This document shows positions 1-64,000 of a DNA stretch of 64,000 nt, one piece after another. A program made the translations under genes and the position numbers. Where the stretch lies: positions 62,001 through 126,000 of the forward strand of contig JANXRE010000019.1 in NCBI GenBank assembly GCA_025353165.1, read 5' to 3'. The notes beneath the pieces are model-generated. The model did not search any database. It was given only the letters and a program-made list of their open reading frames with translations, and was not told where the DNA came from. This DNA is from Acidobacteriota bacterium. Its GTDB lineage: Bacteria > Acidobacteriota > Terriglobia > Bryobacterales > Bryobacteraceae. Within the stretch, counting starts at the first letter, position 1. The number at the start of each line of letters is the position of its first letter.

Positions 1-2
1 TG

Positions 3-179
3 TATTTCATCTGGGCGCACATGGTGTACTGGCCGGACGTGGTGGTGATGGCGATCGGGGCGGTGGCGGGCGGATATGGCGGCGCGGGGATGGCGAGGCG
101 GATCGGGCGGGTGGCGGTGCGCCGCATGGTGATCCTGATCGGGCTTGGGATGGCACTGTCGCTTTTCCTAAGAAAGTAA
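3..179 (+). CDS. TSUP (TauE/SafE) family membrane transporter, C-terminal fragment
   Basis: The reading frame is open from the left edge and ends at TAA 177-179, so only the last 58 residues are present. They show a hydrophobic stretch, a glycine-rich segment (GGYGGAGMARRIGR) and a last hydrophobic segment before a short basic tail. The GGYxGAxxARR pattern followed by a final membrane helix is typical of the end of TauE/SafE (DUF81) permeases, which are thought to move sulfur-containing or organic anions across the inner membrane. Substrate cannot be told. Family assignment rests on a short fragment, so it is moderate. Confidence 0.6.
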   Translation, partial: YFIWAHMVYWPDVVVMAIGAVAGGYGGAGMARRIGRVAVRRMVILIGLGMALSLFLRK

Positions 180-243
180 AGAAAAGTAAGCCTGCATAAC
201 TTATCGGACCAGGCGGCGTCATAACAAATGAGGACCAAAACAC

Positions 244-702
244 ATGACCTTTCGCAACATTTTTCTCTCCGGGCTGCTGGTGGCCGGGTTAGCCGCCGCT
301 CAGTCTGCTCCCGCCGCTCCGCCCCCGGGCCACCACGGCGGCGGGCATGGCGGAATGTTGAGCGAACTTCAGCTTAACGACGCCCAACAGACTCAGCTTC
401 ACCAGATCATGCAGGACACGCACGCGGCCGCCGACCCGATCCAGGCACAGGCCAAGGCCATCCACGAGCAACTCTTCACTGCCGTGAAAAGCGGCGCGAC
501 GGATGCGCAGATCGATCAGTTGTCCAATCAGGCGGGCGTGCTTCACGCGCAGATGACCGCGCTCCACACCAAGGCAATCGCGAAGGTTTACGCGCTGCTG
601 ACGCCCGACCAGAAGACGAAGGCCGACGCCATGGGCAGCCGCTTTCTGATGATGGGCCCCGGACCGATGGGCCACGGGCCGCACCCGCCCACCGACCACT
701 AG
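244..702 (+). CDS. Spy/CpxP-like periplasmic LTXXQ-motif protein
   Basis: The protein has 152 residues with an N-terminal signal peptide (about residues 1-19, ending near AAAQSA). A His/Gly-rich stretch follows, then a helical, glutamine-rich core with two LTXXQ-type motifs (LNDAQ near residue 44 and LTPDQ near residue 119) and a His/Pro-rich tail. Spy and CpxP proteins with this pattern are small periplasmic all-helical chaperones or stress sensors. The His-rich ends could bind metal, which is inference. GAGG lies about 10 bases before the ATG. It is convergent with the PilZ gene, separated by three bases. Confidence 0.7.
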   Translation: MTFRNIFLSGLLVAGLAAAQSAPAAPPPGHHGGGHGGMLSELQLNDAQQTQLHQIMQDTHAAADPIQAQAKAIHEQLFTAVKSGATDAQIDQLSNQAGVLHAQMTALHTKAIAKVYALLTPDQKTKADAMGSRFLMMGPGPMGHGPHPPTDH

Positions 703-705
703 TTT

Positions 706-1035
706 TTAGCGGGATAGGCGCCGGGGATCGAGAAGATGCTGCGGCTTAAAACGTTGCGGAGACCATTTCGAATCCGGCGCAAATTCCACACCGATAAAGT
801 ACCCGGTTTCGCGGAAGACGCAGTACCGAACCACGCCGCATAGGTCTCCCTGGGCGTGGGCGATCCGCAGGCTGGAGCGCAGCGGAATGGGCCGCTCCAC
901 TTGAATACATGCGCCGGACTCGGAGATGTCCTCCAGGTTGGCGACTGTTTGCCGGGCGGGTCCGAGATCGTCCACCCAATCGACGTTCACCAGATCCGCG
1001 CACATCATTCGGGGTTCGTAGCGCCGCTCCATCAT
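706..1035 (-). CDS. PilZ domain protein (putative c-di-GMP receptor)
   Basis: This is a stand-alone PilZ domain of 109 residues. The two c-di-GMP contact motifs are visible: an arginine-rich N-terminal ERRYEPR (RxxxR-type, residues 3-9) and the DISESG motif (D/NxSxxG) near residues 36-41, followed by beta-strand-like sequence (VVRYCVF, GYFIGVEF). Proteins of this kind bind cyclic di-GMP and pass the signal to a partner. No partner is obvious nearby. The start could also be the second methionine. It is divergent from the amine oxidase gene. Confidence 0.8.
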   Translation of the reverse strand: MMERRYEPRMMCADLVNVDWVDDLGPARQTVANLEDISESGACIQVERPIPLRSSLRIAHAQGDLCGVVRYCVFRETGYFIGVEFAPDSKWSPQRFKPQHLLDPRRLSR

Positions 1036-1100
1036 ACCTATCTTAGCTATCGGCCAAAATCGCTCCTACAATGCGCGGCGCGCCCTGGGAAAAACACCTT

Positions 1101-1118
1101 ACTATCGCTAGGATAGCG
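1101..1118. promoter_or_regulatory. Palindromic site upstream of the amine oxidase start
   Basis: The stretch contains ctatc and gatag as inverted arms, with cgcta/tagcg as overlapping arms. It lies 16 bases before the preferred ATG of the copper amine oxidase. It could be an operator or simply part of the promoter. No ribosome-binding site is obvious between it and the ATG. Support is only the symmetry and position. Confidence 0.25.
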
Positions 1119-1133
1119 TGTTACTTTTATGGA

Positions 1134-3044
1134 ATGCCTCTGCTATTCCTCGCTTTATTGGTTCTGGCCCACCCTTTGGATCCTCTCTCGAGCGGCGAGA
1201 TCCTGAAAACCGCGGAAGTGCTGAGGGGGGCCGGGAAGGTCAACGATCAGAGCCGGTTTTCCCTGATCGCCCTGCATGAGCCGCCGAAAGAGGAAGTGCT
1301 CGCGTTCCAACCCGGCGGGTCCATGCGGCGCGAGGCCTTCGCTATCGTCTATGAACGCGAGTCCAACAAAACGTTCGAGGCGGTGGTGGATCTGAACGCG
1401 GGCGCAGCGGTTTCCTGGAAGCACATCCCCGGGGTCCAGCCGTCGGTCCTGGACGAGGACTTTGAGATTCTGGAGCGCGCCATCCGCGCCGATCCGCGAT
1501 TCGCAGAAGCGATGCGCCGGCGCGGGATTACCGATTTCAGCCGGGTCGGCATCGGGGATTGGGCGGGGGGATATTTCGGAGAGCAGGGTGAATATCGCTT
1601 CCGGCGGGCCGAGTTCTTCTATAAGGACTCGACCAACGCGTCCGACCGGGTGATCGAGAACGTCACCGCCGAAGTGAACCTGAACACCGGGAAGGTGATC
1701 GGCTTTCACGATGGCGAGGTGGTCCCGATCCCGCCCGCCGGCGCGGGCATCGACGCGATTCCGGCCGCCGCGCCGCGCGAAGGTCCCAAGCCATTGGTCA
1801 TCACGCAGCCTTTGGGACCGAGCTTCGAAGTACGCGGGCATGAGGTGCGATGGCAACACTGGAGTTTTCGGTTCGGAGTAAATGCGCGGGAGGGGCTGGT
1901 CCTGTACACAGTTGCGTATGAGGACGCCGGGCGGATGCGATCGGTGATGTACCGCGGCAGTTGCTCGGAAATGGTTGTGCCGTACGGCGACCCGAGCTTC
2001 GGCTGGTTCTTCCGCAACGCCTTCGACGCCGGCGAGGACGGCTTCGGCCGGCTAGCCGCGCCGCTCGAACCGCTCACGGACCTGCCGGCGAATGCGATGA
2101 CGTTCGACGCCGTTATGCCCTCGGAACGCGGAGACTGGTTCTCGATTCCGCGAGCGGTCGCGCTATACGAAAGAGACGGCGGGCTCGCGTGGAAGCATAA
2201 CGATCGCGGGCGGAACCGCAACGAGTCGCGGCGGGCGCGCGAGCTGGTCCTCGCATGGGTGGCGACGGTGGGCAATTACGACTACGGATTCAACTGGGTG
2301 TTCCATCAGGATGGCTCGCTCGAGATGGAGACGCTGCTGACGGGGTTCATGGAAACGAAGGCCGTGAATCTGACGAAGGTTCCGGATGGGCCGCACGATC
2401 ATGAGTTGATGTACGGTCACCTGGTCGCGCCGAACGTGCTGGCGGTGCACCACCAGCACTTCTTCAGCTTCCGGTTGGACATGGACGTCGACGGAACAAA
2501 GAACAGCGTGCTCGAGATGAACACGGAGACACTTCCGCCGGGTCCCGAGAATCCGTACCAAAACGCCTTCACGATGAAAGAGACGGTCTTTCATAACGAG
2601 CAGGAGGCGGTGCGGCAAATGAGCTTGGCGGCGAGCCGGCGGTGGACGGTCTTCAACCCGGGCGTCCGGAATTCGCTGGGGTATGCGGCCGGGTACACTC
2701 TGCTGCCGGGGGAGAACTCCGTTCCCTACGCCGCGCCGGATTCGTGGGTTCGCAAACGCGCCGGGTTCATCAACGCGCCTTTCTGGGTGACGCGCAATGA
2801 CCCGGGACAGATCTTCGCCGCGGGGCTTTACGTGAACCAAAGCAAGGGCGATGATGGATTGCATCGCTGGGTGGAGGCGAAACGGCCCATCGAGAATCAG
2901 GATGTCGTGCTTTGGTACACCATGGGGATCACGCATCTGCCGCGCGTGGAGGAGCACCCGATGATGACGGTCCATAAGGCGACCTTCAGACTGGTTCCGA
3001 ACGGGTTTTTCGATCACAACCCGGCGATCGATCTGCCGAGGTAA
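1134..3044 (+). CDS. Secreted copper-containing primary amine oxidase
   Basis: The protein oxidises primary amines to aldehydes, releasing ammonia and hydrogen peroxide, with a copper/topaquinone (TPQ) cofactor. Using the ATG at 1134 (636 residues) gives a hydrophobic signal peptide at residues 1-13; an earlier ATG at 1071 would add 21 residues and bury it. The TPQ precursor tyrosine is in GNYDYGF (Tyr382), the catalytic-base Asp in RNAFDAGEDG (Asp298), and the three copper ligands are His440 and His442 (HHQHFF) and His601 (THLPR). All key residues are present, so it should be active. Length fits the family. The next gene starts six bases after the stop, so the two may be co-transcribed. Confidence 0.93.
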   Translation: MPLLFLALLVLAHPLDPLSSGEILKTAEVLRGAGKVNDQSRFSLIALHEPPKEEVLAFQPGGSMRREAFAIVYERESNKTFEAVVDLNAGAAVSWKHIPGVQPSVLDEDFEILERAIRADPRFAEAMRRRGITDFSRVGIGDWAGGYFGEQGEYRFRRAEFFYKDSTNASDRVIENVTAEVNLNTGKVIGFHDGEVVPIPPAGAGIDAIPAAAPREGPKPLVITQPLGPSFEVRGHEVRWQHWSFRFGVNAREGLVLYTVAYEDAGRMRSVMYRGSCSEMVVPYGDPSFGWFFRNAFDAGEDGFGRLAAPLEPLTDLPANAMTFDAVMPSERGDWFSIPRAVALYERDGGLAWKHNDRGRNRNESRRARELVLAWVATVGNYDYGFNWVFHQDGSLEMETLLTGFMETKAVNLTKVPDGPHDHELMYGHLVAPNVLAVHHQHFFSFRLDMDVDGTKNSVLEMNTETLPPGPENPYQNAFTMKETVFHNEQEAVRQMSLAASRRWTVFNPGVRNSLGYAAGYTLLPGENSVPYAAPDSWVRKRAGFINAPFWVTRNDPGQIFAAGLYVNQSKGDDGLHRWVEAKRPIENQDVVLWYTMGITHLPRVEEHPMMTVHKATFRLVPNGFFDHNPAIDLPR

Positions 3045-3049
3045 GGAAT

Positions 3050-4507
3050 ATGGGGATTGTTACCGGCGCCGATTACATCGAGAGTCTCCGCGGCCGCAAC
3101 CTGAAGGTCTGGTTTCTGGGCGAGCGCATCGCGGAACCCGTGGATCACCCGGTGATCCGGCCCTCCATCAATGCCGTCGCCAGGACCTACGATCTGGCCG
3201 TCGAGCATCCCGAACTCGCTACCGCGTGGTCCAGGATTTCCGGGCGGCCGGTGAACCGTTTCCTGCACGTGACCGAAAGCGTCGAGGATGTGGTGGCGCA
3301 GAACAAGATGCAGCGGCGCCTGGGCCAGCTCACGGGAACCTGCTTCCAGCGGTGCGTCGGGATGGACGCCATCAATTCGCTTTTCTCCGTAACTCACGAG
3401 ATCGACCAGAAGCACGGAACCCCGTACCAGCGCCGGTTTCGCGATTTCCTGGTTCGCATGCAGGAAGCCAACTACGTAATCGGCGGCGCGATGACCGATC
3501 CGAAGGGCGATCGCAGCAAAGCTCCGGCGGAACAATCTGACCCGGATATGTTTGTGCGCATCGTCGAGCGGCGGCCGGGCGGGATCGTGCTGCGGGGCGC
3601 GAAGATGCACCAGACCGGGTGTCTCAATTCGCACTGGATTCTGGCGATGCCGACCATGCGGATGCGCCCCGCCGACCGGGACTACGCGGTGGTGGCCGCG
3701 ATCCCGGTGGACGATCCCGGCCTGACGTTTATCTACGGGCGGCAGTCGTGCGATACGCGCGCGCTCGAGGGCGGCGAAATCGATCAGGGGAATGCGCGGT
3801 ACTCGGGACAGGAGGCGATGATGATCCTGGACGATGTCTTCGTTCCCGACGAACTGGTGTTCCTGGACGGCGAAACGGAATTCGCGGCCATGCTGGTGGA
3901 GCGGTTCACGGCGTATCACCGGCGCTCGTACGTTTGCAAAACCGGACTGGGGGACGTGATCATCGGCGCGGCGGCTCTGATTGCCGATTACAATGGCGTA
4001 GCGGCGGCGGCGCACGTTCGCGACAAGCTGGTCGAGATGGCTCATTTGAACGAGAGCATCTATGGCGCGGGCATCGCGTCGTCGCACGAATCGCATGAGA
4101 CGCCGGCGGGCAACTTTGAGCCGGACGATCTGCTCGCGAATGTCTGCAAGCATAACGTGACTCGGTTCCCTTATGAAATCGCGCGGCTGGCGCAGGACCT
4201 CGCGGGAGGGCTGGTGGCCACGCTTCCGTCGGAGAAAGATTTCGCGAATCCAGAGACTGGGCCGCTGTTGCGGAAGTATCTGAAGGGTCGCGATGGGGTG
4301 ACGGCGGAGGAGCGGGCGCGCGTGTTGCGATTGATTGAGAATATGACGCTGGGCCGGAACGCGGTTGGGTATTTGACCGAATCAATGCACGGGGCCGGCA
4401 GCCCGCAGGCGCAGAGGATTCAGATTGCCCGGCAGATGAAATTGGAGGAGAAGAAGGAATTGGCGCGGGCGCTGGCTGGGATACCGGGCAAAGCGGGCAC
4501 GGAATAG
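3050..4507 (+). CDS. 4-hydroxybutyryl-CoA dehydratase/4-hydroxyphenylacetate 3-hydroxylase family protein (AbfD-like)
   Basis: The 485-residue protein belongs to the HpaB/AbfD flavoprotein superfamily, with an acyl-CoA-dehydrogenase-like fold. AbfD enzymes use FAD and a [4Fe-4S] cluster to dehydrate 4-hydroxybutyryl-CoA and isomerise vinylacetyl-CoA. Here Cys98 and Cys102 (TCFQRC) match the known C-x3-C cluster ligands almost to the residue, and His290 and Cys296 (YHRRSYVC) sit where AbfD carries its His and third Cys. HpaB monooxygenases lack this set. However, the His-to-Cys spacing is six rather than the seven I recall for AbfD, so substrate or cluster geometry may differ. It lies six bases downstream of the amine oxidase; a shared role in amine or 4-aminobutyrate-type carbon use is possible but only inferred. 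Confidence 0.8.
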   Translation: MGIVTGADYIESLRGRNLKVWFLGERIAEPVDHPVIRPSINAVARTYDLAVEHPELATAWSRISGRPVNRFLHVTESVEDVVAQNKMQRRLGQLTGTCFQRCVGMDAINSLFSVTHEIDQKHGTPYQRRFRDFLVRMQEANYVIGGAMTDPKGDRSKAPAEQSDPDMFVRIVERRPGGIVLRGAKMHQTGCLNSHWILAMPTMRMRPADRDYAVVAAIPVDDPGLTFIYGRQSCDTRALEGGEIDQGNARYSGQEAMMILDDVFVPDELVFLDGETEFAAMLVERFTAYHRRSYVCKTGLGDVIIGAAALIADYNGVAAAAHVRDKLVEMAHLNESIYGAGIASSHESHETPAGNFEPDDLLANVCKHNVTRFPYEIARLAQDLAGGLVATLPSEKDFANPETGPLLRKYLKGRDGVTAEERARVLRLIENMTLGRNAVGYLTESMHGAGSPQAQRIQIARQMKLEEKKELARALAGIPGKAGTE

Positions 4508-4526
4508 TCCCGGCTCGCGAAACGAA

Positions 4527-4788
4527 TCAGACCAGGCGGTCGTAGTCCGAATGGCTGCCGATCCAGTACCAGACGACACGATCTTTCTTGACCACCGCCA
4601 GGGCGCGGTAGTCGAGACCGATGCGAACTGAGTATATGTCGTCCCCGCCTTCCAGTTTCTTGAATTGCAGACCGGGGTGGGCGGGATTGCTCTGGAAGAG
4701 ACGGTAGGCGCGTTTCGCGTCGCCTTGGACGTCGGAGGGCAAGCCGGAGAACAGACGCCAGAACTTCTCGAGTGGTCCGGGAGAGCAT
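4527..4788 (-). pseudogene. RelE/ParE-like toxin with a frameshift near position 4767
   Basis: The C-terminal 70 or so residues (LPSDVQGDAKRAYRLF, then HPGLQFKKL, YSVRIG, YRALAV, WYWIGSHSDYDRL) are typical of small RelE/ParE-fold toxins. The conventional start would be the ATG at 4788, which overlaps the antitoxin stop as TGATG and begins MLSRTTR, the usual start of this family. That frame runs into unrelated sequence. Skipping one G at 4767 joins MLSRTTR to KFWRLFSGLPSDVQ in the toxin frame. So the toxin is either inactivated by a one-base insertion, read by a programmed shift, or affected by a sequencing error. A TTG at 4742 is a poor alternative start. Confidence 0.75.
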
Positions 4789-5003
4789 CAAAGCAGATCG
4801 GCCAAGGGCAGCGTTTCACCCCGAGCGTCTTCTTCGAGGGCTTCCCGCGCCATGCGCCGGATGACACCGCGCTTTTCGGCAAAGCATTGTTTCCAAGCTT
4901 CTTCGTCGGCCAGAGATGCCAGAATCTGGGATGCAATCGCGTCCTGCTCATCCGGAGGCAGAGCAGCGACCTTTTCCAGCGCCTTCTCCAGCAACGAGGA
5001 CAT
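4788..5003 (-). CDS. Antitoxin of a RelE/ParE-type toxin-antitoxin pair
   Basis: This 71-residue acidic helical protein (LPPDEQDAIASQILASL, then DEEAWKQCFAE, ending GETLPLADLL) resembles the antitoxins commonly paired with this RelE-like toxin subfamily. It starts at ATG 5003 and its stop overlaps the toxin start codon by one base (TGATG), which indicates translational coupling. Antitoxins of this type neutralise the toxin and often repress their own operon. Because the toxin frame is broken, it may now be an orphan. The exact DNA-binding fold is not clear from sequence. Confidence 0.7.
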   Translation of the reverse strand: MSSLLEKALEKVAALPPDEQDAIASQILASLADEEAWKQCFAEKRGVIRRMAREALEEDARGETLPLADLL

Positions 5004-5289
5004 GATGCGATCTTACCAGCGGGCACCGGAAGCGGCCACGCTGCGGCTCGCAAGCAGAACACTCTCGAGGGGATGAGACTGCGCGGATTTCTGCGCAGGA
5101 GTGTTGGAATAGAAGCGGGCCACTTCTACGCGGCCTCATTCTCGCGAATCTGGGGGTCGACCTCCGCGGCGTGAGAACGCGCGCATGCCAAGGCGTTCAC
5201 AGATCTCAGCACCGCGGGACTTCTCCGTGGGGCGCCCGCGGCGCCGGAAACGGTTCGGGGCCGCGTCTAGCGCGCAGCGTAATTCTCGG
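5004..5289. other. Intergenic stretch with no recognised gene
   Basis: This 286-base stretch lies between the antitoxin start and the end of the DNA ligase gene. It contains a short inverted repeat (ctgcgc...gcgcag around 5088-5107) and must hold the antitoxin promoter. No convincing coding sequence, RNA gene or repeat was seen. Confidence 0.4.
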
Positions 5290-6822
5290 TCAGGACTTTA
5301 GGCCGGCAAACGTCTTGACGGTGTCGAAAGTGTCGGAGTCCGAGGGCGATTTATCCGGCCGGTAGCGCTTCACCCGAGCGAACCGGAGGGCCAGGCCGCT
5401 GGCGTAGCGAGGGCTAATCTGGATCTCGTTGAACGCAATCTCCACGACAATCTTCGGCTCGACGTACACCGTAAAGTTGTCCCGTCCGATCTCCAATTTC
5501 AGTAACTCCGCCGTCTGCCAGGCGAGCATCGCGTCGGTAAGCCCCTTGAACGTCTTGCCGAGCATCGCGTACCCGCCTTTCCCGGTGTCTCGCGCTCCTA
5601 GGTGCAGATTGCTCAGCAATCCTTGCCGCCGGCCGTGTCCCCATTCCGCCGCCAGGATCACGAGATCGAGCGTCCGCGCCTGTTTGACCTTCAGCCAGCT
5701 TCGCCCGCGCCCGCCCGCCGCGTAAGGCGCTTCCGGAGATTTCGCCATCACGCCCTCATGGCCGCGATCGAGAGCCGCGCGTACAAAATCCGCGGCGCGG
5801 ACGGCATCGGATGTGAGCAGATGAGGAATCAGCGAAGGCGGCGGCACGATCTCGCCGAGCACGGCGAACCGCCGCGCCTGCGGCTCGTCCATCAGCGATT
5901 GCCCGTCCAGGTACAGCGCGTCGAAGAAGAACGGCGTCAGCGGCAGCTCCTGCCGCATGCGGTCGACGTCCAACTTTCGGCCGAAACGGCGCATGGTCTC
6001 CTGGAACGGCCGCGGTCTTCCGTCCGCAAGGAGGCCGATCACCTCGCCGTCGAGTATCAGGCTGTCAGCCGGCATGGCTCTTGTCACTTCGACGATTTCG
6101 GGGACGGCGGGCGTCACATCGTTGAGGCTCCGCGAGAAGACGGCGACGTCATCGCCGGATTTGTGGACTTGCACCCGTGCGCCGTCCATCTTGTACTCGA
6201 GCGCGGCTTGGCCCAACTCCGTGAGCGCATCGCCGGCATCTTCGGCGGACTGCGCCAGCATGGGCTGGAGCGGGCGGAATAATTGCACGTCGTATCGCGC
6301 CAGTGCCGCTTCCCCCTCTTCCAGCGCCGATCGCGCGACGGCGGCCAGATCGCCCGCCATCATCGCCGCCCGCCGAACGCGATCCAGCGGAACGCCCGAG
6401 GCTCTCGCGACACCCTCCGCCATCAACCCTTCGAGCCCGCCTTGCCGCAACTCGCCGGCCAGCAGCGCCGCGAGGAATCGCTGCTCCGCGGCGGTCGCGT
6501 CCGCGAACAAACGCCGCAGCAGATCGGCGCGTGCTCCGGCCGAACCTGGCCCCGTTGTCTTCGCGATGGCATCCAGGCGCCGATCTGCTTCTAATACCTC
6601 CAAACCGGCTGTTTCCGCGGGCGCGGCGCCGGCTTCCTGAATCGCCCGCCAGCCCACGCCGATCTTGCCTTGGCGCGTTCTCCCCGAGAGGTACGGAACC
6701 ACGATCTCGATTTCGGCCGGCCGCAGTTGCCGCAGCAGCCGCGCGAGGAGTTCCGATTTCCCGGTGCGACTGGACGTTTCCGAAATCTGCCGCGATGTTT
6801 CGACTACTTCAGCGAGCAGCAT
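5290..6822 (-). CDS. ATP-dependent DNA ligase (LigB-like)
   Basis: The 510-residue protein has the N-terminal DNA-binding domain followed by the nucleotidyltransferase core. The nucleotide-binding lysine is Lys211 in the motif EYKMDGAR (KxDGxR); downstream motifs include LDGEVIG, FFFDALYLDG, EGVMAKSPEAPY and WLKVKQ, and a C-terminal OB-fold (YVEPKIVVEIAFNEIQ). It seals DNA nicks using ATP. The architecture matches the roughly 500-residue stand-alone bacterial ligases (LigB/LigC types), so it probably acts in repair beside the usual NAD-dependent LigA. Its ATG lies one base after the alpha-galactosidase stop, so it is probably the last gene of the glycosidase transcript. Confidence 0.92.
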   Translation of the reverse strand: MLLAEVVETSRQISETSSRTGKSELLARLLRQLRPAEIEIVVPYLSGRTRQGKIGVGWRAIQEAGAAPAETAGLEVLEADRRLDAIAKTTGPGSAGARADLLRRLFADATAAEQRFLAALLAGELRQGGLEGLMAEGVARASGVPLDRVRRAAMMAGDLAAVARSALEEGEAALARYDVQLFRPLQPMLAQSAEDAGDALTELGQAALEYKMDGARVQVHKSGDDVAVFSRSLNDVTPAVPEIVEVTRAMPADSLILDGEVIGLLADGRPRPFQETMRRFGRKLDVDRMRQELPLTPFFFDALYLDGQSLMDEPQARRFAVLGEIVPPPSLIPHLLTSDAVRAADFVRAALDRGHEGVMAKSPEAPYAAGGRGRSWLKVKQARTLDLVILAAEWGHGRRQGLLSNLHLGARDTGKGGYAMLGKTFKGLTDAMLAWQTAELLKLEIGRDNFTVYVEPKIVVEIAFNEIQISPRYASGLALRFARVKRYRPDKSPSDSDTFDTVKTFAGLKS

Positions 6823-6823
6823 G

Positions 6824-8782
6824 TCACCGCGCGCCTACTTCGATCACCGCCGCGCTGTACTCGGCAGGCAGCGAGACCTTAACGTCGCCGCCGCCTCGCA
6901 GATGGAAAGTGCGCTCCGGCTCGCCGCCTTTCAGCCGGTACGCGAGCAGCACCGTCTTGTGCGATTCGGCGTTGGTGTACTGGATCGCCATCCAGCCCTG
7001 CGGGTAATCGTGATCGGGTTGGGGCGTCAAATGATAGACATCGGCCCCGGCGATCACCGTCCGAATACGCTTGTACAATTCGATGTTCGCGCGCGCCCTT
7101 TCGCGCAGTTCCGGAGTCCAATCGACCACGCGGCTGGAGAACCCGAACTGCCCGTTCATGGGGACACGAAACATAAAGTCGTACCAGGATTCCGGAGCGG
7201 GTTGCCGGACCGTACCGTTGTCCATGTCGCCGACCATCCAGTGATTGCACACCTCCGGCGCGAATTCGAGCGTGCATCCGTACGCGAGCTGCAGCGAGGG
7301 CAGCGGATTCACGACATCCGAGAGCCACGAGGTGTGCGTGTGGGCCAGGATGCCGAGATCGAACCGCAGCCCGCCGCTGGCGCAATTCTCGATTGTGAGA
7401 TCGGGGTACGCCGCGCGGAGTTCGTCGAGCCAGCGGTAATAACTCTCGATATGGCTCGCGAGAGTGAGCCCGGGGCGCGGCCCGGCGTCGAAACGGTTTC
7501 CGGCTTCGATGTTGTAGTCGAACTTCACCCACGAGATGTGATAATCGCGCACCAAACGGTCGAGCACGGCCCGCGTCCAGGCCCGGACCTCGGGCTGGCT
7601 GAAATCGAGATGGCGGCGGTTCGCGGTTTCGAGCGGAGCGCCGTTGTACTGGAAGAACCAGCCGGGATGTTCGCGCGCGGTCTTCGACTCGAGGCCCGCG
7701 TTTTCGACCTCGACCCACATGCCGAACTTCATCCCGCGCCGCCGCACGTGTTCGGAGAGCTCCTCAAGGCCGTGGGGAAACTTCGTGCGGTCGGCAATCC
7801 AGTCGCCGAGTTGCTTGTCCCACTGGCCCGAGCCGTACCAGCCCGCATCGAGGACAAACGTCTCCGCGCCGAGATCCGCGGCAACATCGGCGGAGCGGAT
7901 CAGTTCCGCGGCGGTCATCGGACCCTGAAACGGGTACCAGGAATTGAACTGGACTTGCAGCGGCCGGTTCGGATCGCTCTTGGGAAACACGTAGCGCCGC
8001 TGATAGCGGTGGAATTGATTCGCGAGGTCGTCGAGATCGCCGGTGGACGCGGAGAAGACGATCTCCGGCAGATCGAGACGTTCGCCCGGCGCGATGGTGG
8101 CCGAAGCATTGAAATCGAAGAGCGGCGCCATGCTCACGGCGAGCCCGGCGTCGCGGGACGCGCGGCGTTCGAAGCGCATCCGCCAGTTGCCGGACCAAGC
8201 GAGCTGCGCGCCGTAGCGGACGCCGGAGTCGAGATCCCGGAGCGCGAACCAGGGCGAGTAATCGCTGCTGGAGCGGCCGGTCTCGGTGCGGAACTCCCGC
8301 GCTCCGGCACCGAGCATTTCGGTTCCCACCTGACGCTCGTGCCCCCAGGGTCCGTACAAATAGGTCAGCTCATAGCGGCTCGGCGGAAGGCTCCAGTGGA
8401 TGAGGTCGACGGTATCGACGGCCAGCGGTCGCTCGCCTTTGTTCACCAGGGAAACCCGCTTCCCGATCACGCCCGTGTCGCCGTAGGCCGTATAGCTCAG
8501 TTCCGCGACGAGAGGCACACGCGGGTGCCGTAGCGTGATGAGCAGGTGTTCGCTGGTCGGCTGGGCAGATACGAAAAGGAACTCGCCGAGTAGTCCACCG
8601 GTGTCGGGATGGCGCTCGAATTTCGGATCCCACGCGGAACCGGCGAGTCCGGCGTGATCGAGAATTACTACGCCGTCCTTCTGCGCGAGACGTATCTCGA
8701 ACGAGCCGGATTGGAGCGACCATTGCTGTCCGGCGGCCGGCAGCACGACCACCAGAAGCAGCACACTGGAACGGATCGTCAC
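6824..8782 (-). CDS. Secreted alpha-galactosidase, GH36/GH27-type
   Basis: The protein has 652 residues from a GTG at 8782 that overlaps the stop of the fucosidase gene (GTGA). This start gives a clean signal peptide (residues 1-18). A beta-sandwich N-terminal domain is followed by the clan GH-D (beta/alpha)8 barrel: WVKFDYN carries the catalytic nucleophile Asp, and ENCASGG followed by SWLSD carries the acid/base Asp. These motifs define GH36 and related alpha-galactosidases, which remove terminal alpha-linked galactose. With the GH2 and GH29 genes it suggests use of branched plant or microbial polysaccharides outside the cytoplasm. Alternative activities in GH36 (for example alpha-N-acetylgalactosaminidase) cannot be excluded. 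Confidence 0.88.
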   Translation of the reverse strand: MTIRSSVLLLVVVLPAAGQQWSLQSGSFEIRLAQKDGVVILDHAGLAGSAWDPKFERHPDTGGLLGEFLFVSAQPTSEHLLITLRHPRVPLVAELSYTAYGDTGVIGKRVSLVNKGERPLAVDTVDLIHWSLPPSRYELTYLYGPWGHERQVGTEMLGAGAREFRTETGRSSSDYSPWFALRDLDSGVRYGAQLAWSGNWRMRFERRASRDAGLAVSMAPLFDFNASATIAPGERLDLPEIVFSASTGDLDDLANQFHRYQRRYVFPKSDPNRPLQVQFNSWYPFQGPMTAAELIRSADVAADLGAETFVLDAGWYGSGQWDKQLGDWIADRTKFPHGLEELSEHVRRRGMKFGMWVEVENAGLESKTAREHPGWFFQYNGAPLETANRRHLDFSQPEVRAWTRAVLDRLVRDYHISWVKFDYNIEAGNRFDAGPRPGLTLASHIESYYRWLDELRAAYPDLTIENCASGGLRFDLGILAHTHTSWLSDVVNPLPSLQLAYGCTLEFAPEVCNHWMVGDMDNGTVRQPAPESWYDFMFRVPMNGQFGFSSRVVDWTPELRERARANIELYKRIRTVIAGADVYHLTPQPDHDYPQGWMAIQYTNAESHKTVLLAYRLKGGEPERTFHLRGGGDVKVSLPAEYSAAVIEVGAR

Positions 8783-10086
8783 TTCCCCCTCCCGTCGTAC
8801 AATTGGAAGTCGCGAATCACCGGCGTATCGGAGGCGGAGAGGATGAGCAGCCGCACCTGCGAAGCGGTGACGCGCGGGAAGATATCGATTTTCTTGTGCC
8901 CGATGCTGGTGCCGGATGCGATGCGGTGCCAGGCCGTGCCGTCGTTGAAGTCGATGGCATACTTCTGGACGCGCTGTCCGCCGGCCAGCCATTCCGTCGT
9001 GACAGCGCGGTCGAAGGTGATGGGCGGATTGTAGTAGCCCATGATCTCGCCGGGTTGCGCCCCTGGGGGCGGGCTCCAGGTGGTATCGGGATCGCCATCG
9101 AGCGCGGCATTATCTTCCCGGCCCACGTTCTTTCCGTAGATTCGCCGGATCTCATCGCCGAACTCCTTCAGACGCGCGACGTCGGAATCGGGAAGCAAAC
9201 CCCGGTTGTCCGGCGCGAGTCCGAGCACGAGTTGCGCGCCGCGCCCGACCGTCTTGTGATAGATGTCGAGCATCTCCGCGAGACTGTTCAGGCTTTTTTC
9301 ATCGTTGGGATGCCAGAACCAATGTAGTTTTCTCAGCGGAGTATCGGCCTCGACGGGACGCCACCGCAGATAGCCGAGCCGGTCGATGACATTCCAGTTG
9401 TCCTCCTGCGCGAAGCCCGCTTCATTTCCCACCCACCGGATGTCGCCGTAAGAGAGAAAGCCCACGTCGGCGAACAGCAGCGTATTGGGCTGATACGTTC
9501 GCAGTTCTTTGACGTAGCTGTCGAAGTCGTAGACGTGCGCCTCGCTACCGGCGCCGTCCAGCCACCATTCGACGAGATCGCCATAGTTCGACGCTAACTC
9601 GCGCAACTCGTTGCGGTAGTACTCGTCGTACTTCTTGTTGTCTTTATACGCGGGCTCGTGCCGGTCCCACGGTGAAAGGTAGACCCCGAATTTCAGCCCG
9701 TGTTTTCTGGCCGCGCGAGCGACCTCGCCGACAACGTCGCCCTTTCCGCCCTTCCAGGGGCTGTGTTTTACGCTGTATTCGGTGTAGTGCGACGGCCACA
9801 GGCAGAAGCCGTCATGGTGCTTGGCCACCATCACCAGGTATTTCGCGCCGGCGCTCTTGGCCGCCAGCACCCATTGCTCCGGGTTGAATTGGGCCGGGTT
9901 GAAGACGGAGGGATCGGCGTTGCCCTCGCCCCACTCCCGATCCATAAACGTATTCGGCCCGAAGTGGATCAGCACGCCGAACTCAAGGTCCTGCCATTGG
10001 ACCTGCTGGGGCGACGGCTTCACATCGACGAAATTCTGCGCGGACGCGAGCGCCGCGAGAGCGAGAATCAGGAGCGGCGGATTCAT
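8779..10086 (-). CDS. Secreted alpha-L-fucosidase, GH29, with C-terminal carbohydrate-binding-like domain
   Basis: The 435-residue protein starts at ATG 10086, which overlaps the GH2 stop (ATGA), and has a signal peptide (residues 1-17). The GH29 barrel is clear: FGVLIHFGPNTF, KYLVMVAKHHDGFCLW, KFGVYLSPWDRHEP, and the nucleophile Asp in VEWWLDGAGS. The C-terminal part from about residue 320 (beginning near DGDPDTTWSPP) looks like a discoidin/F5-8-type sugar-binding domain. GH29 enzymes remove alpha-L-fucose from glycans such as xyloglucan or glycoproteins. The gene is translationally coupled to both neighbours. Confidence 0.9.
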   Translation of the reverse strand: MNPPLLILALAALASAQNFVDVKPSPQQVQWQDLEFGVLIHFGPNTFMDREWGEGNADPSVFNPAQFNPEQWVLAAKSAGAKYLVMVAKHHDGFCLWPSHYTEYSVKHSPWKGGKGDVVGEVARAARKHGLKFGVYLSPWDRHEPAYKDNKKYDEYYRNELRELASNYGDLVEWWLDGAGSEAHVYDFDSYVKELRTYQPNTLLFADVGFLSYGDIRWVGNEAGFAQEDNWNVIDRLGYLRWRPVEADTPLRKLHWFWHPNDEKSLNSLAEMLDIYHKTVGRGAQLVLGLAPDNRGLLPDSDVARLKEFGDEIRRIYGKNVGREDNAALDGDPDTTWSPPPGAQPGEIMGYYNPPITFDRAVTTEWLAGGQRVQKYAIDFNDGTAWHRIASGTSIGHKKIDIFPRVTASQVRLLILSASDTPVIRDFQLYDGRGK

Positions 10087-12227
10087 TGAATCTCCAGTTT
10101 GCGGCGGCTGACGGTGGGTTCGCCCGAGTGCCGGGCGGTCGCCTTCAATAAGTATGACCCCGATGCTTCGGGCGCTTTGAAATCGAAAGAGTAGGTGAAC
10201 GCCGCGAGGGCGGGAAGCGCGAAAGGCTGAGCCCAGCGCGCGACGGTTTCGCCTCCGCGCTCCAGCGTCAGATCTAACGAGCCGCTCACATCCCGCGAGT
10301 GATCGTTGACCATCATGACGGCGATGCGGCGCTGTGTTCCCGGCTTGAGCCGAGGCTGCCAGAAATTGATGTACACTCCCAGCGGCTGGAAGGCTTGCCC
10401 AACGTAATCCACGAACGGCTGGTGCAGCTCGAGCTTCTCGACATCGCGGAAGTGGTCGGAAGTGAACACGCCCGGATAGCTGCCAGTCAGGTAGACGAAA
10501 TGGAGCACTCCGGCGAAGTTGCGATGCGCGCGCCAGAACTCCGTCAGCCCCGCGAGCAGGTACGAATCGGTCTCGATCCGTTGCTCGTTGGTGGCGTTCG
10601 GGCCGAGCAGCTTCGCATACACCTTTTCGGTGAGCAGGGTCGGGGAGCCGTCGCGGTTCACCCATAACCAGCCGTACTCGTTGATGAACACGGGCGCGGC
10701 GGTCGGGTGCGCGGCGTTGGCCGTTTTCGAGCCGGTCATCCGTTCGAGCTCCGTCATGGAGAAGCCCGGCTTGTCGTTGTCCCAGTTGCGGCTGAACAGG
10801 TACGGGTGGTCCTCGACCGGATCGCCCGGCGCGGACGGCGGATTGTAGCCGTTCTCCCACGAACGGTGTGACAGGTCGAGCTTGCGCGCGGCGGGAATCA
10901 CTTCCGCTCCGAGCACAGGCGCCACCGTCTCATTTGAAGCGTCCCAGAGGGCGACGCTCGGATGGTTCCAGTTATCGCGCACCCATTCCTTGTATTGCTC
11001 GATCAAGAGCGGAGTGGACCACCAGTCGTGCCAGCTCGACCAGCCCTCGCCGCCGGTCCACATGAAGAATTCATTCTGGATCAGCAGCCCGGCTTCATCG
11101 GCGATCTCGAGCCAGCGATCCGGGACGGGGCCGATGCAGAAGCGGAACGAGTTCCAGTGCATTTGTTTCGGGATATCGATGAGCAGCTTTCGCACCCATT
11201 CGTCGCGCCACGGCAGGTCGCCGGATTTGGGATCCTCCAGGAAGCGGTGGAACGTGATGTTCGATCCGCGCAGGAAATACGGCTTGCCGTTGAGGACGGC
11301 TCGCTTCGTCGCGGGATCGAAGTGAAATTCGCGCATGCCGAAGCGGGTCCGCATCGTGTCGCCGCCCGTCGAGGTCTCGACCGTGTAGAGGTTCGGCTCT
11401 TCGGGCGACCACAGCTTCGCGCCAGCCATGCTCAGCGTTTGTTCAACCGTTTTGGTCTCGCCCGACGCGAGAGTAACGCTTTGGTGGATGGCAGGCCAAC
11501 CCTGGATAGCGTGGGCCAGGTGGACGCTGCGCGCCGGCCCATAGTTGCGTATCGCCGTCTCTACAACGATGCTCGAATCGGCGAGGCGCGGGGCCACTTG
11601 CACGGTCTCGATCACCGGATTGTCGGCGAGGATCAGCGAGACGGAGTCGTAGATCCCGGGCGTCCACTTGATCTTTTCGAAATCCGTGCCCACCGCTATT
11701 TCTTTCGGCACGACTCCGGGGTGCGCGCCGATGCGGATGACGAGATCATTGTCGGCGTCCCAGCGAATCGCTCCGGTGAGGTTGAAATATCCGGCGCTGA
11801 AGCAGTATGGATGCTCGCCGATCTTGCGGCCGTTCAACCATACGGCGGTTCCGAACTGGGCTTTGTTGACCCTGAGAATCGCCGCCTGTTTGCGGCCTGC
11901 CGGCCGGAACGTTCGCCGGTACCAGAAGTAGTTCCGCGATTGCCGGGTCACCCCAACCTCCGGCAGCGGCGTGGAGGGCGTGAGCCGGCCCTGGCGGATG
12001 CGGTTCTGGATCAGCTCGCGGCTGTCGAACTGATCGACCAGCGGGAATTCGGGCCGGGCGAGATTGGTCAGCCCGGGCACTGGACCTTGGCGATCGAATG
12101 CGGCGGGGATCGCGTTGCCGTCCGCGGAGTCCGCGATACTCCACGAGCCGTCGAGTGAAAGCGTAACTCGCTGCGCGAGCACAGCGGGCAGGAGCAGCAG
12201 GATGAAGACTGGAATGCGTGTAAGCAT
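10083..12227 (-). CDS. Secreted glycoside hydrolase family 2 protein
   Basis: The 714-residue protein has a signal peptide (about residues 1-18) and the GH2 order: jelly-roll sugar-binding domain, Ig-like domain, TIM barrel and C-terminal beta domain. The acid/base Glu is in DASNE and the probable nucleophile Glu in VFINEYGWLW. GH2 covers beta-galactosidases, beta-mannosidases and beta-glucuronidases; the exact activity is not decided by these motifs. It is the first gene of the minus-strand GH2-GH29-GH36-ligase run. Its start is only 22 bases from the divergent M28 peptidase start, so its promoter must overlap coding sequence. Confidence 0.85.
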   Translation of the reverse strand: MLTRIPVFILLLLPAVLAQRVTLSLDGSWSIADSADGNAIPAAFDRQGPVPGLTNLARPEFPLVDQFDSRELIQNRIRQGRLTPSTPLPEVGVTRQSRNYFWYRRTFRPAGRKQAAILRVNKAQFGTAVWLNGRKIGEHPYCFSAGYFNLTGAIRWDADNDLVIRIGAHPGVVPKEIAVGTDFEKIKWTPGIYDSVSLILADNPVIETVQVAPRLADSSIVVETAIRNYGPARSVHLAHAIQGWPAIHQSVTLASGETKTVEQTLSMAGAKLWSPEEPNLYTVETSTGGDTMRTRFGMREFHFDPATKRAVLNGKPYFLRGSNITFHRFLEDPKSGDLPWRDEWVRKLLIDIPKQMHWNSFRFCIGPVPDRWLEIADEAGLLIQNEFFMWTGGEGWSSWHDWWSTPLLIEQYKEWVRDNWNHPSVALWDASNETVAPVLGAEVIPAARKLDLSHRSWENGYNPPSAPGDPVEDHPYLFSRNWDNDKPGFSMTELERMTGSKTANAAHPTAAPVFINEYGWLWVNRDGSPTLLTEKVYAKLLGPNATNEQRIETDSYLLAGLTEFWRAHRNFAGVLHFVYLTGSYPGVFTSDHFRDVEKLELHQPFVDYVGQAFQPLGVYINFWQPRLKPGTQRRIAVMMVNDHSRDVSGSLDLTLERGGETVARWAQPFALPALAAFTYSFDFKAPEASGSYLLKATARHSGEPTVSRRKLEIQ

Positions 12228-12249
12228 AGAATAAGGTCTTTTAAACTAG

Positions 12250-13569
12250 ATGAACACTTCGATATTATGCGCATTGGCGATGGCCGTGTCGCTGGATCCG
12301 CGCGTGACGAAAGTCGTGGCTGAAATTTCGACCGGGCGCATCGCCGCGACGATGAAGAAGCTCGAGGGCTTCGGCACGCGCAATCCCCACACGCCCGGGG
12401 CGGAGGCCGCGCGGGCCTGGATCGCGGAACAGCTTCGGAGTTACTCCCCGCGCCTGGAGGTCCGGCTGGACAAGCACGCGGCGACAAAAGGCGGCCGGTT
12501 TGTGCGCGATCTGGAAATCGTGAACATCGTCGCGGTCCTGCCCGGTAAATCGGAGAAGGCGCGGCACGTAATTGTAAGCGGGCACTACGATTCGATGGCC
12601 CTGGTCCGCAAACCCGGCGCGGCGACGGACTGGGAAGCCACCGCCAGCGCGCCCCACGCGCCGGGCGTGAGCGACGATGCGAGCGGCACCGCGGTCGTGC
12701 TGGAGCTCGCGCGGGTGATGAGCCAGTACGAGTGGGAGAAAACGCTGGTGTTCATCGCCTTCGACGCGGAAGAGGAAGGCCTGGTCGGCAGCAAGCTCTA
12801 CGCCGAGGACGCGAAGAAAACCGGAATGATCGTCGACGGCGTGCTGAACAACGACATCGTCGGCAACGACGTGGGAGGCGGCGGCAAGAACGAGAGCGCC
12901 CGGGTGCGCGTCTTCTCCGACGATCCGCCGGACGGCGGTTCGCGCTCGCTGGCGCGCTACATCAAGGAGGTAGGCGAGCGGTACGTTCCGTCGATGACCG
13001 TCGACCTGATTTTTCGCGCCGACCGGTTCACGCGGGGAGGCGACCACACTCCCTTGAACGACGCCGGATTTCCGGCGGTGCGCTTCACGACGGAAGCGGA
13101 AAACTACCAGAACCAGCACACCGCGACGGACAATTTCGACAACTCGTCGCCATCCTACGCGGCGAACGTCGCGCGAGTGAACGGCGCGGCGGCCGCGGCG
13201 CTGGCTCTCGCCCCGGCCGCCCCCGAAGTAACCCGCGAAGCGGCAGCCGGCGCGATGAAGGGCCGCCGGGTGCCGATGCTATCTCGCGGGGAATCGGGGT
13301 ATGACGCCGACTTGAAGTGGGCCGACCCGAAGGACGCGGGGCCGGTCGCCGGATACGTGGTCACAATGCGCGCGACCACCGCTCCGTACTGGCAGAAGGA
13401 ATGGTATGCCGGCGCGGTTCACGAGTACACGCTCGCCGGCGTATCGATAGACGATGTCGTATTCGGCGTGAAGTCCGTGGACAAAGACGGGAACGCGAGC
13501 CCGGTGTCAGCCTACGTTCTGCCCCGCATGATTTTCGAGGGCGCAGCGGCCGCCGTCCAAAAAAAATAG
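12250..13569 (+). CDS. M28-family zinc aminopeptidase with C-terminal Fn3-like domain
   Basis: The 439-residue protein carries all five M28 zinc ligands: His in VSGHYDS, Asp in VSDDASG, Glu in DAEEEG, Asp in NNDIVG and His in QNQHTATDN, with the catalytic Glu in the EEEG motif. These enzymes cut amino-terminal residues or dipeptides. The N-terminus (MNTSILCALAMAVS) could be a short export signal. Residues from about 345 (DLKWADP, YVVTMRATTAPYW, FGVKSVDKDGNAS) form a fibronectin-type-III-like domain, which suggests work on extracellular material. The gene ends in AAA AAA AAA-type lysine codons that double as the U-tract of the opposite-strand terminator. Confidence 0.88.
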   Translation: MNTSILCALAMAVSLDPRVTKVVAEISTGRIAATMKKLEGFGTRNPHTPGAEAARAWIAEQLRSYSPRLEVRLDKHAATKGGRFVRDLEIVNIVAVLPGKSEKARHVIVSGHYDSMALVRKPGAATDWEATASAPHAPGVSDDASGTAVVLELARVMSQYEWEKTLVFIAFDAEEEGLVGSKLYAEDAKKTGMIVDGVLNNDIVGNDVGGGGKNESARVRVFSDDPPDGGSRSLARYIKEVGERYVPSMTVDLIFRADRFTRGGDHTPLNDAGFPAVRFTTEAENYQNQHTATDNFDNSSPSYAANVARVNGAAAAALALAPAAPEVTREAAAGAMKGRRVPMLSRGESGYDADLKWADPKDAGPVAGYVVTMRATTAPYWQKEWYAGAVHEYTLAGVSIDDVVFGVKSVDKDGNASPVSAYVLPRMIFEGAAAAVQKK

Positions 13570-13605
13570 GGCGAGTCCCCGCCCTCCGAATGCGGGGACT
13601 CGCCC
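13558..13605 (-). terminator. Rho-independent terminator of the PEP-CTERM gene
   Basis: A perfect 14-bp stem (13569-13582 paired with 13592-13605, nine-base loop) is followed on the minus strand by CTA and eight Ts. The T-run is the complement of the lysine codons that end the convergent M28 gene. The same hairpin sits immediately after the M28 stop codon and may also limit plus-strand read-through. Confidence 0.85.
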
Positions 13606-13622
13606 TCAGGAAAGGCGATGGC

Positions 13623-14339
13623 TTACTGCACCACGCGCTTCCGGATCAGCATCGCGAGGCCGATCAACCCGCCCCCCATCAAACCCATGGAGCCGGGTTC
13701 CGGCACACCCGAGGGCGGTCGTCCGCCGACGATGAACTTCTGGATTCCCGCAAAGTCTCCCACGCCCTGCACGACGTAGAGGTTGTTCAACGCGCCGGGA
13801 TGCGCTTGCTCGAGCCCCGCCACCAGCGGCGCGACGCTGCCGGAGTTCGTGAGCATGTCGTCCACCGCTTCATCCACTTCATTGGTGTACGCGTAGCCGT
13901 GATAGATATTCCCGTCTTGGGACTCGTCGGGCTCAAACAGGTCCCACACGCCGTACTGAAGCCCTTGCAACTGTTCGAATGCGGACGCGCCGTTGGGCAC
14001 TCCGAAAGCGCTCAGGACCGCCGGCGCGTTCTGGTGCATGGCCAGGTAGACGAATCCGGCCAGGTCGTACCTCGCCTGCGTGCCCGGATCGTTCGCTATG
14101 CTCGTCAGCGGGGTCAAGGTGGCCAGGTAGTGCTCCCCACTGTAAATATGTTCGGCGAAGTCGAAGCACATCGAACTGAAGGTTGTCGTACCCCCCGGGC
14201 CGGTAAGGGTAATTTGAGTCGGTCCGATTATGTAGGAACCGTCGGTGCCGGCGTTCCCATTATCGTAGACTGCGTTATAGATGGTAGCGGCCGGCAAAGA
14301 TGCGGCCGCCAGCAGAATTACTCCAAAGAAACGAAACAT
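13623..14339 (-). CDS. PEP-CTERM sorting domain protein
   Basis: This 238-residue exported protein has a signal peptide (about residues 1-18) and a C-terminal sorting signal: VPEPGS, a hydrophobic segment, then a basic tail (IRKR). PEP-CTERM proteins are cut and anchored or released by an exosortase, usually in bacteria making exopolysaccharide. The central region (CFDFAEHIYSGEHY, YDLAGFVYLAMHQ) resembles other acidobacterial PEP-CTERM proteins of unknown function. No exosortase gene lies in the window. AAGGAG lies before the ATG, and a strong terminator follows. Confidence 0.85.
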   Translation of the reverse strand: MFRFFGVILLAAASLPAATIYNAVYDNGNAGTDGSYIIGPTQITLTGPGGTTTFSSMCFDFAEHIYSGEHYLATLTPLTSIANDPGTQARYDLAGFVYLAMHQNAPAVLSAFGVPNGASAFEQLQGLQYGVWDLFEPDESQDGNIYHGYAYTNEVDEAVDDMLTNSGSVAPLVAGLEQAHPGALNNLYVVQGVGDFAGIQKFIVGGRPPSGVPEPGSMGLMGGGLIGLAMLIRKRVVQ

Positions 14340-14416
14340 GTCGCGATTTTCTCCTTTTCAAGACCATTGTGAGGAGCAGGACCGCGATCGCCTATGGTGC
14401 TGAAGGACTGGTAGTA

Positions 14417-14920
14417 CTAGCCGCCCGCCAGCCTCTGCGTGAGCATCCACTTCAACACGCCCTGAGGCCGCACGCCGCCGGACCGCAAATCCACCGCGAA
14501 CAGCGCGCCTTTCTTGAAATCGATCTGCGTTTCCGGCGTGCCGAGCAGATACGCGGCGAGCAATCCGAACAGCGGCTCGTGGCCCACCAGAAAAAGCGAC
14601 GCGGCATCGCGATGCAAACGGATCTCCTGCCACGCGTCGCTGGTGGAGGCGGACGGAATCAACGCCTTCGTCCGCAGGATCTCGTCTTTGTACCCCAGTT
14701 CGTCCGCCGCGATGCGCGCCGATTCCAGAGCGCGCCGGTACGGGCTCGAAAGGATCAGCGACGGAACCACGCCCGCGCGCGCCGCCGTCTTCATCGCCTC
14801 GCGGAGGCGCTTCTTCCCTTCCGGCGTGAGGGCGCGCTCGGAATCCGGCACTCCGGCGCCGCCTTCCTCGGCAATGCCGTGGCGAAGCAAATAGATCTGC
14901 ACGCACCTTAATTTTGTCAT
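14417..14920 (-). CDS. SixA-like phosphohistidine phosphatase (histidine phosphatase superfamily)
   Basis: The protein has 167 residues from ATG 14920 (a GTG at 14929 would add three). The catalytic RHG motif is at YLLRHGIA, the second active-site Arg in SSPYRRALES, and the second His in VGHEPLFG. Short proteins with this layout are SixA-type phosphatases that dephosphorylate phosphohistidine or other phospho-substrates. Its start lies 11 bases from the divergent O-antigen-ligase-like gene. It lies upstream of the PEP-CTERM gene on the same strand. Confidence 0.85.
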   Translation of the reverse strand: MTKLRCVQIYLLRHGIAEEGGAGVPDSERALTPEGKKRLREAMKTAARAGVVPSLILSSPYRRALESARIAADELGYKDEILRTKALIPSASTSDAWQEIRLHRDAASLFLVGHEPLFGLLAAYLLGTPETQIDFKKGALFAVDLRSGGVRPQGVLKWMLTQRLAGG

Positions 14921-14931
14921 ACTGGCCACGA

Positions 14932-16155
14932 ATGCCTGTACTTCGGCGGGTCCCTTTGTCGGACGCCGCGTTTTATCTCGCCGCCGGTTCCGCCATCGCG
15001 ATTCTCGTTTCGATCGCCGTCAGCCAGATCCTGCTCGGCCTGGCGGTGGTCGTGCTGCTGCTTTCTAAAACGCGCATCCGGTTCCCCCCGGTTCTCCTGC
15101 CGCTGGCACTCTTCATGGTGGGCACCGTCGTTTCGTTGCTACTGTCTCCGGACCCAGCGGGCGGGCGGCCGCAAGTGCGAAAGTTCTTCGTCTTCCTGAT
15201 CCTCATGGTGGTGTACAGCACCGTCCGGACCATCGCGCGCGTGCGCGGCTTGCTGCTGATCGCGACTGCGGTCGTGTCCCTGTCGGCGGTGTGGAGCTTC
15301 GTCCAGTTTTTCGGGAAAGTGAGACAGGCGGAGGCCCTGGGACAGCCGTTTTACACCTACTACACCGCCGAGCGGATCACCGGATTCATGAGCCACTGGA
15401 TGACCGCGGGCGGCGAAGAGATGATCGTCGTCCTGATGGCGTCCGCGCTGCTGCTCTTCTCGGCGGAGAAGCGCTGGAGGCCGTGGCTGGCCGTCGGCGT
15501 GGCGCTGATTCTCGTCTCGATGCTGGCCGGCTTCACCCGCAGCATCTGGTTCGGGACGTTCGCCGGCGGCGCGTACCTGCTGTGGATGTGGCGGAGGTGG
15601 TGGGTGCTGGCGCTGCCGCTGGCCGTGCTCCTGGCAGTCGCGGTCAATCCCTTTGCGCTGCGCGAGCGCGTGCGCTCCGCCTTCCAGCCGCACGGCGACA
15701 CCGATTCCAACGAGTTCCGCCACGTGTGCCGCGTCACCGGAGTCGCAATGATCCGAGCCCACCCGTGGTTCGGGCTCGGGCCGGAACAGGTGAAGGCGCA
15801 ATTTCTGAATTACATCCCGGCCGGCGTGGCGCGCCCGTTGCCGTCCGGCTGGTACGGGCACCTGCACAACATCTATCTGCATTACGCGGCCGAGCGCGGG
15901 ATTCCCACGGCACTCATGTTGATGTGGTTTCTCGGCAGGATCCTATATGACTTCATCCGTCACGTGAGGCGCGCCGTGGGGGACGCCCGCGCCATCCTCC
16001 ACGGAGCGATCGCGGTGATCGTCGGGGTGCTGCTGGTCGGCTTCTTCGAATTGAATCTCGGCGATTCGGAAGTGCTCACTATTTTTCTGGTAACGGTGGC
16101 GTGCGGCTACGTGGCGATCGACTGCGCAGAGGAGTTCCACCCCGTGGGTCCGTGA
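14932..16155 (+). CDS. O-antigen ligase/polymerase (Wzy/WaaL)-like membrane protein
   Basis: From ATG 14932 the protein has 407 residues and about ten to twelve hydrophobic segments. A periplasmic loop holds PWFGLGPEQVK and GHLHNIYLHYAAERG, the conserved Wzy_C-type region of O-antigen ligases and polymerases, which join sugar chains to lipid A core or to each other at the outer face of the inner membrane. The paired SHWMTAGGEE and HNIYL segments are typical. No glycosyltransferase genes lie nearby, so the polymer involved is unknown. The end is convergent with the ASPIC gene, with hairpins (for example 16194-16213) in between. Confidence 0.8.
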   Translation: MPVLRRVPLSDAAFYLAAGSAIAILVSIAVSQILLGLAVVVLLLSKTRIRFPPVLLPLALFMVGTVVSLLLSPDPAGGRPQVRKFFVFLILMVVYSTVRTIARVRGLLLIATAVVSLSAVWSFVQFFGKVRQAEALGQPFYTYYTAERITGFMSHWMTAGGEEMIVVLMASALLLFSAEKRWRPWLAVGVALILVSMLAGFTRSIWFGTFAGGAYLLWMWRRWWVLALPLAVLLAVAVNPFALRERVRSAFQPHGDTDSNEFRHVCRVTGVAMIRAHPWFGLGPEQVKAQFLNYIPAGVARPLPSGWYGHLHNIYLHYAAERGIPTALMLMWFLGRILYDFIRHVRRAVGDARAILHGAIAVIVGVLLVGFFELNLGDSEVLTIFLVTVACGYVAIDCAEEFHPVGP

Positions 16156-16202
16156 TTTTTCCGTCCTCGTGGCGTGCGCACTCGTGCGCGCCGCGTCGCC
16201 AC

Positions 16203-17876
16203 TCATGGCGACGCCGGTCTCCTGAGCGTCAGCTGCTCCGATCCTTCCTGAACGATCAAAAACCGGTCCCCCTCCACATCCCGGAAAACCTGCTTCACCC
16301 CGCTCGGCCAGACGATCTCCACAACCTCCGCGCGAGTCTGCGATCCCAGCCCGAAGTGAGCCCGCAGATCGCTCTGTGACAGATAACTCCCACCCCCCGC
16401 GATCTCCTGCATCTGGGTAACGCCCCCGGCAGTGAGTTTGACCCGCGCCCCCATGGCGTCGCGATTACTCCGGGTCCCAACCAGTTTGAGATTCAGAAAA
16501 TGATTCCTCGTTCCCCCGCTGTTATGCAGCAGCAGAGGCGCTTCGCCGCTGTTCCCGACCAAAACATCCACATTCCCGTCGTTATCGAAATCGGCAAACG
16601 CGACGCCGCGCCCCAGGTGCGGAATCTTAAAACCATCCCCGGAAGTCGAAGTCACCTCAACAAACTTTCCGTTGCCCCGGTTGTGGAACAGCATGTTGAT
16701 CTGCTTGTAGGTGGCATCCGTCCGCGTGTTCTCCACTCCCTGATACACGTGGCCGTTGGCGATGAACAGATCCAGCCACCCATCGTTGTCATAGTCGAAA
16801 AACCCGCCGCCGAAGCTAAGCACGCGCCGTGTCGCCGCCGCGATTCCCGCGCGCGGGCCGGCCTCCTCGAAAAATCCTTTGCCGTCGTTGCGCAAGAGGT
16901 GGTCGGGAACATCCTGAAAATCCGACACGTAAAGATCCAGGTTGCCATCGTTGTCGTAATCCCCGAACGAGATGCACATCGCGGCCATGGCGGCGCCGCT
17001 CGACATCAGCGCGATCCCGGCGTCGAACCCGATCTCCTTGAACGTCCCGTTGTGCTCGTTGTGATAGAGGTAGAACTCGATCCCGTCGTTGGCGACGAAC
17101 AGGTCCGGCCAGCCGTCGTTGTCGTAGTCCACCGCCATGGCGGAAAGATTCTTGCCCTTGGGCTGATACATCTTCGCCGCCTTCGTGACATTCGTAAACG
17201 TCCCGTCGCCGTTGTTGTGGTACAGGACATTCGGCGACCCCGGATAGGACGAAGGCGGGCAGCTCGCCTCCACGCCGTAACCGATGGAGCACGTTTGCCG
17301 GCTCTTCGGACCGAACTCGACATATCCTCCCACGTACAGGTCCAGGAATCCATCCTTGTCGTAATCGAAAAACGTCGCTCCGGTGTGAAGCATGGTTCCG
17401 AAGTCAGTGCCATCCACGCGGGCCTTGGCGGTGACGTCGGTGAACGTGCCGTCGCCGTTATTGCGATACAAGACATTCTTGCCGTATTGCGTTACATAGA
17501 GGTCCGGCCGTCCGTCGTTGTCGTAATCGCCCCAGACGCAGCCGAGTCCGTAAGCGGTTCCCGGAACGCCCGCCTTTTCGGTGACGTCGGTGAACGTGCC
17601 GTTCCCGTTGTTGCGATACAGCGCGTTTCGAAGCCGTTCGGAGCCGCCGGCCAGGTTGCGTCCGCTGGGAATATAGACATCGGTAAAGCCGTCGCCGTCG
17701 AAGTCGGCGACGCATACGCCCGGCCCCGCCTCTTCGAGGATGGATGGGACCGGATGCGGGCCCTTGTAATGCACGAAGCCGATGCCGGCATCCTTGGCGA
17801 CATCGGTGAACTGCACGGTGGCGCTGCTTCCTAAAACGACGGCCAGCCCCGCCAGAAAAAATGGCACGAAGCGCAT
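16203..17876 (-). CDS. Secreted FG-GAP/VCBS repeat protein with ASPIC/UnbV domain
   Basis: This 557-residue exported protein (signal peptide about residues 1-19) carries many FG-GAP/VCBS repeats with calcium-binding DxDxDGxxD-type loops (DFDGDGFTDVY, DYDNDGRPDLY, DYDKDGFLDLY, DYDNDGWPDLF, DYDNDGNLDLY, DFDNDGNVDVL). These should fold as a beta-propeller. The C-terminal 70 residues form an ASPIC/UnbV domain (SDLRAHFGLG, VVEIVWPSGVKQ). Proteins of this CRTAC1-like type are abundant in Acidobacteria and Planctomycetes and are thought to act in surface binding. It follows the TPR gene by four bases, so they are co-transcribed. Confidence 0.88.
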   Translation of the reverse strand: MRFVPFFLAGLAVVLGSSATVQFTDVAKDAGIGFVHYKGPHPVPSILEEAGPGVCVADFDGDGFTDVYIPSGRNLAGGSERLRNALYRNNGNGTFTDVTEKAGVPGTAYGLGCVWGDYDNDGRPDLYVTQYGKNVLYRNNGDGTFTDVTAKARVDGTDFGTMLHTGATFFDYDKDGFLDLYVGGYVEFGPKSRQTCSIGYGVEASCPPSSYPGSPNVLYHNNGDGTFTNVTKAAKMYQPKGKNLSAMAVDYDNDGWPDLFVANDGIEFYLYHNEHNGTFKEIGFDAGIALMSSGAAMAAMCISFGDYDNDGNLDLYVSDFQDVPDHLLRNDGKGFFEEAGPRAGIAAATRRVLSFGGGFFDYDNDGWLDLFIANGHVYQGVENTRTDATYKQINMLFHNRGNGKFVEVTSTSGDGFKIPHLGRGVAFADFDNDGNVDVLVGNSGEAPLLLHNSGGTRNHFLNLKLVGTRSNRDAMGARVKLTAGGVTQMQEIAGGGSYLSQSDLRAHFGLGSQTRAEVVEIVWPSGVKQVFRDVEGDRFLIVQEGSEQLTLRRPASP

Positions 17877-17880
17877 CCGG

Positions 17881-18831
17881 CTAGGGCTTATCCGTCACGC
17901 CCGACACGGCCTTCTTCACCGTGTCCGTCGTCTGGCGCGCCTTGTTAGCCGCGGCCTTGTACGCCTGGATCTCGCGGTCCATGTCCGCCCGGCGTTTGGT
18001 GAGACGGTAAGCGTTGGCAAGCTCAAAGTGCGCCGTCGGATTGTCGGGCTGCAGCTTCACCGCCGTTTCCAGCGGCGCCGCGGCGTCCGCCGCCCTCTCC
18101 GCCGCGAGCAAGGAACGGCCGAGTCCAAGATACGCGTCGGCGAACATCACATCCAGCTTGGTCGCGCGGGTAAAACGTTCGATGGCTTCCTTGTAATTCT
18201 CCGCCTGCCGCGCCAGTTCCGCCAGCACGAACTCCGCCCCGGCGTTGTTCGGATCGATGCGCAGTTCCTCCTCGAATTCCTTTTTCGCCTCGTCCTTCGC
18301 GGAGGGCGTCTCGGGCTTCGACAGCAGCATGCGCCCGATCCGGTAATGAATGCCCGGCAAGTCCGGATTTTTCTTGAGCACCACGCGGTACTCTTCACTG
18401 GCCTCATCCCACTTGCCCTGAGTCTCCAAAGCCTCCGCGTTCAACTCATGCACCTGGTAAGCGTCCGGATGCGTGAACAGCAGAGTCTGCGACGCGCGAA
18501 GAGAAAGATCGGAATACGTGTGAACCGCGAGATACAAAATGTCCGCATCGCCCGCAAAATCCCGGCTTAGAATCTCAATCAGTTCCGCGGCGGCAGTCAC
18601 GTTGTTCAGCGACATCGCGCAGCGCACGCCGCCCACGCCGAGCCGGTGTTTCAGATCGGAGTCGCTGGCCGCGGCATAAGCCTTCTTCACCAGCGGAAGT
18701 CCCTGCGGGCAGCGGCCGCTGTCGAGCAAGCCCGCCGTCTTCACCGCGTCGACAAGCGGAACCGAGCGGCGAGCAGCCGTCTGCGCCGAGGCGAGCGAAA
18801 GCGCTGCGATAACACAGAAGAGGTAATACAT
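17881..18831 (-). CDS. Exported TPR-repeat protein, partner of the ASPIC/UnbV protein
   Basis: The 316-residue protein has a signal peptide (about residues 1-16) and tetratricopeptide repeats from roughly residue 110 to 285 (for example AGAEFVLAELARQAENYKEA and DAYLGLGRSLLAAERAADAA). TPRs mediate protein binding. It lies four bases upstream of the ASPIC/UnbV gene. Such TPR/ASPIC pairs recur in Acidobacteria, which suggests a joint periplasmic or surface role, but the function is unknown. Confidence 0.75.
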   Translation of the reverse strand: MYYLFCVIAALSLASAQTAARRSVPLVDAVKTAGLLDSGRCPQGLPLVKKAYAAASDSDLKHRLGVGGVRCAMSLNNVTAAAELIEILSRDFAGDADILYLAVHTYSDLSLRASQTLLFTHPDAYQVHELNAEALETQGKWDEASEEYRVVLKKNPDLPGIHYRIGRMLLSKPETPSAKDEAKKEFEEELRIDPNNAGAEFVLAELARQAENYKEAIERFTRATKLDVMFADAYLGLGRSLLAAERAADAAAPLETAVKLQPDNPTAHFELANAYRLTKRRADMDREIQAYKAAANKARQTTDTVKKAVSGVTDKP

Positions 18832-19001
18832 GGAAAAAGAGCCTAACCGTGGTTTCGAACAGCAGCGGAACGTCCGCTACGCAGCGGATCGCGAGGACCG
18901 TATAAGGGTTCTCAGCGTCCCCGAAACGACTACCCAGTCCACTTTACCAGTTCCAGGATAGCCGGACGTACACGTCGATACCGGCAGGATGCACGATGCT
19001 G

Positions 19002-19044
19002 TCGCCGTACCGGCGATCCGGCAACAACCCGAAGCCATTGTTTC
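19002..19044 (+). repeat. Direct repeat copy 1, flanking the TIGR03437 gene
   Basis: It begins tcgccgtacc, has a variable middle, and ends in the 18-base string acccgaagccattgtttc. A second copy, with the same start and the same end but a shorter middle, lies at 22604-22639. The pair brackets the 19182-22565 gene in direct orientation. Confidence 0.7.
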
Positions 19045-19103
19045 CTATTTATTAAGGATACTTAAGCAGGGATTAGGGTACTATTGCCGTGCATGACGAA
19101 TCC

Positions 19104-19169
19104 GTGGGGCAAACCCCTGGTTTGCTGCCGGACGAGGGCGTCCGGCGCGGTCCAGGGGGACCGCCCCAC
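19104..19169 (-). repeat. Three tandem perfect hairpins (REP-like or terminator-like element)
   Basis: Three adjacent perfect hairpins are present: stem 7 bp at 19109-19115/19119-19125 with a cct loop, stem 8 bp at 19127-19134/19139-19146 with an aggg loop, and stem 7 bp at 19147-19153/19158-19164 with an aggg loop. The outermost gtggggc and gccccac could also pair and enclose them in a cloverleaf. It lies 12 bases past the stop of the TIGR03437 gene and may protect or terminate its mRNA; no T-tract follows. Confidence 0.6.
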
Positions 19170-19181
19170 AAACGCTAAAAG

Positions 19182-22100
19182 TTACTGAGCCGGGCCAACC
19201 ACCACCGTGGCCGAGTTACTCGCGTTGTTGCCGATGATGATCTGCACCGAAGTTGGACCGGAGAGCGCCCAGCTCGGGACGCGGAAGTTGATCTGAATCG
19301 CGCCCGCCACCAACGTCGGGGCCGGGCCCGCATACGTGATGTCGGTCGGATCCAGTGGAACTCCACCCAGCTTCACCGTGACCGGCGCGACGATCTGCGG
19401 GAACGGAGGCGTCCCCGGAGTCACCGATCCGGTGATGGGCAGCGGCGAAACCAAACCTTCGCCGGTGCCGTAGATCGATACGACGGAGCCGATCGGAGCA
19501 GGAGCGGCGGGACCGTTATAGCTGCCGATTTGGTTCAAGGCGGCCGCCTGCCCGAGGCCGGACGCATTAGCCGTGAAAATGCCCGGCGCGGTACTGCCGA
19601 CGGCCTGGACGACGACGCTCGATAGGAACCCGTTGCGGCGGATCTGGATATTAGTCTGCGGCCGGCCGGCGATCTCGTAGGGCACGATCGCGCTGACCTT
19701 GGTCGGAGAGACATACACGAGAGGCGCCGGCTGTCCGTCGAACAGCACCTGGGTGCCGGCGAGGTCGGTGGTAACCCGATGAGTGGTGGGATCGAGAGTC
19801 AACTGGGTCAACCCATCCGGCCCCAGATTGCTTCCTTCCAAATAAAGGATCTCGCCCGGAGAAATCGCGCCGAAAGCAAAGCTGGCCGAATTCTGCACTT
19901 TGCCAATCGACGGCGCGGTCGACATCGTGAGGCTGACGTTCAGCGTCTGGGAGACGAAGCCCGGGGCGGTGACGCTGATGGTTCCGGAGCACGTTTCGAT
20001 CCCGAGCCCCGCCACATTCGGCGTGACCGTGATCGTCGCGGGAGTGGAACCGGTGAGGGGCGCTACCGAGAACCAGTTCCCGCCGCAGGTCGTATTCGAG
20101 ATTGCGATGGTCAGGTTCGCTACGTCGCTGGACGTGATCTGCACGGTTTGGGCCGGCGGATTTAGCCCGCCGACGCTGCCGTAGAACGACAGCGAGGAAG
20201 GCGTGGGAATGAGCGTCCCGACAGTCCCGACCGTCAAGGTCACCGGAATGGAGACCGGCGAGTTGGCGGCTCCGGGAATTTGAATCGTCACGGTTCCCGT
20301 ATAGTTGCCCTTCGACAATTGGCCGTTCGAGTTTCCACTGATTACGATGGATCCGGGAGAAACGCCTGCCGCGGGGGCGACGGAAAGCCAGTTGCCGCCC
20401 GTGGCGGTGGACGCGAACGCGCTGAATGCCAGCGAGGCCGCGGAGGCCGGAGTGGTGATTTGAACGGTCTGGGTCACTGCCGCGGACGATCCGAGGACCT
20501 GCACCAGGTTCACCACGGACGGACTCGCCACGGCGCTCACGTTGGACAGGACATTCATGGTCACCGTTAAATTCTCCGAAGTGGGCAGGTTCGGCGACGT
20601 GATAGTAACGGTTCCGGAGTATTGGCCGGGGCTGAGAGAGCTGGGGACGACCGTAACCGGGACGTTGGCCGGCGTCGTGCCCGCGACGTTTCCGACGAAA
20701 AGCCAATTGCCGGCGCCGGGGCCGGTGAATCCAGTCGCGGTATAGGTAACCTGAGTCAGCGGGTCGGTGCTGGTCAGGTTGATGAATTGCGGCGCGGACA
20801 CTCCGCTTTGGTAATTCACGCTAAAAGTGAGCGAGTTCTGAGCGACGTCCAGCAGGGGTAAATTGCTTACGTTGAAGTTGACGGGAACGATCAGTGTATC
20901 GCTGGCGCCGGGCACGCTCAGGGTAATGGAACCCGGGCAGGTAACGACGGGAGCTATCCCGCCAGGCGACGCCGATACAGTGAGGGTAGCCGGAGTCAGC
21001 CCGGTGGTGGGCTGCACGCTAAGCCATCCGCCGCCGCACGACGTGTTCGTGGCAACCGCCGTGTAGGTCAGAGGAGTTCCCGTGCTCCCGACCTGAATCT
21101 GCTGCGCGGCAGGCGGGAGCTTCCCGGCCTCGTAGTTAAACGTGAGGCTGGAAGCTTGTGTCGTTAGCAGCGTTGTTTTGCTAACGTTCAGCACCACTGG
21201 AAACTGCTGCGGGGTGTTCCCCGCGCCCGGTGCGGACACGGTAACGGACGCGGTGAACCTGCCCGTCGCAAGATTCGCCGGGTTGGTGGTCAGGGTCAGC
21301 GTTGCCGGGGTATTTCCCGAAGCGGGCGAAAGCGCCAGCCACTGCGTCGAGCCGCTCGCCGTATCATACGCAACTGCCGCGGTGTACGGGAAAGGAGTCG
21401 ACGAGCTGGCCAGCGAAATGGTCTGCGGCGCGGGACCCGCCTGCCCGATCTGGTAGTTGAAGGGCTGCGGCGGCGTTCCGATCTGCAGCAACGGGCTGTT
21501 GCTGACCAGCAGGCTGACCTGGATCGTCTGGTTGGGGTTCGAAGCCCCGACTGCGTTCACCAGGATTTCCGCGGTATAGGTGCCGGTTGCCAGGTTGTTC
21601 GGAAGGATGGTGACGGAATTCGTTACAGGGACGGTCTTTGAAACCGTGCCCCCCAGCGGACTCACGATCAGCCATCCGGGCGTTCCCGTCAGATACTGAG
21701 CACTCAGCGTGTAGAACAACGGATTGACGCTATCGGTGTAGAACGTCACGGTTTGCGCAAGCCCCGCGGTGCTGGTGCCGGTCTGGTAGGCGAAGTTCAA
21801 TGTCGACGGGCTGAAACTCACCGAGGGCAGCCCCGTAACATTCAGGGTGACGGGCACCATGGTTGGGGTTCCGCCGCCGGCCGGCGAAAGCGTAATCGTC
21901 CCGTTGTAGGTTCCAATCACCAGTCCGGCGAGACTCACCGTCACGGCCACCTGGCTGGTGTGTGTCGGCCCGGTGGGGACTGCCGTGGTTGGAAATACCG
22001 CCAACCAGTTCCCGCTTAATGTCGTCGCGACGACATTAAAGGTGGTGACCGCGTTGTTGGGCGCGGTCACGGTCAGGAACTGCCCGGGCGCGCTGGTCCC

Positions 22101-22565
22101 GGTTTGCGCGGTGAACGTGACGTTCGGGGGATTGGAGGTCAGGGCTCCCCCGGAGCCGGTCGTCCCGCCGATGGTAATGTTGATCGGAACGGAGACCGGC
22201 GTTGTACCCGCGGCGGTCGAAGAAATAATCAGGTTCCCGGTGTAGGGTCCATCCGGAGCGCCGAATTGCTGGTAGAGATCGAAACTAAGCGGAGTGGAGC
22301 CGCCGGTCTGAGTCAACGCGAAATAGGGGACCACGGTATTCAGCGCCAAGCTCAGGGAGACCGTATAGTTGGTCGCAGTGGCGCTGACCGCCTTATACGG
22401 CACCTGCCCAAGGAGTCCCCCCGAGGGGACCGTCAGCGAGATCTGTGGTACCGCCGTGCCGGACGGCGTTTGCAGGGCGAAGGATTGCCCCATCGCTGTG
22501 TCGAAGCAACCCAGGGTCAGGGCCAGCGCCAACGCAGTGTAATTCCATGTGCTCAAGCGGTTCAT
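19182..22565 (-). CDS. Large secreted repeat protein with BACON-like domains and TIGR03437 C-terminal domain
   Basis: From ATG 22565 (GAGG seven bases upstream) the protein has 1127 residues with a signal peptide (about residues 1-27). At least seven repeats of about 90-100 residues carry the BACON-type pattern of an aromatic pair and a serine/proline turn: GNWLAVFP, GWLIVSPLGG, QWLALSPASG, GWLSVQPTTG, GNWLFVG, GNWLSVAPAAG, GNWFSVAPLTG. The last 230 or so residues, from KVQNSASFAFG, form a TIGR03437-type domain (GEILYLEGSNLGP, VSIYGTGEGLVSP, VQIIIGNNASNSATV) that is a hallmark of Solibacter-like genomes. The role is unknown; carbohydrate or surface binding is likely from the folds. An upstream ATG at 22622 is less likely. 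Confidence 0.85.
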   Translation of the reverse strand: MNRLSTWNYTALALALTLGCFDTAMGQSFALQTPSGTAVPQISLTVPSGGLLGQVPYKAVSATATNYTVSLSLALNTVVPYFALTQTGGSTPLSFDLYQQFGAPDGPYTGNLIISSTAAGTTPVSVPINITIGGTTGSGGALTSNPPNVTFTAQTGTSAPGQFLTVTAPNNAVTTFNVVATTLSGNWLAVFPTTAVPTGPTHTSQVAVTVSLAGLVIGTYNGTITLSPAGGGTPTMVPVTLNVTGLPSVSFSPSTLNFAYQTGTSTAGLAQTVTFYTDSVNPLFYTLSAQYLTGTPGWLIVSPLGGTVSKTVPVTNSVTILPNNLATGTYTAEILVNAVGASNPNQTIQVSLLVSNSPLLQIGTPPQPFNYQIGQAGPAPQTISLASSSTPFPYTAAVAYDTASGSTQWLALSPASGNTPATLTLTTNPANLATGRFTASVTVSAPGAGNTPQQFPVVLNVSKTTLLTTQASSLTFNYEAGKLPPAAQQIQVGSTGTPLTYTAVATNTSCGGGWLSVQPTTGLTPATLTVSASPGGIAPVVTCPGSITLSVPGASDTLIVPVNFNVSNLPLLDVAQNSLTFSVNYQSGVSAPQFINLTSTDPLTQVTYTATGFTGPGAGNWLFVGNVAGTTPANVPVTVVPSSLSPGQYSGTVTITSPNLPTSENLTVTMNVLSNVSAVASPSVVNLVQVLGSSAAVTQTVQITTPASAASLAFSAFASTATGGNWLSVAPAAGVSPGSIVISGNSNGQLSKGNYTGTVTIQIPGAANSPVSIPVTLTVGTVGTLIPTPSSLSFYGSVGGLNPPAQTVQITSSDVANLTIAISNTTCGGNWFSVAPLTGSTPATITVTPNVAGLGIETCSGTISVTAPGFVSQTLNVSLTMSTAPSIGKVQNSASFAFGAISPGEILYLEGSNLGPDGLTQLTLDPTTHRVTTDLAGTQVLFDGQPAPLVYVSPTKVSAIVPYEIAGRPQTNIQIRRNGFLSSVVVQAVGSTAPGIFTANASGLGQAAALNQIGSYNGPAAPAPIGSVVSIYGTGEGLVSPLPITGSVTPGTPPFPQIVAPVTVKLGGVPLDPTDITYAGPAPTLVAGAIQINFRVPSWALSGPTSVQIIIGNNASNSATVVVGPAQ

Positions 22566-22603
22566 GAGGACCTCGTTTATCAACCAGGCTGCACTACATG
22601 CAA

Positions 22604-22639
22604 TCGCCGTACCAGGCGGCAACCCGAAGCCATTGTTTC
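22604..22639 (+). repeat. Direct repeat copy 2, upstream of the TIGR03437 gene
   Basis: It shares tcgccgtacc at its start and the 18-base acccgaagccattgtttc at its end with the copy at 19002-19044. It lies about 40 bases upstream of the gene start, inside the probable promoter region. Confidence 0.7.
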
Positions 22640-22755
22640 ACATCTAACGGAATTCGTGAACAGCGATTCAGTTCGGAACCTCACAAACGCTTGGCCAAAA
22701 CCAGGCCCGCATTCAGGTCAAACGCCCGATGACCGCAGAGTGCTCATTGCGAGTC

Positions 22756-23064
22756 TTAATCCGAACCGAGACCAAAGGCGCGTAACTCGCGTAAAGCCTC
22801 CGAAAATCCCCGCCGGGCCGGCTGAAACTTCTCGCCGCTGCGGCCGTCGATGCCGCTTGAATTGCGCGCTTGCTTCAAATAAACTTGGGGTCGCTTGCCG
22901 TCTGCCCCGAACATGGCGGCATGGCTGAGCGACGTGAGGACCTGAATCGCCACCTTCCGGCGCATGATTGGGTCCCGGGCTTGGTACACGGACCCAAACG
23001 CGCCGCGCCCTAGCTCGCTCTGAATCTGACCTTGATACCGGCCGATTTGACCCAAAACGCCCAT
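22756..23064 (-). pseudogene. Truncated Ser/Thr protein kinase remnant
   Basis: Residues 1-43 match the start of a bacterial Hanks-type Ser/Thr kinase: IGRYQ, the glycine-rich loop LGRGAFGSVYQARD, and VAIQVL, where active kinases have the ATP-anchoring lysine (VAIKVL). The lysine is replaced by Gln and everything after this point is unrelated; the frame stops after 102 codons with no catalytic loop or DFG motif. It is a decayed 5' fragment. The rest of the region (22566-22755 and 23065-23240) shows no gene apart from the repeat copy at 22604. Confidence 0.75.
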
Positions 23065-23240
23065 CAGCGTCGATGTTCAATCAGCGTATCGCGATGTGCC
23101 GCAAACCGTGGCGGAGGCGGGGAACTGCGGCCGCGCGCTACCCGATTGCGTTGAACGACAAGCGAGGTTTGGAACGGCGCCAGTCCGATTCGTCAACCGT
23201 ATAGACGATAGCGTGGACCCGTGTGATAGCGTAAAGACAG

Positions 23241-23961
23241 GTGGGAGAAGGTACCGAGCAGGCGCTGATACGGGCGGTCGAGCTGGGAAAATCATTCCGG
23301 TCCGGCGATTCGGATCTGGTGGTCTTCGCCGGCCTCAATTTGGAAGTGGCGCGCGGCGAAAGGCTGGCCGTGATTGGCGAATCCGGGGCAGGAAAGAGCA
23401 CACTGCTGCACCTGCTGGGAGGTCTGGACAGGCCTTCAAACGGTACGATATACTTCGGGAACAACGACATCGCCCGGTTTTCCGAACGCGAACTGGCTGA
23501 GTTCCGGAACAGGGAAATCGGGTTCGTATGGCAAAATCACTCCCTGCTGCCGGAGTTTACCGCTCAGGAGAACGTGATGATGCCGCTGCTGATCAGGGGA
23601 ATCGCCCGCGCGGAGGGACTCCCGATAGCGCTCGAGAGGTTGCATGAAGTCGGATTGGGAAACCGTGCCTCCCATAGGGCCGGCGAATTATCGGGGGGAG
23701 AGCAACAGCGGGTCGCATTGGCTCGCGCGCTCGCCGCGAGGCCGAGTCTGCTGCTCGCCGACGAGCCGACAGGCAACCTGGATCACGGAACTGGCGAGAT
23801 GATCATGGATCTGCTTGAGGAGCTCCATCGCTCGCACCACCTGACCTCGATTTACGTCACGCACAACATTAAGTTCGCGGAGCGCGGCGACCGCATCTTA
23901 GAAATGGAGCGGGGATTTCTCGTGCCGGCCGCAATTGGTAGGGGAGAAAAGGGCAATTTAT

Positions 23962-23969
<8 letters not shown>
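23241..23969 (+). CDS. ABC transporter ATP-binding protein, LolD/MacB type
   Basis: The 242-residue ATPase has Walker A GESGAGKST, Q-loop FVWQNHSLLPEFT, signature LSGGEQQR, Walker B LLLADEP followed by TGNLD, and switch His in YVTHN. The TGNLD sequence and overall pattern place it with LolD/MacB/FtsE ATPases that power lipoprotein release or mechanotransmission. No cognate permease lies beside it. It probably starts at GTG 23241. Its last eight bases overlap the clpC start, which suggests coupled expression. Confidence 0.88.
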
Positions 23970-26439
<2,470 letters not shown>

Positions 26440-26555
26440 GTTGCAAGGTCTTGCAGGGAAGGGCGCCAGCTTCGGCCGGTGCCTTATTGTGCATTTCGGT
26501 CGAGATCTTATCTATAGAGAGAACACGTCGTTGTCATAGAAAAGGGTGCACGCAG
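26440..26555. other. Short intergenic region after clpC with weak hairpins
   Basis: It contains tgcaag/cttgca arms with a two-base loop at 26442-26455 and a ggcgcc/ggtgcc stem near 26462-26483, which may end clpC transcription. Neither is followed by a good T-run. Confidence 0.3.
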
Positions 26556-27541
26556 CTATGGCGGGTAGGTCTCCGATCTGCCCGGCTGTGCGGCGGTAGC
26601 CGAAATGGTCATCTCGTTGGCGATGTCGTTGACGATTTGGCAGAGGGCCAGCACCGTGTAGGGCTTGAACCCATGCGTCCGGATGTAATCGGCGATCTCT
26701 TCGCGGACGTCGCCGACCGTAACGGCTGGGCTGACGTATTTGTCGAAGCTGGCTACCGCCAGATGCGATACCGCCACAAAATCCTGAGTCTGGCCCGGTG
26801 TGACGGCGTGATTCAAGGCGTACGCGGTGGGAACGGTCCCGATGAGGATGAGCATGATCCGGCCCATGCCCTTTTGCCCGTCGTTTGAGCCGTGCCCTCG
26901 GGCGCCTTGTAGAGGCGCTTGTCCGGCACCAACTTCGTCGTCAGTAAAAGCAAGAGCGCGGCGCAGACAAAGCCGACCAGCGGCGATAGGAGCAGCGACC
27001 GTCCGATGTTGGCGGCCTGGCCCCAATCGACGCCGCTGGTTCCGGTGTTCGCGGCCATCAACTGGTTGGCGATGCCGACGCCGATGACGGATCCGATCAG
27101 GGTGTGCGAGCTGGACGATGGCAGGCCGAGCCACCGTGTGCCCAGGTTCCAATAATCGCCGCGACAGGCAAAGCGAAGACCATGGCGAATCCCGCTTGGC
27201 TTCCGGCCTGAAGAATCAGTTCGACCGGCAATAAAGAAGTTCCAGATGCCGGGCCAGAGCACTGCGACATGCGGATCGAGAGTGTGGGTGTAAATGACGG
27301 TGGCGACCGCGTTGGCCGTGTCGTGGAATCCGTTGACAAACTCAAAGCCGAGCGCGATCAGGAGCGCAACCTCCAGCAACAGGAACGGAAGAACGGACGT
27401 GCTCTTGACGCCCTGAAGATCGGAGACCAGATGCGCGCCGGCGTACCCGACGCCAACTACAAGAGCCAGCCCGAAAAGGGCCATGCCCAGCTTGCCGGCC
27501 CCTCTCGTCAGTTTCTGTTCCAGCGCGTGAGCGAGTCCTGA
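26556..27541 (-). pseudogene. Degraded PiT-family inorganic phosphate transporter
   Basis: PiT signatures appear in order but in changing frames: GFEFVNGFHDTANAV (near 27340), then a shift near 27235 to LLPVELILQAGS and GFAMVFAL, then back near 27152 to WLGLPSSSSHTLIG and GVDWGQAANIGRSLLLSP, then a shift near 26900 to GHGSNDGQKGMG and ILIGTVPTAYALN. Intervening pieces normally present, such as the segment after WNFF and the one before AHGSND, are missing. The frame ends at 26556 well before the second conserved half of a PiT protein. So the gene has at least three frame breaks, internal deletions and a lost C-terminus. It once imported phosphate with H+ or Na+. Confidence 0.88.
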
Positions 27542-27639
27542 CGAATCGGCTGCGATTCGGTGACCGCCGGTCGCGCTCCTTCTTTTCCGCCGTTTGGATG
27601 GGTACTGAAATTGGACTGAACGGAGGAGTAGTATATGGA

Positions 27640-28524
27640 ATGCTCAAGAATCTCGGGGCGTATCTCGCGCTTCGTTTCTTCGGTGTTGTACTGCTCGCAG
27701 GAGCGTGTTGCGCGCAGTTTCCGGATCCGGGCGCGGCACCGCCACAACCGGCGCTTAAGCCGCTGATTGGCGAGTTTGGTTCGGGCCGCGGCGTGATTCG
27801 AATCGCCGAGCGCGACGGCCACCTCGTGGTCCTCGATTCGCAGGGGAACCAACTCCCGCGCGTCGAGTACCCGGAGGTCGCCAGGATCGCGCCCCTGCGC
27901 CCCATCGCGGAGCTTCAGCGGGAAGCCGCGGGTGCCCGGCCTCCGGAAGAGAAGGGCAACTTCAACAAGCCCGACCTCGTCGAGCTGCGTGACCTGGACC
28001 CCTCCATCCGGTACGACATCCGCTACGCGACGGCCCGCAATTTTCTAGGCACGCCGGTCTACCCCGAGGCTCGCGCGAAAATGCAGCGTCCCGCGGCGGA
28101 GGCGCTGGTTCGAGCGAGCCTTAAACTAAAGGCCCGCGGATTCGGCCTGTTGATCCACGATGCCTACCGCCCGTGGTTCGTGACGAAGATCTTCTGGGAC
28201 GCGACGCCGCCTGAAAAACACGATTTTGTCGCGGATCCCTCGCAGGGCTCGCGCCACAACCGGGGCTGCGCCGTGGATCTCACTCTGTACCTCCTTTCCA
28301 GCGGGAAGCCGGCCGATATGACCGGCGCATACGACGAGATGTCGGAGCGTTCCTATCCCACCTATCCGGGTGGAACTTCGCTCCAGCGGTGGAACCGGGA
28401 CGTGCTTCGGTGGGCCATGGAAAGCGAGGGATTCGAAGTATACCCGTTTGAGTGGTGGCACTTTGACTACAAAGACTGGAGCAAGTATCCGATTCTGAAC
28501 CTCACGCTGGATCGGCTACGCTAG
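27640..28524 (+). CDS. Exported D-alanyl-D-alanine dipeptidase (VanX-like, M15D)
   Basis: From ATG 27640 the protein has 294 residues with a signal peptide (about residues 1-26); GGAGGAG lies upstream. An ATG at 27598 would extend the N-terminus. Zinc ligands His206 and Asp213 (SRHNRGCAVD) and His274, with catalytic Glu271 (EWWHFD) and the Arg of AYRP (Arg177), match VanX. VanX-type enzymes split D-Ala-D-Ala; chromosomal, exported forms generally recycle peptidoglycan peptides rather than confer vancomycin resistance. About 75 extra residues precede the catalytic domain and form a small beta-rich segment of unknown role. Confidence 0.88.
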   Translation: MLKNLGAYLALRFFGVVLLAGACCAQFPDPGAAPPQPALKPLIGEFGSGRGVIRIAERDGHLVVLDSQGNQLPRVEYPEVARIAPLRPIAELQREAAGARPPEEKGNFNKPDLVELRDLDPSIRYDIRYATARNFLGTPVYPEARAKMQRPAAEALVRASLKLKARGFGLLIHDAYRPWFVTKIFWDATPPEKHDFVADPSQGSRHNRGCAVDLTLYLLSSGKPADMTGAYDEMSERSYPTYPGGTSLQRWNRDVLRWAMESEGFEVYPFEWWHFDYKDWSKYPILNLTLDRLR

Positions 28525-28528
28525 TAGT

Positions 28529-28891
28529 TTGACCCCGAAAGCCAGGCAACTAACCATCCAATCCCGGGAACTTGCGCCCGGCATCGCGGTGGTTTCGCTC
28601 TCCGGCCGGCTCATGCTGGGACCGGAAGGCCAGGAAGTCGAGACGATAGTCGGCGACCTGCTGGACAAAGGCTATCGGAAGATCATTTTCGACATGACAG
28701 GGCTGACGCACATCGACAGCACCGGCATCGGACGCTGTATCGCGAGCCTGAACAAGATCTCACAAGCCGGCGGAAAGTTGCACATGGCGGGAGCGGCCGG
28801 ACAGGTGCGCGAAGGCTTTCGCGTGACGAGGCTCGACAAGGTTTTCCGGTTCTTCGAGGACGTGGCGGCCGCAAGCGCGGCCCTCGGCTAA
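28529..28891 (+). CDS. STAS-domain protein, anti-sigma-factor antagonist type
   Basis: The protein is a single 120-residue STAS domain: strand VVSLSGRLML, then KIIFDMTGL followed by the HIDSTGIGR loop, which carries the serine that is phosphorylated by an anti-sigma kinase in SpoIIAA/RsbV proteins. Such proteins release a sigma factor from its anti-sigma kinase. The only plausible start is TTG at 28529, four bases after the dipeptidase stop, with no clear ribosome-binding site, so translation may rely on the upstream gene. No sigma or anti-sigma gene is in the window. Confidence 0.82.
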   Translation: MTPKARQLTIQSRELAPGIAVVSLSGRLMLGPEGQEVETIVGDLLDKGYRKIIFDMTGLTHIDSTGIGRCIASLNKISQAGGKLHMAGAAGQVREGFRVTRLDKVFRFFEDVAAASAALG

Positions 28892-28923
28892 CAATCAGGC
28901 CCGGCGGGACTAAGCTGGTCTCG

Positions 28924-29490
28924 ATGAATACTCGCCGTTCGCTTCTATTCCGCGCCGCGCAGACGGCGCTCGCGGTTCCAGCACTGGGAATTCCGGGGCC
29001 ATTTCGTGGGGGCGTGGTCGAGGTCAGACGGGCGCGATCGAGCAGATGGTCCATTGCGGCATGACGGAACTGACCGGCGCGCCGGCCTGAACGAGGCTGG
29101 CGTTCCGAATCGCGACGTCATTGTCATTAACAGGTATCGCAAGGAACTCGTCGAGGCCGGAACGAAGATCAACAAGTTCATCCATCTCCCCGCCCTGAAG
29201 CACCATCAGTCGGCGGGCGTCATGGCCCTGAAGAACATGTCGCACGGACTCATGAACAACGTGTCGCGAAGCCACAGTTCGCCGACGCTGAACGCGTGCG
29301 GCACATTCATTCCGGCCGTCGTGAATCTGCCTGTCATCCGGCAAAATGCGGCGCTTCACATCGTCGATGGCGTCCGGGCTTCATGAGCACCTTCCTGAAT
29401 TACCAGGTGGAGCACATCGAAATCGCCGCTTCGCTCGGGCTCGGCGAATTCGACGATCGCTACATAAACCTCCGCCCTGTTCAACTCTGA
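28924..29490 (+). pseudogene. Degraded DUF362-type Tat-exported protein
   Basis: An intact start (ATG 28924) encodes a twin-arginine signal (MNTRRSLLFRAAQTALAVP), but this frame stops near 29064. Typical DUF362 blocks then follow in other frames: VINRYRKELVEAGTKINKF and LKHHQSAGVMALKNMSHGL (29130-29260), CGTFIPAVVNLPVIRQ (29295-29345), and the C-terminal FLNYQVEHIEIAASLGLG (29390-29450). The piece that should lie between LHIVDGV and STFLNYQ is missing. So there are several frameshifts plus internal deletions. It overlaps the end of the convergent 29481 gene by ten bases. Confidence 0.82.
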
Positions 29491-30653
29491 GCGCGCTGCG
29501 ATTGCAGAGGTGGTTGATAGCGGATGTCGAGGTGAGGCGTTTCTATTTTCCTGTATCCTCGAATTCGCGAGTCGAGGCAGGCTTCCACTAGCCCGCTCGT
29601 CAGTAGCGTGCGCTCCACCGGGTAGGGCGCTCGCCGGGTCACGAACATTTCCTCGATCTTGCTCACCAGGCACGCCGAGTAGGTGACGTTCGGCTCCGGC
29701 GTGAGCAGGAATTGCGTTGAGATCGGGCGTAGCGCGCCGCGAAGCTTCGCCGCGAACGTGAAATCCCGAACGGCCCCGTTCAACATGAGCAGCGTGGCTC
29801 GAGTCCCGTCGCGGTACTCGATGAAACAGGCAAGCGGTTTCTCGACGAGCCGCGGCAGCACGCCCGGCGCGGTCAGGTCCTGCGTGCGGCCGTCCGCCAG
29901 CGTGGCCCCGAGCGGGTTGTCGCTGCGCGAGAGCGCCGACGAGAACAGCGCTTTCGACCAGCGGCCGCTCCAAACGGCTTCGCCTTCGATGGTCTCGACG
30001 GATCGGACGCCGGTCTCGCCCCCGGCCCGGCGCTCCAACATGCATTGCATTGCCTCGAGCGCGTGGAATCCCATCGCGTCTGTGCCGCCGTTCCCCACCA
30101 TCACCGCTTCTTCCACGTGAGCGCCGTCCGGCATCTCGACATCCGGCAGGCGCCAAGTCACCGGCAGCGAAGATCCGGCCAGCAGGGGAAATCCGAGCCG
30201 CCGGGAAGCATCCACCATCTGCTTCGCCTTCTGGAAGCTGTACGAAAGATGCTTGTCGTTATAGACCGGAACGCTTCGGCCGTCGTCGTCAAACACGCGC
30301 ACGCACTGTTGGAAAAACTCGAAACGCGGATAGAGCGTCTGGCCCTTGTCGTTCAGAGGGTACTCGCCATGCTCGCCGATGATCAGGATGGCGTCGACGG
30401 CCAGCTTCGGATTGCCGCATCGCAGAGCGTCGGCGATATTCGGGTACACCGTAAACCCGAACTCCTTCGCGCGCCGCTCGCTGAGGTCGCCCTCCGGCTT
30501 CTGATCGACATACAGCGAAACGATTCTCACGTTCGGCCTGTGCCAGCAGCCCGCGGCCGGATAGCCCACCAGGAAGCGATCGGCAATGTGCTGCGCGTGC
30601 GACAGATAGCGGTATACGGTCGCGATGACGGCCACGCGAATTGGTTCAGCCAC
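29481..30653 (-). CDS. Conserved protein of unknown function, cytoplasmic paralogue of the next gene
   Basis: This 390-residue protein has no signal peptide and starts at GTG 30653 after a strong GGAGGAG that lies in the end of the upstream gene. It is a clear paralogue of the 30656-31918 protein: shared blocks include HAQHIADRFL, SLYVDQKPEGDL, GEHGEYP, VYNDKHLS, AGSSLPVTWR, ERRAGGETGVR, PVERTLLTSGL and RKIETPHLDIRYQP. Similar proteins occur in Planctomycetes and Acidobacteria but I know no function. The conserved His/Glu/Asp positions (GEHG, NDKH) could form a catalytic or metal site, which is inference. Confidence 0.75.
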   Translation of the reverse strand: MAEPIRVAVIATVYRYLSHAQHIADRFLVGYPAAGCWHRPNVRIVSLYVDQKPEGDLSERRAKEFGFTVYPNIADALRCGNPKLAVDAILIIGEHGEYPLNDKGQTLYPRFEFFQQCVRVFDDDGRSVPVYNDKHLSYSFQKAKQMVDASRRLGFPLLAGSSLPVTWRLPDVEMPDGAHVEEAVMVGNGGTDAMGFHALEAMQCMLERRAGGETGVRSVETIEGEAVWSGRWSKALFSSALSRSDNPLGATLADGRTQDLTAPGVLPRLVEKPLACFIEYRDGTRATLLMLNGAVRDFTFAAKLRGALRPISTQFLLTPEPNVTYSACLVSKIEEMFVTRRAPYPVERTLLTSGLVEACLDSRIRGYRKIETPHLDIRYQPPLQSQRAQS

Positions 30654-30655
30654 GT

Positions 30656-31918
30656 TTAGCTCCTCCAGAATGTCGAGCCCGGCGTAGGCTGGTACGCGAT
30701 TGCGAGGTGCGGTGTTTCGATCTTGCGGCCGGATTGAAACACGCTGTCCACGCCGGCGGCCGTCAGTCCCGTCGTCAGCAGCGTCCGCTCAATCGGGCTC
30801 GGAGTTTTACCGGTCAGGAACATCTGCTCGGCATGATTCACCAGCGGGCTGAAGAAGCTCGCCAGCGTCGTGCGCCCGTCGGGCATCGGCAGGTAGAGTT
30901 GCGTCGAAAAGATCTCCTTGCGGCCGCTCAGGCGGGCGGCGAAATTGAAATCGCTCAGCGCGCCGCCGAGAAGGATCATCGTGCAGCGGAGGCCGTCGGC
31001 ATGCTCGTAGTGATACGCGACGGGATCGGCAACCGTGCGGCGTAAGTCGTCGAGCGAAGGAAAGACGTCGTTGAAGCCCGGCCGCGCCGGTTTCAGAGTG
31101 TGGCTGCGGCACAAAGCGGCTTCGAAGAGATCGCGCGACCAGACACCCTGATTGTGAGCGGCCCAAAACTCATCGCCGCGGTACGATTGCAGCCAGCGTA
31201 CGCCGGATTCGCCGCCTCGCCGCCGCTCGACCATGCCCTGAATGGACTCCAGCCCGTGGAAGTCGTAGCTGTCTACGCCGCCGTAGCATACGCACAGCGC
31301 CTCTTCGGCATGGGCGCGATCGGGAAATTCAACGGACGGAATCCGCCAAGTCACGGGCAGACTCGATCCGGCCATGAAGGGAAATCGCATCGCCCGAGCT
31401 GTGTCGTACATTTCGCGAGCCCATTGCCACTTCCACGAGAGATGTTTGTCGTTGAAGACCGGCGCCGTTTTCCCGCTATCCCTGTAGACGGCGACGATCT
31501 GGTCGAAGAATTCCTTCCGCGGGTACTTCACCTGCCCTTGCGGCGTTTTCGGGTAATCGCCGTGTTCACCGACCAGCAACACTCCGTCCACCGCGAGTTT
31601 GCTACTGCCCATTGTCAGCGCTTCGGCGATCGTCGGATAAACACGCATGCCCGGGAATCGCGCCGCCCGCTCGCGAGTCAGGTCGCCCTCGGGATGCTGG
31701 TCTACATACAGCGAGACCAAATCCATCTCGGGATGGTGGTGCTCGCCATTCCAGCCGTACCCTTCGAGGAACCGATCGGCGATGTGCTGGCCGTGCGAGT
31801 ATTTTCGGTAGACAGTCACGACCGCGGCAATCTTCGGCCTCGATGCCGCGCGTCCCGCTTTCAGCCAAGCGGGCGCTAGCACGGCTGACTTGAGCAGGTC
31901 TCTACGACGGATGGACAT
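30656..31918 (-). CDS. Tat-exported conserved protein of unknown function
   Basis: The 420-residue protein begins with a twin-arginine signal (MSIRRRDLLKSAVLAPAWL), so it is exported folded. The rest parallels the downstream gene: VVTVYRKYSHGQHIADRFL, SLYVDQHPEGDL, GEHGDYP, FNDKHLSWK, AGSSLPVTWR, ERRRGGESGVR, IERTLLTTGL, RKIETPHLAIAYQP. The two lie two bases apart and are surely co-transcribed. They diverge, with 24 bases between starts, from the D-aminoacylase operon. Function is unknown; a role in processing the same substrate is suggested by position only. Confidence 0.78.
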   Translation of the reverse strand: MSIRRRDLLKSAVLAPAWLKAGRAASRPKIAAVVTVYRKYSHGQHIADRFLEGYGWNGEHHHPEMDLVSLYVDQHPEGDLTRERAARFPGMRVYPTIAEALTMGSSKLAVDGVLLVGEHGDYPKTPQGQVKYPRKEFFDQIVAVYRDSGKTAPVFNDKHLSWKWQWAREMYDTARAMRFPFMAGSSLPVTWRIPSVEFPDRAHAEEALCVCYGGVDSYDFHGLESIQGMVERRRGGESGVRWLQSYRGDEFWAAHNQGVWSRDLFEAALCRSHTLKPARPGFNDVFPSLDDLRRTVADPVAYHYEHADGLRCTMILLGGALSDFNFAARLSGRKEIFSTQLYLPMPDGRTTLASFFSPLVNHAEQMFLTGKTPSPIERTLLTTGLTAAGVDSVFQSGRKIETPHLAIAYQPTPGSTFWRS

Positions 31919-31942
31919 GGCGACACGGCCATTATAAGCAGT

Positions 31943-33478
31943 ATGCTGATGTCGATGATTGCGTTCGTAAACGGCACCATCGTGGACGGCAGCGGAAGGG
32001 ATCCCTATCGCGGCTTCGTTCGGTGCGATGGCGATCGCATCGTGGAGGTAAGTTCGGCGGAGCCGGCGCGCTTTGAACGCGAGATCGACTGCTCAGGCCT
32101 CGCGATCGCGCCGGGATTTCTCGACCTGCATAGCCACTCCGACTTGCAGGCGCTCGACGGCGCGCGGCTGGAAAAGGCGAAGCAGGGCGTGACGGCCGAG
32201 GTGGTCGGCAACTGCGGCTTCTCGCCGTTCCCAAGGGACGGCCACGCGGCGGATGTGCGGGACTTTGCGCGGGGAATCTTCCGCGAAGATGGCGATTGGG
32301 GTTGGGAATCGGCGCGCGACTATCTCAACGCCGCGGCGTCGTCGTCCGGCGCAACCGAAGTACATGCGCTCGCGGGTCACGGTAGCCTGCGGGTTGCGGT
32401 GGCCGGCATGCGGCAGCGCATCACCACCCCACACCGCGAACGGATGGGCCAACTGCTCGAGGCCGCGCTGGACGAGGGCTGCGCGGGATTCTCCACCGGC
32501 CTGATGTACGCGCCGGGATCCTCGGCGGGCCCGCGCGAGATTGAGCCGTTCCTGTCCTTGGTCAGCGCGCGGGACCGGCTGTACGCGACGCACATGCGCA
32601 GCTATTCCTCGGGGCTGATCGCGGCGCTGCGAGAGCAGATCGGTATGGCGCGCAATACCGGATGCCGCATACAGATCTCGCATTTGCAGGCGGCGGGCCG
32701 CGCGAACTGGGGGTTGATTGCGGACGCGCTGGGCGAGATCGAGGCGGCGCGCCGCGACGGCATCGACATCGAGTTCGACATTTATCCGTACCAGTGCGGC
32801 AGTACGGTGCTGACACAATGGCTGCCGCGTTGGGCGCTTGACGGCGGCATGGATGCGATGTGCAAGCGTCTGTCGAACGAGCGCGACCGGCATCGCGTCG
32901 CGCAACATATCGAATCCACCATCCCGCAAGGATGGGACGACGTCACAGTTACCGGCGTACGCTCCGAGGCGAACACCGCCCTGGTGGGCAGCACTCTCGC
33001 GGACATCGCGAAACGATGGTCCTCGGAGCCGGTGGAGGCCATGCTCGAACTGCTGCTTCAGGAGCGCGGCGCGGTCAACGTGGTGTCGTTCAATCAGAGC
33101 GAAGAGAATCTTCGAGCGCTCCTGACCCACCCGCTTTGCTCCGTCATCAGCGATGGATTCTACGTTCGCGGACTTCCGCACCCGCGACTGCACGGGACAT
33201 TTCCCGAATTACTCGGGACCGTGGTGCGCGAGAAGAAATGGATGACGCTGGCCGAGGCCGTTCATAAAATAACGGCCAAGCCCGCGGCGCGGTTGGGTCT
33301 GAAGGAACGTGGCCTGATAGCGCGCGGATATCGCGCCGACCTCGTCGTCTTCGATCCCGATCGCATCGCGAGCCCGGCAACTTATCAAAAGCCCGAGCAG
33401 GACCCCGTGGGCATCGCCGCCGTATATCGTGGAGGACGACATGAAGATCGAACATTTTCGCTGGCCGGAGTTGCCTGA
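31943..33478 (+). CDS. N-acyl-D-amino-acid deacylase (D-aminoacylase) family amidohydrolase
   Basis: This 511-residue cytoplasmic enzyme has the amidohydrolase pattern GFLDLHSHSD (metal His pair), the D-aminoacylase-specific Cys in EVVGNCGFSPF, a His in THMRSYS, another in QISHLQ, and the late Asp in VISDGFYV. These are the zinc-site residues of N-acyl-D-amino-acid deacylases, which release D-amino acids from N-acyl forms. Starts at 31943, 31949 or 31955 are all possible. The end overlaps the creatininase gene by 38 bases. The operon (deacylase, creatininase, MFS) looks like import and breakdown of an amide or cyclic amide compound. Confidence 0.85.
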   Translation: MLMSMIAFVNGTIVDGSGRDPYRGFVRCDGDRIVEVSSAEPARFEREIDCSGLAIAPGFLDLHSHSDLQALDGARLEKAKQGVTAEVVGNCGFSPFPRDGHAADVRDFARGIFREDGDWGWESARDYLNAAASSSGATEVHALAGHGSLRVAVAGMRQRITTPHRERMGQLLEAALDEGCAGFSTGLMYAPGSSAGPREIEPFLSLVSARDRLYATHMRSYSSGLIAALREQIGMARNTGCRIQISHLQAAGRANWGLIADALGEIEAARRDGIDIEFDIYPYQCGSTVLTQWLPRWALDGGMDAMCKRLSNERDRHRVAQHIESTIPQGWDDVTVTGVRSEANTALVGSTLADIAKRWSSEPVEAMLELLLQERGAVNVVSFNQSEENLRALLTHPLCSVISDGFYVRGLPHPRLHGTFPELLGTVVREKKWMTLAEAVHKITAKPAARLGLKERGLIARGYRADLVVFDPDRIASPATYQKPEQDPVGIAAVYRGGRHEDRTFSLAGVA

Positions 33479-34217
33479 AGCGGCGGGTCGCGTTTTCGTA
33501 GTCCCGCTGGGATCGATCGAGCAGCACGGGCCTCATCTGCCGCTCGGCACCGATTCGATGATCGTGTCGGAGGTGGCTCAACGAGTCGACGCGGTGCTCG
33601 ATGCCGGCGTGGTGATGTTGCCAACGATGTGGCTGGGGCACTCGCCGCACCATCGCCGCTTTGGCTGCGTCAGCCTCGACCTGATTCCGTACGTCCAGAT
33701 GATGCAAGGCATTTGCCGGTCCCTGGTAGCGATGGGAGCGCGCAAGGTTCTCCTGCTGAACGGGCACGGCGGCAACGACATTCCATGCAAGGCGGCGCTA
33801 CGCGAGCTCAAGTCGGAGTTCGCCGCGCGCCGGGATCTCTACATCGCCTATGCGACCTACTGGAATCTTGCGGCCGCCGAGTTCACTGACATTCGAACCT
33901 CGCCCCAAGGGGGAATGGGCCACGCCTGCGAGATGGAAACGTCGGTGATGCTCGCGGTGCACCCGAACCTGGTTGCGCCCGGACCGCACGAAGGCGGCGG
34001 CCCATATCGCGAAACGGGTCACCGGCGAATCGACATGCTCGCATCCCAGCCGTACTACATCGTCAACGATTTCGACGAGCTGTCGCCCAACGGAGTGATC
34101 GGGCTGCCCGCCTACGCGGATGCGGAAAAGGGACGGCGCTTCCTCGATGCCGCCGCGAATGCCACTGTCGCGTTCATCCGCGATTTCGCGGCGTGGAATT
34201 ATCAGGAGCGCGAATGA
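33441..34217 (+). CDS. Creatininase-family amidohydrolase
   Basis: From ATG 33441, six bases after GGAGG, the protein has 258 residues. Metal ligands are visible in GSIEQHGPHLPLGTD (Glu, His, Asp), HGGN in LLLNGHGGND, and Glu in ACEMETS. Creatininase-family enzymes open cyclic amides or cut formamide and peptide bonds (creatinine, FAPy deformylase, MftE). The exact substrate is unknown; the neighbour genes suggest an amide derived from amino acids. It overlaps the deacylase gene upstream and the MFS start downstream (ATGA). Confidence 0.85.
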   Translation: MKIEHFRWPELPEAAGRVFVVPLGSIEQHGPHLPLGTDSMIVSEVAQRVDAVLDAGVVMLPTMWLGHSPHHRRFGCVSLDLIPYVQMMQGICRSLVAMGARKVLLLNGHGGNDIPCKAALRELKSEFAARRDLYIAYATYWNLAAAEFTDIRTSPQGGMGHACEMETSVMLAVHPNLVAPGPHEGGGPYRETGHRRIDMLASQPYYIVNDFDELSPNGVIGLPAYADAEKGRRFLDAAANATVAFIRDFAAWNYQERE

Positions 34218-35434
34218 GCCGCCGCTGGGTGGTTCTTGTTCTGATCTTCTTCGGTATTCTTATCAGCTATGTCGACCGCGGAAACCTGAGCATCGCAGCC
34301 GTCGAGATCATGCGCGACTTCGGCTTCTCCGCGGCGCTCATGGGCACTCTGTTGTCCTGCTTTTTCTGGACCTACGGCGTATTCCAGGTCCCGGCCGGAT
34401 TATTCGTGGACCGGTATGGCATTCGGAACGTGTACGCGCTCGGGTTTCTGATCTGGTCTCTCGCTTCGGCCAGCATCGCGTTGAGCGCCGGCTTCGGCTC
34501 GATACTCGGATCGCGGCTGGTCCTGGGCATGGCGGAATCGATCGGTCCGCTCGCCAGCATGGCTTTCATCCGGCGGACTTTCGCGCCGGCGGAGCAGGGC
34601 TTCCCGACCTCGGTTTACATCGCTGGCCAGACCCTCGGACCTGCGCTCGGAGCGTGGCTCGGGACCATCCTGCTGAATGCGTTCGGCTGGCGGCCGATGT
34701 TCGCCGTTACCGGGCTATTCGCACTGATATGGCTCGTGCCCTGGCTCGTTTTCGCTCCGCGCGACGGCGCACCCGCCGCGGCCGCGCAGCCGGCGCCGCA
34801 TCCCGCGGCCCGCGTCATTGTTTCCCACGCCGGCTTCTGGACTTTGTCCTCCTGCGCATTCCTGCTGTCGTACTTCTGGTATTTCGTTCTGACCTGGGTT
34901 CCCGCGTACCTCCGCATGGTTCACGGATTCACGTCGCTGGAAATGGGCCGTATCATGGCCGTCCCGCTGGCGGCAATGGCGGTGACCAGCCTGGGTGGTG
35001 GATTCTTCGCGGACCGCGCGGCCCGGCGATGGAATTCCGCGATTCGCGCGCGTGTGGTTTTCGCCGCCAGCGGTCTTATCGGAGCTTCGTCGCTGCTGGC
35101 GCTGCGGTTTGCGCCAGATCGGTCGTGGGCACTGCCCGTACTCTTCGTCGCGATGTGCTCGTTCGGCGTCGCGAGCTCGAGTTATTGGGCGCTCGTGCAA
35201 GCGACCGCACCCGCGGCTTTGATTGGCCGCTCCATCGGATACCTGAACACGATTGCGCAGGTCGCGGGCGCGGCGGCGCCGCAAATTACGGGGTGGCTCA
35301 TTGGTCCGTCCCATCGCTTCGGACCCGCAATCATCATCGCCGGCCTGTGTCCCGCGGTCGCGTGTCTGGCTTTGTTCGCGACCGGCCCGAGGCGCATCTC
35401 CGCGCTGCGCGACGCCCTTTCGGCTACGAACTGA
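34214..35434 (+). CDS. MFS transporter, anion:cation symporter (ACS)-like
   Basis: The 406-residue protein has twelve predicted membrane helices. It begins with the ACS-type helix pattern (FGILISYVDRGNLSIAA) and the MFS motif A region (GLFVDRYGIRNV). ACS members import organic acids such as sugar acids, tartrate or phthalate with a proton. The start ATG at 34214 overlaps the creatininase stop, so it is the third gene of the operon and likely brings in the substrate of the deacylase or creatininase. Confidence 0.85.
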   Translation: MSRRWVVLVLIFFGILISYVDRGNLSIAAVEIMRDFGFSAALMGTLLSCFFWTYGVFQVPAGLFVDRYGIRNVYALGFLIWSLASASIALSAGFGSILGSRLVLGMAESIGPLASMAFIRRTFAPAEQGFPTSVYIAGQTLGPALGAWLGTILLNAFGWRPMFAVTGLFALIWLVPWLVFAPRDGAPAAAAQPAPHPAARVIVSHAGFWTLSSCAFLLSYFWYFVLTWVPAYLRMVHGFTSLEMGRIMAVPLAAMAVTSLGGGFFADRAARRWNSAIRARVVFAASGLIGASSLLALRFAPDRSWALPVLFVAMCSFGVASSSYWALVQATAPAALIGRSIGYLNTIAQVAGAAAPQITGWLIGPSHRFGPAIIIAGLCPAVACLALFATGPRRISALRDALSATN

Positions 35435-35455
35435 CGACGATTCTTTCGGAAGCCT

Positions 35456-35484
35456 TTGCCGATGCCACGGGGCATCCGAGGCAA
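35456..35484 (+). terminator. Terminator-like hairpin after the MFS gene
   Basis: Nested stems ttgcc/ggcaa and gatgcc/ggcatc (loop acgg, three-base bulge) lie 22 bases after the MFS stop. No T-tract follows, so it may be a transcript-end stabiliser rather than an intrinsic terminator. Confidence 0.35.
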
Positions 35485-35562
35485 TCATCGCGGAGAAGAC
35501 CCATTTCGGGTCCAGCCGTCTCCAGCGCTGGTTCGGGCGCACGTAGCTTGGCTTAGATTAGA

Positions 35563-37602
35563 TTAGGGTTTCGGCGTCATCGCCGACGAACTCTCTTTTG
35601 CCAGCCTCACCCGCGCACCCTCGAGTTTCTTCTGAACCTTTGCGACTTCGGTGGGTTCGTTTTCCGCCGGAGCGCCCGTCTGGTATTCCTTGATCGACGC
35701 TTCCCATTGCCCGATCGCATCCTTGATCTTTCCCGCGCGGAAGTACACGTCGCCGAGATGATCGTGGACGGTCGGATCGCGCCCGCTCTTCTCCAACGAC
35801 AGCTTCAATTGCTGCTCGGCCTCGGGTAAACGGCCCAGTTGGTAGAAAACCCATCCCAGGGTGTCGAGATACGCGTAGTTGCCAGGTTCCAGCTCCAACG
35901 CTTTGGTGACGAGTTGCAGCGCCTCCGGCAACCGCTCCCCGCGGTCGGCGAACATGTAGCCCAGATAATTCATCGCCGAGGAATTCTCGGGATTCATCTC
36001 CAGAACCTTTCGGAACTCCGCTTCCGCCAGATCGAATTTCTTCAGCTTCTCGTGCATCGCGCCGCGCATGAAGTGGATGGTTTCCTTATCCTCCTTGGAC
36101 TGCGACAGCTTCTCCGCATCGTCGATCGCCTTCGCCATCTCGTCGAAGCGCCTGCCCTTCTCGTACACCTGCGCCAGCGCGAGATACGTTTCGCGATCCT
36201 TCTTCTCGCCGAGAGATTTCTTCAGCTCGGCGACGGCGGCATCCGTGCGCCCGACGTCTGCGAACACGGAAGCTTGCACCGAACGCAGCATCCGGTCGTC
36301 CGGGTACTTCGAGGCTGCCGCGCTCGCTTCCTGCTCGGCTCTCTTAAAATCCTTCGCCGTGCGATACGTCTCCACTACCTGCGCCTCAGCGCGGGCGGCG
36401 AGATCCGGATCCAGTTGGGCGACCTCGCGGAAAGTATCGACGGCCGGCCCGAACTGCTCCGTGCTGCGATACATGAAGCCGAGCCGCTCGAGAAGCGCGG
36501 CCCGGTTTCCGCGCTCGCCGGTGTTGTAGCTCTTCTTCGCGGTGGAGGCGAGTATTTCCTTCATCAGGATAATCGCGTCGCCGTTTCTGCCTTCCGCTTC
36601 CAGCAGGTTGACCTCGTTGTACCGGATCTCCACGCTGTTGGGGTCCAGCGCGCGAGCCTTGTCGTTCGCCTGTCGGGCTTTGGCGAAGTCGCGTTGCTGG
36701 CGATAGATCTGAGACATGCGCAATTGGGACTGAACGTCCTTGGGATCCTCGGCCACCAGTTGCTGGTAGACCTTGAGCGATTGCGCCAGTTGGTCCGACA
36801 GCATCAGATCCTGCGCGAGCGCGTGCTTCAACTCGCTCGCATTGGCCGGCGCGAGATCAAGCGCCTTCCTCAAAGCCTCGGCGGCGAGACCGTAGTCCCG
36901 CATCTGCTCGTAAGTGCTGGCGAGCGCGGCCAGGCTTCGCCCCGAGGGATTCTTCTCCGACAGGCGCTTCAGGACGGCGGAGGCGTTCGTGTTATCGCCC
37001 AGGTCGGAGTAGACCATGGCCAGCCCGGTGAGCGCATCTTCGTTGCTCGGGTCCGTCTCCAGAACCTTTTTGTAGGCCTTCTCGGCCTCCAGCGAGTTCT
37101 GAGCGACCTTCTGCAACCGGCCCAGCATGAGCCAGGAGTCCATGTCGCCCGGCTCATCCTGCGTGATTTTCCCGTATTGCTCAATCGCCTTCTTGAGCAT
37201 GTCTTCGTGGATGCGATTCGCCTGGGAGTCCCCGATCATCCGGGCGTAGATGCGAGCCAAAACCCGCCGCGCGTTGAGGTCCTTTGGATTCTGCTTCAGC
37301 ACCTCCTCGGCCTCGGTCATGGCCTCCTGAAGCCGGCCGGATTGAATGTAAAGATCCGAAAGTTCCTCGCTGATGAAGGTGGCGCTGGGATCGGCCTTCA
37401 GCGCGAGCCGGTAGTTATCGATGGCTTTGGAGAAGTACTCGCCCCGGTTGCCATAAGTGGTTGCCAGCTCAGCGTATAAATGGCCCAGCGAGTACCGGTA
37501 GTAGGCTTCGCCGCGGTCCATTTTCTCTGGTGCCGGAGCCTGCGCAACCAGGCTCGCCGTTCCCAGCAACGCCGCCAAACATACTGCGTGAATTCGGATC
37601 AT
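35563..37602 (-). CDS. Exported TPR-repeat protein
   Basis: From ATG 37602 (AAGGA nine bases before) the protein has 679 residues with a signal peptide (about residues 1-21). It consists almost entirely of tetratricopeptide repeats, more than twelve by eye (for example AYKKVLETDPSNEDALTGLAM, split here as DPSNEDALTGLAMVYSDLG, and AMNYLGYMFADRGERLPEA). It is probably a periplasmic or lipid-associated scaffold; no enzyme domain is seen. It is divergent from miaA. An upstream start would destroy the signal peptide. Confidence 0.8.
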   Translation of the reverse strand: MIRIHAVCLAALLGTASLVAQAPAPEKMDRGEAYYRYSLGHLYAELATTYGNRGEYFSKAIDNYRLALKADPSATFISEELSDLYIQSGRLQEAMTEAEEVLKQNPKDLNARRVLARIYARMIGDSQANRIHEDMLKKAIEQYGKITQDEPGDMDSWLMLGRLQKVAQNSLEAEKAYKKVLETDPSNEDALTGLAMVYSDLGDNTNASAVLKRLSEKNPSGRSLAALASTYEQMRDYGLAAEALRKALDLAPANASELKHALAQDLMLSDQLAQSLKVYQQLVAEDPKDVQSQLRMSQIYRQQRDFAKARQANDKARALDPNSVEIRYNEVNLLEAEGRNGDAIILMKEILASTAKKSYNTGERGNRAALLERLGFMYRSTEQFGPAVDTFREVAQLDPDLAARAEAQVVETYRTAKDFKRAEQEASAAASKYPDDRMLRSVQASVFADVGRTDAAVAELKKSLGEKKDRETYLALAQVYEKGRRFDEMAKAIDDAEKLSQSKEDKETIHFMRGAMHEKLKKFDLAEAEFRKVLEMNPENSSAMNYLGYMFADRGERLPEALQLVTKALELEPGNYAYLDTLGWVFYQLGRLPEAEQQLKLSLEKSGRDPTVHDHLGDVYFRAGKIKDAIGQWEASIKEYQTGAPAENEPTEVAKVQKKLEGARVRLAKESSSAMTPKP

Positions 37603-37703
37603 TCGATCGCTTCCTTGAGGGGTGAACCCCGCCCGGGATACACGGCCTGCTGCCTTTGAGTATAGTCCCAAACGCCAAGGGTCCAGCCCAATATGATGGA
37701 TTC

Positions 37704-38642
37704 ATGGAGGATACGCGCCGGCTGGTGATCGTGCTTGGCCCGACCGGGTCGGGAAAGAGCGAAATGGCGCTCGACATCGCCCAACAGTTCGATGGCGAGA
37801 TCGTCAACTGCGATTCGCTTCAGTTGTACCGCAGGTTCGATATCGGTACCGCCAAGGTTCCGGAATCCGAGCGGCGCGGAATTCCTCATCACCTTATCGA
37901 TGCATGCGAACCGCTTCAGGTTTTCACCGCTGGCGAATATGTTCGGCGGGCGAGGCCGATTCTTCAGGAAATCTCCGGCCGTGGGCGGTTGCCTGTGGTC
38001 GTCGGGGGCACCGGATTCTACCTGCGCGCCCTCCTGCATGGGCTGTTTGCCGGTCCGGAGCGCGATGAAGCTCTGCGCCGGCGTTTCGCGGATGCCGTGA
38101 GCCGGCACCCCGGCTTTCTCCACCGCGCTTTGCGACTGTTCGACCCGGCAGCCGCTCGCAGAATCCACGCCAACGACCACAACAAGTTGATCCGGGCTCT
38201 CGAAGTGTGCGTTAGCGCACGGAAATCGATGACGGATCTGTTTGAAACGGGCCGGGAACCGCTGGCCGGCTTCCGGACGCTCAAGATCGGGCTGAATCCG
38301 CCCCGGAAACCGCTGTACGCCCGGCTGGATGAGCGCTGCCTCCGAATGTGGGGAGGATTGGTGGAGGAGGTGCGTCAACTCCTTCGGGAGGGCGTGCCGG
38401 AATCGAGCAAACCGTTCGAGTCCATCGGGTATAAACAGGCTCTGGATTTCCATTTCGGCCGGAACGATCAGCGAACGGCCGTCGAGGAGATGCAGCGCGC
38501 CACCCGGCGTTACGCGAAGCGGCAGTTGACCTGGTTCCGAACGGAGCCAGGAGTCTCATGGTTTGATGGGTTTGGGGACGACGACACAGTTCGGCGTGCG
38601 GTTCCGGACAGCGTTAATACCCACCTTCATGTGGTGCCATAA
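37704..38642 (+). CDS. miaA: tRNA dimethylallyltransferase
   Basis: The protein has 312 residues from ATG 37704. It shows the P-loop GPTGSGKSEMA, the DSLQLYR motif that binds the tRNA and prenyl donor, GTAKV, PHHLID, VGGTGFYLRALL, and the C-terminal RRYAKRQLTWFR. MiaA adds a dimethylallyl group to A37 of tRNAs that read UNN codons. A TTG at 37656 would add 16 residues with no support. Length is normal for the family. Confidence 0.95.
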   Translation: MEDTRRLVIVLGPTGSGKSEMALDIAQQFDGEIVNCDSLQLYRRFDIGTAKVPESERRGIPHHLIDACEPLQVFTAGEYVRRARPILQEISGRGRLPVVVGGTGFYLRALLHGLFAGPERDEALRRRFADAVSRHPGFLHRALRLFDPAAARRIHANDHNKLIRALEVCVSARKSMTDLFETGREPLAGFRTLKIGLNPPRKPLYARLDERCLRMWGGLVEEVRQLLREGVPESSKPFESIGYKQALDFHFGRNDQRTAVEEMQRATRRYAKRQLTWFRTEPGVSWFDGFGDDDTVRRAVPDSVNTHLHVVP

Positions 38643-38726
38643 TTTGTTATGACCGGAACCCGTAACATTCCCGGTATGGATGCGTACTTATAGATGAAGT
38701 CATTGGCTTCTTAGGAGAGATCTTTA

Positions 38727-39050
38727 ATGCGTAATCTGTTGATTGGCTTTGCCGCGTTTGCACTCGCCATTGGAACGGCTGCTTCCTCGAGCTACAAGGT
38801 AAATCTGCTTCAGCCGTCGATCATCAACGGCCAGGAACTGAAACCCGGCGAATACAAGATTGAGTTGAAGGATAACAAGGCCTTCGTGAATAAGGGCAGC
38901 AAGACGGTCGTCGAGAGCGATGTGAAGGTCGAGACGTCCGACACGAAGTTCAGTACCACGTCCATCCGCTACACCGGCGAGGCCGGTAAGTATAAGATCC
39001 AGGAAATCCGTCTGGGCGGCACGAACACCAAGCTGGTGTTCAACAACTAA
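38727..39050 (+). CDS. Small exported acidobacterial protein of unknown function
   Basis: The 107-residue protein has a signal peptide (residues 1-20, cleaved near TAAS) and a beta-rich body with alternating charged residues (LKPGEYKIELKDNKAFV, KYKIQEIRLGG). AGGAGAG lies eight bases before the ATG. It has its own strong terminator, so it is a single-gene unit and probably well expressed. Similar small proteins are common in Acidobacteria; no function is known. Confidence 0.75.
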   Translation: MRNLLIGFAAFALAIGTAASSSYKVNLLQPSIINGQELKPGEYKIELKDNKAFVNKGSKTVVESDVKVETSDTKFSTTSIRYTGEAGKYKIQEIRLGGTNTKLVFNN

Positions 39051-39076
39051 CCCGGCAACAACCAAACGAGTACCGG

Positions 39077-39108
39077 CCGGCCCCGTTACTGGGGCCGGTT
39101 TCTTTTTT
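39077..39108 (+). terminator. Rho-independent terminator
   Basis: An 8-bp GC stem (39077-39084 with 39091-39098, loop gttact) is followed by tttctttttt, 26 bases after the stop of the small exported protein. It is a textbook intrinsic terminator. Confidence 0.95.
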
Positions 39109-39148
39109 ACTTCAACCAGTGCCGAGGGTTGGACCCGGAGGCGGGACC

Positions 39149-39335
39149 ATGAGAAGCACCTACTGGTGGGAAGGCGACGTACTCGCCGGCGAACATCGGA
39201 TCGATACGCGGGGGGGGCCAAATGGAAGAAAAGGACAAGATCCCGTTTTCGCGCGACGGTAAGACCACGACCTTGGCGCGGACAAACATGGGCCAGAGCG
39301 GGCCCGCCGTCAAGATCGTGATGAACAGGAAATAG
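39149..39335 (+). pseudogene. C-terminal fragment of a secreted acidobacterial protein, frameshifted at a G8 tract
   Basis: ATG 39149 opens with STYWWEGDVLAGEHRID, then a run of eight Gs (39210-39217) breaks the frame; with one G less it continues as QMEEKDKIPFSRDGKTTTL and ends KIVMNRK at TAG 39333-39335. The pattern WEGDVL...DGKTxTL...GP..KIVM resembles the C-terminal half of small secreted acidobacterial proteins of unknown function. The N-terminal half is absent, so it is a remnant. The match is from memory of the pattern and is not strong. Confidence 0.5.
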
Positions 39336-39337
39336 GG

Positions 39338-40912
39338 CTAAACCTTTTCCGCAATCGACTTGGCCTGCAGGAATTGCAGCAGGTAGTCGGGGCCGCCCGC
39401 CTTCGAGTCTGTCCCGGACATGTTGAAGCCGCCGAACGGGTGAGCGCCCACCATCGCGCCGGTGCATTTCCGGTTGATGTACAGGTTGCCTACGTGGAAC
39501 CGCCGGCGCGCCTGATCGACCTTCGCTGGGTTCTGGGAATAGACGGCGCCCGTCAAGCCGTACTCCGAGTCATTTGCAAACTCCAGCGCCTCGTCGAAGT
39601 CACGGGCCTTGGTAACCGCCAGCACGGGACCGAAAATCTCTTCCTGGAAAATGCGGGCTTTCGGCGAAACGTCGGCGATCACCGTCGGCTGAATGAAGTA
39701 GCCTTCGCCCTCGCCCGGAGCCCCTCCTGTGAGTAGCCGCCCTTCCCTTTTGCCGACTTCGATGTACTCGAGAATCGACTTGCGGGCGCGATCGTTGATC
39801 ACCGGACCCATGTAGTAATCCGGCTTATCGGACGGACCGACCTTCATCGACGACACGCGCTGCTTCAGTTTTTCGACGAACTCATCGTAGACGGCCTCGT
39901 CGACGATAGCCCGCGAGCAGGCCGAGCACTTCTGCCCCTGGTAGCCGAACGCCGAGAGCGCGACTCCCTCCACCGCGCTGTTCAAATCGGCTTCGCGATC
40001 CACGACGATTGCGTCCTTCCCGCCCATTTCGGCAATCACCCGCTTGATCCACACCTGCCCCTTCTGCGGTTTGGCAGCCAGTTCGTTGATGCGCAGACCG
40101 ACGTCGCGCGAGCCGGTGAAGGAGATGAATCGCGTCTTCGAGTGTGTGACGATCAGGTCGCCGACCTCGGCGCCGCTTCCCACCATAAGCGAAAAGCTCC
40201 GCGGCGGGAACCCGGCTTCGAGCAGGACTTCGGCGAATTTGGCGGCGATGGCCGGCGTATCGCTGGACGGCTTGATCACCACCGTATTGCCCGTGACCAG
40301 CGCCGCCACCGTCATGCCCGCCATGATCGCGAGCGGAAAATTCCACGGAGGGATTACGACGCCCACTCCGAGCGGCAGATACACCAGATCGTCCTTCTCG
40401 CCGGGCAGCTGGACCAGCGGATCGGGCCGCGCGAAACGCAGCATCTGGCGGCCGTAATACTCGCAAAAGTCGATCGCTTCGGCGACATCGGCCTCCGCCT
40501 CGGGCCACGTCTTGCCGGCTTCGTAGACCAGCCACGCATCGAACTCATGCTTGCGGCTGCGAATGATACCTGCCGCCCGGATCAACATTTCGACGCGGGT
40601 TCGGGCCGGCACATCGGCCCACTCCGGGAAGTACTCGTACGCCGACTCCACGGCGCGGCGGGCAAGTTCCGCGTTCGCCTTGTGGTGGAGTGCGACGATC
40701 TCGCGAGGGCAGGAGGGGTTCACGGATTTCAGCAGGTCGCCGGTCTTCACGCGCTCGCCGGCGATGAGGAGCTCGTACTCCCGGCCGAATTCGTCGTGCA
40801 CCTTCGCGAGCGCCTGTTCCATGCTGAGGCGGTTCCCGGGTTGGGAGAAATCGGTATAGGGCTCGTTTTTGAATTCGGGCAGAGTAAGAGTGGGAGTTTC
40901 GATGGTACTCAT
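39338..40912 (-). CDS. pruA: Delta-1-pyrroline-5-carboxylate (L-glutamate gamma-semialdehyde) dehydrogenase
   Basis: The 524-residue aldehyde dehydrogenase shows the NAD-binding motif PWNFPLAIMAG, FTGSRDVG, catalytic Glu in IAEMGGKDAI, catalytic Cys in YQGQKCSACSR, and the P5CDH-specific C-terminal NRKCTGAMVGAHPFGGFNMSGT with DYLLQF. It oxidises glutamate semialdehyde to glutamate, the second step of proline breakdown. The proline dehydrogenase is not adjacent and not fused, as in RocA/monofunctional P5CDH. It stands as a single gene. Confidence 0.93.
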   Translation of the reverse strand: MSTIETPTLTLPEFKNEPYTDFSQPGNRLSMEQALAKVHDEFGREYELLIAGERVKTGDLLKSVNPSCPREIVALHHKANAELARRAVESAYEYFPEWADVPARTRVEMLIRAAGIIRSRKHEFDAWLVYEAGKTWPEAEADVAEAIDFCEYYGRQMLRFARPDPLVQLPGEKDDLVYLPLGVGVVIPPWNFPLAIMAGMTVAALVTGNTVVIKPSSDTPAIAAKFAEVLLEAGFPPRSFSLMVGSGAEVGDLIVTHSKTRFISFTGSRDVGLRINELAAKPQKGQVWIKRVIAEMGGKDAIVVDREADLNSAVEGVALSAFGYQGQKCSACSRAIVDEAVYDEFVEKLKQRVSSMKVGPSDKPDYYMGPVINDRARKSILEYIEVGKREGRLLTGGAPGEGEGYFIQPTVIADVSPKARIFQEEIFGPVLAVTKARDFDEALEFANDSEYGLTGAVYSQNPAKVDQARRRFHVGNLYINRKCTGAMVGAHPFGGFNMSGTDSKAGGPDYLLQFLQAKSIAEKV

Positions 40913-40935
40913 GACATCGCCTTTTTGGCGCGGGT

Positions 40936-41244
40936 CTACGCCTTGGTTACTTCTTTGATCTGTTCCTGGATGGCCGAGGTGGCCTTATCGACGATGTCCT
41001 TGCCGCGTTCCAGCATCTCGGCCGCATCGTCCGCCATGCGTCGGCCTCGCCCATACAACTCGCGTCCGCGATCGTACATCTCACGGCTGGTTTCGGCGAC
41101 GGCATCGGCGCCCTCCAGCGATTTTTCCTTGATGATCCGGCGGGTTTCCGTTCCCGTCTGTGGCGCGTACAGCAGAGCTACGGCGGCTCCGATAGCCGCT
41201 CCGGCGACAAACCATATGAATTTACCGCCGCTGTCGTTTTCCAT
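40936..41244 (-). CDS. YtxH domain membrane protein
   Basis: From ATG 41244, after GGAGGAAG, the protein has 102 residues. One N-terminal membrane helix (FIWFVAGAAIGAAVALLYAP) ends in the YtxH signature LYAPQTGTETR, followed by a long amphipathic helical tail. YtxH proteins are small, often general-stress-induced envelope proteins of unknown function. It is divergent from the DUF2007-like gene, with 34 bases between starts. Confidence 0.8.
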   Translation of the reverse strand: MENDSGGKFIWFVAGAAIGAAVALLYAPQTGTETRRIIKEKSLEGADAVAETSREMYDRGRELYGRGRRMADDAAEMLERGKDIVDKATSAIQEQIKEVTKA

Positions 41245-41278
41245 TTCTTCCTCCACCCCTTAATGATATCCTCGAAAC

Positions 41279-41761
41279 GTGAGCAGTGACGCCGAGTTGA
41301 TCACCGTATTTCGCAGCGCGGATGAAGATGCGCGGGACGACGCCGCAGCCATCCGTGAGCTGCTGACAGCCGAGGGATTGCAGGCCGTGGTGCTGGACGA
41401 CAGCGCTCCCGGCGTGCCCGAAGGGGCATGGGAAGTGCAGGTGCCTCCGGCTCAAACCTCCATGGCGGAGGAGTTGATCGCACGGTCGAACCTGCCGGAT
41501 ACGCCAGCCGAAGGCAGCGATTCGTCCGACCTCGATATGGAGACCGTCTTCCGCGCCTCGTCCGGAACCACGTCCGAGTTGGAAGCGATGTCGGTACAGG
41601 GCATCCTCGAAGGCGCGGGGATCGCGACGGTGATGATCGGCGACGCGGTCCTGCCGAATCTCGCGTTCGAGGTTCGCGTGGCCAAGGAAAACGCCGGGCA
41701 GGCGCGCCAAGTGCTCGAAGAAGCCAAGGCCGCCGGCCTGGCGGCCGATGATGGCGAGTGA
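41279..41761 (+). CDS. Protein with two DUF2007-like domains
   Basis: The 160-residue acidic protein starts at GTG 41279. Two similar halves are visible: ELITVFRSADEDARDDAAAI...EVQVPPAQTSMAEELI and METVFRASSGTTSELEAM...EVRVAKENAGQARQVLEEA, each a small alpha/beta DUF2007-type domain (putative signal-transducing). The function is unknown. Its stop overlaps the GTG start of the AddB-like gene (GTGA), so its product is made with the DNA-repair proteins. Confidence 0.7.
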   Translation: MSSDAELITVFRSADEDARDDAAAIRELLTAEGLQAVVLDDSAPGVPEGAWEVQVPPAQTSMAEELIARSNLPDTPAEGSDSSDLDMETVFRASSGTTSELEAMSVQGILEGAGIATVMIGDAVLPNLAFEVRVAKENAGQARQVLEEAKAAGLAADDGE

Positions 41762-44235
41762 TCGGGCAACTACTCTCTGAAATCGAGAATGGCGCGCTCA
41801 TTCTAACCGCGAATAGGCGGCTCGCGCGCTCGCTGTGCAGGGAGTACGACGAACTTCGCCGGCGGTCGGGTCTAAGCGCCTGGGCGAGGCCCCGGATTCT
41901 TCCGTTCGGAGCTTGGCTGCAATCCCTGTGGTCGGATGCCGTTCTGGCCGGAGCCGTCACGCCGCTGCTTCTCTCCGAGGTGCAGGAAGAGAGCGTCTGG
42001 GAAGATATTATCCGCACATCGGAATCCGGCCGCGACCTGTTGCAACCGCGCGAAGCGGCCCGCGAGGCGGCGAAGGCATGGGCCCTGTCGAAGCAATACC
42101 GGGTTCCGCTCGGCGGCGGATGGTTCGCGGGCCATCCGGATGCGTCCGCGTTTCTGGGCTGGGCTCGGGAATTCGAACGGCTCTGCCGGGAACGAGACTG
42201 GCTCCCTCGCGCGGCCTTGCCGGAGGCCATCGCGGCGCCGACAAACGAGCGCCTGGTGCTGTGCGGATTCGACGAGCTCGCCCCGCAGCAGGATTTTCTG
42301 CTGCAAAGCAGCAATTGGGTTCGTTTCGTGCTCCACCTCCCCCCGGTGGTGGACGCTCGGCGCGCCTCCTTCGCCGACGCCGGCGCGGAATTACGGGCGG
42401 CGGCAAAGTGGTGCCGGGATCTGCTGGAACGCGAGGGGCTGCGGCGCATCGCGGTGGTTGTCCCGAATTTATCCGAGGTGCGCGACCGGGTGGAGCGCAT
42501 CTTCGCCGAAGAGATCGGCGACGCCTTTCACATCTCCGCCGGGAAGCCGCTCGCCGGGTATCCAATTGTGCGGGCTGCGCTGTTGTTCCTGAAACTCGCG
42601 TGGCCGCGGCTGACCCTGGCGGACGCCGGCGCCATTCTGCGCTCGCCCTATCTCCCCGGGGCCGCGCGCGAAGGCGGGCCGCGAGCGCTGCGGGAAGTTC
42701 GGCTACGCCGCGGACGGCAGCGGACTGTGGCGACTTCCGAAGTGCGGCCGGAGTTGGAGAAACTTCCGCGATTGCAATCGGCGGCTGGTTGGCGCGATTC
42801 GTTTCTCCGCATGCTCGAGAAGGTGGGATGGCCCGGCGACGCGACCTTGACCAGCTCCGAGTATCAAAGCCGCGAGTCGTTCCTCGGCGTGCTGAACGAT
42901 TTTGCGTCTCACGACTTGACCGCGCCGGCATGGAACTTCGACCAGGCGTACGACCGGTTGCAGGATCTCGCGGAACGCACGGAGTTCTCGATGGAAGACG
43001 AAGGCGCACCGATTCAGGTGATGGGCGTGCTGGAGTCGGCGGGCTCGCAATTCGACGCGTTGTGGGTCACCGGCCTGCACGACAACGCGTGGCCTCAGCC
43101 GGCGCGCCCGAATCCGTTCCTGCCCATCGGGCTGCAACGCGAGCACAACCTTCCGCATTGCTCCAGCGCGCGGGAATTGGAATTCTGCCGCATTGTGACC
43201 AGCCGTCTGCTGGGCTCCGCGCCGCGCGTGGTGTTGAGCTACCCGCGGCAGGAGAAGGACGCCGGCCTGCGGGCGAGTCCGTTGATCCCGGCGATTCCGA
43301 GTCACGACCCCGAGGGAGGGGAAGGATGGCTCGGTTTCCTCCGTCTGCGGATTCCGTTGGAGACTCTGGCGGACGCAAGTGGCCCGCCAGTCGAGAACAC
43401 GCAGGTCCGGGGCGGGACGTCGATTCTCAAGCACCAGGCCGCCTGCCCGTTCCGCGCATTCGCCGAAAAGCGGCTTGGAGCATCACCCCTGGACCAACCG
43501 GCGCCGGGCATCGATCCCATGAAACGCGGGAATGTTCTGCACGAGGCTCTGGCATCCGTCTGGCGGGACCTGGAGTCGCACGACCGCCTGTGCGCGACGC
43601 CACCGTCTATGCTGCTGGACCTCGCGCGGCGCTCCGTGGACGCAGCTTCCGGCCCGTTTCCGCAAGGGACGCGCCTGCGTGTCATCGAGATCGAGCGCTT
43701 GGCTGGGTTGATCGTCGAATGGCTGGATGTGGAACGAACCCGCGCTCCGTTCCGGGTCGCGGGCTGCGAAGAAACGCACGAGGTCAAGACCGGCGGACTG
43801 CGAATGGAGACCCGCATCGACCGGGTGGATGAATTGGCAGACGGCCGGCACGCCGTCATCGACTACAAAGCGAAGGCGCCGTCGCTGAAGACCTGGGAGG
43901 GAGACCGTCCGGGTGAGCCGCAGGTGCCGCTCTATGCCTGGGCCAGCAATACGAAAGTGGCCGCCGCGGTATTTGCGAACCTCAGTCCCGGCGATTTGAA
44001 ATTCGTCGGGCTCGCGCGGGAAAAGGGTATCATTCCGGGCGCGAAGGCCGACGATCTCGCCGGGCGGATTGCGGAATGGGGAGTGACGCTGGACAGAATC
44101 GCGCGGTCCTATGCGGAGGGCCGGGCCGAAGTAGATCCGCGGAAAGGCGCGTGCAAGAATTGCGGGTTGACTCCGTTGTGCCGAGTTCGTGAGATCCGCG
44201 CCGCGGAGGAGGAATCGGATGCCGCCGCGGAATGA
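41758..44235 (+). CDS. AddB-like PD-(D/E)XK nuclease protein (probable DNA repair)
   Basis: This 825-residue protein starts at GTG 41758, overlapping the upstream stop. It resembles the TIGR03623-type probable repair proteins related to AddB. The C-terminal nuclease core has RIDRVDEL and VIDYKAKAP (Asp and Lys of the PD-(D/E)XK site), followed by QVPLYAW. Iron-sulfur-type cysteines bracket it: Cys in HQAACPFRAF before, and Cys799, Cys802, Cys808 in ACKNCGLTPLC after, as in AddB. An N-terminal inactive helicase-like region lacks a P-loop. With the next gene it should form a helicase-nuclease that processes double-strand breaks. Confidence 0.82.
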   Translation: MIGQLLSEIENGALILTANRRLARSLCREYDELRRRSGLSAWARPRILPFGAWLQSLWSDAVLAGAVTPLLLSEVQEESVWEDIIRTSESGRDLLQPREAAREAAKAWALSKQYRVPLGGGWFAGHPDASAFLGWAREFERLCRERDWLPRAALPEAIAAPTNERLVLCGFDELAPQQDFLLQSSNWVRFVLHLPPVVDARRASFADAGAELRAAAKWCRDLLEREGLRRIAVVVPNLSEVRDRVERIFAEEIGDAFHISAGKPLAGYPIVRAALLFLKLAWPRLTLADAGAILRSPYLPGAAREGGPRALREVRLRRGRQRTVATSEVRPELEKLPRLQSAAGWRDSFLRMLEKVGWPGDATLTSSEYQSRESFLGVLNDFASHDLTAPAWNFDQAYDRLQDLAERTEFSMEDEGAPIQVMGVLESAGSQFDALWVTGLHDNAWPQPARPNPFLPIGLQREHNLPHCSSARELEFCRIVTSRLLGSAPRVVLSYPRQEKDAGLRASPLIPAIPSHDPEGGEGWLGFLRLRIPLETLADASGPPVENTQVRGGTSILKHQAACPFRAFAEKRLGASPLDQPAPGIDPMKRGNVLHEALASVWRDLESHDRLCATPPSMLLDLARRSVDAASGPFPQGTRLRVIEIERLAGLIVEWLDVERTRAPFRVAGCEETHEVKTGGLRMETRIDRVDELADGRHAVIDYKAKAPSLKTWEGDRPGEPQVPLYAWASNTKVAAAVFANLSPGDLKFVGLAREKGIIPGAKADDLAGRIAEWGVTLDRIARSYAEGRAEVDPRKGACKNCGLTPLCRVREIRAAEEESDAAAE

Positions 44236-47200
44236 CGGCGCGCTGTGGCTTCCGGGCGTCGTGTGGGAGGGCGGAGCCTCGCCCGCGCCGGAACCGCCGG
44301 ACGCAAGCGAGCGGGCGCGCGCGCTCGACACGTCGCGATCGTTCATCGTGCAAGCGCCGGCCGGTTCGGGAAAAACGGAACTGCTGATTCAGCGGTACCT
44401 GGCTCTTCTCGGGGCCGCCGAGGAACCGGAGGCGATCGTCGCGATCACCTTCACCATCAAGGCCGCGGCGGAGATGCGGGCGCGAGTACTCGAAGCGATC
44501 GAGAGGGCGGCCGGCGGATCGGAAGCCGCGGCGCCGCACGAGCGCGTGACGCTGCGGCTGGCGTCGGAGGCACTGGCTCGCGATCGAAGGCTCGGATGGG
44601 GCCTGCTGTCGAACCCCGGGCGGATGAGAATTCAGACTATCGACGCGCTGTGCCTGGCCATCGCGCGGCAGATGCCGTGGACCGCGCGATTGGGCGCGAT
44701 GCCCGATATGATCGAGGACGCAACGGAGTTGCACCAGGAGGCGGCGGGGCGCACCCTGAGTTTACTGGAAAGCAGCGACGTCACGATTGCCGATGCCGTC
44801 GAGACGCTGCTGCTGCACGTCGAGAACGACTCGCGCGCGGTCGAGGAGTTGATCGCGCGGATGCTGGCACAGCGCGATCAGTGGCTGCGGTTGGTCGGCG
44901 CGGATGCCGATATGACGCTGGTAAGGCGCAGCCTCGAGATGGCGCTGCGGCGCGCAACGGAGGAAGGACTGCGGGCCGCTCGCGATGCCATGCCCGCGGG
45001 CATCGAGGACAGGATCGCTGCGCTGGCCCGTCACGCCGCGGCGAACCTCGGCGCCCGACACGATTTCCCGCCCCAGTGCCTGGAGGCGTGGCAGTGGCTG
45101 GCGGATCTTCTCCTTACAACATCGGATGGATGGCGGAAGAAGCCTAACGCGACTGTCGGATTCCCGCCGAAGACTCCCGAGAAAGAGCAAATGACGGCTC
45201 TACTCGAAGAGATCGCGGAGAACGAGGAGCTGCGCTCGGCCTTAGCGGATGTGCGCACCTTGCCCGGGCCCGCATTCGACGACGGGCAGTGGCGCGTCAT
45301 GGAAGCCGTGGTCCGCGTTCTACGGCGTGCCGCGGTGGAACTAAACGTCGTCTTCGCGGATCGGGGCCGGGTCGATTTCAACGAACTCGCGATCCGCGCT
45401 CGGCAGGCGCTGGGATCGCCGGAATCACCGACCGATCTCGGACTCGCGCTGGGGTCGCGTCTGGAGCATCTGCTGGTGGACGAATTCCAGGACACGTCGG
45501 AATTGCAATTCGATCTGCTCGAATGCCTCACCGCCGGATGGGATGCAGGCGACGGGCGAACGCTGTTCCTGGTCGGCGACCCGGCTCAATCCATCTACCG
45601 TTTCCGGCAGGCGGAGGTTGGACTCTTCCTGAAGGTTCGGCGCGAAGGCGTGCAGGCGCTGCGGCCGGAGCGCTTGTCGCTGATCGCCAACTTCCGCTCC
45701 GATCCGGCTCTGGTCGAATGGGTGAACCGCGCCTTCGTTCGCATTTTTCCGCCACGGGAGGACATCGATTCCGGCGCGGTGCCGTACAGCGAGTCGGCGC
45801 CGTTTCGAGAACGATCGGGCGGCGAGGCCGTGGTTGTGCATCCTGTCTTTGAGGAGGACGCCGAGCCCGTCATTGCGGTGCGGATCATCGAGGCTTCGCG
45901 GCGGGAAGAGCCGGACGGCAGGATTGCGGTATTGGTGCGCGCGCGATCGCACCTCGCGGGCATCGCCGCGCAGCTTCGCCAAAGCGGCATCCCGTTCCGC
46001 GCGGTGGAGATAGAGACGCTGGAAGAACGTCCGGTGGTGCAGGATCTGCTGGCGCTGACTCGCGCGCTGCTTCATTTAGGGGACCGCTTGTCCTGGCTCG
46101 CGATTCTGCGCGCGCCGTGGTGCGGGTTGACGCTGGCGGACCTGCATGCCATCGCCGCGCCGGATTGGAAGCGGACGGTGTGGGATCTGCTAAGGCGGCC
46201 AGACCTGACGATCTCGGAGGACGGCCGGGAACGGCTGAACCGGATCGTGCCGATTCTAGAAAGCTCGCTCGCGGACGCTGGAAGAATTCCGCTGCGCCCT
46301 CTGGTGGAGCGCGCGTGGGTTTCACTCGGCGGCCCGCGGTGCCTTGAGTTCGACGCGGATCTGGACGATGCGCTGGCGTACCTGGACCTGTTGGGCGAGT
46401 GCGAGTCCGGCGGCGATCTGCCAAGCTTCGAAGCGTTTAACGCGCGGGTGGCGAAACTGTTCGCGCAACCCGATCCCGAAGCCGGCGAAGCGGTGCAACT
46501 GATGACCATTCACAAGGCCAAGGGACTGGAGTTCGACACGGTCGTCATCCCCGGCCTGGGGCGGCACACCAGGCAGGACGAGCAAAACTTGCTGGCGTGG
46601 GTGGAGCGCGAAGGACCGGATGGCCGCGAATTGCTGATGTCGCCGAGCCCGCCGCGGCGCGGCAGCGATCCCGTCTACGCATACGTAGCGAAGCAGGATC
46701 GCGAGAAGGCGAAGAACGAAGCCTCGCGGCTGCTCTACGTCGCCTGCACGCGAGCCAGGCGGCGGCTTCACCTGATCGGGCATGTGGCGGTTGGCGATGA
46801 CGGCGAGTTGCGAATGCCGGAATCGGGTTCGCTGCTTTCCTATTTGTGGCCGGCTGTCGAGGACGAGTTCCGGACGGCGTGGGAGAGATCGGCGCCGGCC
46901 CCGGTCGCGAAAGAGAGCGCCGCCGCGCCGCATCCCATACGCCGGTTGCCCACGGCATGGACCGCGCCCGCCTGGCCGGAGCCGGTGCGGTGGACCGCCG
47001 GGAGCGCGCCGGCCGCATCGGCATCGGAGACTCAACCGTTCCGCGGCGTGGAGGAATCGTATCGCCGCGCGGGGACGGTGGTGCACCGGATGCTCGAACG
47101 AATCGCCAATGAAGGCGTTGAGCATTGGACGGCCGGGCGAGTCCAGTCCACGCGCGCGGCGATGAGGCGGGCGCTGGCCGAAGCGGGTGTGCCGCCAGGC

Positions 47201-47611
47201 GATCTTGAGTCTGCGCTCGAACGGACGCTGTCGGCGCTAGCCAACACCGTCGCCGACCCGTGCGGCCGGTGGCTGTTGTCGGCGCACGACGGCGCGCGCA
47301 GCGAGTACGAAATCGCGGGAGTGCTCGACGGCACGGTTTATCGCGCGGCGATCGACCGAACTTTCGTGGATGCGGACGGTACGCGATGGATCGTGGACTT
47401 CAAGACGAGCGCGGAAGCAATCCTAGACGCGGAGCAGGCCAGGTACGCAACGCAGATGCAGCGCTACGCGCGCCTGTTCACGCTGATTGAAACCCGCCCG
47501 ATCCGGCTGGGCCTGTATTTCCCCGTGTTCGGCGGGTGGCGCGAATGGGCCCCCGCGGAAAATCAATCCTTCTCGACGAGACTGGATACCTCGACCGCGC
47601 GCACTCCGTAA
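44219..47611 (+). CDS. AddA/RecB-like UvrD-family helicase-nuclease
   Basis: From ATG 44219 (GGAGGAGG upstream, 17-base overlap with the AddB-like gene) the protein has 1130 residues. Superfamily 1 motifs run in order: APAGSGKTELL, AITFTIKAAAEM, VDEFQDTSELQ, LVGDPAQSIYRFR, LIANFRSDPALVEWV, TIHKAKGLEFDTVV, LLYVACTRARRRLHL. The C-terminus has a RecB-type nuclease with AAIDRTFVDADG and WIVDFKTSAE. It would unwind and degrade broken DNA ends with the upstream partner. A RecC- or Chi-recognition partner beyond the AddB-like protein is not seen. Confidence 0.9.
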   Translation: MPPRNDGALWLPGVVWEGGASPAPEPPDASERARALDTSRSFIVQAPAGSGKTELLIQRYLALLGAAEEPEAIVAITFTIKAAAEMRARVLEAIERAAGGSEAAAPHERVTLRLASEALARDRRLGWGLLSNPGRMRIQTIDALCLAIARQMPWTARLGAMPDMIEDATELHQEAAGRTLSLLESSDVTIADAVETLLLHVENDSRAVEELIARMLAQRDQWLRLVGADADMTLVRRSLEMALRRATEEGLRAARDAMPAGIEDRIAALARHAAANLGARHDFPPQCLEAWQWLADLLLTTSDGWRKKPNATVGFPPKTPEKEQMTALLEEIAENEELRSALADVRTLPGPAFDDGQWRVMEAVVRVLRRAAVELNVVFADRGRVDFNELAIRARQALGSPESPTDLGLALGSRLEHLLVDEFQDTSELQFDLLECLTAGWDAGDGRTLFLVGDPAQSIYRFRQAEVGLFLKVRREGVQALRPERLSLIANFRSDPALVEWVNRAFVRIFPPREDIDSGAVPYSESAPFRERSGGEAVVVHPVFEEDAEPVIAVRIIEASRREEPDGRIAVLVRARSHLAGIAAQLRQSGIPFRAVEIETLEERPVVQDLLALTRALLHLGDRLSWLAILRAPWCGLTLADLHAIAAPDWKRTVWDLLRRPDLTISEDGRERLNRIVPILESSLADAGRIPLRPLVERAWVSLGGPRCLEFDADLDDALAYLDLLGECESGGDLPSFEAFNARVAKLFAQPDPEAGEAVQLMTIHKAKGLEFDTVVIPGLGRHTRQDEQNLLAWVEREGPDGRELLMSPSPPRRGSDPVYAYVAKQDREKAKNEASRLLYVACTRARRRLHLIGHVAVGDDGELRMPESGSLLSYLWPAVEDEFRTAWERSAPAPVAKESAAAPHPIRRLPTAWTAPAWPEPVRWTAGSAPAASASETQPFRGVEESYRRAGTVVHRMLERIANEGVEHWTAGRVQSTRAAMRRALAEAGVPPGDLESALERTLSALANTVADPCGRWLLSAHDGARSEYEIAGVLDGTVYRAAIDRTFVDADGTRWIVDFKTSAEAILDAEQARYATQMQRYARLFTLIETRPIRLGLYFPVFGGWREWAPAENQSFSTRLDTSTARTP

Positions 47612-47712
47612 GCCTGCATCAGCCGACGGCACAATTCCTCCGCGAGTTTGCGTGGATCGTCGCCCGCTTTCACCTCCAGGTCCACCTTCAAATACACGTG
47701 GGTGCGCTTCAT
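47563..47712 (-). CDS. Small conserved protein of unknown function
   Basis: The 49-residue protein from ATG 47712 reads as a compact alpha/beta fold: MKRTHVYLKVDLEV, KLAEELCRRLMQAYG, VRAVEVSSLVEKD. I recognise this as a recurring short acidobacterial protein but cannot name it. It overlaps the 3' end of the AddA-like gene by 49 bases on the opposite strand. Upstream starts up to 47817 exist but look non-coding. Confidence is limited by size. Confidence 0.5.
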   Translation of the reverse strand: MKRTHVYLKVDLEVKAGDDPRKLAEELCRRLMQAYGVRAVEVSSLVEKD

Positions 47713-47845
47713 GACCCAATGATACGATGAGACTATCGAACGGATACTCTGTAAGATCTGCAATACGCGAAGGCCACGCCGGAATTGTCCTGGAGTAGGG
47801 GGAGACATCTGCGCCATCTGCTGCGGTACCGAGCGGGAAGTATCG

Positions 47846-48379
47846 GTGCATTGCCCCTTCGAGTGCCCCTACCTGCAGGAAGCACGACGCCACGAAGAGC
47901 CGCCGATTGCGGATCCCGCCACGTTCCCGAACCAGGACATCCGTGTCAACGAGCAGTTCCTGCGGAACAACGAGGAATTGCTGGTGCTGGTCAGCGTATC
48001 TCTGCTGAAAGTCTCGCTCGATACTCCCGGGGCTGTCGACACCGACGTCAAGGACGCGCTCGATTCAATCGTGCGCACCTACCGGACTCTCGAGAGCGGC
48101 CTGTACTACGAAAGCCGGCCGGCGAACTTGATTGCCGGCTCGATCCAGGATAGCGTCCAGAAACAGATCGAGGAGTTCAGGAAGGACATGGCCGAGGACT
48201 CCGGCATGCATTCCATCCGCGACGCGGATCTGATGGGCGTCTTCGTGTTTCTGCAACGGATGGAGATACAGCAGAACAACGGCCGCCGGCTGGGACGCGC
48301 GTTCCTCGACTTCCTCCTTGCGCATTTTCCCCCGGCGATCAAACAGCCGGAACCTTCCCCGACGCTCATCACGCCATGA
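47846..48379 (+). CDS. Cysteine-containing conserved protein of unknown function
   Basis: The first canonical start in frame is GTG 47846 (177 residues). The frame is open further upstream, and the sequence there (GGDICAICCGTEREVSV) adds Cys residues that pair with CPFECPY just after the GTG, giving a C-x2-CC...C-x3-C set that looks like a metal-binding N-terminus. So the true start may lie upstream at a non-canonical codon near 47798-47810, after the GGAGTAGGGGGAG sequence. The rest is helical with no known domain (FLRNNEELLVLVSVSLLKV, IQDSVQKQIEEFRKDM). Its stop overlaps the cbiX start (ATGA). Confidence 0.65.
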   Translation: MHCPFECPYLQEARRHEEPPIADPATFPNQDIRVNEQFLRNNEELLVLVSVSLLKVSLDTPGAVDTDVKDALDSIVRTYRTLESGLYYESRPANLIAGSIQDSVQKQIEEFRKDMAEDSGMHSIRDADLMGVFVFLQRMEIQQNNGRRLGRAFLDFLLAHFPPAIKQPEPSPTLITP

Positions 48380-48750
48380 CAGCCCTGATCGTATTTGCCC
48401 ACGGTTCGAGCGTCGAGTCCGCGAACGAGGCGGTGCGTCAAGTGTCGGCCGAACTGGCCCGGCAGGGCGGCTATCCGCTGGTCAAGACCGCGTTTCTCGA
48501 GGGCGGTAGGCCGGATCTGCCGGAAGCTGTGAACATGGCTATCGCGGCCGGCGCGGCGCGGGTCATCGTGCTGCCGTATTTCCTCACGCTCGGATTGCAT
48601 TTGAGACGGGATCTCCCCAGGCTGATGGATCAAGTGCGAGAGATCCATCCGGATGTTTCGATGGAAGTGGCCGAGCCGCTTGACGGCCACAAGGCGCTGG
48701 CGGGCATACTACTGGACCGCGCCCGCGCCGCGCTGCGGGAGAAGGAATGA
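48376..48750 (+). CDS. CbiX/SirB-type sirohydrochlorin (cobalto/ferro)chelatase
   Basis: The 124-residue protein is a single-domain CbiX: VFAHGSSVESAN holds the metal-binding His and VLPYFLTLGLHLRRDLP the second His. Short forms of this size (CbiX-S) put cobalt or iron into sirohydrochlorin or a related tetrapyrrole on the way to B12 or siroheme. The gene is overlapped on both sides (ATGA upstream and downstream), so it is part of a tight operon with the flavoprotein. Nearness to the cobalamin riboswitch fits a tetrapyrrole role. Confidence 0.85.
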   Translation: MTALIVFAHGSSVESANEAVRQVSAELARQGGYPLVKTAFLEGGRPDLPEAVNMAIAAGAARVIVLPYFLTLGLHLRRDLPRLMDQVREIHPDVSMEVAEPLDGHKALAGILLDRARAALREKE

Positions 48751-49433
48751 TCGCGAGACTGCTGGAATTCACGGATATCGCCGATGAGGTTCGTCATTTC
48801 GTATTTGAGGCCGACTGCGAGCAGTTGGACTTTCTCGCCGGACAGTTCGTTTCGCTTAACGAATCCATCGACGGCAAGAAGATTACTCGCGCCTACTCGA
48901 TCGCTTCGCAGCCGCACGGGAATATCTTCGAACTCTGCCTAAACCGCGTGGAGGAAGGAAAGCTCTCGCCGCGGCTGTTCGACATGCAGGTCGGAGACTG
49001 CATCGAGATGCAGGGGCCGCTCGGGTACTTCGTCATGCGCCGGCCTGCGTCGGACTCTTTGTTCGTGGCCACCGGAACGGGCATCGCGCCGTTTCGCGCG
49101 ATCATCAAGGATCACTTGCCGAAGGATCGCGACCACCAGTTCACGCTGTTGTTCGGAGTCCGGCACGAGAGCAACCTGATGTACCGCGAGGAATTCGAGA
49201 AACTTGCCTCGCATCACTCGAATTTCCGGTTCCGCCCGACGCTCACTCAGCCCGGGCCGGGTTGGAAGGGCAGTTCCGGGCGCGTGCAGACGCACCTGGC
49301 CGAGTTGATTGGCGACCGCCGCGATATTGACGTCTATATTTGCGGAATGAAGGCCATGGTGGATGACGTCCGGCAGTGGCTGAAGACTAGCGGCTTCGAC
49401 CGTAAGCGGATCATTTACGAGAAGTACGACTGA
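48747..49433 (+). CDS. Ferredoxin/flavodoxin-NADP+ reductase-like flavoprotein
   Basis: The 228-residue protein has the FAD-binding motif RAYSIAS (RxYS), the phosphate-binding GKLSPRLFD, the NAD(P)-binding VATGTGIAPFRAI and LLFGVRHESNLMYREE, and the late CGMKAMVDDV. This is the Fpr/FNR fold; it passes electrons between NAD(P)H and a ferredoxin or flavodoxin. It ends with a normal EKYD tail. It overlaps cbiX by four bases. No ferredoxin gene is near. The cobalamin riboswitch begins about 80 bases after the stop. Confidence 0.85.
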   Translation: MIARLLEFTDIADEVRHFVFEADCEQLDFLAGQFVSLNESIDGKKITRAYSIASQPHGNIFELCLNRVEEGKLSPRLFDMQVGDCIEMQGPLGYFVMRRPASDSLFVATGTGIAPFRAIIKDHLPKDRDHQFTLLFGVRHESNLMYREEFEKLASHHSNFRFRPTLTQPGPGWKGSSGRVQTHLAELIGDRRDIDVYICGMKAMVDDVRQWLKTSGFDRKRIIYEKYD

Positions 49434-49458
49434 CAGCCGCGCGATGATATACTCAATC

Positions 49459-49481
49459 TGCCGGGAGTGAAATCCCCGGCA
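49459..49481 (+). terminator. Hairpin between the reductase gene and the cobalamin riboswitch
   Basis: Perfect 7-bp arms (49459-49465 and 49475-49481) with a nine-base loop lie 25 bases after the reductase stop. The following sequence is AT-rich (aatctgatctttaaagatag) but not a clean T-run. It could stop read-through into the B12 operon or be part of its leader. Confidence 0.35.
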
Positions 49482-49509
49482 ATCTGATCTTTAAAGATAG
49501 CTTTACGAT

Positions 49510-49655
49510 TTCTGCCAGGGACGCTAAAGGGAAGGCGGTGTAACTCCGCCACTGCCCCGCAACTGTAATCGGCATCGTTCGCGGCCGGAAGAACCACTGC
49601 TCCGCGGGAAGGTTCTTTCCACAAAAGGCCCGCCGTAAGTCAGGAGACCGGTCCT
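49510..49655 (+). promoter_or_regulatory. Cobalamin riboswitch (adenosylcobalamin-type leader)
   Basis: The leader shows the conserved aptamer pieces in order: ctaaagggaa, the ggcggtgtaactccgcc hairpin (49532-49550), the core actgccccgcaactgtaa (49551-49568), a variable arm with gaaccactgctcc and gggaaggt, and the 3' part gtaagtcaggagacc (49635-49649). These match cobalamin riboswitches that shut off expression when B12 is bound. It lies 40 bases before the BtuB start; gggagaa near 49682 is the likely ribosome-binding site, so control may be by hiding it. Confidence 0.95.
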
Positions 49656-49694
49656 TGTGCTCGAACCGTGTAGCGTTTTCGCGGGAGAACGTTC

Positions 49695-51890
49695 ATGCGC
49701 AGTTACTGGTTACTTATTTTTGCCACCTCGATACTTTTCGGGGCCGACCTTCAAATTTCCGGAATCGTCGTCGACCCGTCGGGCCGGGCTGTGCCGGGAG
49801 CCAAGGTGGAATGCGCCGGACATGCGGCTACCACCGGACCGGACGGCCGCTTCGCCGTGGAAGATGTCGCGGTGTGTGACGCCCTGGTAGCTAAGCCGGG
49901 TTTCGATAAGGCCACGGTCAAACTCGATGCGGGCCACGACGTCAGGATAACCCTGTCGATTGCGCCAGTGAATCAGCAAGTGGTCGTCAGCGCAACGCGC
50001 GCGCCCATCGCTCTGGAAGAATCGGGCGTGTCCGCCACGGTCGTCACAGCGGCCGATCTCTCGGCCCGGCAGTTCGTGCAAGTTCCCGATGTCCTTCGCG
50101 AGGTACCGGGGCTCGCTGTGGTAAATACCAGCCGCCGCGGTGGCCTCACTTCCGTCTTCACGCGCGGGGGAGGCAGCGCCGGCACCCTCGTCCTGCTCGA
50201 CGGCGTCCCGCTGAACGAGCCCGGCAGCGGAATGAATTTCGCGCACCTTTCGTCAGCCGGACTGGCCCGCATAGAGGTTGTACGCGGTCCCGAGAGCGCG
50301 CTATTCGGCGCGGAAGCTGCGTCCGGCGTGATCCAGTTGTTTACCGGGCGTGGCGACCCCGAATCGTCTCGCCCACACGGATCCGTGTCCTACGAGCGCG
50401 GATCGTTCCAGACCGATCATTGGATCGCGGACGTGAACGGCGGGCTGTTGAACCGAATCGATTACTCGCTGACCGCCGATCAGTTCCATAGCGCCGGCGA
50501 ATATCCGAACGATTTCTACCGTAACACAACGGGCTCCGCGAACATCGGTTTCCGGTTCTCGTCCGCGACTCAGTTGCGCGCGATTTTCCGCACCTATGAA
50601 GCCACCGTGGGCAATCCGGACCAGGTAGGCTGGGGCATATACAACTTCAACGCCAACGAGCTGGATCGTTCCTCGACGCTCGCCCTCAAACTCGACGACA
50701 CGCGAGGTTCGCATTACTATCAACGCTTCCAGTTCAGTTACAACCGGCTGCGGGATACCTTCAACGACTTCAACAACGAAGGTCCGTACGACGTGGCGGC
50801 TCTGGTGCGGGACGTTACCAGCCCGACGCCCCGCGTTTACCTGGACCGTCTGGTCCCGTTCACCTTTCCGGCCGCGCAAGTTCCCGCCGGAGAGCGGCTT
50901 GTAACTAACTCTGTTACGCTCTACCCCTATCCAAGCTTCACTTTTACCGACCGGAAGAGCTTCGATTATCAGGGTACGGTCACTCACGCGGGCGGAGCGC
51001 TGGTCTTCGGCTACGATTTTGACCGGCAGGGCGGCGTAATCTCGCAGCAGAATGTCACACGCGACAACAACGGCCTGTTCGTCCACGAACAATACAACTT
51101 TGGCCATCGTATTTTCCTGACAGGCGGAGTGCGCGCCGAGCATTCCTCCACCTTCGGCAGTAAGATCGCGCCGCGTGGTTCGGCCACCTTCGTTCTCTTC
51201 CCGTCCACTTACTTGCGGGTAAGCGCGGGGCGTGGAATTACGGAACCGAGCCTCTTGCAGAATTTCGCGGCGGAGTCGTTCTATGTGGGGAATGTACATC
51301 TGAAGCCCGAAAGGACGGATACCTACGAAGCAGGTATTGTTCAGGAACTGTTCGGGCGGCGGATACGCGTCGAGGCCGTCGCGTTCCGGAACTCGTTCTC
51401 CGGCCTCATCGTGTTCGACTTCTCCAACTTCCCCGGAACCTGGAACAACATCGATCGAAGCTGGGCGCGCGGAGTGGAGACCTCCGTTGCGGTGAAGCTC
51501 GGGAAGAACGTCACCGTGACTTCCGCATGGACTCGCGTGGAGACCCGAATCACCAGCACGGCGTCGATGGATCCCTACAACGGGGTGGGCCAGGAACTGC
51601 CCCGGCGTCCGAAGAATTCCGGGTCGGTTCTGCTGCAAATCGCGCCGCGGCGGTGGACCCTGGTAGCCGGCGGTCGCTTCGTCGGCGAGCGCCAGGATGC
51701 CGATTTCGTGTTCAGCATCACTCGTAACCCGGGGTATGCCCACGCCTTTGTCAGTGCGTCCTATCATCTCACGAAGAATGTCACTCCCTACTTTCGGGTC
51801 GATAACCTGACTAACGAAAAGTACGCCGAAGTGCTTGGTTACCCTGCGCTCTCCCGAAATGCCACGGGCGGGCTGCGCTTAAGCTGGTGA
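49695..51890 (+). CDS. btuB: TonB-dependent outer-membrane receptor for cobalamin (BtuB-like)
   Basis: The 731-residue protein has a signal peptide (residues 1-16), an N-terminal carboxypeptidase-regulatory-like domain (about 20-90, ISGIVVDPSGRAVPGAKV), a TonB-box-like VVVSATRAP, the plug domain (LREVPGLAVVN, FTRGGGSAGTLVLLDGVPL, RIEVVRGPESALFGAEA) and a 22-strand-type barrel ending in LRLSW. The riboswitch and the following BtuFDC genes show that its cargo is B12 or a related corrinoid. The extra N-terminal domain is common in Acidobacteria and Bacteroidetes receptors. Confidence 0.92.
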   Translation: MRSYWLLIFATSILFGADLQISGIVVDPSGRAVPGAKVECAGHAATTGPDGRFAVEDVAVCDALVAKPGFDKATVKLDAGHDVRITLSIAPVNQQVVVSATRAPIALEESGVSATVVTAADLSARQFVQVPDVLREVPGLAVVNTSRRGGLTSVFTRGGGSAGTLVLLDGVPLNEPGSGMNFAHLSSAGLARIEVVRGPESALFGAEAASGVIQLFTGRGDPESSRPHGSVSYERGSFQTDHWIADVNGGLLNRIDYSLTADQFHSAGEYPNDFYRNTTGSANIGFRFSSATQLRAIFRTYEATVGNPDQVGWGIYNFNANELDRSSTLALKLDDTRGSHYYQRFQFSYNRLRDTFNDFNNEGPYDVAALVRDVTSPTPRVYLDRLVPFTFPAAQVPAGERLVTNSVTLYPYPSFTFTDRKSFDYQGTVTHAGGALVFGYDFDRQGGVISQQNVTRDNNGLFVHEQYNFGHRIFLTGGVRAEHSSTFGSKIAPRGSATFVLFPSTYLRVSAGRGITEPSLLQNFAAESFYVGNVHLKPERTDTYEAGIVQELFGRRIRVEAVAFRNSFSGLIVFDFSNFPGTWNNIDRSWARGVETSVAVKLGKNVTVTSAWTRVETRITSTASMDPYNGVGQELPRRPKNSGSVLLQIAPRRWTLVAGGRFVGERQDADFVFSITRNPGYAHAFVSASYHLTKNVTPYFRVDNLTNEKYAEVLGYPALSRNATGGLRLSW

Positions 51891-52750
51891 TCCCGATGAC
51901 GGCACGCGGGGCGCTCGTACTTCTGCTGCTGGCCGCAACCGTGGGAGCGCAGCCTCGCCGTATCGTTTCCACCGCTCCCAGCATCACTGAGATGCTCTAC
52001 GCTTTGGGTCTCGGAGACCGGGTCGTTGGAGTCACCACTTACTGCCATTATCCACCCGAAGCCGCGAAGAAGCCTAAGATCGGAACCTACGTTGAGCCCG
52101 ATCTCGAAACCATCGCATCGCTGAAGCCGGATCTGGTGATTATTCAGAAGAACCCGATACAATTGCAGGCTAAGTTGGAGCGGTTGAACTTACACGTCCT
52201 AGAAGTAAGTCACGACAACATTGCTCAAGTATTTGAGTCGATCGCTAGGATCGGAAAAGCCGCCGGCGCGGGCGATCGCGCTTCGGAGTTAGTGGCCTCG
52301 CTACGGCGCAATCTCGATGTGATCCACTCCCGTGTGTCCAGGAGGCCGGGGACGCGGGTTATGTTTATTGTTGGCCGGGCGCCAGACCGCATCGAGGATA
52401 TCATCGTGATCGGCCAGGCGTCCTACCTGAATGAACTGATGGAGCTCGCGGGCGGTGTGAACATATTTCGCGATTCGGTTGCGCCGTATCCGAAAGTGGG
52501 AATGGAAGAGATCCTGGCGCGCAATCCCGATGTCATCGTGGACATGGGCGACATGGCTCAGACGGTGGGAGTCACCGAGCAGCACAAACAGTCGGTGGTA
52601 GCGCTCTGGAATCGGTTCCCGACGCTGAACGCGGTCCGGAATCACCGCGTTTTCGCCGTTGCAGCCGACGTCTACGTCGTGCCCGGCCCTCGGATGGTAG
52701 AAGCGGCGCGGCAGTTCGCGCGTGTGCTGCACCCGGAGGCTGGGTTGTGA
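51887..52750 (+). CDS. btuF: Periplasmic cobalamin-binding protein (BtuF-like)
   Basis: The 287-residue protein (GTG 51887; ATG 51896 is equally possible) has a signal peptide ending near VGAQ, then the BtuF/FecB fold: RRIVSTAPSITEMLYALG, VVGVTTYCHYPPEA, KPDLVIIQ, and the C-terminal RNPDVIVD and PRMVEAARQFA blocks. It captures the corrinoid after outer-membrane entry and delivers it to BtuC. It overlaps btuB by four bases and btuD by four (GTGA). Confidence 0.9.
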   Translation: MIPMTARGALVLLLLAATVGAQPRRIVSTAPSITEMLYALGLGDRVVGVTTYCHYPPEAAKKPKIGTYVEPDLETIASLKPDLVIIQKNPIQLQAKLERLNLHVLEVSHDNIAQVFESIARIGKAAGAGDRASELVASLRRNLDVIHSRVSRRPGTRVMFIVGRAPDRIEDIIVIGQASYLNELMELAGGVNIFRDSVAPYPKVGMEEILARNPDVIVDMGDMAQTVGVTEQHKQSVVALWNRFPTLNAVRNHRVFAVAADVYVVPGPRMVEAARQFARVLHPEAGL

Positions 52751-53514
52751 GCTTCGATCTGACTGCGGTCGGCTTGCACTACGGTGCCGCGGAAGTCTTG
52801 GCCGATGTCACCGCCCGGTTCCGTCCCGGCGAACTGGTCGCGATTGTAGGACCGAATGGCGCGGGCAAATCCACGCTTCTGGGCATCATGGCCGGGTTGC
52901 GCCACGGCTACTCGGGCCGGTGTTACTATCGCGAGCGCGACATCCTAGTATGGAGGCGGCGGGCATTTGCTCGGTGTGTCTCGTTCGTCCCGCAGTCGCT
53001 CAAAGTCGATTTCCCGTTCAACGCTGAGCAGGTCGTCACCATGGGCCGCACTCCCTACGGTGGCGGACTGTTTGAAACGGATGAAGACCACGACGCTGTC
53101 GAGCGCGCAATGAAAATCACCGACACGCTCGCCTTTCGGAATCGCGACTTCCGCTCCCTATCGGGCGGCGAGCGGCAGCGAGTGGTGATTGCGTCCGCCC
53201 TGGCGCAATCGCCCGAAACGCTGCTCCTCGACGAGCCGACCACTTATCTTGACTTGAAGCATCAGGTGGAAACCTACCGCCTGCTTCGGGATCTTGCCCG
53301 CGAAGGCATGCTCGCCGTCGCCATAACGCACGACCTTAACCTGGCTCTTACCTATGCCGATCGCGTGCTGATGCTCCGCGCGGGCCGCGTGGTCGCGGAC
53401 GGCGCTCCGCACGATGTGCTCACAGCCGGCCGCATTCACGAAGTCTTCTCGGTCACCGCCGATCTTCGAAATGGCAACGGAGACTCGCGCCCGTGGATCG
53501 TCTATGCTCCGTAG
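52747..53514 (+). CDS. btuD: Cobalamin ABC transporter ATP-binding protein (BtuD-like)
   Basis: The 255-residue ATPase starts at GTG 52747. It has Walker A GPNGAGKST, Q-loop FVPQSLKVDFPF, signature LSGGERQR, Walker B TLLLDEPTT, D-loop YLDLKHQ and switch His VAITHDLN. It is of the FecE/BtuD subfamily that powers metal-chelate uptake. The end overlaps the btuC start by 11 bases. Confidence 0.92.
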   Translation: MSFDLTAVGLHYGAAEVLADVTARFRPGELVAIVGPNGAGKSTLLGIMAGLRHGYSGRCYYRERDILVWRRRAFARCVSFVPQSLKVDFPFNAEQVVTMGRTPYGGGLFETDEDHDAVERAMKITDTLAFRNRDFRSLSGGERQRVVIASALAQSPETLLLDEPTTYLDLKHQVETYRLLRDLAREGMLAVAITHDLNLALTYADRVLMLRAGRVVADGAPHDVLTAGRIHEVFSVTADLRNGNGDSRPWIVYAP

Positions 53515-54496
53515 GCGATTCTGGCTCAGCATCACCGTGTGTGCTGCGATCTTTGTAGTGGTATCCGTCAGCGCGCCGCTTATTGGATCGGCTCACATCG
53601 ATTACACTCGCGCGCTGAACGGCCAATCTCCCGATCGCGAGATCCTCTTCTACGCCCGCATCCCGAGAATCCTGCTTGCGATACTGGCCGGTGGCGCGCT
53701 CACGCTGACGGGCGTGTTGTTTCAAGCGCTGCTCCGCGACCCCTTGGCCGAGCCCTTCACGCTAGGCATTTCGAGCGGCTCGTCGTTGGGAGCGGTCATC
53801 GCGATCTCGTTGGGGCTGACAACCGTGGCGGGCATCCCAGCCGTTTTGTTTACCGCCTTCGCCGGCGCGGCGGCAACACTCGCGATTGTTTTGGGCATTG
53901 CTTTCGAAGGACGCCGCATATCTTCATTCACTCTCTTGCTGGCAGGTGTTAGTATCAACAGCATCTCGATGGCGATCATCCTGTTCCTTCATAATCTGGC
54001 CAGTGTTTCGCAATCGTTCGCTATCACGCGCTGGCTCATGGGCGGGCTGGATTCGATCGAGTACCGCGTCCTGGGCGGGATCGCCGCGATCGTATTGCCG
54101 GTCTGCGCGCTGATCTTTTGGAGAGCGCGCGACTGGAACCTGCTGGCAGTCGGCGAAGAGTGGGCCGCGGCGCGCGGCGTCCCCGCATCGAAACTACTCA
54201 TCGGCGGCTACATCGCGGGATCCCTGATGACCGCCTCAGTGACGGCGTTCACCGGCCCGATCGGATTCATCGGACTGATCGTGCCGCACGGGCTGCGCAT
54301 GGCGCTCGGCGCGGATCACCGCGTTCTGATCCCGTGTTCGTTCTTTCTCGGCGCGTCGTTCCTGATTGTGTGCGACACGCTCGCGCGCACGGTTCTCGCC
54401 CCCACCGAGATTCCCGTCGGCGTGATCACCGCGATGCTCGGAGGCCCGTTCTTCATCTGGCTGTTGCGCAGCCGCCGGAGGAGTCTTTGGCTGTGA
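53504..54496 (+). CDS. btuC: Cobalamin ABC transporter permease (BtuC-like)
   Basis: From ATG 53504 the protein has 330 residues with about ten membrane helices of the FecCD type. Typical blocks are ARIPRILLAILAGGALTL, FQALLRDPLAEPFTLG (the BtuD coupling region), and FTGPIGFIGLIVPHGLR. It is the inner-membrane channel for the corrinoid. It overlaps btuD and the next small gene. Confidence 0.92.
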   Translation: MLRRRFWLSITVCAAIFVVVSVSAPLIGSAHIDYTRALNGQSPDREILFYARIPRILLAILAGGALTLTGVLFQALLRDPLAEPFTLGISSGSSLGAVIAISLGLTTVAGIPAVLFTAFAGAAATLAIVLGIAFEGRRISSFTLLLAGVSINSISMAIILFLHNLASVSQSFAITRWLMGGLDSIEYRVLGGIAAIVLPVCALIFWRARDWNLLAVGEEWAAARGVPASKLLIGGYIAGSLMTASVTAFTGPIGFIGLIVPHGLRMALGADHRVLIPCSFFLGASFLIVCDTLARTVLAPTEIPVGVITAMLGGPFFIWLLRSRRRSLWL

Positions 54497-54885
54497 TCCT
54501 GCAAGTGGCGGCGATCGGAATCGCCGTCGTGGGCGCGATGCGGTTCTCGGTCGCCGCGGCGGTAATCGCGTACGTGCTGGCTCTCTCGTCGGAAGCGGTA
54601 TTGGCCTATATTTCGAGACCGTTTGAGATACCCGTCAGCCGCCATTTGAACGGAGTGTTGGTTTTGTTGGCGGTGATTCCCGGAGTGATCGCAGCCCTGA
54701 TTCCGGGTTGGGCGACTGCCATTGTGCTGATCGCCGGTGCGGCGCTCATTCTCCGCCTGGTGCAGGCGTGGTCATATCACCGTCCAGGCGCGCTCACCGC
54801 GATCTGGCTTGGGCTCGCGGGACTGATGGTGGAAGGCTTCACGTTATCTTATATTCAGAAGGTCTCTTTCCCTCTTGGTCAATAA
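54493..54885 (+). CDS. Small four-helix membrane protein within the B12 operon
   Basis: The 130-residue protein starts at GTG 54493, overlapping the btuC stop (GTGA). It has about four hydrophobic helices (VAAIGIAVVGA, AAAVIAYVLAL, GVLVLLAVIPGVIAAL, ATAIVLIAGAALIL) separated by short loops, and no known domain. It is coupled to both neighbours: its end overlaps the TTG start of the ABC permease. It may be a subunit of the following exporter or of the B12 importer; this is inference. Confidence 0.7.
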   Translation: MILQVAAIGIAVVGAMRFSVAAAVIAYVLALSSEAVLAYISRPFEIPVSRHLNGVLVLLAVIPGVIAALIPGWATAIVLIAGAALILRLVQAWSYHRPGALTAIWLGLAGLMVEGFTLSYIQKVSFPLGQ

Positions 54886-55963
54886 GCTCGTTATTGCAAA
54901 CCTTCGCCACCGGCCACTGCGGACGATACTGAGCGCGGTCGCGATCGGCGTTCAGGTGACGATGGTGCTCACGCTGGTTGGCGTGAGCCGCGGCATGCTC
55001 GCCGACGTGGCGAACCGGTCGAAAGGAACGGGCGCCGATATTCTCGTCAAGCCGCCCGGCAGTTCGCCCTTCGGTTTCAGTACGAACTTCCCGGAGAAGA
55101 TCATTCCGTTCCTCCGCAAGCAGAAACACGTAACCGTCGCGACCGGAACACTGGTGCAGCCGATTGGGGGTCTCGACTCGGTCACGGGAATCAACCTCGC
55201 CGAATTTAACTCTCTGAGCGGCGGATTCCGCTACCTGGAAGGCGGACCGTTTAAAGGGCCCTACGAAATCCTCGTCGATGAGGTCTATTCCCGCTCGAAC
55301 AAAAAGCGCGAAGGAGATGCGGTGAACATCCTCGGACGCGACTGGCGCGTGAGCGGAGTGGTGGAATCGGGCAAACTCTCGCGCATGTTCGTGCAATTGG
55401 CGGTGCTTCAGGATCTCACCGCCAACAACGGCAAGGTAACAGTCGGATATCTGAAACTGGACGATCCCGCAAACACCAAAGCCGTCATCGTGAGCTTGAA
55501 GTCGCAACTGACCGGTTACCCGATCTATTCCATGGAAGAATTCGTATCGCTCATTTCTATCAATAACGTTGCGATGTTAAAGAACTTCATCGCCGTAATC
55601 ATCACGCTCGGCGTGCTCATCGGATTCCTGGTGGTGTTTCTGTCGATGTACACCGCGGTCCTGGAACGCACTCGCGAAATCGGCATCCTGAAGGCGCTCG
55701 GCGCGTCGCCTATGTTCATACTGGGAGTCCTTCTGCGGGAGACGTTCGTGCTTGCGGTCATCGGTTCCGTGCTCGGCATCCTTTTCACTTATGGCACTCG
55801 CTTGCTCATTACGACGTTCGTGCCTACCATGAGCCAGGCGATCGTGCCCGAATGGTGGCCCATCGCGGCCGGCATAGCGCTCACCGGTTCGATGCTCGGC
55901 GCGATTTACCCGGGGTTGAAAGCTGCGCGGCAGGATGCCATTGAGGCGCTCACTTATGACTGA
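54875..55963 (+). CDS. ABC transporter permease, MacB/FtsX (LolC)-type
   Basis: The 362-residue protein starts at TTG 54875. It has the family layout of one N-terminal helix (ILSAVAIGVQVTMVLTLVG), a large periplasmic domain (about residues 40-225) and three C-terminal helices, with the FtsX-type segment RTREIGILKALGASPMFI between the second and third. Such permeases work with TGNLD-type ATPases to drive mechanical work or export rather than import. The following gene is its ATPase. An outer-membrane or adaptor partner is not seen here. Confidence 0.88.
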   Translation: MVNKLVIANLRHRPLRTILSAVAIGVQVTMVLTLVGVSRGMLADVANRSKGTGADILVKPPGSSPFGFSTNFPEKIIPFLRKQKHVTVATGTLVQPIGGLDSVTGINLAEFNSLSGGFRYLEGGPFKGPYEILVDEVYSRSNKKREGDAVNILGRDWRVSGVVESGKLSRMFVQLAVLQDLTANNGKVTVGYLKLDDPANTKAVIVSLKSQLTGYPIYSMEEFVSLISINNVAMLKNFIAVIITLGVLIGFLVVFLSMYTAVLERTREIGILKALGASPMFILGVLLRETFVLAVIGSVLGILFTYGTRLLITTFVPTMSQAIVPEWWPIAAGIALTGSMLGAIYPGLKAARQDAIEALTYD

Positions 55964-56636
55964 TGCGCCGATCATCGAGATCCGCGATCTTCGTAAGGCC
56001 TACCGGATGGGCGACGTCGAAGTCGCCGCACTGCGCGGAGTGGACCTGAGCGTTCAACGTGGTGAGTTTCTGTCCGTCATCGGCCCATCGGGTTCCGGCA
56101 AGTCCACCCTGTTCCACGTGCTCGGAGGACTAACGCCGCCGACGTCCGGAACCATCCTCATCAATGGCCGCGATCTGGTTCAAATGGGCGAGGCCGAGCG
56201 TACTGAGCTACGTAAAACACAAGTCGGCTTCGTGTTTCAGAAGTACAACCTGCTTCCGACCCTCTCCGCGGCGGACAACATCGCCATCGCTCGCTACATT
56301 TCCGGCAAGCACAAGGACGGCGACGAGCAGTTCGACGAGATCATACGCCTGCTAGGGCTGAAGGGCAGGTTGAACCATAAGCCACGGGCAATGTCCGGCG
56401 GGGAGCAGCAGCGCGTAGCGATTGCTCGCGCCATCGTGAATCACCCGGCGATTCTGCTGGCCGATGAACCTACGGGGAATCTCGATACCGAGAACTCGAC
56501 CGCCGTGCTGGAACTGATGCGCGACCTGAATCAGCGCCTCGGCCAAACGATCCTCATGATTACGCACAATCCCGAGGCTGCCCAGTACGGTCATCGCACA
56601 GTCAGGATGCGCGACGGCCGCATCGTCACCGTGTGA
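55956..56636 (+). CDS. ABC transporter ATP-binding protein, MacB/LolD type
   Basis: From ATG 55956 (eight-base overlap with the permease) the protein has 226 residues: Walker A GPSGSGKST, Q-loop FVFQKYNLLPTLS, signature MSGGEQQR, Walker B LLADEP with TGNLDTENS, and switch His in MITHNPEAA. It is the ATPase partner of the permease at 54875. It is the last gene of the operon that starts at the cobalamin riboswitch and is convergent, with an 11-base overlap, with the SpoIID gene. Confidence 0.9.
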   Translation: MTDAPIIEIRDLRKAYRMGDVEVAALRGVDLSVQRGEFLSVIGPSGSGKSTLFHVLGGLTPPTSGTILINGRDLVQMGEAERTELRKTQVGFVFQKYNLLPTLSAADNIAIARYISGKHKDGDEQFDEIIRLLGLKGRLNHKPRAMSGGEQQRVAIARAIVNHPAILLADEPTGNLDTENSTAVLELMRDLNQRLGQTILMITHNPEAAQYGHRTVRMRDGRIVTV

Positions 56637-57315
56637 CCGCGGCTGCCGGGAAATAACGGCGCAGGATCTCGATCCAGGTCGCCCCGTCGCGCGCCATGGC
56701 CGCAGATCCGCGCTGGCACAGGCCGATGCGATGGCCGGATGCGATGCCTGTCGCGACCGGGCACTGGATAGAGAAATACGGATACGGCCCGGATTCCAGC
56801 GCGCGAGTGCGGCCTCCGCAATCCGCCGAATACAGCGCTTCGATCACCCGGCCCTGGTATTGCAACACCATGCCCGCCGTGGTGCGCGCGGCCCTATCGG
56901 CAGGCGAGCCGCCGGCCGGCGGCTCCCGTAGGAACTGGCAATGCGTGGTGCCGCAGAAGTCCGCGTAAGCGTGGCGTCCGTGCGCCGCCAGCAGAAACGA
57001 GCGCGCGACAATCGCCTGCGCCCGCAGGCTCTCGATACCGGCTCCCGGCGGACTCTCGGCAGCGACGATGGATGCGACGGCGGTTTCCAGATCCATCGTG
57101 ACTACCGGCACGACCTCGTCGTGGTCACGAACGAGATCGAGGCGGCCGCGATACCGGCGCTCGATTCGGCCTGGGATGCGTAGCGTAAACTCCGGCGAAC
57201 CGCTCGCCCGAACGGCCTCGACAGAGCGCGGGTGAAAGAGGCCGAATACAGCGATGCGAACCTCGGCCGCCTGCAGGCTGATCGCGCAAAGCAGGAGCGC
57301 CGCCGCGGCGTTCAA
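56626..57315 (-). CDS. SpoIID/LytB-domain protein (peptidoglycan lytic enzyme)
   Basis: The most likely start is TTG 57315, overlapping the transpeptidase stop (TTGA), giving 229 residues and a signal peptide (residues 1-17). The SpoIID domain is clear: VVTMDLETAVASIVAAESPP carries the catalytic-type Glu87, followed by LRAQAIVARSFLL, the Cys pair in DFCGTTHCQ and ALYSADCGGRT. In Bacillus, SpoIID is a lytic transglycosylase that acts on denuded glycan. It ends the five-gene envelope operon and overlaps the convergent ABC gene. Confidence 0.85.
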   Translation of the reverse strand: MNAAAALLLCAISLQAAEVRIAVFGLFHPRSVEAVRASGSPEFTLRIPGRIERRYRGRLDLVRDHDEVVPVVTMDLETAVASIVAAESPPGAGIESLRAQAIVARSFLLAAHGRHAYADFCGTTHCQFLREPPAGGSPADRAARTTAGMVLQYQGRVIEALYSADCGGRTRALESGPYPYFSIQCPVATGIASGHRIGLCQRGSAAMARDGATWIEILRRYFPAAAVTR

Positions 57316-58070
57316 CTCAACACCGCTCGGACAAACGACCCCACGCGGCGCGCGCACTCCGCGCCGGGAACGCCGTGCGCCCTCGCGAGCCGCACGAATT
57401 CCGGCGAAACGTCGGGAAACAAGACCACGACCATGCCATCGCGCGACTGGCCCGGCTGATGCACGCATGGCGCAGTGCCCGTTTTCGCCGCGGCCGGCGC
57501 GCCCAGACCGGCGGCCGTGCCACTCCGCGCGCACAGCCGCATGGCGTTGAACACCAGCGACGCGCCGGGCTCCGAACGCCGGTAAAGCAGTTCGCGGTAG
57601 GCATCGCCGATGGCGGCCGGCTTCGCGCGCCAGGTTCCAAATCGTCCGATGAGCGACTCCGGCGACGTGTCGTCCGGCAACGGGAGACCATATCGCTGAG
57701 CGATACGCTCCATGTCCTCCAGTGCGATCAAACGCGCGAGTTGAAGGAAGTAAGAGTTGCAGGACTGCGCCAGCGCCGTGGTAACGTCGATGGACCCATG
57801 TCCCTGTGGACGCCAGCATCCCGTGCATTCGATCAGCGGGTAACGGAACGCATGCGCCTCACCGTAAGCGAGCGCGACGAACGGCTTCACCAGCGAGCCG
57901 AGCGGAGCGGGTGCCTTCGGTTGGGTCCAGCGTTCGGCGACGACGGACGCATCCCCGGCGCGCATGAGAACATATTCCGTGCCGCGACGCGGCAGCTCAC
58001 GGTCGATCAATCGGGCGATCGATCCGTCGCGGCCGGACGCCGCGAGCGCCAAAAATCCGCGGCGCGTCAT
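57312..58070 (-). CDS. Minimal penicillin-binding transpeptidase-domain protein
   Basis: The 252-residue protein keeps the three transpeptidase motifs in order: SxxK at Ser59-Lys62 (GSLVKPF), SxN at Ser103-Asn105 (QSCNSYF) and KTG at Lys196 (AAKTGTAP). It has no transglycosylase or dimerisation domain, and only a short N-terminal RRGFLALAAS segment that could be a weak Tat-like signal. Full class B PBPs exceed 500 residues, so this is a cut-down form. The start ATG overlaps the upstream stop (ATGA), and the stop overlaps the SpoIID start, so the two cell-wall enzymes are made together. Confidence 0.8.
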   Translation of the reverse strand: MTRRGFLALAASGRDGSIARLIDRELPRRGTEYVLMRAGDASVVAERWTQPKAPAPLGSLVKPFVALAYGEAHAFRYPLIECTGCWRPQGHGSIDVTTALAQSCNSYFLQLARLIALEDMERIAQRYGLPLPDDTSPESLIGRFGTWRAKPAAIGDAYRELLYRRSEPGASLVFNAMRLCARSGTAAGLGAPAAAKTGTAPCVHQPGQSRDGMVVVLFPDVSPEFVRLARAHGVPGAECARRVGSFVRAVLS

Positions 58071-59677
58071 TGCAGCTTGTAAACGACTTGCTGCGTCACG
58101 CGGTTGCCGTCATCGTGCGATTCGAGAAACACCGAATCGACGCGGCCGAGCGCGCGGCCGAGGCTCGCGATGTTCTCCGAAAAGAACAGAGGCTCACGCG
58201 CATCGCCCGCGCCGCGCAAAGACGGGTAGTCGATCAGCGTCATCATGCGCTGAAACCGGGGTAGTTCACGAGCATGCAGAAATCGCATGGCGTAGTGGGC
58301 AGGCGGAATCGCGGCGGCTGGACGCCCGGCCATCGCCTTCATTAGATCTTCGGAGGTGGAGAGGATCAGCAAGCGATCAGCCGTGGTCACCCACACCCGG
58401 TCCATCTTGAACATGATCGATTCCATGGCCGCCCGCGCGGCAGCGACGTCCCACGGACGAGCGCCTAGTAGTGCGATCGCCCGGGGAGTGATGACGAAGA
58501 CGCCGTCGCTCGATGCCTTCGCGCCCTCGACCTGCAGCATCGCTTCGACAGTGTTCCCCTCGAGCACCGTCCGCAGCGGTTGCAGATCGATATTCGACGC
58601 GTCGTCCACGACCGGCGGCTCGTCGATTCTGGTTTCCAAGTCCTCCTCGGACCCGAGCATCGCATCGGCGTTGCCTTCCGCCGGCGCACGACGGTAGAGA
58701 TCTTCCCGGCTATCGACGCGCGGCAGAATAATCTTCTGGGCGATCAAGGCCAGCGCGCCGGCGATGTCCGGCTTCGCCCACGCGCGGAACAGCCCGGCGT
58801 CGGCGGGCACGAACGGGCCGATCTCGCCGACGGCGGTTTCGGATGTCCGCATATCGGCCGCGGGCTCGGACCGCAGCAGCACCCGGCGTTCGCGATACAA
58901 GGTCTGCGAACGATCAAGGTCCGAGACGATGGCGCTGAACTGCATGAGTTCGCGGGTATTGCGCTGGATCCAGTACGACCGGAAGTATTGCGTCTTCGCG
59001 ACCTTCGCGAAATTCAGCTCCATACGAAGGTCTCCGGGAGTCGCTTGCGCGGCTGTTGCGTGTTGGAACCACGGCTCCTGTTTCATCGCTGGCCGCGATT
59101 CCCCGGCGATCAGCGCCAGCGCCGAAGCGATCGACTGCTCCCCGGTCGCGATCAGCAGCAGGTCGGTAGTCACCGCGAACGCAGCAACGCGGCTTTGCTC
59201 CTGCCGCACGTAGTAATCGATTCCAGCGGACTTCCGCGGCTGAAACTTTGCGCGCGCCTGCCACAACATTGTTTCGTATGCGCGCGCCGACGGCAGGCGC
59301 GTGATGTAAAGGAAATCGAGGCTTCCGATGTCGTAGAGCGCGAGCAAGGAATTCGTGCCCGCCACGGCATCCACGAGCGACATGTCGGGCGCGAATCCCG
59401 CCACCGCGCCGAACTCCTGCTGCGCGTCATGGAACCGCAGGAACAAACGCGACCGCGAAAATGCCTGGTAGTTGTCGCTTGCCAGCCAGGTGCTCTTCTC
59501 GGCGGAGCCGTTCCAATCCTTCACCAGCGACGCGAAGTCTTTCGCCTCGACATAGAGCAAAGCGCCCGCCGGAACCAGATCCGTCAGCGGACGCGGTTGC
59601 TGCAACGCTTGTGGCAGCAGCACCGCCACGCCTGCCAGCACCAGCACGCCAACCGAAATGCCGGCGTTCCGATTCAT
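58067..59677 (-). CDS. Membrane-anchored DUF3352-like protein
   Basis: The 536-residue protein has one N-terminal hydrophobic segment (residues 7-25, signal anchor or signal peptide) and a long periplasmic part with the pattern LVPAGALLYVEAKDFASLV and later LLLIATGEQSIASALAL, as in DUF3352-type proteins of unknown function. The start ATG overlaps the upstream TPR stop (ATGA), and the end overlaps the transpeptidase start (ATGA). A structural or inhibitor-like role for the neighbouring wall enzymes is possible but only inferred. Confidence 0.65.
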   Translation of the reverse strand: MNRNAGISVGVLVLAGVAVLLPQALQQPRPLTDLVPAGALLYVEAKDFASLVKDWNGSAEKSTWLASDNYQAFSRSRLFLRFHDAQQEFGAVAGFAPDMSLVDAVAGTNSLLALYDIGSLDFLYITRLPSARAYETMLWQARAKFQPRKSAGIDYYVRQEQSRVAAFAVTTDLLLIATGEQSIASALALIAGESRPAMKQEPWFQHATAAQATPGDLRMELNFAKVAKTQYFRSYWIQRNTRELMQFSAIVSDLDRSQTLYRERRVLLRSEPAADMRTSETAVGEIGPFVPADAGLFRAWAKPDIAGALALIAQKIILPRVDSREDLYRRAPAEGNADAMLGSEEDLETRIDEPPVVDDASNIDLQPLRTVLEGNTVEAMLQVEGAKASSDGVFVITPRAIALLGARPWDVAAARAAMESIMFKMDRVWVTTADRLLILSTSEDLMKAMAGRPAAAIPPAHYAMRFLHARELPRFQRMMTLIDYPSLRGAGDAREPLFFSENIASLGRALGRVDSVFLESHDDGNRVTQQVVYKLQ

Positions 59678-60399
59678 CGTGCACCTCCGTGAGCCGCCGT
59701 CCGCCTGGGCCGGACGAGGTGCGGTTGTTCGAGATTCCTGCTCACCACTGGCCGCCGGTCGTCGTTTGCCTTCCGCAACTCGATCGCCTGGAGCATGGCC
59801 GGCAGATTCGGCTGGGCCTGGGAGTGGTCCAACGCCAGCCCAAGCCGGTAACAATAGGCAGATCGCTCTGGCTCGTTCAGGTGCATGTAGGCGTCCCCCA
59901 TCCCGCGTGCGATGAGAGCGCGATCGGCTTGCGAAAATGGCGTGTTTCGGAGGAACTGACTCACCATCCAGGGCTGAGGGGATTCCAACCCAGGGTGCGG
60001 TATTTCCGCCGGCATGGAAGAAATCGCGAGTTGATAGCGCTTCGCGTCGAGTGCGAGTCGAAACAGCTTCAGGAAAGGATCGAACGGGGCCGGGTCGGTC
60101 GCGATGGCGGCCCGCAGAATCCGAATCTTCGCGGCGGGATCCGCTATCGCCGATGCCGCTTCCACGCGCGCGAAGTACCAGTACGTTTTGCTCACGGCCT
60201 GTTCCGTCAACGGCGTTGAGGAGGCCAGCAGATCGAGTTCGGCGGCCCCCGTGGTCAGCGCCGCGCCTCCGCCACGTCGCAACGCAAGAGCCGCGCCGAC
60301 GCGTGTTTCATACGGCGCATATTGGTCGGTGGCCACCGCCGCGAGTTCCGCCGTGTTCTTGCGCAAAGCCGCCAACTGCTCGCGCGCCTTCAGTCCCAT
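59674..60399 (-). CDS. TPR-like helical repeat protein
   Basis: The 241-residue protein is all helical, with TPR-like pairs (AVSKTYWYFARVEAASAI, ALIARGMGDAYMHLNEPERS followed by AYCYRLGLALDHSQAQP). No signal peptide is visible. Its start lies ten bases inside the upstream large TPR gene and its stop overlaps the DUF3352-like start, so it may be a split-off continuation of the large TPR protein. The function is probably scaffolding. Confidence 0.65.
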   Translation of the reverse strand: MGLKAREQLAALRKNTAELAAVATDQYAPYETRVGAALALRRGGGAALTTGAAELDLLASSTPLTEQAVSKTYWYFARVEAASAIADPAAKIRILRAAIATDPAPFDPFLKLFRLALDAKRYQLAISSMPAEIPHPGLESPQPWMVSQFLRNTPFSQADRALIARGMGDAYMHLNEPERSAYCYRLGLALDHSQAQPNLPAMLQAIELRKANDDRRPVVSRNLEQPHLVRPRRTAAHGGAR

Positions 60400-63300
60400 G
60401 GAACCGCCTTGACTCGTTGCTCGTAGAAAGCCGCGGCCTCCGTGTTCTGCCCGAACTGTTCGAGCAGCGCCGCGGCGGAGGTCTGTGTCTCGAACGGTTC
60501 CCCGCTCAGCATCGTCATGCGCCGGAGCAGTTCGACGGCGGCGGGCGCTTGCTTTTCCTGCAACCGAATTTCAGCAAGTCCCAGGAAGTTGGCCGAATCG
60601 AAACGATGCGCTTCCAACTCGCGCGTGTAGATGAACTCCAGCACGCGCCTGGCCGCCGCATCGTCGCCCACCCGCCGCAATTCGTTCGCGCCTTCCCGCA
60701 TCGCCTCAAGCGGCGGCGGCTCGTAGTCCGCGGCAAAGCGCGTCAGCGTCGCGGGAAGCGCGTTCGCCTGCGCCGCGATCTGTAATTCCAGCGGCACGAT
60801 CTGGCCTTGCAGATTCCTGCGCGCCTTGTCGGGGATCGAGTTCAACAGCGCCTGCGCGCGCGCAGTCTGTTTTCGCTCGACCAGCAACCGCAGCCACTCC
60901 AATTGCCGCGAGCGCAAGCTGCTCTCCGCGGATTCGCGCGGCTGCCCGAATGACGCCGCCAGCCGGCGCTGCTCAAAGTCGATCAGCTTGCCGTATAACA
61001 GGTCGCGCTGCGCATCCGGCACTCTGCGGTTGCGGACCGCGCCCGCCAGCACGGCCATCGGGTCGGCCGAAGCCTGGCTCACCTCCACCAGCCACGCCAC
61101 CGCTTTCGCGGGATCTCCCGAAGCCGCGAGAATGCCCTCCAGCAACGGCTCAAACATGTAGGTTCCGTTCCGGCGCAGGTAGGCTCTTAGGAAAGTATCG
61201 GCGTCCGCTCGAACCAAAGCGAGTGCATCGTGCCCACCGATGTGGGTCAGCGTGACCTTGACGTCTTCGATGAAGGCGGGCGGCACGGACCCGCGATCCT
61301 GCCGCGCGCTGAAGGACTGCAGGGCAAGCCGCCATTCGGCGATCGCCTCATCGTGCCGGCCTGAACTCCAAAGCGCCTCCGCCATGCGATCGTGCACCGC
61401 GCCATTCCGCGGATCCAGTTCGAGCGAATGCGCGTAGCCGTTCATGGCCTTTTGCCAAACGCCAGACTCGCGATAATAGTCGCCGAGATTGGAGTACGCT
61501 CCGGCATTACCGGGCATCGCTTCCAGCATGGCGGGCAGATAATCGGCGGCGCTCGGCTGGCCCGCCAGCGCGAGGTACTCGCCGTAACGCGAGCCGTAGT
61601 AGAACCACGGCTCCCCGGCGAGCTGACGGTCGCGATCCACCGGCTTGCCGATGCGATCGCCAGTCACAAGGCTCCCCAGCGCCGTCTGAAAAGCGCCGCC
61701 GACCTGCGCGTTGCTTAGGGAGAAATACAATCCGGTCAGCCCAGTGTACGAAGACGTCCACACGGGAGGCAGCTCCTTGCCGCGCGCCGCTACGACTGCC
61801 ATCGCGTCAGCGGGGCGCCCGCTTTGGATGGCGCAGTTTGCCGCCACGTCGCGTATGCTCTGGTCCGGATCGGATGCCGCAACATTCGCCAACGCTTGCG
61901 GCTGTCCCGCCAGCAGGCCGCATAGACGCTCGGCCAGCAGGCCGTTGGCTCCGGCTAGCCGGATCACGCGCAATTCCGCCGCTGCATCGCCAGCGCGCTG
62001 GTAAGCATCCGCGGCCCGGGCCAACAGCGCATCGCGATTCGTCGTCTGCGCAGGGATCGCCTTCCAAACCGCTTCGAGTTGCGCCCCCAATTCTGCAAAT
62101 CTGAGCCGCCTGTTCTGGTGTTCGACGAGTTGGTCCTCATAGGCGAGGTTCAAGCGTACCCAGTCCGCGAGCCATTGCACGGTGATGTCCTCGAGGCCGG
62201 CGGAATTCAGAGCTTCAAACGGGTTTCGTGAGGATGGCTGCCTGGCGAGGAACGCGGCGGCAGCGGTCTTTTCTTCGGGCGTGTAGTAAGCGCGGACTGT
62301 TTCGCCCAAAGCGCGCATCGCCGATGCATTTGTGCCGATCGCCGACACGGCGGATCCGGACTGGCGCGCACGAGTGAGAATGCGCGGGTAAACGTCTGCC
62401 TGCTCGGTCAACTTCGGCCCGGCTATTCCGGCGCCCTTCTCCGCGAACTGGCGCGCCTGTTCGACGTACCCCCAAGTGTCCAGCCTCGATGCGACGTTGA
62501 AATAATTCTCCGCCCGCTCCGGCCGCTTCTCGATATATGCCGCGCGCAGCGCCGCCACCGCTCCATCCCTTTGCCCTTGGCGCGCGCGGACGAGAGCCAC
62601 GCGCTCCATCCACGCTGGGTTGTGATACGTCAGCTCGAACAGGCGCGCGTAGTTGCGCTCGGCATCCGGGAAACGCAGCAGGCGCTCGTCGAGCTGCGCC
62701 TGTGCGACCCACAGGTCGGTGCGATCAGGACGGATGGCCATTGCTTTCGAATACTGATCGATGGCCTCGGCGAACCGCTCCAATTCCGTATCCACGCGCG
62801 CCAGCACCATCGGCCATCGGTAGTCGCGTGGCGAGTTGGCCGCGGTCCTCGCATAGTAAGCGATCAGGGTGTCTCCGAGTTGATGAACGCCCGCGTAGGA
62901 TGCGGCCTCGCGCGCGAGTTGTTCGTCCTCCGGATATCGATTCAGAATCTCGATGTACTGGTCGAGCGATGCGGCGTAATCCCGCACTCGCGTCAGCACG
63001 GGGATGAGCCCGCGGCGCATCGCGGCGGTTTGCTCGATCTTATCGGCCGCGCTGAGATTCGACCCGCGCAGCCCCTCAATGGTGGACTGATAGAACGCCC
63101 GCAGGCCGGCGTCGTCGCCCGATCGCGCGTAAGTATCCGCCATCGCGGTCAGGTACTCCGAGCGGTACGGATCCTCCGTCAGCAGCGGCCCGAGCGCCTG
63201 CCGGGCGGTCGCGGTATCGCCCGATTCGGTCGCCTTGCGCGCGGCCTCCAGCCGGAACGCCCGTTGATAAAGCGGCTGCGCGCGATCCGCGGCCCGGGCG

Positions 63301-64000
63301 AGCGTCTCCACGGCCAGCTTCGGTTGGCCAGAGCGCCAGTAGAAATCGGTTGTGGCGCGCACCACGCCCAGCGTGTTGGGATGGGCCGCGTAGAGTGCGG
63401 CGAGGACCCGCTGCGCGTCCGCGGCGCGATTCTGATCGTCGTAGAAATGCGCCAGCGCCAGTTCGTATCGCATCTGGTCCACGGGGTCGGATGTAATGGC
63501 GATGCGCCGCTCCAGCGCCGCTTCCCGGACACTGGCGAAGCCGGCGATGCGGCCCTGATTGCCGAGCCATTCAACAGTTTCGAGGGAACTCGTGCGCGCT
63601 GTCGCCGCCGATAGGAACTGTTCGAGTTCGGCGCGCCGCCCCTGATTCTCCAGGACTGCGGCGCGAAGCTGGAGCGCGCGGGGCGAAGCGTCCGGGCGAT
63701 TCCCGATGTCCGCTGTCTGGCGCTCCACGCTCTCGCGCAGCGCCGCACGCCGCGCCAGCCGCACGATGCGGCGCTGCGCAATATCGCTCGCTTGATTCAG
63801 GGCGGCGTTCGCGTACTCGGTGAGCGCGCGGTCGTACTCGCGCTTGCTTTCCAAGATGGCGCCCGCCTGGTAAGCGAACAGCGAAGAATCGTTCAGCTTG
63901 CTCCGGCCTTCGCAGATAACGCGCAATGCGTCGTCGAACAAGTAGTAATCCCAGAACACGGTGGCCGATTCCAGGTAGCCGTCGGAGCGGCCCGGCCGTA
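60390..64000 (-). CDS. Very large TPR-repeat protein, 5' end beyond the window
   Basis: At least 1200 residues are present. The frame remains open through 64000 (the sequence before the GTG at 63959 reads RSDGYLESATVFWDYYLF), so the true start lies outside. The protein is a long array of TPR and TPR-like helices (for example FAYQAGAILESKREYDRAL, MRYELALAHFYDDQNRAA, AGAYSNLGDYYRESGVWQK). No enzyme domain is seen. It heads the run of five overlapping genes and could be the scaffold that organises the wall enzymes made downstream. The C-terminus overlaps the next TPR gene by ten bases. Confidence 0.8.
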   Translation of the reverse strand, partial: RPGRSDGYLESATVFWDYYLFDDALRVICEGRSKLNDSSLFAYQAGAILESKREYDRALTEYANAALNQASDIAQRRIVRLARRAALRESVERQTADIGNRPDASPRALQLRAAVLENQGRRAELEQFLSAATARTSSLETVEWLGNQGRIAGFASVREAALERRIAITSDPVDQMRYELALAHFYDDQNRAADAQRVLAALYAAHPNTLGVVRATTDFYWRSGQPKLAVETLARAADRAQPLYQRAFRLEAARKATESGDTATARQALGPLLTEDPYRSEYLTAMADTYARSGDDAGLRAFYQSTIEGLRGSNLSAADKIEQTAAMRRGLIPVLTRVRDYAASLDQYIEILNRYPEDEQLAREAASYAGVHQLGDTLIAYYARTAANSPRDYRWPMVLARVDTELERFAEAIDQYSKAMAIRPDRTDLWVAQAQLDERLLRFPDAERNYARLFELTYHNPAWMERVALVRARQGQRDGAVAALRAAYIEKRPERAENYFNVASRLDTWGYVEQARQFAEKGAGIAGPKLTEQADVYPRILTRARQSGSAVSAIGTNASAMRALGETVRAYYTPEEKTAAAAFLARQPSSRNPFEALNSAGLEDITVQWLADWVRLNLAYEDQLVEHQNRRLRFAELGAQLEAVWKAIPAQTTNRDALLARAADAYQRAGDAAAELRVIRLAGANGLLAERLCGLLAGQPQALANVAASDPDQSIRDVAANCAIQSGRPADAMAVVAARGKELPPVWTSSYTGLTGLYFSLSNAQVGGAFQTALGSLVTGDRIGKPVDRDRQLAGEPWFYYGSRYGEYLALAGQPSAADYLPAMLEAMPGNAGAYSNLGDYYRESGVWQKAMNGYAHSLELDPRNGAVHDRMAEALWSSGRHDEAIAEWRLALQSFSARQDRGSVPPAFIEDVKVTLTHIGGHDALALVRADADTFLRAYLRRNGTYMFEPLLEGILAASGDPAKAVAWLVEVSQASADPMAVLAGAVRNRRVPDAQRDLLYGKLIDFEQRRLAASFGQPRESAESSLRSRQLEWLRLLVERKQTARAQALLNSIPDKARRNLQGQIVPLELQIAAQANALPATLTRFAADYEPPPLEAMREGANELRRVGDDAAARRVLEFIYTRELEAHRFDSANFLGLAEIRLQEKQAPAAVELLRRMTMLSGEPFETQTSAAALLEQFGQNTEAAAFYEQRVKAVPWD

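Follow-up and report, generated by a model that had tools for sequence, protein, structure and literature searches.

What is the role of two adjacent paralogous proteins when one carries a twin-arginine (Tat) signal, the other has none, and both are encoded back to back with hydrolase and transporter genes? The question is raised by a locus in an Acidobacteriota genome, lying within the 64,000-nucleotide stretch of DNA analysed here (the window; Table 1). We propose, at a probability of roughly two in three, that the two proteins, A and B, would form a heterodimer of divergent Gfo/Idh/MocA-fold proteins that is co-exported by a Tat hitchhiker mechanism.

Table 1. Features of the A–B locus, in window positions.
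Feature	Position	Strand	Description
A	30656-31918	-	Tat signal-bearing divergent Gfo/Idh/MocA-fold protein, 420 aa, ATG start
B	29481-30653	-	Signal-less paralogue of A, 390 aa, GTG start
Gap, A start codon to amidohydrolase start codon (divergent)	31919-31942	.	24 bases
Amidohydro_3 (D-aminoacylase-like) amidohydrolase	31943-33478	+	511 aa; PF07969, E 2.2e-29
Creatininase-family amidohydrolase	33429-34217	+	PF02633, E 3.2e-63
MFS transporter	34193-35434	+	MFS_1 PF07690, E 5.2e-53
Decayed DUF362 gene	28971-29487	+	DUF362 residues 33-374 matched in shifting frames

The ORFs on the minus strand agree with the tandem paralogues reported in a preliminary description of this DNA. A and B are identical at 193 of 386 positions (50%; BLASTP E 7e-130), and the six conserved blocks quoted there are all present in both proteins. 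B starts 2 bases past the end of A, making A the upstream gene of the pair. The N terminus of A, MSIRRRDLLKSAVLAPAWLKAG, is Tat-like and the start of B lies only four codons ahead of the conserved core, leaving a signal no room in B, so that the reported difference in signals also holds. The short gap to the divergent run is likewise as reported, and would become 30 or 36 bases if the amidohydrolase began at the alternative in-frame ATGs at 31949 or 31955. For the creatininase and the MFS transporter, the likelier starts are the ATGs at 33441 and 34214, respectively. A scan for sigma-70-type promoters across 31700-32150 found zero sites, giving no evidence for the shared control that had been suggested. 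Although all three divergent genes match Pfam families in keeping with their first assignment, 'D-aminoacylase' is too loose a name for the amidohydrolase, which reaches 152.7 with its best NCBIfam model, where the cut-off is 340. The NCBIfam model nearest to the transporter is TIGR00893 (D-galactonate transporter), with a score under the model cut-off. Matches to the decayed DUF362 gene extend to the end of B, and DUF362 is also seen near the A–B pair in relatives.

No Pfam or NCBIfam model names A or B. A search of A, B and 30 family members against Pfam at E ≤1 returned zero Gfo/Idh/MocA models, with the HMMER filters discarding most matches above about 0.1, and the A sequence matched nothing among solved structures (best E 1.9). 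A profile of the family gave a sub-threshold match to a Gfo protein across the EKP region (E 0.27), which led us to examine the fold. The AlphaFold2 model of A (pLDDT 91.9, pTM 0.89) was built from alignment A3, the 89 rows of which comprise the A and B of the window together with 48 of the 77 A rows and 39 of the 73 B rows available (the A protein of locus L107 was excluded because of an internal stop). The model contains a two-domain fold of a Rossmann domain followed by a C-terminal alpha/beta domain. It gave a best E of 1.8e-11 in Foldseek, and in VIA it matched GenD2 (6nor; Z 25.2, 285 residues, 3.5 Å) and a myo-inositol dehydrogenase (4mie; Z 24.9, 290 residues). The best 50 VIA entries are Gfo/Idh/MocA-type, the family being assigned here from entry titles, and span about residues 24-408 of A, with 8–16% identity in the rows shown. 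Comparison by hhalign with 14 canonical Gfo proteins of the same genome, signals trimmed, gave E 5.3e-6 and 86% probability over the N-terminal domain; with the broader alignment A2 and signals removed the match was weak (36% probability over 32 columns), and values of 95–96% obtained with signal peptides kept are partly owed to the signals themselves. The predicted structure thus strongly supports a full Gfo/Idh/MocA oxidoreductase fold for A. The paralogues are not amidase-like by this fold. The preliminary description, which linked them to an amide or N-acyl compound, had named a predicted structure matching a known unrelated enzyme class as one outcome that would speak against it; the fold model gives such a match. 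Among the matches listed, genomes of the window's relatives hold up to 15 matches to the family each.

The conserved candidate cleft residues of A are H42, E118, H119, D157, K158, H159, H221 and E224. The GxGxxG motif with all three glycines is found in 0 of 30 rows of A2 and 0 of 89 rows of A3 (the sets partly overlap), and no row of either has a glycine at position 36 or 39, whereas the same glycines are present in 14, 14 and 13 of the 14 canonical proteins of the same genome. With this loop gone, binding of NAD(P) in the cleft by the usual mode is improbable. The EKP tripeptide reads D-K-H in the A3 rows (D157 in 83, K158 in 86 and H159 in 78 of 89), and hhalign aligns K158 to the EKP catalytic lysine. 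H221 lies in a G-G...H...E context resembling that of the Gfo C-terminal catalytic histidine, a position assigned by motif rather than by a reliable alignment. Retention of this lysine and of the downstream histidine makes it likely that a reaction takes place at the former sugar-oxidoreductase site. It is possible, if somewhat doubtful given the glycine counts, that A and B are ordinary NAD(P)-dependent Gfo/Idh/MocA oxidoreductases with a sugar or sugar acid as substrate and a nucleotide loop that has merely diverged in sequence. This reading is compatible with a heterodimer, and is favoured by the nearest folds being NAD-dependent sugar or inositol dehydrogenases, by the lysine at the EKP position, by an acid (D or E) at D73, the end of strand 2, in 83 of 89 rows, and by the adjacent galactonate-type MFS gene.

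A–B pairs are found across phyla with A leading; some MAGs may carry an incorrect organism label. We considered 115 loci (the window, L021-L054 and L081-L160), of which three without an A-type match and nine duplicates were removed. B follows A in the same orientation, no more than 3.6 kb away, in 97 of the resulting 103 distinct loci; L133, L135, L155 and L156 have an A without a nearby B. Four loci encode A–B as a single fused ORF (L105, 836 aa; L122, 810 aa; L127, 906 aa; L051, 835 aa), and the L051 fusion has a lone Tat signal at its N terminus. A model of the L122 fusion is confident across its 810 residues (pLDDT 90.0, pTM 0.89; pLDDT falls below 50 solely in the linker, 404-417, and at residues 324-326), which suggests a fixed arrangement of A and B. 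The alignment behind this model consisted of paired A and B rows, unpaired rows having put all invariant columns on the B half. A fold search with the fusion model returned single-domain matches again and nothing further. Stand-alone Tat-like relatives of the family are also common (L055-L080), with no B within the fetched stretch, indicating that a hetero-partner is not always required by the fold.

Excluding ten loci without a readable A or B state leaves 93 pairs. Thirty-one of these have a Tat signal on A but not on B, 25 have it on B but not on A, 11 have one on each partner and 26 have none. The signal is therefore on exactly one partner in 56 of the 67 signal-bearing pairs. These calls were made with our own motif rule and altered by eye in 5 of 93 cases (L025 and L082 to A-only, L136 and L141, the latter from the cultured Edaphobacter aggregans DSM 19364, to B-only, L100 to neither); before these changes the counts were 30, 23, 11 and 29, with four acidobacterial pairs among those lacking a signal. 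The 26 pairs with no signal make up one side of a branch (100/99), and among one-signal pairs the signal carrier switches four times on the best tree. In 48 of the 56 one-signal pairs the region 15-60 codons ahead of the partner's core contains no start codon, leaving no room for a second signal. Well-supported branches offer three independent contrasts for correlated signal change, with B changing in the opposite direction in one to three of them (sign test not significant); changes in the same direction never occur among signal-bearing pairs, and number 0–1 with all 93 rows.

The signal swaps and the four fusions mean that A and B are better read as one complex. In the preliminary description one paralogue was exported and the other cytoplasmic, an arrangement that is not general, as the signal counts and fusions indicate. 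On that model A is a secreted enzyme and B a separate cytoplasmic one, carrying out two steps of amide or N-acyl catabolism with the divergent operon. The Tat signal on A and its lack on B fit such a scheme, as do the adjacent hydrolase and transporter genes, which are retained in other arrangements. We nevertheless consider it unlikely in light of the exchange of signal position between A and B, the fusions (L051 having just one N-terminal signal), a fold that differs from that of amidases, and the loss of candidate cleft residues from the signal-bearing partner in some B-only pairs, as follows.

A proteins retain E118, K158, H221 and E224 in 93 of 93 pairs and H119 in 92, across phyla. In B, K158 is kept in 87 of 93 and H221 in 82 of 93. 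The full set of E118, H119, K158 and H221 is kept by 92 of 93 A proteins compared with 81 of 93 B proteins; in L046, A has lost H119 as well. Nine of the 12 damaged B proteins belong to B-only pairs, so that in 9 of these 25 pairs it is the signal-bearing partner that is without some candidate cleft residues (six of the nine coming from a single clade). A damaged B as the sole signal bearer is understandable if B carries A. With its candidate cleft residues retained in nearly every pair, A would be the catalytic subunit. This retention, of the kind that an active site would show, makes it very unlikely that the pair is a binding or scaffold complex of Gfo/Idh/MocA descent without catalytic activity, even though the GxGxxG motif is lost and there is no known catalytic assignment. 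The asymmetric decay, with B damaged while A is intact, also bears on whether A and B are separate, functionally interchangeable homodimers, either of which is exported depending on the lineage. We regard this as quite unlikely given the decay, the fixed A–B order, the frequency of pairing and the fusions, although paralogues that are 50% identical and many stand-alone relatives with Tat-like N termini would suit it.

Two further Acidobacteria carry the amidohydrolase–creatininase–MFS trio after B and in the same orientation as B (L033 and L118; L086 is the same contig as L033). Relatives of the window's amidohydrolase adjoin the pair at only three distinct loci (the window, L033/L086 and L118), and we rejected association with D-aminoacylase as a general rule. 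A different amidohydrolase cluster accounts for four more distinct loci (L036, L093, L138 and L146). A creatininase is present around the pair at 15 of the 103 loci, window included, and an M19 dipeptidase at 20 of 103, where 'around' refers to the sequence fetched for each locus, with distances reaching about 7.4 kb. The neighbour scans covered 74 of the 87 ORFs called upstream and 73 of the 85 called downstream, those omitted being mostly very long ORFs, and the simple ORF caller is fallible, having missed the upstream creatininase of L147. In the window's relatives, M19, creatininase and M81 genes occur near the family above chance, yet in a minority of cases. Expected co-location was calculated from plain length ratios using 120 family places among the matches listed, tandem partners excluded, and for M19 150 rows among the matches listed. 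M81 gave 11 matches, including G079, a short piece under the family's cut-off, and creatininase five co-locations, one of them the window's own; as the creatininase and M81 rows were chosen by eye on family-sharing contigs, the observed counts may be low. A link of the pair to metallo-hydrolases of amides and peptides is thereby supported at a minority of loci. Amidohydrolase and creatininase clusters (PF07969, PF02633) adjoin A–B here and at a minority of other loci, whereas A and B themselves are unrelated to amidases by fold.

In the heterodimer reading, A and B would be the two subunits of one obligate complex, as suggested by the fusions and one predicted structure. The product of the two-gene operon would fold and assemble in the cytoplasm, and in the Acidobacteriota and Planctomycetota the Tat system would then move A:B across the membrane by means of one signal peptide. 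In this genome that signal is on A, and B would exit as the hitchhiker. B would act as the partner subunit, which in some lineages may be decaying towards a carrier or scaffold. Here A:B probably acts outside the cytoplasm, with further breakdown of the compound proceeding through the MFS importer and the C–N hydrolases of the divergent run, that is, the amidohydrolase and the creatininase.

A shares with Gfo/Idh/MocA proteins (PF01408; for example GenD2 6nor and the myo-inositol dehydrogenases 4mie and 3nt2) the full-length two-domain fold and the lysine at the EKP position. A and B differ from them in escaping Pfam and NCBIfam, in their low identity, in lacking GxGxxG, in having DKH in place of EKP, and in being a pair of unlike subunits. 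The Gfo fold of A is also that of Zymomonas glucose-fructose oxidoreductase (1rye, 1h6d, 1ofg), a Gfo protein that is exported by Tat and is a homo-oligomer with tightly bound NADP; A and B, by contrast, lack the NADP loop motif and include a second subunit. Among Tat hitchhikers such as hydrogenases, formate dehydrogenases and PaoABC, one subunit has the signal and its partner or partners have none (PMC10924467, PMC4273604). A–B pairs resemble these in mostly having one signal per pair, with co-export predicted by analogy. They differ in that the partners are paralogues of one another and that the signal is on either one according to lineage. The titles and abstract openings surveyed describe neither the A–B pair nor a swap of the Tat signal between paralogous subunits.

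More broadly, and tentatively, A–B may represent a widespread, unannotated enzyme class that arose from the Gfo/Idh/MocA fold by abandoning the dinucleotide loop. It would be an obligate heterodimer in which one subunit is catalytic and the other is drifting towards an export carrier, in which the Tat signal has repeatedly changed subunit (four times by the best tree), and in which extracytoplasmic chemistry is tied to peptide and amide hydrolases. If true, hitchhiker export would have been put to a natural experiment. A family that Pfam and NCBIfam did not recognize in this analysis now has a fold assigned to it, together with residues that can be tested. If the pair is a hitchhiker system, signal swapping between homologous subunits would illustrate the evolution of Tat co-export, and the same complex could be compared with the signal on either, both or neither of its subunits. 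Lack of a signal does not by itself place a protein in the cytoplasm when an exported paralogue is encoded next to it, which corrects an inference that is readily drawn from signal peptides alone.

The two paralogues, A and B, are identical at 193 of 386 residues. A has a twin-arginine signal at its N terminus, and the start codon of B lies just 4 codons ahead of the conserved core. The layout of the locus is thus as first reported: paralogues with the signal on one of them, separated by a narrow gap from a divergent run of genes.

Features in and around the A–B locus (window coordinates)
Feature	Position	Strand	Remarks
A	30656-31918	-	420 aa; upstream gene of the pair
B	29481-30653	-	390 aa; starts 2 bases past the end of A
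Amidohydro_3 amidohydrolase, creatininase-family protein, MFS transporter (in this order)			divergent run beginning 24 bases from A
Decayed DUF362 gene	28971-29487	+	immediately past the end of B; over about 500 bases, matches residues 33-374 of relatives' DUF362 with shifts of frame
ORF within the decayed DUF362 gene	29006-29383		weak Pfam match (9.7e-5), just under cut-off
D-Ala-D-Ala dipeptidase (PF01427, E 2.6e-36)	27598-28521	+	signal-like N terminus; near other peptide/amide hydrolases
Phosphate transporter (PF01384)	26556-27484	-	ORF 26816-27484 matches only positions 1-145 of 350 and overlaps an ORF of a different frame; possibly a broken or frameshifted gene

No Pfam or NCBIfam model names A or B, and a Pfam scan of 30 family members returned nothing beyond weak signal-peptide matches and chance-level ones. 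An AlphaFold2 model of A (89-row alignment; pLDDT 91.9, pTM 0.89) is placed among Gfo/Idh/MocA-type proteins by both Foldseek and VIA-align, the top VIA-align matches being GenD2 (6nor, Z 25.2) and inositol dehydrogenase (4mie, Z 24.9). The 50 entries listed cover about residues 24-408 at 8-16% identity. With signal peptides trimmed, the family profile agrees with the N-terminal domain of 14 canonical Gfo proteins from the same genome (E 5.3e-6, probability 86%; 36% with a broader family alignment). Where the canonical proteins have the GxGxxG loop, the family has a T-x-Y-x-x-x-S-H-like stretch, and two of the three glycine positions lack glycine in every row of the alignments examined (30 and 89 rows). 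EKP reads DKH, its lysine retained in 86 of 89 rows. Because the modelled scaffold is of the Gfo/Idh/MocA type but the defining sequence tests fail, we describe the family as a divergent relative of these proteins, not a member. In a 5.8-Mb genome (G000) the Gfo/Idh/MocA domain PF01408 is matched 62 times, and several of 30 loci inspected there have Tat-like N termini.

The family is present in 43 of 101 genomes near the window, several with many copies, and in 13 of 297 when the phylum is sampled more widely (own genome included in both). The best 80 of 565 confirmed matches (named genomes) are labelled Acidobacteriota, Poribacteria, Latescibacterota, Planctomycetota, Chloroflexota, Gemmatimonadota, Armatimonadota, Akkermansia (Verrucomicrobiota) or unassigned. 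At 97 of 103 distinct loci B is encoded downstream of A, no more than 3.6 kb away and on the same strand; A lacks a nearby B at four (L133, L135, L155 and L156), two are cut by contig ends or have only a partial B (L045 and L159), and spacing is wider than usual at L094 and L109. A and B form a single ORF in four genomes, three labelled Chloroflexota and one from the window's own family. A model of a natural fusion (paired alignment, 22 rows) reaches pLDDT 90.0 and pTM 0.89 over 810 residues, with pLDDT below 50 confined to 324-326 and the linker 404-417. Scores this high would be unexpected for two equal domains that are free of each other. A stand-alone branch of the family (26 loci, L055-L080; about 42-50% identity to B) has mostly Tat-like N termini, judged by eye; its neighbour clusters, each named from one scanned representative, include M19 (8 loci), M81 MlrC (5), SMP-30 lactonase (5) and the enolase superfamily (4).

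N termini of both genes were read in the 103 loci, with both states readable in 93. The Tat signal is on A only in 31 pairs, B only in 25, both in 11 and neither in 26, five having been changed by eye (automatic counts 30, 23, 11 and 29). In 48 of 56 one-signal pairs the signal-less partner lacks any start codon in the stretch 15-60 codons ahead of the core, which leaves no room for a signal. In the tree of A, all 'neither' pairs fall on one side of a branch (support 100/99), labelled Poribacteria, Latescibacterota, Chloroflexota, Gemmatimonadota, Armatimonadota and one unassigned. After eye correction, every acidobacterial and planctomycete pair on the tree has a signal on at least one partner, whereas the uncorrected rule put four acidobacterial pairs among 'neither'. 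Among one-signal pairs the carrier switches four times on the best tree; the 'B only' label likewise changes four times, of which well-supported branches force three.

All four candidate cleft residues (E118, H119, K158 and H221, A numbering) are preserved in 92 of 93 A proteins but in 81 of 93 B proteins. Nine of the 12 damaged B proteins sit in B-only pairs, six of them from one acidobacterial clade; in L046, among the others, A has lost H119 as well. A tree-based test of whether signal changes in A and B go together, with few independent contrasts, was not significant. A damaged, signal-bearing B beside an intact, signal-less A makes sense if B is the carrier of A. Given this asymmetric decay, the pairing and the fusions, we infer both complex formation and export, and favour an A:B heterodimer that would be built on a heavily altered dehydrogenase scaffold and exported jointly through one subunit's signal. 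Known Tat hitchhikers (PMC10924467, PMC4273604) carry the signal on just one subunit, and the proposed joint export would be of that kind.

The proposed association with amide hydrolases holds, but loosely. M19 dipeptidase is the commonest neighbour (20 of 103 loci, in 19 of which it lies upstream of A in divergent orientation; it makes up 15 of the 74 scanned upstream neighbours). Among the matches listed, M19 lies within 500 bases of the family at 23 of 120 places in 101 relatives (about 0.3 expected), M81 (MlrC) within 3 kb at 11 (0.6 expected; one of the 11 is a fragment below the cut-off), and creatininase within 3 kb at five, including the window (0.6 expected). Expected numbers are simple length ratios; the inputs were 120 of the listed family places, tandem partners excluded, and 150 listed M19 rows; for M81 and creatininase, rows were chosen by eye on contigs shared with the family, and observed counts may be low. 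Fetched stretches around the pair contain creatininase at 15, DUF362 at 11 and MFS at 8 of 103 loci (window included in each), and relatives of the amidohydrolase–creatininase–MFS trio follow B as one same-strand run on the L033/L086 contig and at L118. By these counts, the pair has a genuine though loose tie to peptide/amide hydrolases, one that fits several substrates. Ahead of the pair in ten loci from a Poribacteria set (L094, L095, L100, L107, L110, L111, L117, L119, L126 and L128) is a metallo-beta-lactamase-fold protein, in nine of them a PhyH dioxygenase, and in six loci (this set or L109) a small protein of no named family, which suggests a different pathway there.

The earlier picture of an exported step and a separate cytoplasmic step is not borne out: A and B are probably one two-subunit complex. 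The finding is genuine and of more interest than first stated, for another reason, namely this probable complex on an altered dehydrogenase scaffold, whose export tag switches owner between lineages.
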